Virus record (IMG/VR): IMGVR_UViG_3300047476_000111
Location: 1-20,645 of that record
DNA: 20,645 nucleotides
DNA from: a virus
Strand: one strand, 5' to 3'
The notes below the pieces were generated by a model. That model was not told where the DNA came from. It saw nothing but the letters and a program-made list of their open reading frames with translations, and did no database searches. The position numbers were made by a program, and so were the translations under genes. Shown here in pieces: positions 1 to 20,645 of this stretch. Position 1 is the stretch's first letter. Every line of letters starts with the position of its first letter.

Positions 1-509
1 ACGCAAACCCCAGCACCGCCACCGCCGCCAATTGACTGCGTTGCAGTTACACCAACAGCTCCTGCGCCGCCGCCGCCACCGGCAGGACCAGCAAACCCAC
101 TTGAGCCAGCACCACCATTATTACCTTGCCCTAGTACCCCTACGCCGCCTGGATCAACGACGGAATTAGTGTTTGAACCGCCACCACTTCCTCCAGTACC
201 GCCCACTGATGCTGTTGTCCTACCCCCACCGATAGCAGTTATGCTTCCAAAAACTGAGTTTGATCCAGCGGTTGAATTTCCATTAACTGATGTCCCCGCG
301 CCGCCAGCTCCAATGGTTACAGTAAGAGCAGATCCTGGCGTAACTTGAAATCCAGTTGCTTGGAGAACACCTCCAGCACCGCCACCTGAACCATTACCAC
401 TGCCCCCTGCACCACCAGCAACAACAAGATACTCCACCGTAGTGGTTTTCTGGTCGGTTAGCGGGTTAAAGGTCGCTGATACAAAGCCGCCTAAATTTTG
501 ATTACTCAT
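1..509 (-). CDS. Glycine-rich tail fibre/adhesin, copy 3 (partial, runs off left edge)
   Basis: An open frame starts with ATG at 509 behind AAGG with 7-base spacing and stays open to the window edge, so about 169 residues are visible and the C-terminus is missing. After an N-terminal segment (residues 1-24) comes VEYLVVAGG, then Gly-rich tracts. It shares the VTPG/LTVTIGAGG and NSVFGSIT blocks found in the two genes upstream in the operon, so it is a third tandem paralogue. Glycine-rich modules of this type occur in phage tail-tip adhesins and fibres; a host-contact role is inferred from family and position. The first residues (MSNQNLGGFVS) differ from the sisters, so the attachment end may be individual to each copy. 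Confident as a gene, moderate on exact role. Confidence 0.85.
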   Translation of the reverse strand, partial: MSNQNLGGFVSATFNPLTDQKTTTVEYLVVAGGAGGSGNGSGGGAGGVLQATGFQVTPGSALTVTIGAGGAGTSVNGNSTAGSNSVFGSITAIGGGRTTASVGGTGGSGGGSNTNSVVDPGGVGVLGQGNNGGAGSSGFAGPAGGGGGAGAVGVTATQSIGGGGGAGVC

Positions 510-518
510 GTCTGTGCC

Positions 519-2057
519 TTAAAAAGTAATCGAACCAGAAGATGTCCATGTGTACACACGGTTCTTATAGCCAAGACCTGTTGCGAAGGGGGAGAGTTGG
601 TTCCATGTAAGACCCGCCCCAGGATTATTTCCAGGAACAAAACTGTTTGCAGAAGAATCAGCAAGGTAAGCGCCAGAATTTGCATTTAATAACAAAGATG
701 TTCCAGACACCGCAGTTAAAGGCGCAGTAGGAACAGTGAAATTTGACGTATAAAGCGCAGTACCTTTTACAATCCGGACGTTTGTTGCATTACCTGTCCA
801 AAAGTATGAAGTAGCACCATCACTAAAAAATGTTGGTCCAGGATTTCCACAGATATAGTTTGTAGTGTCTGTCCAAGTAGAACCTTCTTGCACTCCGTTT
901 ATAAACATTTTGGTGCTTGTACCACTACGACAAATAACAAAATGAAACCATGAACCGTTTGGAATAGTGTTAGTAGAAGTAATCCGAGTTGCTGTATCTA
1001 CGTAGTAGTACATTTTGTTATCCGTATTTTTAAAGATATACGGATACGCGCCATTTAATCCAGGCCTAAAATCAAGCGGGATCATTAGCGTCCCAGATGT
1101 TGTCGTATACAACCACATCTCAATTGTGAAATCTCCAGTACCAAACACAAAAGCAGACTGCCCAGCGTACCTAAAACTTGTTGCCCCATTTAAAGACAAA
1201 CTCCCCGATCCTGATGTGCTTACCGTAGGCGATCCAGTAGTTGATGCTGCGGCTTGGTAAATGTCTGGGTAGGAAAGGATGACAATACCGGAACCGCCAG
1301 TACCGCCATTAGAACCCCATCCGCCAGCACCACCACCGCCTGTGTTTGCAGTTCCATTTCCAGTTGCGTTCGTATAAACAGTATTTGTACTTCCACCGCC
1401 ACCAACCCCACCAATTCCGCCTGGTGTTCCAGTAGAGCCAGCAGCCCCACCAGAACCTCCGCCAGCATAAGCGGTTCGTGTTCCAGAGATATCTGAGGAG
1501 ATTCCTGCACCACCGTTTCCAGCAGTAGAGGTTATCGTAAGGCCCCCTGCAGTCCCAGCACCTCCCCCACCGCCAGATGTATAGGGTTGCCCAAAAGCAG
1601 ATGTAGTCACACCGCCGTTATTTCCTTGTCCAGAAGTGCCAGATCCCGGAAATCCATTTGGATAGGTGGCAGAATATCCACCTGCAGAACCACCCCCAGA
1701 ACCGCCACTTGCTCCGCTTGAATATGCGTTGGTAGTTACGGCATTCCAACTACCGCCTCCCCCACCGCCAACAGCAGTAAGACTCCCAAAAACAGAATTG
1801 TTCCCAGAAGAACCTCTAGATGCTGCTGCAACTCCACCGCTCCCCCCACCACCAATAGTTACGGTAATTGATGCTCCAGAAGTAACGGGTATATTTCCTT
1901 GCAATAATCCACCAGCACCACCACCAGCGCCTGATCCACCACCACCGGCGCCACCAGCAACAACGAGGTAGTCAACATTCACAGGCTTTTGATTAGACCA
2001 AGCGCCTTGAGTTAGTGCCTGATTAACCTGCTTTAATGAAAAAACTCCGCTAGGCAT
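519..2057 (-). CDS. Glycine-rich tail fibre with LamG-like lectin domain, copy 2
   Basis: 512 residues; ATG at 2057 follows GAGG with 6-base spacing. Residues 1-27 form a distinct N-terminus, then VDYLVVAGG opens a Gly-rich region to about residue 270 with ITVTIGGGG and NSVFGSLT blocks shared with its neighbours. From about 277 to 480 the composition changes to a laminin-G/concanavalin-like jellyroll pattern: SLSLNGATSFRYAG, then DFTIEMWLY, then WFHFVICRSG, then KMFINGVQEG, then NVRIVKGTALYTSNFTVP. The last 14 residues end in VYTWTSSGSITF, matching the C-terminus of the sister gene at 2066. Such domains commonly bind carbohydrate, so this is a candidate receptor-binding protein; binding itself is inferred. 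It is separated from the genes on either side by fewer than 10 bases. Confidence 0.9.
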   Translation of the reverse strand: MPSGVFSLKQVNQALTQGAWSNQKPVNVDYLVVAGGAGGGGSGAGGGAGGLLQGNIPVTSGASITVTIGGGGSGGVAAASRGSSGNNSVFGSLTAVGGGGGGSWNAVTTNAYSSGASGGSGGGSAGGYSATYPNGFPGSGTSGQGNNGGVTTSAFGQPYTSGGGGGAGTAGGLTITSTAGNGGAGISSDISGTRTAYAGGGSGGAAGSTGTPGGIGGVGGGGSTNTVYTNATGNGTANTGGGGAGGWGSNGGTGGSGIVILSYPDIYQAAASTTGSPTVSTSGSGSLSLNGATSFRYAGQSAFVFGTGDFTIEMWLYTTTSGTLMIPLDFRPGLNGAYPYIFKNTDNKMYYYVDTATRITSTNTIPNGSWFHFVICRSGTSTKMFINGVQEGSTWTDTTNYICGNPGPTFFSDGATSYFWTGNATNVRIVKGTALYTSNFTVPTAPLTAVSGTSLLLNANSGAYLADSSANSFVPGNNPGAGLTWNQLSPFATGLGYKNRVYTWTSSGSITF

Positions 2058-2065
2058 TTAGCACC

Positions 2066-2944
2066 TCAGAAAGTAATTGTCCCTGACGATGTCCAAATGT
2101 AGACGCGCCAGTTATCGTATGTGTATGTTTGTGGAGAACCTGTTGTTGCAGCAGCCGGAGCGTAAAAAGATGGGTAACGAATAATTACAACCCCTGATCC
2201 ACCCGCCCCACCTGGCTGATTTGGTGCGCCAGAACAAGTACCACCTCCACCACCACCGCCCGTATTAGCAAATCCTGGAGAACCAGCGCCATTACTGACT
2301 GCTCCAGCAGCGCCACCACCTCCAGCCCCAGGAAGCCCAACAAAACTTAGACCGCCCGCACCAGTATACGCACCGCCACAGCCACCGCCAGCGTAAAAAA
2401 CATTGGTTCCGGTTATGTCAGATGCAAAACCTGTTCCGCCCGATCCTGTAATGGCAGGTGTAGTAGTTAAACCTGCTGAACCGGCACCACCTCCACCACC
2501 TCCGGAAAAACCATTGTTTCCATTTCCCCCGCTGTTGCCTTGTCCGACAGTTCCAGCTCCAGGGTTTGCATTATTTCCTAAAGAGCCGCCACCAGAGCCT
2601 CCCACTGCCGCAGATCCCGCTCCAGCATAAGTATCACCACCTCGACCACCACCAAGTGTCGTAATGTTTCCAAATACTGAATTTGATCCGTTTGTTGCAG
2701 CAGTAGATGAAGCAACAATACCGGCAGCTCCTCCGGCTCCAATTGTTACGGTAAGTGCGGTTCCCGGCGTGACAAGGTATCCAATGGCGGCGAGCAAACC
2801 ACCAGCCCCACCACCACCGCCACCATTTCCAGAACTAGCGGCTGTGCCACCGCCACCACCTCCAGCAACAACAAGGTACTCAACCGATGGAGTCGGTTGT
2901 TTTTGCGAGGCAGATAGCAATCCGCCGTTATAACGAAGTCCCAT
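2066..2944 (-). CDS. Glycine-rich tail fibre/adhesin, copy 1
   Basis: I chose the ATG at 2944 (292 residues), which follows AGGAG with 7-base spacing and begins MGLRYNGGLL. The longer frame, open to 2980, would overlap the upstream gene by 25 bases without a comparable ribosome site. VEYLVVAGG starts at residue 21. Long Gly/Ala/Ser tracts with GTALTVTIGAGG and NSVFGNIT blocks follow, and the protein ends AAATTGSP, then VYIWTSSGTITF. It lacks the LamG-like domain of copy 2 but has the same hinge and the same terminal tag, making it the simple version of the fibre. Glycine-rich loops in phage tips can form polyglycine-type lattices that display receptor-binding loops; that role is inferred here. 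Confidence 0.88.
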   Translation of the reverse strand: MGLRYNGGLLSASQKQPTPSVEYLVVAGGGGGGTAASSGNGGGGGGAGGLLAAIGYLVTPGTALTVTIGAGGAAGIVASSTAATNGSNSVFGNITTLGGGRGGDTYAGAGSAAVGGSGGGSLGNNANPGAGTVGQGNSGGNGNNGFSGGGGGGAGSAGLTTTPAITGSGGTGFASDITGTNVFYAGGGCGGAYTGAGGLSFVGLPGAGGGGAAGAVSNGAGSPGFANTGGGGGGGTCSGAPNQPGGAGGSGVVIIRYPSFYAPAAATTGSPQTYTYDNWRVYIWTSSGTITF

Positions 2945-2955
2945 GTGGGCGCTCC

Positions 2956-3339
2956 TTAATTTATTTCCTCCCAACTGCAAGTCACCACCACGTCATTGGC
3001 AGTGCTTGCAGTGGCACCGATAGACTTGTCTTCTAACAGGTAGAAAGCCGTTGTCTTATCAGTAACAATCAGTGTTGTGTCAGCCGGGACAGAGATGGTC
3101 GACGCGATTGCTGTGCCTGTTCCTCCAAGGTCATCCTGGGAAAAGATCTTGATTGTAATGTCGCAAGCTGCCGAACCATCTACGTTAGCTACAACGATAT
3201 TGTTGATCTTGAATATCTTGCCAGAAGAGGCAGGGTTGTTGACCAAAGCTGTTGCAAACGGGTCTGCCGTTGAAGAAATAAGATACGTCGAGGTATTACC
3301 GTAAATGGTAGTTACGTTGACGATATTAGGATTTGCCAT
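2956..3339 (-). CDS. Small beta-rich virion protein of unknown function
   Basis: 127 residues; ATG at 3339 has one of the strongest ribosome sites in the window (AAGGAG, 6-base spacing), suggesting high expression. The protein is rich in Thr, Ser, Ala, Ile and Val, with alternating polar and hydrophobic segments (ITIKIFSQDDLG, TISVPADTTLIV, DVVVTCSWEEIN). This predicts a single all-beta domain, with no signal peptide or membrane segment. It sits between the fibre-like gene at 3356 and the glycine-rich fibres, so a tail-tip, collar or fibre-base role is likely by position. I do not recognise a named family. Confidence 0.8.
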   Translation of the reverse strand: MANPNIVNVTTIYGNTSTYLISSTADPFATALVNNPASSGKIFKINNIVVANVDGSAACDITIKIFSQDDLGGTGTAIASTISVPADTTLIVTDKTTAFYLLEDKSIGATASTANDVVVTCSWEEIN

Positions 3340-3355
3340 TTAAAACTCCTTAAGA

Positions 3356-4027
3356 TTAGCCGCCAAAAACCAGAGCCATCGCAATGGCCTTGCCGGTTGA
3401 AATACCTACATTACCAAAAGTTAAATTTCCACTGCCATCAGTAAGCATTGCTTGTCCACTCGTTCCGTCTGCTGTCGGCATCGTCAATGTGTAACTTGAT
3501 GCAATTGTGTTTGGTGCCTGAAGTGCAACATACTGCCCTCCAGTTGTGTCTTGGAGCCGCAGATCGCCAGTAGCCGTAATATCAACCTGAGAAGCCGTAA
3601 CCGTGGTCGCAGTGATTGCGCCACCTTGAATTGCTACAATTACAAAGTCTGTGCCGTTCCAGGCTACTACTGCCCGTGCGCCAGCAGCGATTGTCGCCCC
3701 AGTTGTTGCCGCGCCTTTAACAACAACTGCACCATCCGAAGCATTAATAACTACGTACGATTTGCTTGAGCTTGGGGTAATAATGTTTCGGCTCACCCCA
3801 GGTGTCCCAGTTGGGATCAGGATAGCGCATCGAGCTTCGTTGGAAGCACCAGATCCAGTTGTAGATAAAGTCCAATCGCCAGAGGTAACGCTTGCAGTTG
3901 CGGCACCGGCAATAGAATCTTCTACCAGCTCTGTAATGCTATCGTTAACGACCTGGCCCCAGGTACCGGCTAATTCTCCGGTGGTTGGGAGGGCAAAGCC
4001 CAGTAGGTTTGTATAGTTAGTTGCCAT
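3356..4027 (-). CDS. Tail fibre-like structural protein
   Basis: 223 residues; ATG at 4027 follows AAGGA. The start, NYTNLLGFALPTTGELAGTW followed by GQVVND, resembles the N-terminal module of many phage fibre proteins, where it probably anchors the fibre to the particle. The middle is Thr/Ala/Gly/Ser-rich beta sequence (VVVKGAATTGATIAAGARAV). Around residues 165-205 a fibre-shaft-like stretch, SSYTLTMPTADGTSGQ, recalls segments found before chaperone or shaft domains in phage fibres. The C-terminus, GKAIAMALVFGG, is a short hydrophobic tag. Fibre assignment rests on composition, position and the N-terminal pattern. Confidence 0.8.
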   Translation of the reverse strand: MATNYTNLLGFALPTTGELAGTWGQVVNDSITELVEDSIAGAATASVTSGDWTLSTTGSGASNEARCAILIPTGTPGVSRNIITPSSSKSYVVINASDGAVVVKGAATTGATIAAGARAVVAWNGTDFVIVAIQGGAITATTVTASQVDITATGDLRLQDTTGGQYVALQAPNTIASSYTLTMPTADGTSGQAMLTDGSGNLTFGNVGISTGKAIAMALVFGG

Positions 4028-4036
4028 AATTTTTCC

Positions 4037-5134
4037 TTAAGCTGCTACGTCAATCTCTTCCCAGTCTGGTACCTGGGCGTCATTAATCTGTGTCCAATTA
4101 GGCGTCTGCGAATCATTAATCACTGACCACCCCCCAATTTTTACTGTTCCTACTGCGCCAACTGCGCCAACTCCAGTAACAAACTCTATGTCGTCTATCT
4201 TAAAGCCAACATTACCAACTGCGCCAGTACCAACCACATTTGGTACAAACGGCTGAACCACCGTCGTAACTGCACTAACCGCTCCTGTACCGCCCACCCC
4301 AGTAACTTCGTAGTTACTGTTAATCATGAAGGCTACAGCCCCAACTGCCCCAATGCCCTCTACGCCTACCGGTACAACATAGTCACTAATGTCTACAGCG
4401 ACGTCACCTACTGCCCCAGTACCTTCAACGCCGGTTACCGCGTAGGCTACTTGCGGTACCGCATCGCCAATTTGTCCTAGACCTTCAACCCCAACCGGGA
4501 TTACGATCCGTCCAATACGTACGTTGACGTTACCTACTTCTCCAACACCTTCTACGCCAACCGGGACAATAGTCTCGCTAACACTAGCAACTACATCACC
4601 TACGGCTCCAGTACCCACAACTCCAGGAACCACAAACGAAATGGCGGGAGTAGTAGTTCCAACCTGCCCTGTACCTTCTACTCCTGTAGGTACAAGGTTT
4701 TTACTCAGACTGAAGGCTACAGTTCCTACTTCACCTGTACCAACAATCGGTATTGCATCTGGTACAACAATATCGTCAACCTGCACAATGAAGCCGCCAA
4801 CCTCAGCGACTCCCTGTACCCCATTTGGCGCATGCGCCACTAACGGGGTTGTTGTTCCTACTGCTCCAGTACCCTCAACTCCGGATACTGTGTAAGAAAT
4901 AGCAAAGGTTACTGTTCCTACTGCCCCGGTGCCTTCTACTCCTACCGGAACAACCGCCTTGCTAATTCCTATTGTTACTGTACCTACTTCACCTGTACCG
5001 GAAACCGAGATTGACCCAGTTCCCCACGGCGATACACCCCAACCCTGACTACCCCAGCCGTCGAGCGGGACTACAACTGAAGCGCCGCCCCAGTTAGTAG
5101 ATCCCCACCCTTGTTCGCCCCAGCCGGTCGCCAC
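4037..5134 (-). CDS. Trp-rich virion protein with about 14 GTGAVG-type repeats
   Basis: 365 residues beginning at a GTG (5134) preceded by TAAGG with 7-base spacing; an ATG two bases upstream is in another frame. There are three parts. Residues 1-40 hold two Trp-rich units (GWGEQGWGSTNWGG and GWGSQGWGVSPWG). Residues 45-335 hold about 14 imperfect repeats of 20-22 residues of the form G-T-G-x-V-G-x-V followed by a beta strand and PVGVE. Residues 336-365 hold three W-x-x-I-x-D-x-Q-x-P units. The pattern predicts a long repetitive beta fibre with special end caps. Position between the adaptor region and the fibres suggests a tail appendage or spacer. I recall similar proteins in aquatic phages but no defined function. 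Confidence 0.85.
   Translation of the reverse strand: MATGWGEQGWGSTNWGGASVVVPLDGWGSQGWGVSPWGTGSISVSGTGEVGTVTIGISKAVVPVGVEGTGAVGTVTFAISYTVSGVEGTGAVGTTTPLVAHAPNGVQGVAEVGGFIVQVDDIVVPDAIPIVGTGEVGTVAFSLSKNLVPTGVEGTGQVGTTTPAISFVVPGVVGTGAVGDVVASVSETIVPVGVEGVGEVGNVNVRIGRIVIPVGVEGLGQIGDAVPQVAYAVTGVEGTGAVGDVAVDISDYVVPVGVEGIGAVGAVAFMINSNYEVTGVGGTGAVSAVTTVVQPFVPNVVGTGAVGNVGFKIDDIEFVTGVGAVGAVGTVKIGGWSVINDSQTPNWTQINDAQVPDWEEIDVAA
4130..5002 (-). repeat. Protein-level tandem repeat array (about 14 units)
   Basis: About fourteen units of roughly 60-75 bases encode the motif (E/V)GTGAVG(T/D)V plus a strand and a (V)PVGV linker. Unit 4 is longer (about 25 residues) and units 4, 12 and 14 are degenerate. DNA identity between units is only moderate, with different synonymous codons, so the array looks old and selected at protein level rather than recently amplified. 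Changes in repeat number would alter fibre length. Confidence 0.85.
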
Positions 5135-5147
5135 ATTGCAGCCTTAC

Positions 5148-5606
5148 TTAAGCAATACGAATAATTGCAGTAGCGGCAGCGGGAACGGGAAACTGAATCT
5201 GGAAGTCGCCCGAAGATACCTGCTGATCGCCACCAAAGCTCAGAACTGCACAAGCTGCATTTGAAGCTGATGTGTTGTAAATGATCGCGCCGGAAGTCGT
5301 GAAAGTTGCCGACGTCCAGGTAGTGTTATCAAAGTCACAAACTGCGGTCGTGCCATCAGCCACAGGAGTAATCGAAGTTAACGTATTACCGCCGGTCGTG
5401 TATCCGCTGCCATTAGGAAGCTCGTCCGAGTTGCCGGTCAGGTCGCTGTAGTTTGTTGTTGCAGCGCCATATGTTCCAGTGACCAAAGCGGTCGATTTGC
5501 CAAGAGCTATTTTAAAAGTGTTACCAGTAGAAGCGGTAAAGTTGTGAACTGCCTTAAGAATCTCGACTTTGAACGAGGTAGGCATTGCGGTGGTAAATCC
5601 AGGCAT
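5148..5606 (-). CDS. Beta-rich virion protein, paralogue B
   Basis: 152 residues; ATG at 5606 follows GGAG with 7-base spacing. It is clearly paralogous to the 138-residue protein at 5895-6311. Both contain TSFK-E-x-x-x-x-VHN near the start, GSGYT-x-GG in the middle, then FDN-x-x-W-x-x-ATFT, G-A-(I/L)-IYN-x-S, AVL-x-FG-x-D, and end in a-x-AIIR. The spacing suggests one small jellyroll or immunoglobulin-like domain made of beta strands. There is no membrane segment. Together the two flank a small helical protein, suggesting a three-gene sub-cassette. The function is unknown; a minor virion or tail-associated protein is the best guess by location. Confidence 0.82.
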   Translation of the reverse strand: MPGFTTAMPTSFKVEILKAVHNFTASTGNTFKIALGKSTALVTGTYGAATTNYSDLTGNSDELPNGSGYTTGGNTLTSITPVADGTTAVCDFDNTTWTSATFTTSGAIIYNTSASNAACAVLSFGGDQQVSSGDFQIQFPVPAAATAIIRIA

Positions 5607-5607
5607 G

Positions 5608-5895
5608 TTATTTCTCCAAAAGTTTTGTTAATTCAGGATGTCCCGCGTCGCGGAAGCGGTTATTAAGAGTGGTGTGATGGGACCGAATACACTGATTCCC
5701 ATAACTAATCAGTACGGCACGAATATGCTCTCTAAAAGCCTCAGCCTGCTGCCGAATAACAGGATCAGCCGTTGCGCTTATAGCAATAATGCGATCTAAA
5801 GCATTTTCAGCAAGCTCTTCAGGCGTGAACCCCCGACCGGAGACTCCCATCGCCTTAACTGTTCCAAGTAAAGCACCGCCAGAAGCTGAAAACAT
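5608..5895 (-). CDS. Small helical protein of unknown function between two paralogues
   Basis: 95 residues; the ATG at 5895 overlaps the upstream stop (TAATG) and has AAGGA upstream with 7-base spacing. After a Gly/Ser-rich start the protein is predicted largely alpha-helical (FTPEELAENALDRIIAI, then IRQQAEAFREHIRAVLISYG). The C-terminal segment is charged and carries a His pair (CIRSHHTTLNNRFRDAG). There is no signal or membrane segment. Translational coupling to the beta-rich protein upstream and its placement between two paralogues suggest they act together. I do not recognise the family with confidence. Confidence 0.78.
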   Translation of the reverse strand: MFSASGGALLGTVKAMGVSGRGFTPEELAENALDRIIAISATADPVIRQQAEAFREHIRAVLISYGNQCIRSHHTTLNNRFRDAGHPELTKLLEK

Positions 5896-6311
5896 TACAC
5901 CATCCTTATGATTGCACTGTCTGCCGTATTAGCAGGGAATGTAACGGTAAACGTCTGATTTGTCACCGTACGATCTGAACCAAAGTTCAGCACAGCAACT
6001 GACCGATTGGCTTTGCTTGCGTTATAGATCAAAGCGCCACGGCAAGTAAAAGTAGCCCCAGGCCAGGACGCATTATCAAAGTTAACAAACGCCGTGGTGT
6101 CAGACGCCAGCACAGTTGCCCCAGTCAGCGTAATCCCGCCAGCCGTGTATCCCGTGCCAGTGATTTCATTACTCGTCGTATATGCGGTCGTATCAGCGCC
6201 CAGGTCGGCAAACGCCGTGTACAAGGCAATCATGATGGTGTCCGTGAGGAGGTTATGCACCCCCTCATAGAGTTCCTCTTTAAACGATGTGGTCTGGGTT
6301 TGGGTGATCAT
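5895..6311 (-). CDS. Beta-rich virion protein, paralogue A
   Basis: 138 residues, ATG at 6311 overlapping the preceding stop as ATGA. It shares its domain with the 152-residue protein two genes downstream: the same TSFKEEL/VHN start, GTGYTAGG, FDNASW-x-x-ATFT, GALIYNAS, AVLNFGSD and a terminal AIIRMV. It lacks the insertion seen near residues 30-55 of the longer copy. It immediately follows an adaptor-like gene, so an accessory role in tail or connector assembly is plausible but not shown. Confidence 0.82.
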   Translation of the reverse strand: MITQTQTTSFKEELYEGVHNLLTDTIMIALYTAFADLGADTTAYTTSNEITGTGYTAGGITLTGATVLASDTTAFVNFDNASWPGATFTCRGALIYNASKANRSVAVLNFGSDRTVTNQTFTVTFPANTADSAIIRMV

Positions 6312-6991
6312 TTAACTGGGTACCTTACCTGCCCATCCCTATAGGCATCCTGACGTAGCTTACCGTCGCCAAGCTGTTTAGCCATCATAAAGGCTTCGTC
6401 ATAGCGTTTCTGGTAGACCACGATAATGTCCTGTTCACCCTTCATGAAGGTGTAAGCCTCAAGGAGTGCGCCGTAGAGCAGTAGCGAGTCCATATTGTCG
6501 CCAAGCCAGGTAGTTCCAGCAGTAACAATAGACTCTGGGTAGTAGCCAAAATGCAGCTCTACTTGATAGGAAATATCAGGTGTTGGTCCTAACAAGAACG
6601 TATTGTCATCAAAATAAGCATAGTGCGTCGGCTTGCCAGACACCAAGGGGTACGGAAACGCCTCACGGATGAAGTTTACATCCTTGTTTAGCAAGTACTC
6701 GTACACGCCCGTAGCCGGATCAATGACCGCCAGGGAGTAGGTATAGAGAAAGTCAGACGGCTGTTGCAAATACTTATTGCCGGGAGTTGTGGTTCCCGTC
6801 ATGTTCTTGCGGATCGCAGGGAACTGGATCGTGTTGTAGATCCGCTGTTCAGCCTGCTGAATGAACGTATCAATCTGCTCTTTTTGGGTGAAAACGACCG
6901 TGCCCGTACCGGCAGGATCCGTCCAGGTTGTACCGGGGAAGTCGTTTTCGACGTATCCCTTGATCGTTTCAAAGAGCTGTTGGTAGTTCAT
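6308..6991 (-). CDS. Probable head-tail adaptor-like protein (second copy of the class)
   Basis: 227 residues. The N-terminus is helical with FTQKEQIDTFIQQAEQRIYN, the arrangement seen in adaptor (connector) proteins of short-tailed phages such as the SU10-like adaptors. A beta-rich middle follows, including YLQQPSDFLYTYSLAV and a THYAYFDDNTFLLGP block, then a C-terminal helical region with a conserved-looking LLLYGALLEAYTFMKGE and a final helix YDEAFMMAKQLGDGK. Such proteins form a dodecameric ring under the portal, ending packaging and receiving the tail. The assignment rests on pattern and context, not on a search. It may instead be the next ring (nozzle-proximal), since another adaptor-like gene lies at 7878. 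Confidence 0.7.
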   Translation of the reverse strand: MNYQQLFETIKGYVENDFPGTTWTDPAGTGTVVFTQKEQIDTFIQQAEQRIYNTIQFPAIRKNMTGTTTPGNKYLQQPSDFLYTYSLAVIDPATGVYEYLLNKDVNFIREAFPYPLVSGKPTHYAYFDDNTFLLGPTPDISYQVELHFGYYPESIVTAGTTWLGDNMDSLLLYGALLEAYTFMKGEQDIIVVYQKRYDEAFMMAKQLGDGKLRQDAYRDGQVRYPVK

Positions 6992-6993
6992 AT

Positions 6994-7257
6994 TTAACCC
7001 ATCGGTCCCCGAGCCATGACGCCTTTGGTAGCAGCACCTGTACCCCGAATTTTAATGCCAGAAGTCTTAGTTTCGGGAAATGTTTTAGCGGTAATATTGC
7101 CCACGGACATATTCATGCGCTTGACTTCTTCAGAGCCAGTACCGGTCTTTACGACATCCTGAATCTTAGTAGCTTGGCCCTTCATATTGTGTGGTGCAGC
7201 ATAGACGTCGGCCTGCCCGACCTCTTTACCCATAACCTTTTTGCTGAACTTAGCCAT
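6994..7257 (-). CDS. Small basic protein with RGTGAATKG motif, unknown function
   Basis: 87 residues, ATG directly after the previous stop codon. It is Lys/Gly/Thr-rich and net basic, with no membrane segment. The C-terminal third reads SGIKIRGTGAATKGVMARGP, a motif I recall from small proteins in other uncultured aquatic phages, without a known function. It belongs to the run of short basic proteins between capsid and adaptor genes. A nucleic-acid-associated or packaged role is possible on charge alone, but nothing in the sequence proves it. Confidence 0.72.
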   Translation of the reverse strand: MAKFSKKVMGKEVGQADVYAAPHNMKGQATKIQDVVKTGTGSEEVKRMNMSVGNITAKTFPETKTSGIKIRGTGAATKGVMARGPMG

Positions 7258-7446
7258 TTAGATACCTGCCTTTCGGACTTTACGAACCGGGGAAAGCTGG
7301 TTAGCTACCTTAGCCAAACCACGCCCAACCTTTTTCATTTCCAAATTGGTCTTACCGCCAGCACGATATCCTTTACCGTGCATAGCTTTTTCGTGACCTT
7401 TGACAGCCTTTTTTGCCTCAGTTTTTGCAATAGAACGCATGTTCAT
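7258..7446 (-). CDS. Small highly basic Lys/Gly-rich protein, unknown function
   Basis: 62 residues; ATG at 7446 has a very good ribosome site (AGGAG, 6-base spacing), which supports it despite its size. It contains KTEAKKAVKGHEKAMHGKG, a GYRAGGKTN segment, and LEMKKVGRGLAKVANQ, with Lys, Arg and His throughout and few acidic residues. The pattern of a KKAVKxHEKxMH helix followed by a (K/R)VGRxLAK helix recurs in small phage proteins as I recall them. It ends exactly where the next gene starts, so the two are probably co-translated. Role unknown. Confidence 0.75.
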   Translation of the reverse strand: MNMRSIAKTEAKKAVKGHEKAMHGKGYRAGGKTNLEMKKVGRGLAKVANQLSPVRKVRKAGI

Positions 7447-7455
7447 TTTCTTCTC

Positions 7456-7878
7456 CTAAGAAGTAGTTACTGTTCCAACAAAGGTTTTAGCCACTAACGC
7501 ATTTGGCGTCAACCCCGCATCGTTTGCCCTGGATCCGCCTACCGGATACCAGCCCCATTCAATAATTCGACTACCACCAGACGGATCTCCGGTTTGATCA
7601 ACATCTGGTCCAGTGCCCGTTTCAATCTGAAGCCCAGTGTATCCTGCTTGTGTATACGTTGTATCAGGCCGTGGGTTGCGAAGTGCCTGGGGATCATTGA
7701 CGGGGTACATACCAAGCTGCAACTGAGGCTGATCCGGCTCCCAACAAGTGGGGCAGACCAGCAAGTTGACGTTCTTTGTCTTGATAACGAGCTGGCGCAG
7801 TTGCTTCAGTTTGTACCGAAACCCGCACCTATCGCACTGCGATATGGCCCATTTACCAGAGGCAAACTTACTCGGCAT
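7456..7878 (-). CDS. Zinc-ribbon-like phage protein with CxxC...CxxC
   Basis: 140 residues; the ATG overlaps the previous stop (TAATG). The N-terminal half holds C15-x2-C18 and C42-x2-C45, separated by a basic helix-like stretch (YKLKQLRQLVIKTKNVN), a four-cysteine zinc ribbon of about 35 residues. Then comes EPDQPQLQLGMYPVNDPQAL and a Gly/Thr/Pro-rich C-terminal half that looks disordered or beta. The metal site is inferred from cysteine spacing. The gene sits between adaptor-like and basic-protein genes, so it is either a small virion component or a nucleic-acid-binding accessory factor. Fairly sure it is real, unsure of function. Confidence 0.8.
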   Translation of the reverse strand: MPSKFASGKWAISQCDRCGFRYKLKQLRQLVIKTKNVNLLVCPTCWEPDQPQLQLGMYPVNDPQALRNPRPDTTYTQAGYTGLQIETGTGPDVDQTGDPSGGSRIIEWGWYPVGGSRANDAGLTPNALVAKTFVGTVTTS

Positions 7879-8618
7879 TAGTAGAACAACTCACGCGGCG
7901 CAAGCCGTAGAGAAGCCTTTTCCCGGTCCTCAGAGGACGCCAACATCCACTGCTCTTCGTAGTCCATCTTCAGGCGATCAAGCCGTGGCTGACCTTCTGG
8001 GATCTTCAGAGCAATGTAATACGCTAACCCCGCTACCAGGCACGTCAATAACCGGAACGGGATGTCTTGGGTATTCGTGCCGTTACCCGCATCTTGAATC
8101 CTACGAAGACGCCAATACACAAAGGTGTAGTAGTCGCTCTGATCTGGCGCAGGCCAGACGTTAATCTTAGGATGGTCTACCCCAGTTGTTGTGTTTGTTC
8201 CGTTTGGACGCCCGCCCGGAGGGTAAGTAGCTCCAGAAGACCGGTCAATCCAGACCTGAATAGGACGCCCTTGTGCGTTTTTATTAGGTATCGTCGAGTA
8301 GGTAGAAACGCTAATACGGGTGATATTGATGTCGGTTTGGTTAACGCCAGTCTGAGTCCGGATTACGTGGTCCAGAAGATCAATCGTATCGACCGGCAAC
8401 TCGTAAGTAATCTGGCCCTGAACCATGGGGATCGAACCCTGCTCAATGGTCCAAAGGTTGATGCCTCGGTTAGCCCACTCAACTGTCAAAAGGTTTAGGC
8501 TGCGACGTGCAGTCCGAAGGTCGTAACCAGATCGAAGCTCACCCCCAGCACGCTCAAACGCCTCTTCAACGAGGTTATTGAGGTCTAAATTAAAGGTAGA
8601 GGTACCGGATGTGGTCAT
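7878..8618 (-). CDS. Probable head-tail adaptor (P22 gp4-like) protein
   Basis: 246 residues, ATG overlapping the upstream stop by four bases. The N-terminal helices read LNNLVEEAFERAGGELRSGY followed by RTARRSLNLLTVEWANRGINLW, an arrangement typical of portal-binding adaptor proteins in short-tailed phages. A beta segment (QGQITYELPVDTIDLLDHVIR) follows, then a central loop rich in Gly/Asn/Thr. Next is a PKINVWPAP-x-x-x-DYYTFVYWRLRRI strand pair, and finally a helical C-terminus with LTCLVAGLAYYIALKIPE. This protein would close the portal after DNA packaging and dock the tail. Family level is inferred from pattern; a structure prediction would settle it. Confidence 0.75.
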   Translation of the reverse strand: MTTSGTSTFNLDLNNLVEEAFERAGGELRSGYDLRTARRSLNLLTVEWANRGINLWTIEQGSIPMVQGQITYELPVDTIDLLDHVIRTQTGVNQTDINITRISVSTYSTIPNKNAQGRPIQVWIDRSSGATYPPGGRPNGTNTTTGVDHPKINVWPAPDQSDYYTFVYWRLRRIQDAGNGTNTQDIPFRLLTCLVAGLAYYIALKIPEGQPRLDRLKMDYEEQWMLASSEDREKASLRLAPRELFY

Positions 8619-8878
8619 TTTATTTTCCTGTGCCGAACAACTTTTTTAGCCACCGTACGAGGCTGTGGTACGTGCTGTGCTCCTGCGGCTTTACCGGCAC
8701 GCTTGGCTCGGGTGGTGGCGGCGTATTCTTGCGGGGAGAGGGCTTTGATCGCGGCTTTGGGGAGGTACCTTTCGCCGGTCGCTTCACTTCCTTGCGTAGA
8801 AGGTTTGCCACTCTTAGTTCTCCACTCTTGCTTGGTCCACGCCTTTAGACTTCTCTGCGGCTTTTTCAAGTTCGACAT
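8615..8878 (-). CDS. Small basic phage protein, KPQRSLKxWTKQ family
   Basis: 87 residues; ATG at 8878 lies inside the preceding small gene and has AGAGG upstream with 7-base spacing. The N-terminus KKPQRSLKAWTKQEWRTKSG, then GERYLPKAAIKALSPQEYA and a Lys/Arg-rich tail, match a recurring small-protein pattern that I recall from cyanophage-like and other aquatic phages. No function is known to me. It is strongly basic and soluble. It overlaps the upstream 57-residue gene by 65 bases in another frame and is coupled by four bases to the adaptor gene downstream. Confidence 0.8.
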   Translation of the reverse strand: MSNLKKPQRSLKAWTKQEWRTKSGKPSTQGSEATGERYLPKAAIKALSPQEYAATTRAKRAGKAAGAQHVPQPRTVAKKVVRHRKIK

Positions 8879-8987
8879 ACCGTTGCCTCTGCCTTATTTG
8901 TCTAAAGTCTTCTGACGCCTGCAAGATCCAGTTAAACACGTTTCCCTCGGAGGGGTCGTATACCGGAAACTTAATCCCGGTACCCAC
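8814..8987 (-). CDS. Short acidic/basic helical protein with GTG start, unknown function
   Basis: 57 residues from a GTG at 8987 preceded by AAGAAGG with 6-base spacing. It overlaps the end of the upstream gene by 17 bases and the start of the downstream gene by 65. It begins IKFPVYDPSEGNVFNWILQA, then a charged helix (EDFRQIRQRQRYVELEKAAEKS). The frame can be extended upstream to 9128, but that stretch is the shadow of the neighbouring gene, so the GTG start is preferred. The early aromatic/hydrophobic segment followed by an amphipathic helix looks protein-like. Function unknown; moderately sure it is translated. Confidence 0.6.
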   Translation of the reverse strand: MGTGIKFPVYDPSEGNVFNWILQASEDFRQIRQRQRYVELEKAAEKSKGVDQARVEN

Positions 8988-9252
8988 CGCCAGCCTTCTT
9001 GTACTGCTGAGCCAGCATCTGGGCTTTACGGGCACTCCACTGTCCAGGAGCGCCGCCCTTTCCGCCAGCTTTAATACGCTCAAACAAACTCTTACGCATA
9101 CCGGGTTTGGTGTAATTCCCCGCCTCATTGACGCGAGAAACCTTGCCGCCCTCGGCGTACATAGAAAACTTATCCCCGTCTTTACGAGTTTCAGTCTTAG
9201 GTTTCGGCATCTTTGAGGGGTTTATCGCCCCCATGCCCCGGCTCGCCATCAT
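8971..9252 (-). CDS. Small basic protein ending in a GQWSARKAQMLAQQYK motif
   Basis: 93 residues with two adjacent ATG codons at 9252 and 9249; GGAAG lies upstream. The N-terminal half is Lys/Met/Gly-rich (INPSKMPKPKTETRKDGDKF, then MYAEGGKVSRV). The C-terminal 45 residues form the better defined part: TKPGMRKSLFERIKAGGKG, then GQWSARKAQMLAQQYKKAGG. I recall that C-terminal pattern as a conserved domain in many phage small proteins, with no established activity. It lies in the run of small basic genes after the capsid genes. Confidence 0.8.
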   Translation of the reverse strand: MMASRGMGAINPSKMPKPKTETRKDGDKFSMYAEGGKVSRVNEAGNYTKPGMRKSLFERIKAGGKGGAPGQWSARKAQMLAQQYKKAGGGYRD

Positions 9253-9253
9253 G

Positions 9254-9733
9254 TCAGCACTTCCCGCCGTACTTCATACCTTTACCGCCAGCCATCTTTA
9301 CTTGCATGCCACGGGTCTTACCTTTTTTAGCAATACCATCAGCTTGCTTATGACCAGCAGCAAGTCCGCCAGCAGCCATTTTCTTGGCTTTGCCGCCGTA
9401 CTTCATACCTTTCATTTCAGCTTCTTCGTGCTTAACCATGGCTTTAGGAGCGCCTTTCTTTTTCATAAAGGACACTTCTTTCTTCATCATCGCTTTGGAC
9501 TCTTTCATCTCGCCACCTTCTCTCATTTTTGGTTTAGAAAGCCCAGCTTCGCTCAAGCCAATCGCCATCGCTTGCTTGGGGTTAGTTACTTTTTGCCCTG
9601 ACGAGGACTTTAATTTCCCCGCCTTGAACTCACGCATTACCTTGCCAACTTTGGCCTGTTTGGGCATAGGTTTACCGCCCATATCGGCAGACTTCCCGCC
9701 CGTGCTACCCATACCAAAACTGAGCTTTTTCAT
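9254..9733 (-). CDS. Lys/Gly/Met-rich basic protein with GKTRG motif (family member C)
   Basis: 159 residues, ATG overlapping the upstream stop by four bases. Composition is extreme: Lys, Gly, Met and Ala dominate, with few aromatics. Near residues 131-142 it carries ADGIAKKGKTRG, the motif that ends the two preceding small proteins, but here it is followed by 17 more residues. GMKYGGK occurs twice (around residue 110 and at the C-terminus), as do KMA-GG segments, pointing to internal duplication. The middle includes charged helices (REGGEMKESKAMMKKE). It is likely intrinsically disordered. Function unknown; high positive charge would suit DNA or polyanion contact. Confidence 0.78.
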   Translation of the reverse strand: MKKLSFGMGSTGGKSADMGGKPMPKQAKVGKVMREFKAGKLKSSSGQKVTNPKQAMAIGLSEAGLSKPKMREGGEMKESKAMMKKEVSFMKKKGAPKAMVKHEEAEMKGMKYGGKAKKMAAGGLAAGHKQADGIAKKGKTRGMQVKMAGGKGMKYGGKC

Positions 9734-10005
9734 ACCATCCGTCCTCGGGTTTTACCGCGCTGAGCAATACCGTCGGCGCGTTTAGAAGCTGATCCCATGC
9801 TAGGCTTAGAAGTTTTAACAGCGCCCATCTTGGATGCGCCAACTTTGCCACCCTTCTTCATCATCTGAGTAGCGGGGATTCGGCTGTCCATTTCTCCACT
9901 GCGAGTAAGGCGAACACGCTCGGCAGCACCTGCGTCTGTACGGGGGAGGCCACTACCTTTGTCACCTCCTCTAATTTTGCTAATTAGGCGTCGAAATACA
10001 TTCAT
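9730..10005 (-). CDS. Small basic protein ending in GKTRG motif (family member B)
   Basis: 91 residues. It begins MNVFRRLISKIRGGDKGSGL, followed by a Gly/Arg-rich linker with a PRTDAGAAERVRLTRSGEMD segment. A Lys/Ser/Met-rich part (GGKVGASKMGAVKTSKPSMG) follows, and the protein ends ADGIAQRGKTRGRMV (residues 77-91). That end matches the last 15 residues of the upstream 70-residue protein at most positions. The downstream gene overlaps its stop as ATGA, so they are translationally coupled. No membrane segment or enzyme motif is visible. Confidence 0.77.
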   Translation of the reverse strand: MNVFRRLISKIRGGDKGSGLPRTDAGAAERVRLTRSGEMDSRIPATQMMKKGGKVGASKMGAVKTSKPSMGSASKRADGIAQRGKTRGRMV

Positions 10006-10007
10006 AG

Positions 10008-10220
10008 TTACACCATCTTTCCACGAGTTTTACCGCGCTTAGCGCAGCCATCAGCTACCTTGCGATAACCAGCCTGACCACCAGCAGCAAACTTTTTAGT
10101 AAAGCGAATGCCGGGAACGCGCTTACCTGTATCGGGGTTCCGAATAAGATCCGGCTCAACGCGACCACCAGCAATCTCAATGCCTGGTCTTGGTATTTGT
10201 GGTTTGTCGTTAAACATCAT
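10008..10220 (-). CDS. Small basic protein ending in GKTRG motif (family member A)
   Basis: 70 residues. Two consecutive ATGs lie at 10220 and 10217; AAGGGG upstream is better spaced for the second, so the mature start may be one residue later. The N-terminal half is Pro/Ile/Gly-rich (PQIPRPGIEIAGGRVEPDL). The C-terminal half reads FAAGGQAGYRKV then ADGCAKRGKTRGKMV (residues 56-70). That terminal motif recurs in the next two genes, defining a small paralogous set. It is the only one with Cys in the motif (ADGCA rather than ADGIA). Function unknown. Confidence 0.77.
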   Translation of the reverse strand: MMFNDKPQIPRPGIEIAGGRVEPDLIRNPDTGKRVPGIRFTKKFAAGGQAGYRKVADGCAKRGKTRGKMV

Positions 10221-10460
10221 TTACCCCTTTGAAATAAGCCGGTCAATTTTTTCTTCAAGCCGGTTAAAGCGTTGATCAATGTGTTCAGTAATTCTTTCAA
10301 CTTCTGCTTTAGTGACGTTATCACGGGCCACCTCCACTCTTGTTTGGTTAATCAGCGTTTCAACATCGCTGAGCTTTTTGAACTTTTCGTGCGCCATATA
10401 AGCCACCAGTCCAAGGACTAGACTTAATCCGCCGTTCCATAAAAGAATTGTGCTATCCAT
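10221..10460 (-). CDS. Small single-pass membrane protein with coiled coil (holin-like?)
   Basis: 79 residues, start codon immediately after the upstream stop. Residues 5-23 form one hydrophobic segment (ILLWNGGLSLVLGLVAY), then a basic patch, then a long charged heptad-like helix to the C-terminus (VERITEHIDQRFNRLEEKID), predicted to be a coiled coil. An N-terminal membrane anchor plus cytoplasmic or periplasmic coiled coil occurs in some small phage membrane proteins placed near lysis genes. No endolysin is adjacent here, so a holin role is only one option. Alternatives are a membrane-tethering factor for virion assembly or a DNA-entry component. Confidence 0.75.
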   Translation of the reverse strand: MDSTILLWNGGLSLVLGLVAYMAHEKFKKLSDVETLINQTRVEVARDNVTKAEVERITEHIDQRFNRLEEKIDRLISKG

Positions 10461-10730
10461 TTAGCAATTCCACGCTCTTAGGGATTTATTAATACGAGAG
10501 TTTGGGTCTTTTTTAGCCTTTTCCCCAGTCAACTTAGCCTTCATCCCAGACATCCGAGCACAAAACGACTTGCGCCGCGCTGCGTCTTTATCAGTTTTGG
10601 GTTTAGGGGCAGGGGGTTTTAGGCCAGGCTTGCCAGGGTTTGCCGCGTTATACGAAGCACGTCCCTTGGCATTAAGCCCACCCTTTGGGTTCTTGCCAGC
10701 TTTAGTCTGCCACGCGGGAGACTTAGCCAT
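10461..10730 (-). CDS. Small basic DUF6321-like phage protein
   Basis: 89 residues, overlapping the upstream stop by 8 bases. It begins KSPAWQTKAGKNPKGGLNAK then GRASYNAA, continues with a Pro/Lys-rich linker (PGLKPPAPKPKTDKDA), and ends with RRKSFCARMSGM followed by INKSLRAWNC. The GKNPKGGLNAKGRASY and RRKSFCARMSGM blocks match what I recall as the DUF6321 phage family; the family number is from memory. Its activity is unknown. Two Cys residues (in FCARM and the C-terminal Cys) could be structural. It opens the run of small basic proteins downstream of the capsid genes. Confidence 0.82.
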   Translation of the reverse strand: MAKSPAWQTKAGKNPKGGLNAKGRASYNAANPGKPGLKPPAPKPKTDKDAARRKSFCARMSGMKAKLTGEKAKKDPNSRINKSLRAWNC

Positions 10731-11010
10731 AGAACACCGTAATAGATGTTAAGTCTGTTACGTCAGCATACACGCTGGTTTCACAACGAACACCTTCCCC
10801 TGGAACAACAATATTAAATGGGGCTGGGGTAGTGTTAGCAGGCCAACTAGCTTGAAACACTACAGTGCCACCAGAACCACCATCTTTAATAACAAGTGAA
10901 CCGGCAGTCGTGGCAGGAGAAATTAAAATCCCTTTAATACGAGCAGGTCCACTGAAAATATCGCCATCGTTAATACGATACGTACTTTTTACATCATATT
11001 GCATCGCCAT
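10723..11010 (-). CDS. Small beta-rich virion-type protein, unknown function
   Basis: 95 residues, ATG at 11010 inside the 3' end of the 55-residue gene (17-base overlap). It begins MAMQYDVKSTYRINDGDIF and then shows a beta pattern: ARIKGILISPATTAGSLVIK, TVVFQASWPAN, FNIVVPGEGVRCETSVYADV, ending TSITVFYG. Such small single-domain beta proteins near capsid genes are often decoration or tail-spike-base proteins, but I cannot name the family. No membrane segment or metal site is visible. Confidence 0.78.
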   Translation of the reverse strand: MAMQYDVKSTYRINDGDIFSGPARIKGILISPATTAGSLVIKDGGSGGTVVFQASWPANTTPAPFNIVVPGEGVRCETSVYADVTDLTSITVFYG

Positions 11011-11161
11011 TTGGGTTCTCCGTCTCTGCGTCTAACCGGTTAATTAGCATCTGATAAGCGGCGATGGTGGCTTGAGCTTGAATTTGAAAGACTTGCGCCT
11101 TGTTCAATTCTTGCTCAAGCTCCTTGATCTCAGCTTCCAGAAATTCCTTGGTTATCTGCAT
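10994..11161 (-). CDS. 55-residue coiled-coil protein overlapping both neighbours
   Basis: This short frame fills the otherwise empty gap 11011-11160. Its ATG at 11161 overlaps the upstream stop (TAATG), and its TGA at 10994-10996 lies 17 bases inside the next gene. The product begins MQITKEFLEAEIKELEQELN and continues as a Gln/Ala-rich helix to LINRLDAE, with heptad-like hydrophobics, so a coiled coil is predicted. The tight coupling at both ends, helical periodicity and absence of any other frame make it convincing despite its size. I recall similar short helical proteins in phage structural operons; function unknown. Confidence 0.78.
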   Translation of the reverse strand: MQITKEFLEAEIKELEQELNKAQVFQIQAQATIAAYQMLINRLDAETENPNGDAI

Positions 11162-11757
11162 TAGGCAATGCTGGTGCCAACGGTGATGTAGTGGGGTACA
11201 CCGCCAACCAGAATCTTGATGCCTTTGGCAGTACCACCAACAGTACCGGTTGCAACGATGGTAGCGGCGGGGCCACTCTCAATGTTCAACAGGTTCTGAA
11301 CTTCACCAGTCTGCGAGCCGCTGTCCGTAACACGGATAAACGAAGAAGCTGCGCCAAGCGTTACGTTGGAGCTATAGTCAGTATCCAACTGGAGAACAGC
11401 CAGCGTGCCGCCAGGAGTCGTTGCCGAGCCACCCAGAGTTGCACGAATTGCGTTAGCAGCGCCAGAAATTGTGCCAGTTGTATTGATCGACGTGGAGATG
11501 TGTGCGCCGTTGATTGTGCCGCCAGTAGCTGCACCTGCACCGGTCACAACGGAGAAAGCACGGAGAGTCTCGCCCGAACCAGTCGAGGTAAAGGACAGAC
11601 GCTGATAAGAAAGACGGGTATCGCCAGTAGTGGCAGAAGTAGTACCGTAAGAGCTGGAGATATTACCTGCGGAAGTTACTGCGATGGGGTCGGTAGAAGT
11701 ACCGCCAATGAAGCCATTTTGCGACGCGACTGGGCCGCTGAACGTGGTCTGAGCCAT
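11161..11757 (-). CDS. Thr/Ser/Gly-rich virion surface or fibre-like protein
   Basis: The start is set at ATG 11757 (198 residues, MAQTTFSGPVAS), which follows AAAGG with 6-base spacing; an in-frame ATG at 11781 would add eight residues that have no ribosome site. The protein is nearly all Thr, Ser, Gly, Ala and Ile, predicted beta, with SFIRVTDSGSQTGEVQNLLN and GIKILVGGVPHYITVG near the C-terminus. I recall a similar C-terminal pattern in structural proteins of aquatic phages. It is the first gene after the capsid-gene terminator, so it is expressed by read-through or from its own promoter. A capsid decoration or head-fibre role is plausible. Confidence 0.8.
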   Translation of the reverse strand: MAQTTFSGPVASQNGFIGGTSTDPIAVTSAGNISSSYGTTSATTGDTRLSYQRLSFTSTGSGETLRAFSVVTGAGAATGGTINGAHISTSINTTGTISGAANAIRATLGGSATTPGGTLAVLQLDTDYSSNVTLGAASSFIRVTDSGSQTGEVQNLLNIESGPAATIVATGTVGGTAKGIKILVGGVPHYITVGTSIA

Positions 11758-11861
11758 GTTAAACCTTTCGTGTAGTAGCACATCCCCATATCGTCTCTAC
11801 TACGTCTGCTAGGTCAGTCGATATGAGTAAAAAATCCTAGACTTACAGCGAAGAATACAGC
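11758..11861 (-). promoter_or_regulatory. Non-coding leader with inverted repeats after the capsid terminator
   Basis: About 104 bases lie between the terminator and the 198-residue gene. They hold a 7-bp inverted repeat (GTAGTAG at 11772-11778 with CTACTAC at 11797-11803, 18-base loop) and a 6-bp pair ATATCG/CGATAT near 11788-11824. On the minus strand a weak promoter candidate reads TTGCTG, 18 bases, TAGGAT around 11833-11864. The -35 part overlaps the terminator's T-tract, so it could restart transcription just after termination. Hairpins would form in the leader just upstream of the ribosome site. The leader is clear; the promoter call is weak. Confidence 0.4.
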
Positions 11862-11885
11862 AAAAGGGGGGCTTTGCAACCCCCC
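11862..11885 (-). terminator. Intrinsic terminator after major capsid gene
   Basis: On the minus strand GGGGGG-TT-GCAA-AG-CCCCCC is followed by TTTT. Six G-C pairs, a T-A pair and a T-G wobble close a GCAA (GNRA) tetraloop, and the stem ends in a short U-tract. It begins 12 bases after the capsid stop codon. This is the only gap over about 20 bases inside the operon apart from the leader that follows. It would stop or attenuate transcription after the most abundant structural transcript. The stabilising tetraloop may also protect the capsid mRNA 3' end. Confidence 0.85.
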
Positions 11886-11897
11886 TCCGTACAACAA

Positions 11898-12809
11898 TTA
11901 GGCAGCGCCCGGTGAACCGAACACGCCAAGCGGATCCGACCAGCCGAAGCTATAACGCTCACGAGCCTTGTAACGTACGTTACCGGTGTCAAAGTCACCG
12001 TCCATGGACTGAGCCAGGGGCGTACGAACAAAGTGCTTGAGACCGTTAGGAACGTCGGTCGTCAGGAACCATGCGTCTGTATCCGTCAAGAAGTGGTTAA
12101 CGGCATATCCCTCGGGGATAGAACCGTTGTTCTTCAGTGCATTGATGTCGTTATCGGCAGTGCCAACACGCAGCTCGGTCTCAAGGATTCGAGTTGCAAC
12201 GAACATCAGTGACGGGGGAACAATCAGCTTCTTGGGCTTAGCAGCGATGAGCAGACCACGCTCGTCCGTCCAGCCAGCGATCTGAATAACGGCGGCTTCC
12301 AAAGAAGTCTCGTTCAGGTCGGCAGGTGTGGAAGGCTCGTTACTGTTAACACCACCGGAAACCAGAGGATGCTGAGTCGAGAAGAGCTCAACGCCGTCAC
12401 CACCGGGGTAGTTAGACGAGAAGCCGTTATTCAGGACGGCAGCAGCTTTAGTCTGCTTGGTGTAAGCCATAGCACGAGCCAGAGCCTTGGTATAACGAGC
12501 CGAAAGGCTGTCATACAGGTTGTCCTCGATTGCCTCTTCCGTGAGGGAGAAGCCCAGGACGATGGTCTCGTGGTTATAGCGAGCGGTCCATGCCTCTTGT
12601 GCATTGTCATAAGCCATGGCAGCGCCTTCGGCCTTGACTGGTGCAGCAGAGAAGCCAGACAGCTTCGTTTCTTCTTCGAAGGAACGCTCGGAGCTTTCGG
12701 TCTCGAAAATCTCCTTGTGCTCTTCGCCGTAACGTGCGTACTCCATACCGAACAACGCGTTCAGGCCTGGGAGCAGCTCTTTCAGTAGTTGTGCGCGTGA
12801 AATAGCCAT
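11898..12809 (-). CDS. Major capsid protein (Mu gpT-like, HK97 fold expected)
   Basis: 303 residues; ATG at 12809 has AAGGAG upstream with 8-base spacing. The protein opens with a helical MAISRAQLLKELLPGLNALF, then an acidic helix. The NHETIVLGFSLTEEAIEDNL and LARAMAYTKQTKAAAVLN blocks form the spine-helix region. The middle carries LSTQHPLV-like and ADLNETSLEAAVIQI segments, and the C-terminus reads RERYSFGWSDPLGVFGSPGA. That closing pattern and the length fit Mu gpT-type major head subunits. No protease gene is seen upstream, so cleavage of the N-terminus is not suggested. The terminator directly downstream and the strong ribosome site fit a highly expressed product. Confidence 0.9.
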   Translation of the reverse strand: MAISRAQLLKELLPGLNALFGMEYARYGEEHKEIFETESSERSFEEETKLSGFSAAPVKAEGAAMAYDNAQEAWTARYNHETIVLGFSLTEEAIEDNLYDSLSARYTKALARAMAYTKQTKAAAVLNNGFSSNYPGGDGVELFSTQHPLVSGGVNSNEPSTPADLNETSLEAAVIQIAGWTDERGLLIAAKPKKLIVPPSLMFVATRILETELRVGTADNDINALKNNGSIPEGYAVNHFLTDTDAWFLTTDVPNGLKHFVRTPLAQSMDGDFDTGNVRYKARERYSFGWSDPLGVFGSPGAA

Positions 12810-12821
12810 TTAAATTACTCC

Positions 12822-13469
12822 TTAAGCGCCAGTGGCGTTGTAATACGAGTGGAAGCCAAAGTTAAACTTGACAATCAACTCAGGGAACACAAGATTACCG
12901 CTCGAAATGTAGGCGGTGTCAGGCACCAAATCTACAATTCGCATTGCATAAGTCTGGGTCGGGTTGCCCGAATCCCAATACACGCCAACGCGGGAATCAC
13001 CAGTTGTGGTGTCACCAGTATTCAGAACGAGCTGGACGTTATTGCCCAGAACGGTCTGCTGGAGAGGAGTAACAGTAAGACCAGTCGTGTCAGCGCTGGA
13101 GCCAACCGAAACAACCTTGAACAGGGTGTCAGGATCGTCCACAACGATAGCAACTGCGTCGGTTACGCCGGAAGAAAATCCGGGCCAATACTGCTGAAAC
13201 ACCTTTTGCTTCGTGGAGGGGTTGGTGTAAGAACAGCCAACAAAAACTCCAACAATGCCAGGGACAGCGGAAGTGTCGGTGTCAAGCGTGCCCTTGATGA
13301 TCGTGCCACTTGAGCCAATCATAACAACGTCGCCGTTAAACAGCGCGGTGTTATAGCTGACAGAAGAAGTGGTGATCGGCAGGGAGCGAGTTGCACCGGC
13401 AAATACCTGTCCACCGATCAAATTGATCGGGTTCAAGCCATACGGCTTGTCAACGGTAGGGTAAGCCAT
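12822..13469 (-). CDS. Head-associated structural protein, unknown function
   Basis: 215 residues; ATG at 13469 has AGGAG with 6-base spacing. It begins MAYPTVDKPYGLNPINLIGG, then is nearly all beta with many Thr, Ser, Val and Gly. Recognisable blocks are GIVGVFVGCSYTNPSTKQ, QYWPGFSSGVTD, VVDDPDTLFKVVS and RVGVYWDSGNPTQTYAMRIV. Its place immediately before the capsid gene suits a decoration (cement) or minor head protein, or a fibre of the head. I recall homologous-looking proteins next to capsid genes of other aquatic phages, never with a tested role. Confidence 0.82.
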   Translation of the reverse strand: MAYPTVDKPYGLNPINLIGGQVFAGATRSLPITTSSVSYNTALFNGDVVMIGSSGTIIKGTLDTDTSAVPGIVGVFVGCSYTNPSTKQKVFQQYWPGFSSGVTDAVAIVVDDPDTLFKVVSVGSSADTTGLTVTPLQQTVLGNNVQLVLNTGDTTTGDSRVGVYWDSGNPTQTYAMRIVDLVPDTAYISSGNLVFPELIVKFNFGFHSYYNATGA

Positions 13470-13486
13470 TTAAAACTCCTAAAAAG

Positions 13487-13936
13487 TTATTTGCCTTTAC
13501 CGAACGACGCAGAGGACTTTCTCTCTTTAAAGAGGGGCATCCGAGCATCGCTCTCTCTCATAAAGCTGTTATCCACAGACTCCGCCTGAGCTTGTGTTTG
13601 CTTGTCAAAGTATTCTTTGCGCTGCTCAACAAATTCAAGAGGCATCTTGCAGAGTAACAATCCAGCAACCTCAATGTTGTCCTTAAAACGACTATTGGGG
13701 TCAGCAAGCAGTTTAAATTTGGGTTGCTCTTCAATCCGAACTGGCTCCCAGCCCTCGCGCATCTTTGAAGAGATGTTGCGGGCATCAGCCTGGTTCATCA
13801 TGGAAACCCGAATCCAACGGTACGCATAACCCGGCTGCTTATCTGGCTGCGGCAGGGTTTCAGGGCGCATCCACTGCTTAGGACGCTCTGTTTGTGTACG
13901 GGACTCTAATTCGCGTGCAAGTCTATTTTCAGCCAT
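13487..13936 (-). CDS. Conserved-looking capsid-module protein, unknown function
   Basis: 149 residues, overlapping the scaffold stop by 8 bases. The N-terminal third is charged (LARELESRTQTERPKQWM). The middle is the more structured part: YAYRWIRVSMMNQADARNIS, then MREGWEPVRIEEQPKFKLL, then NIEVAGLLLCKMPLEFVEQR. The C-terminus is Gln/Lys/Ser-rich and probably disordered. Aromatic and hydrophobic spacing in the middle suggests a small alpha/beta domain. Its coupling to the scaffold gene and position before the head proteins imply a role in procapsid assembly or head stabilisation. The family is not recognised by name. Confidence 0.8.
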   Translation of the reverse strand: MAENRLARELESRTQTERPKQWMRPETLPQPDKQPGYAYRWIRVSMMNQADARNISSKMREGWEPVRIEEQPKFKLLADPNSRFKDNIEVAGLLLCKMPLEFVEQRKEYFDKQTQAQAESVDNSFMRESDARMPLFKERKSSASFGKGK

Positions 13937-14927
13937 TTTGATTCTCCAATTTCATAAATTCCTTCACATACTGTTCAGGCGTAATTTGTAGCCTCTTAAT
14001 TGTGTTCATCTGGGATTGGGTCAGACGAACCTTCTTAGGAGCAGTACTTCGGGATGCCGGAGCAACCACTGTGGCAGCTTTCGTCTCGGTGCGCTGAACG
14101 GGCTTGCCGCCCCCGTCAGTCGTTTTAACTTCAGTCCCAAACTTCTCGGGAAATTTCTCACGGATTGTTGTGTCAATCCGCTGGTAATACTCATCGGTCG
14201 TCGCATACGCGGGACCATGGACAGCCACTAAATCTTCGTGCAAACCAAGTGCAAGGGCTGTCATTACCCTGTCTTGACCAAACCACCTGTTGCGCTCTTG
14301 CCACGCAGCCGCCTTTTGGTCAGGACGGGGCACTTGTGTTTGTTTCGGAATATTTACAGGAGTTTCTTCAATTTGTAAAGGGGTAGGTTTAAATCTTTCC
14401 GCCTGCTCTGCCCGGATCTGGGCTGCAGTCAACTTCTGTTGTGCCTCTACAATCTTGTCGGAATCCCCATCTTCATGGGCTTCCCGATACTCCCGCTTTG
14501 CAATCTCTAGGTTCCGAGCAGCGGTCTCTTTGAAGGAAGAAACAAGCGCAGATTCCCGTTCATTGACGGTTCCCTTGAGCTTTTTGTTCTCCTCCAGAAG
14601 CTTTTGCGCCATGGCAAGTGCTTCCTGATGCTCACGAAGGGCGCGTTCTTTCTCACGGCGCTCGTCGTGCCAGACCTTTTTCATCTGCTTCAGACGGGTC
14701 TTAACCTTGTCGGAGTACTCCTCTAACTCGTCTGCCTCTAATTCTTGAACGATTTCCTGGGGTAATGGCTGGCGTCCACGGTCCTCTTCGGGCGTGTCGT
14801 CAATCACCTCAATTTCGGTATCGTCTACGGGTTTACCCTTAGCTTCTTGAGGTGCTGCTTCTTCCTTGCCCTCTTTCTCGTCGGGAAACTCGAACTCTAC
14901 CTCGTACTCTTTCTTTTCTTCTGCCAT
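13929..14927 (-). CDS. Probable capsid scaffolding protein
   Basis: 332 residues; ATG at 14927 follows AAGGGG. Residues 1-75 are very acidic (EYEVEFEFPDEKEG). About 85-195 is a long charged coiled coil with many Lys, Glu, Arg and Gln (EKERALREHQEALAMAQKLL). The centre is Gln/Pro-rich, and residues 298-332 form a basic helix-turn-helix-like end (KKVRLTQSQMNTIKRLQITP, EQYVKEFMKLE). An extended coiled coil with a basic C-terminal capsid-binding end, encoded between portal and capsid genes, is the usual scaffold signature. No protease domain is seen in it, so scaffold exit without proteolysis is likely. Confidence 0.8.
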   Translation of the reverse strand: MAEEKKEYEVEFEFPDEKEGKEEAAPQEAKGKPVDDTEIEVIDDTPEEDRGRQPLPQEIVQELEADELEEYSDKVKTRLKQMKKVWHDERREKERALREHQEALAMAQKLLEENKKLKGTVNERESALVSSFKETAARNLEIAKREYREAHEDGDSDKIVEAQQKLTAAQIRAEQAERFKPTPLQIEETPVNIPKQTQVPRPDQKAAAWQERNRWFGQDRVMTALALGLHEDLVAVHGPAYATTDEYYQRIDTTIREKFPEKFGTEVKTTDGGGKPVQRTETKAATVVAPASRSTAPKKVRLTQSQMNTIKRLQITPEQYVKEFMKLENQNG

Positions 14928-14937
14928 TTTTTACCCC

Positions 14938-15348
14938 TTATGCGCGACTAATGCCGCGAGGATCTTCTACAACCCCCTCAACACTGTCGTCGTTGATGAT
15001 GCGGAACTCGCGTCCGTGGATTTTTACCCGTGTACCAGCATGAGGTCTGACAAGTACAAAGTCTCCCTCTTTACACCAGGGTCCGCTTGGGAAGCGGGCG
15101 GTGTCCTTGTAGCAATCCGGACCCATCTTGATTACAAACAGGACAGTAGTCAGTAACTCTTCGTGTTGCATCGTAATGTCTGCTTTCACGATACCGCTGT
15201 CGTATCTGTTCTCGATATCAGGCAACGCACACAAGATGCGATAGCCCGAAGGATCGGGAAGCTGCTTGGCTTTTTGTTCGGCTGTTTCGGGTAAAACAGT
15301 GGAATCTTCTGGGTTATCGGGGTTTGTGCCGATAAGAAGTTCACTCAT
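14938..15348 (-). CDS. GroES-like co-chaperonin
   Basis: The start is set at ATG 15348 (136 residues, MSELLIG), which overlaps the upstream stop by 8 bases; the frame runs further to 15399 but that part is shared with the neighbouring gene. Residues 35-127 form a GroES-type beta barrel: YRILCALP, then YDSGIVKADI where GroES has its GGIVL mobile loop, KEGDFVLVRPHAGTRVKI, and DDSVEGVV as the last strand. Such proteins cap the host GroEL ring, as T4 gp31 does, and help fold the phage capsid protein. Position in the procapsid block supports that. It differs from cellular GroES by a loop insertion before PSGPWCKEGD and an N-terminal extension of about 34 residues. Confidence 0.85.
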   Translation of the reverse strand: MSELLIGTNPDNPEDSTVLPETAEQKAKQLPDPSGYRILCALPDIENRYDSGIVKADITMQHEELLTTVLFVIKMGPDCYKDTARFPSGPWCKEGDFVLVRPHAGTRVKIHGREFRIINDDSVEGVVEDPRGISRA

Positions 15349-15529
15349 CTGAATCGTCCATCCTTTCTTTGAGGTCGTTGAGTTTGGACTGCGCGACAAG
15401 AAGACCTCGGATCTTCCCGCACAGGTGTTGATACTCGGCGTAATCCTTGGCAGACCCTGCTGCCAAGCTCTCTTTAACTGCTTCCATATCCTCTCTCAGT
15501 TGCGCTGAGAGATAGTCAAATGCGTCCAT
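15341..15529 (-). CDS. Small helical protein between portal and co-chaperonin
   Basis: 62 residues, ATG at 15529 sharing a base with the portal stop (TAATG). It is predicted almost entirely alpha-helical: FDYLSAQLREDMEAVKESLA, then AKDYAEYQHLCGKIRGLLVA, then a charged end (LKERMDDSDE). One Cys at residue 37 and a repeated pattern of small residues suggest a helical hairpin. I recall small proteins of this type next to portals in other phages, but not a tested function. Coupling on both sides argues for a needed, low-stoichiometry product. Confidence 0.78.
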   Translation of the reverse strand: MDAFDYLSAQLREDMEAVKESLAAGSAKDYAEYQHLCGKIRGLLVAQSKLNDLKERMDDSDE

Positions 15530-18024
15530 TATTCACCTTGTTTGGGGGGTGTATTTCTGTTTTGCATGCTTTGAGCAATCTGTACGCCTAAACGTGTGCC
15601 CTCAAGTTCTTGCTTGAACTGTTGGTCAATCTGTCCACGTTCAATATCCACTCCAAGTTTTGTTCCTTCAATTTCGCTCTTAAGGGCCAAGTTCTCCATG
15701 GCCTGACGTTCTTGCGATGCGATTCGCTCCTGCTCAACCTGGATCTGTGCGGCCTTGAGCTGTGCATCAACCTGATCTTTCTGGGCCTTGCGTTGCTGCT
15801 CGGCTGCTTTGATCTGGAGTTCCTGCATCTGCATCTGGATGATCGGATCCTGAGCCTGCTGCTGAGCCTGTGCTTGTGCGGCCTGCTGCTGATTCTTAAG
15901 CGTGAGGTTCTGTGCAGCCTGAGCCACGAGACGAGACAGTGCTGTCTCCATCTCTTCGGACATCTGCTCATCTTCCTTCACAGTCGGCAGAGGTGCGCCA
16001 ACTTGCTGCTCGATCATATTGCGGTACATAAACCCGTAGTGCTCTGCGATGTGCGCTTGCATACCCGCTGCCATCTGAGGTGCCATGGGGTTTTGCCCGA
16101 TCATCTGAGCGGTCATGGGATCGCGCAGGAAAGCCAAGTGAGTAGCGATGTGAGCCTGATGATCCTGGTATGCGAAGGCTTTCAATGGCTTCATGCGAAG
16201 CATATCCATGTTTTCGCTGATCGGATCTTTGGGCTTCTGGTCATCCTCAATCGGCACGAGCTTCTGTGCGTTCTTAATCCCTAGCACATCCAGCATCTGC
16301 CGATGCAGTTGTGGCAGGTTATAGAGCTGAGGTGCTGTCTGAGCCAACTGGAGCGCTGCCTGATACTGAACAACCTTCTGCGACATAGTTGCCGCGTTGG
16401 GATCAGAGACAGGGATAACATCTACTGCATCGTAGTCGGACTTCTTAGCTGCGGGTGTGCCTTCTTCTGGCTCATATGAATACTCTTCCGGAGTGTAGTC
16501 ACGGATGATTGCTTTCAGGAGTTTGAACTCCTGCTTCATGGAGTAGTGGATACGAGCTTGAACTGCTGACATCACCTTTAGCGTACGCTCAAGGATCGCT
16601 AACGTGGTTCCCACTGGCGATTGAGCAGACATGTCGCTGACCTTGAGATCAGCCGCAGAAGCGAACCGACGGCCCTCTTCAACGATGGTGCCCAACAGAG
16701 AATACAGAACCTGACTTGGCTCCTTGTAAGGGAGCGGCATGATGTTGTCTTTGATCGTGCCTGATGCTACATCCACGTCCCGCCATTCCGCCGGGGAAAT
16801 TGGTGTGTCATCGCCCTTAACTCTAAGCCCCTTAGTCTTGAATCCTCCAGGCAGGTTTGACAATGTGCCAGCATCGACCAACTGGCGTATAAGGCTAGTC
16901 CCAGACTTAGCAAAAGCACCAATAAGGTGGATAAGACCAAAACAGTAAAACCCAAAACCCGGAACGTAACCGTAGTGGACGAAATGATTCCTCTTCGTTT
17001 TAAGTTCGTCATCAGGATGCCAATTTCTCCGTATTGCTAATACAGTCTGCGTAGATTTCTCAATAGTTACAACGTAAGGCAGAGCGATTCCCGTCTCCTT
17101 ACCATCTTCATCTTTGTCCTCATGCCCATCAAGATCAAGATACACGTGCATCTCAATAATCTTGTAGCGGTCATCCGTCGTTGCACGGAAGCCCATCTTC
17201 TCAGCGATCTTCTTCTCTACTTCATCGAAGGTATCGCTTGGCGTGCCCAACTCAATGTCGCGGTAGAACCCAGCTACTTGTAGACGACGCAGCTCGTTCT
17301 CGGTCTTGCGCATCACATGTGATACACGCTCAGAAGTCTCAAGTGATGAGGCTCCGTAAGGGACCACGATATCTTCTGCAGGAACAAACAGCGACACCTG
17401 ACGGTCCAGTGACGGGTCGAAGTACACCTTTTTGAACGCGTTACCAGCCAGTCCCAGACCCCAAAGCATGCGCTCATGCTCAGGGCGGTACTCAACCATC
17501 TTCTCGGTCAACTGGAAGTTCATATCAGCCTGCACACGCTGTGCGGCATCACGTGCTTCTGGAGTCTCTTTACCGATGATCTGAGTCTTTACAGGACCAG
17601 ATGCGGGGAATGTCTCCATGATTGTCTCGGACTGGAACCGGATCAATGCTTCTGACAACATGGGGTGGTAGACACCGCAAGCTCCAGGCCAGGGTTCCGT
17701 ACGATCTTCAATTTTCATACCCAGAAGCTCAAGACCGTCAACGTAGGTCTGCATCCAGTCCTTACGCGAGTCGATGTCGCTCTGGAAGTCGCCCAGCAGC
17801 TCTGTAGCCAGTACAGTTAGCTCGCTGTCGTCCATGCTCTCGGCTAGGTTGGCGTTGAAATCATCCTCAGCCTCGCCTTTTTCTATCTCAATCTCGATAT
17901 CACCAATGCCAAGCTTTACTGACTCCGGATCCTCGATCTCGATCTCAATAGCAGGCTCTTGGGACATCACCTCATCCCCGATTAGCCCTAGCGGTGCCTG
18001 GTTTACTGCCTTCTCAATTGCCAT
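15529..18024 (-). CDS. Portal protein with long Gln-rich coiled-coil C-terminus
   Basis: 831 residues, ATG at 18024 overlapping the upstream stop by one base. Residues 1-70 are strongly acidic (EIEIEDPESVKLGIGDIEIE). The body contains the portal core, with RTEPWPGACGVYHPML, a GLGLAGNAFKKVYFDPSLDR segment and a long helical stem near PLPYKEPSQVLYSLLGTIV then RRFASAADLKVSDM. Residues about 687-831 form a Gln/Ala/Lys-rich coiled coil like the barrel of P22-type portals, with EGTKLGVDI and EGTRLGVQI as a short repeat. It would form the dodecameric vertex for terminase and adaptors. Length is large for a portal, mostly due to the barrel. Very confident. Confidence 0.92.
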   Translation of the reverse strand: MAIEKAVNQAPLGLIGDEVMSQEPAIEIEIEDPESVKLGIGDIEIEIEKGEAEDDFNANLAESMDDSELTVLATELLGDFQSDIDSRKDWMQTYVDGLELLGMKIEDRTEPWPGACGVYHPMLSEALIRFQSETIMETFPASGPVKTQIIGKETPEARDAAQRVQADMNFQLTEKMVEYRPEHERMLWGLGLAGNAFKKVYFDPSLDRQVSLFVPAEDIVVPYGASSLETSERVSHVMRKTENELRRLQVAGFYRDIELGTPSDTFDEVEKKIAEKMGFRATTDDRYKIIEMHVYLDLDGHEDKDEDGKETGIALPYVVTIEKSTQTVLAIRRNWHPDDELKTKRNHFVHYGYVPGFGFYCFGLIHLIGAFAKSGTSLIRQLVDAGTLSNLPGGFKTKGLRVKGDDTPISPAEWRDVDVASGTIKDNIMPLPYKEPSQVLYSLLGTIVEEGRRFASAADLKVSDMSAQSPVGTTLAILERTLKVMSAVQARIHYSMKQEFKLLKAIIRDYTPEEYSYEPEEGTPAAKKSDYDAVDVIPVSDPNAATMSQKVVQYQAALQLAQTAPQLYNLPQLHRQMLDVLGIKNAQKLVPIEDDQKPKDPISENMDMLRMKPLKAFAYQDHQAHIATHLAFLRDPMTAQMIGQNPMAPQMAAGMQAHIAEHYGFMYRNMIEQQVGAPLPTVKEDEQMSEEMETALSRLVAQAAQNLTLKNQQQAAQAQAQQQAQDPIIQMQMQELQIKAAEQQRKAQKDQVDAQLKAAQIQVEQERIASQERQAMENLALKSEIEGTKLGVDIERGQIDQQFKQELEGTRLGVQIAQSMQNRNTPPKQGE

Positions 18025-18251
18025 TATTGGGCCTCTTTACGTTGATCTTTTAAATGGTCTGCAGCCATCCACGCTGCGTTCCAAACAAGTACTTTCCAAT
18101 GAAAATGTTTTGGTTTCTCTTGATCAGGGTGAGTATAGAAGTCGTAGTTGTTGTACATGTGGCTGTAGGTCGAATTAAAAAGCTGCTTTTCGGCTGCATT
18201 CCACTTACGCCATTCTTTCACTGGTACCTTGTACAAGTTTCTGATTGCCAT
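18024..18251 (-). CDS. Small aromatic-rich protein between terminase and portal
   Basis: 75 residues; ATG at 18251 follows AAGGA with 6-base spacing. It is rich in Trp, Tyr, Phe, His and Asn (RKWNAAEKQLFNSTYSHMYN, then FYTHPDQEKPKHFHW, then KVLVWNAAWMAADHLK). It has no membrane segment, no metal site I can define and no known family name I can give. Position between the large terminase and portal genes is a place where packaging cofactors or small nuclease-like proteins sit in some phages. No HNH or catalytic signature is present, so I leave the function open. Confidence 0.78.
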   Translation of the reverse strand: MAIRNLYKVPVKEWRKWNAAEKQLFNSTYSHMYNNYDFYTHPDQEKPKHFHWKVLVWNAAWMAADHLKDQRKEAQ

Positions 18252-18260
18252 AATTCATCC

Positions 18261-19784
18261 TTAATAATACGGCTCGCGGTGCCGTCTAAATTGTATGGGT
18301 TCATCTTCTTCGTCAAGAAGCGTGCGTATATAGCCACCCTTGCGGAACCGCATGAGCGCTAGAGAAACCGAGTCCACATAGTCATCATGATCGCCTGCGG
18401 GGAAAGATGCAACCTCCTCCACGACTTCTTCCGCCCAGTGTGTGTTCGGAACCCACACCCTCCCGGATGCGAACAGGTCTGACACGGCGTTTAAGCGAGA
18501 TATCTTGTCGTTACCCTTAGATGGGGTGAACTCCTGTACCGGAATACCCATGGCCCGCATCTCGTATATGAGTGGAGCGCCCGAAGCCTTCTTCTCGATG
18601 ATCACCGAGTCCGGATCCCACTCCTTGTACTGCTCGATTGCGCATTTCTTTAACTCTGGGAACTCCATCCGGTCCCTAAACGCGTTGAGCATGATGATAT
18701 TTGCCTGGTTTACCCCCGTGTCATCCGGTTGGTAGAACACTCCCCAGGTAGTACATGCAGAGTAGTCGGCCCGGTTGGACTTCTCGAACGCCGTATCCCA
18801 GGCCATCAGCGTAAATTCACAGTACGGAGGGTCGTCATGCTCCCAGATCTGCCACCACTCCCTCTTTACAATAGCCGAGGAGTCCGATGTGGGCTGCTGC
18901 TGGTACTGAGCCATCCACTTCCCATGCGGAAGTTCTTTCTGGAGCGCTTCTAGCTCAACCCTAGGCCAAAACTGAGGCCAAAGCGGCTTCCCAGACGGGA
19001 GAATTGCCGGAAACTCGATCACTTCCCACTCTTCCCCAGACCTTTGCCCCGCAGCCTTGATGACCTGCCCGGTCAGATCCCGTTTAGACCACCGAGTCAT
19101 CACGATTATGATCGCTCCCCCCGGCTGTAGACGCTGACGAGGCCCGGATGTGTACCACTCGTACGTCTTGTCGTAGATCTCAGGGTTAGTTTCTGCCTGC
19201 GCAGCCTCTTGTTCCGAGTGCGGGTCGTCAATTATGAGGATGTCAGCGCCTTTACCGGTCACCGCACCGCCCACACCGATAGCGAAGTACTCACCGCCAG
19301 CGTTTGTAGCCCATCGACCCGCCGCTTTAGAGTCCGCTTGGAGCGCTACCTTAGGAAAAATCTCCCGGTAAGCCTCCTGATCCACCAGATTTCGGACTTT
19401 TCGACCAAATCCAACAGCCAGCTCCGCCGTGTGGGACGTCTGGATCACCTTTTTGTTGGGGAATTTGCCCAGAAACCAAGCCGGGAGCAGGTATGAGGCG
19501 AACTCTGACTTTGTATGACGGGGTGGCATGTTGATAATCAGGCGCTTTACTTTGCCCTCAGCCACCCTCTCGAACGCCGCAGCCATCTTTGCGTGGTGTG
19601 CGCCATGGATAAAGTTAGGCCAGACCTTTTTCACGAACTCCATGAAGGACTGTTGTGCCCGCTCAGCACTCTTGCGGTCCTCCAACTCCTCCACCAGCTC
19701 ATAGACCTTGGCCTTTACACTGGGAGGAAGCTGTTTGAGGACGTCAGGATTCTTCCTGATCCGGTCCAGAAGATTCTGGTTCAC
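18261..19784 (-). CDS. terL: Terminase large subunit (packaging ATPase and nuclease)
   Basis: 507 residues from GTG at 19784, preceded by AGGGAG with 5-base spacing and lying inside the small-subunit gene (41-base overlap). The ATPase half has a Walker A-like loop PPRHTKSE (87-94; K92, S93), Walker B DILIIDD (181-187) and a coupling motif MTRW (229-232). The RNase H-like nuclease half has MAWD (D330), VIIEKKASG (E397) and DHDDYVDS (D467, D468, D471). These residues fit the large terminase of headful- or cos-type phages; the type cannot be told. It works with the small subunit and portal to translocate and cut DNA. Length is normal for the family. Confidence 0.95.
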   Translation of the reverse strand: MNQNLLDRIRKNPDVLKQLPPSVKAKVYELVEELEDRKSAERAQQSFMEFVKKVWPNFIHGAHHAKMAAAFERVAEGKVKRLIINMPPRHTKSEFASYLLPAWFLGKFPNKKVIQTSHTAELAVGFGRKVRNLVDQEAYREIFPKVALQADSKAAGRWATNAGGEYFAIGVGGAVTGKGADILIIDDPHSEQEAAQAETNPEIYDKTYEWYTSGPRQRLQPGGAIIIVMTRWSKRDLTGQVIKAAGQRSGEEWEVIEFPAILPSGKPLWPQFWPRVELEALQKELPHGKWMAQYQQQPTSDSSAIVKREWWQIWEHDDPPYCEFTLMAWDTAFEKSNRADYSACTTWGVFYQPDDTGVNQANIIMLNAFRDRMEFPELKKCAIEQYKEWDPDSVIIEKKASGAPLIYEMRAMGIPVQEFTPSKGNDKISRLNAVSDLFASGRVWVPNTHWAEEVVEEVASFPAGDHDDYVDSVSLALMRFRKGGYIRTLLDEEDEPIQFRRHREPYY

Positions 19785-20379
19785 CGTCGCTCCCTTTATT
19801 TAGCCCCAATTCAGCGTCCAAGTCTATGGTCTCTAGATCAATGACGTCGCTTTCCTTAACATCTTGTACGTCAGCTTTTACCGCTTGTTCCACAGGACCC
19901 ATGTACCGCTCCAATAAAGAGCCAAGCTCCTTCTCGATCTCTTCGATGGGCTTTTGTTTCACGGTAACTTCTACCTGGTCGGTAAAAAGTTGGACTCCTT
20001 TACGTTTACCAAGCAGTTCTAATGCTTTCAGGCGGACCTTGGGGTCCTCGTTTTCAGTCTCTTCCAGTAACTTGTTAGTCACTAGGTTTTGAATTTTGCG
20101 GTTGGCTTCTAGGAACTCGTGGTCGTAATGATCCAGCAAAGCTTCTAGCTTGAGGATGGTGCCAGGGGGTGTTTTTGCAGGGACGAACTTTTCAGAGGCA
20201 ATGATCTCGTGGGCTTTCACGGAGTCCTCTTCGGTCACTTCAACATCTGCGCCGGAATTAATCAGGTCCAAGATGGACGCGCACGCGGCCTTAGCTCTTT
20301 CACGGAAACCCTCAGCTTCCTCTGGCGTAACGTCAAAGGGCAGTGGTATTCCAACTTCCGGAGTCACAACTATGGGCAC
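19744..20379 (-). CDS. terS: Probable terminase small subunit
   Basis: 211 residues from GTG at 20379; AGAGGA lies 10 bases upstream, the best start site in the region. The N-terminal part is helical (FRERAKAACASILDLINSGA). The middle reads LVTNKLLEETENEDPKVRLK then ALELLGKRKGVQLF, a helical element seen in small terminase subunits. Then comes TDQVEVTVKQKPIEEIEKEL and an acidic Asp/Glu-rich C-terminus, which may be flexible. It would bind the packaging site and recruit the large subunit, whose GTG start overlaps its end. Assigned from position and pattern; sequence families of small subunits diverge strongly, so moderate to high confidence. Confidence 0.8.
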   Translation of the reverse strand: MPIVVTPEVGIPLPFDVTPEEAEGFRERAKAACASILDLINSGADVEVTEEDSVKAHEIIASEKFVPAKTPPGTILKLEALLDHYDHEFLEANRKIQNLVTNKLLEETENEDPKVRLKALELLGKRKGVQLFTDQVEVTVKQKPIEEIEKELGSLLERYMGPVEQAVKADVQDVKESDVIDLETIDLDAELGLNKGSDGEPESSGPDQEES

Positions 20380-20645
20380 GTGTAAGAAGTCCTCTTGTCG
20401 GCTTCAGTTGGACGCGACCTTACCAGATCTGTATTGAAAGTCAAGAGGAGTGCCGGTCTTTCCCGGCTGTCATGGGCCATCACCCCCAAGGAGCTTCCAT
20501 GCTTCGTTGTGAGCAGGACACAATCAATACCCCACCCACGCAATAAATATATACCGAAAGGAAACGGGACTCCAGATAAATGTAGGGGGGTGTTTTCTAT
20601 AACTGGGGGTTTATGTGTACTTGACAAAATTAGTAGGGTATGGGG
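20380..20645. other. Non-coding region upstream of the packaging operon, promoter candidates
   Basis: No convincing gene lies in these 266 bases; the one open frame of 85 residues (20370-20627, minus) has no ribosome site or family-like pattern. On the minus strand, TTGACT (20439-20444), 16 bases, TAAGGT (20417-20422) is a weak promoter candidate about 40 bases before the terminase GTG. On the plus strand an exact TTGACA (20621-20626) has its -10 beyond the window edge, so it cannot be judged. GCCGG/CCGGC (20452-20456 with 20463-20467) forms a small hairpin without a T-tract. The layout could be a divergent promoter region, but the right-hand genes are not visible. Confidence 0.3.

Follow-up and report, generated by a model that had tools for sequence, protein, structure and literature searches.

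An exchangeable LamG-like domain in the joint of a glycine-rich, putative fibre or adhesin protein of uncultured freshwater phages

Fibre-gene cluster and genome setting

The stretch of DNA analysed here (the window) is the 20.6 kb record of an uncultured virus, a freshwater phage whose terminase large subunit is closest to those of Dishui Lake phage DSL-LC04 (58%), phage 023Pt_psg01 (55%) and the pelagiphages HTVC027P and HTVC023P (53 and 51%). Three glycine-rich genes, A, B and C, lie in tandem at its left end, each scoring above the Gly_rich_2 (PF21722) cut-off, and in relatives the tandem order is A-B-C-D. The genes referred to in the text are listed below.

3..509, minus strand: gene C, third glycine-rich paralogue, cut by the window end; PF21722; N-terminus matches the C-type gene of locus L004
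519..2057, minus strand: gene B (copy 2), putative glycine-rich fibre/adhesin subunit with inserted LamG; open reading frame of 512 aa; PF21722 and PF13385 both above cut-off
2066..2944, minus strand: gene A (copy 1), LamG-less paralogue; PF21722; model pLDDT 85, pTM 0.85
11898-12809, minus strand: major head protein
15529-18024, minus strand: portal
18261-19784, minus strand: terminase large subunit

By homology, gene A starts at the ATG at 2944 (MGLRYNGG) and not at an upstream TTG. The product of gene B is taken, within an overall explanation that we consider probable, to be a tail-fibre or adhesin subunit belonging to a set encoded in tandem, and its presence in particles is assumed from gene position. 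A repeat check gave no support for a tandem-repeat origin of the cluster. Neither a megablast search of the whole window nor a tblastn search of the LamG-less copy, both against named phages, returned matches; in these searches the glycine-rich sequence was probably masked by the BLAST low-complexity filter.

Two further genes of the window were noted. Upstream of the fibre cluster (4037-5134, minus strand) is a 365-aa protein with degenerate GVEGTGAVGTV-type repeats of period ~66 nt, for which a Pfam search gave no match; the corresponding place in DSL-LC04 is occupied by a 376-aa hypothetical protein. Between the portal and head genes (14938-15399, minus strand) lies a phage-encoded GroES-like co-chaperonin (phrog_3188, E 8e-11), whose Pfam Cpn10 score of 17.4 bits is under the 21.1 cut-off of that family.

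Anatomy of protein B

Protein B can be divided into five parts, given here with the DNA stretch that is replaced in a LamG-less relative.

1980..2057, minus strand: N-terminal cap, residues 1-26, MPSGVFSLKQVNQALTQGAWSNQKPVN type, putative attachment part; conserved among B-type genes; helix 8-16 in the model
1266..1979, minus strand: glycine-rich/TNF-like head core, about residues 26-264; PF21722; model of the homologous A matches Pam3 fibre 7ypx, Z 13.7
1212..1265, minus strand: hinge, residues 265-282, YPDIYQAAASTTGSPTVSTS; 75% mean identity; exchange boundary
573..1211, minus strand: LamG module, residues 283-495; PF13385; LamG/pentraxin fold, Z 19.6
555..1227, minus strand: stretch swapped for 31 nt in the syntenic LamG-less locus L117 (blastn boundaries)
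522..560, minus strand: closing strand, the 'tag' of the first-pass annotation, residues 500-512, RVYTWTSSGSITF; tail 86% mean identity; strand pair in models; mutually exclusive with an N-terminal strand

The cap may serve in attachment. The head matches PF21722 with 67.6 bits (cut-off 24.3) over profile positions 15-225 of 226. The N-terminal positions 1-14 of the profile are unmatched here, where matches begin at 15-16; in heads with an N-terminal strand the match begins at 3-7. Residues 303-431 match PF13385 (Laminin_G_3) with 43.9 bits, above the curated cut-off of 27.6, and among A, B and C the LamG occurs in B only. In a model of B made with 24 sequences (mean pLDDT 72, LamG parts >90), residues 283-495 form a complete LamG/pentraxin (ConA-like jelly-roll) fold, with the PAPP-A LamG as best match (Z 19.6, 2.9 A over 199 residues) and pentraxins and neurexin/laminin LNS domains as further matches.

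The profile score and the predicted fold agree with the first-pass annotation, which had proposed a LamG-like domain in this protein. It had placed the insert at residues 277-480; LamG is found there, and the module is slightly longer, at residues 283-495 (about 213 aa). As also claimed, the flanks of the insert are preserved in a gapped alignment of A and B, which pairs AAATTGSP with AAASTTGSP and VYIWTSSGTITF with VYTWTSSGSITF and leaves a single long insert between them. The two results that the annotation had named as speaking against its reading, a missing LamG match and a hinge and tag not conserved around the insert, were both checked for and neither was found.

Occupancy of the joint across relatives

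The first set of relatives was found using LamG-containing peptides, and head-only scans were added against this bias; the scan with A4 confirmed at least 27 loci. In the first set the joint was short in 30/30 A genes and 27/27 C genes, and it held a LamG in 24/24 B genes, ruling out a recent LamG acquisition in the source phage alone. Since all 24 close B genes carry it, the LamG event must be older, and the comparison of copy 1 with copy 2 is one between paralogues.

With the head-only scans, which were the source of the LamG-less B-type genes and of an empty site in L117, the set grew to 307 glycine-rich heads. A short joint followed by the closing strand was found in 201 of these (exactly 35 aa in 167) and a LamG in the joint in 42, while 25 end at the core, 21 continue into another head, 12 carry long extensions of other kinds and six are cut by contig ends. 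D-type genes have a short joint, a LamG at the same joint (L004, L021) or a second head.

Other arrangements were also seen. L015 carries an additional LamG ahead of the head, and L020 and L032 are similar by sequence. In L110 (46-3250) a SPRY + DUF7483 block follows the closing strand, rather than a LamG preceding it, and L096, L132, L151 and L183 have tails similar to this block after the closing strand. In L193 (2970-4652) the same joint of a B-like head is again occupied by LamG, and the protein ends in NRVYKFTSSGTITF; the contig is binned as a Woesearchaeota MAG and may be of phage origin and mis-binned.

Gain, loss and exchange of the LamG

Among the 24 B-type proteins, mean pairwise identity is 57% in the N-cap, 52% in the head, 75% in the hinge, 32% in the LamG and 86% in the tail. 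LamG identity is unrelated to that of every other part (Mantel r 0.14 for head, -0.01 for N-cap, 0.06 for hinge and 0.05 for tail), whereas the two flanking parts, hinge and tail, co-vary (Mantel r 0.58, p 0.0005). Individual pairs are mosaic in both directions. The head is kept and the LamG differs in L008/L030 (head 95%, LamG 32%) and L005/L044 (87% and 26%); the LamG is kept and the head differs in the window and its nearest relative L004 (LamG 95%, head 55%) and in L009/L013 (99% and 60%). In these four pairs DNA identity shifts sharply at the hinge and a second time at the tail.

Gain or loss is seen at the empty site. L117 has the gene order A-B-C-D of its relatives, and in its B gene ITTTGGFRIYKWTSSGSITF comes immediately after the hinge YQAAASTTGSPT. 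Over this joint the window is 642 nt longer, with 673 nt (555-1227, blastn boundaries) against 31 nt in L117, and the frame stays intact. As judged from these sequence comparisons, the joint is a genuine module boundary, at which the LamG has been gained, lost or exchanged independently of the rest of the fibre. The annotation's proposal that a module was gained or lost at a defined joint, both flanks being preserved, is thus upheld by the independent exchange, the sharp DNA boundaries, the empty site and the D-type genes with and without LamG. Its argument from copy 1 versus copy 2 needs correcting: the two copies diverged as paralogues long ago, and comparing them is by itself no proof of gain or loss; it is L117, a LamG-less orthologue with an empty site, that shows the gain or loss to be real.

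A LamG that diverged in place under strong selection, with no exchange, would account for a hypervariable domain present in 24/24 close B genes. Near-identical LamGs beside very different heads, and the reverse, as well as the lack of relation between LamG identity and every other part, make this reading very improbable; unless they are chimeric, the pairs L009/L013 (LamG 99%, head 60%) and window/L004 (LamG 95%, head 55%) contradict it. Every sequence compared is indeed a metagenomic contig with related repeats, as a chimera reading of the mosaic pairs needs, but 42 distinct genes drawn from many samples share this in-frame architecture and its boundaries, and assembly artefact is for us a scarcely credible source of the mosaics.

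In L009/L013 and window/L004, the adjoining genes A and C show the same pattern, with conserved gene ends and a divergent glycine core, which suggests from sequence that their glycine cores are exchanged too.

Fold of the head and the closing strand

Among known structures, the A head model matches the Bxb1 tail tip (Z 13.9) and the tail fibre gp24 of cyanophage Pam3 (PDB 7ypx; Z 13.7; 31% identity; 2.7 A over 174); a weaker match is the ALK/LTK glycine-rich domain (Z ~5). By homology to the A model, the B head would also be of Pam3 type. A PDB sequence search with the glycine-rich profile gave no matches, and a phmmer search gave composition-type chance matches only. In Pam3 gp24 the strands lie lengthwise in the fibre, and its distal tip is made of the glycine loops; the authors of that structure propose this tip as the receptor site (PMC9608196). 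Like A, gp24 has a TNF-like plus glycine-rich head, with a variable distal tip; it differs in being without LamG and in ending where the A/B core ends, the modelled protein stopping at Pro280 with no C-terminal closing strand modelled (PMC9608196).

The last residues of the A model are an ordered strand pair (pLDDT ~90); in the B model the closing strand is poorly predicted (pLDDT ~50). An N-terminal strand of the WTAPxGAT type is present in 25/25 heads without the C-terminal strand and in 0/243 heads having it. A first, narrower motif for the N-terminal strand found 12/25, and the wider one was chosen after inspecting those 25, so that the 0/243 side is the informative one; the 25 heads, moreover, belong mostly to one gene clade and do not represent 25 independent events. 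At the syntenic position DSL-LC04 has two heads, both with the N-terminal strand and no tag. In distant microbial contigs a tag-like motif stands before the core in L196, L198 and L200 and after it in L191, L192, L194, L195 and L199.

These models and motifs suggest that the last 12 residues of B are probably a strand of the TNF-like/glycine-rich head and not a separate tag, as the first-pass annotation had them; the ordered strand pair in A and the equivalent N-terminal strand of tag-less heads speak against that description. The head would then be circularly permuted, with one sandwich strand contributed by either the N- or the C-terminal end. Compared with DSL-LC04-type heads, and probably with the Pam3 head too, that of this family appears to be such a permuted form. 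With the strand suppliable from either end, the LamG in B would be inserted inside the head and not appended to it.

Comparison with known systems

A literature search of open-licence papers found no paper on a LamG joint in a glycine-rich head. The T-even adhesin gp38 (S16 type) is a glycine-rich tip adhesin in which variable segments are swapped between conserved glycine motifs; it differs from B in having a beta-helix, not a TNF-like base, and no LamG module in the joint. That adhesin is compared in PMC9608196. The architecture of B has already been deposited as A0A6J7WA22 (uncultured Caudovirales phage, 493 aa), which is 48% identical to B over its full length and is annotated in the database as 'Concanavalin A-like lectin/glucanases superfamily' but uncharacterised, the literature search having turned up no work on it. 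DSL-LC04 (OR003939) has the glycine-rich WJZ48128.1 at the syntenic position and a separate nearby protein, WJZ48124.1, with six LamG stretches; it differs in that the strand of its heads is N-terminal and no LamG is inserted in them. The closest working parallel is evolved Dit with inserted carbohydrate-binding modules, which likewise has a sugar-binding domain within an adhesion scaffold (PMC8540738). The Dit scaffold is of belt/galectin type, whereas that of B is Gly_rich_2/TNF-like, so that B would work like evolved Dit without being a member of that group. The LamG joint is a further form of known adhesin modularity.

Proposed mechanism and function

The explanation that we consider probable as a whole combines a permuted Pam3-like head, a LamG in its joint, independent exchange and an auxiliary sugar-binding role. 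The B head would have the fold of Pam3 gp24, with beta-strands basal and glycine loops at the distal tip, and the sandwich strand RVYTWTSSGSITF would be supplied from the C-terminus. The link from the last glycine loop to this strand would by topology lie at the head base, where an inserted domain could be tolerated, and in B genes a LamG lectin would fill it. Recombination within the conserved hinge and closing-strand DNA, the route that we infer for the exchange seen in the sequences, would swap the LamG without disturbing either the reading frame or the closing strand.

The LamG would then be an auxiliary, lateral carbohydrate-binding domain, giving each subunit two exchangeable binding surfaces, the glycine tip and the LamG. 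Sugar binding at the head base is suggested by the fold and the variability of the domain together with the topology of Pam3, and would probably serve as a second grip on the host surface. An added or swapped receptor specificity, as the first-pass annotation supposed, is plausible, since hypervariability and exchange fit it, and an effect on host range may follow. We would tentatively go further and suppose two permuted head forms in which the base-side joint before the closing strand is a socket for lectin cassettes recombined independently of the tip, and hence two separately evolving host-binding surfaces per fibre.

Two other readings of the architecture were weighed. The protein might be a plain series of head, hinge, LamG and separate C-terminal tag, the tag being an independent trimerisation or chaperone-docking element and the LamG having been placed ahead of it, distally. 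In favour of this, no part is more conserved than the tail (86%), which is of low confidence in the B model; but the ordered strands of the A model (pLDDT ~90), together with a motif found before the core in some heads and after it in others, and mutually exclusive with the N-terminal strand, make a serial arrangement unlikely. Alternatively, the LamG could serve purely for spacing or packing and take no part in receptor binding. This would suit its placement, as deduced from Pam3 topology, towards the base and away from the tip, and a conserved sugar site that is putative at most; an outward binding surface better fits the most variable part of the protein (32%, against 52% in the head, 75% in the hinge and 86% in the tail), which is freely exchanged, and a purely structural role seems to us improbable. 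The auxiliary sugar-binding domain within a permuted head is therefore the reading that we prefer.

A strand suppliable from either domain end, if true, would account for the conserved C-terminal motif [WF]TSSG[ST]ITF of many phage proteins. The precise, sequence-recognisable exchange joint lends itself to searching metagenomes for host-recognition modules and provides domain boundaries for binding assays. If the proposed explanation is true, phages of this uncultured freshwater group change host recognition in two independent ways within one protein, through the glycine tip loops and through the LamG lectin.
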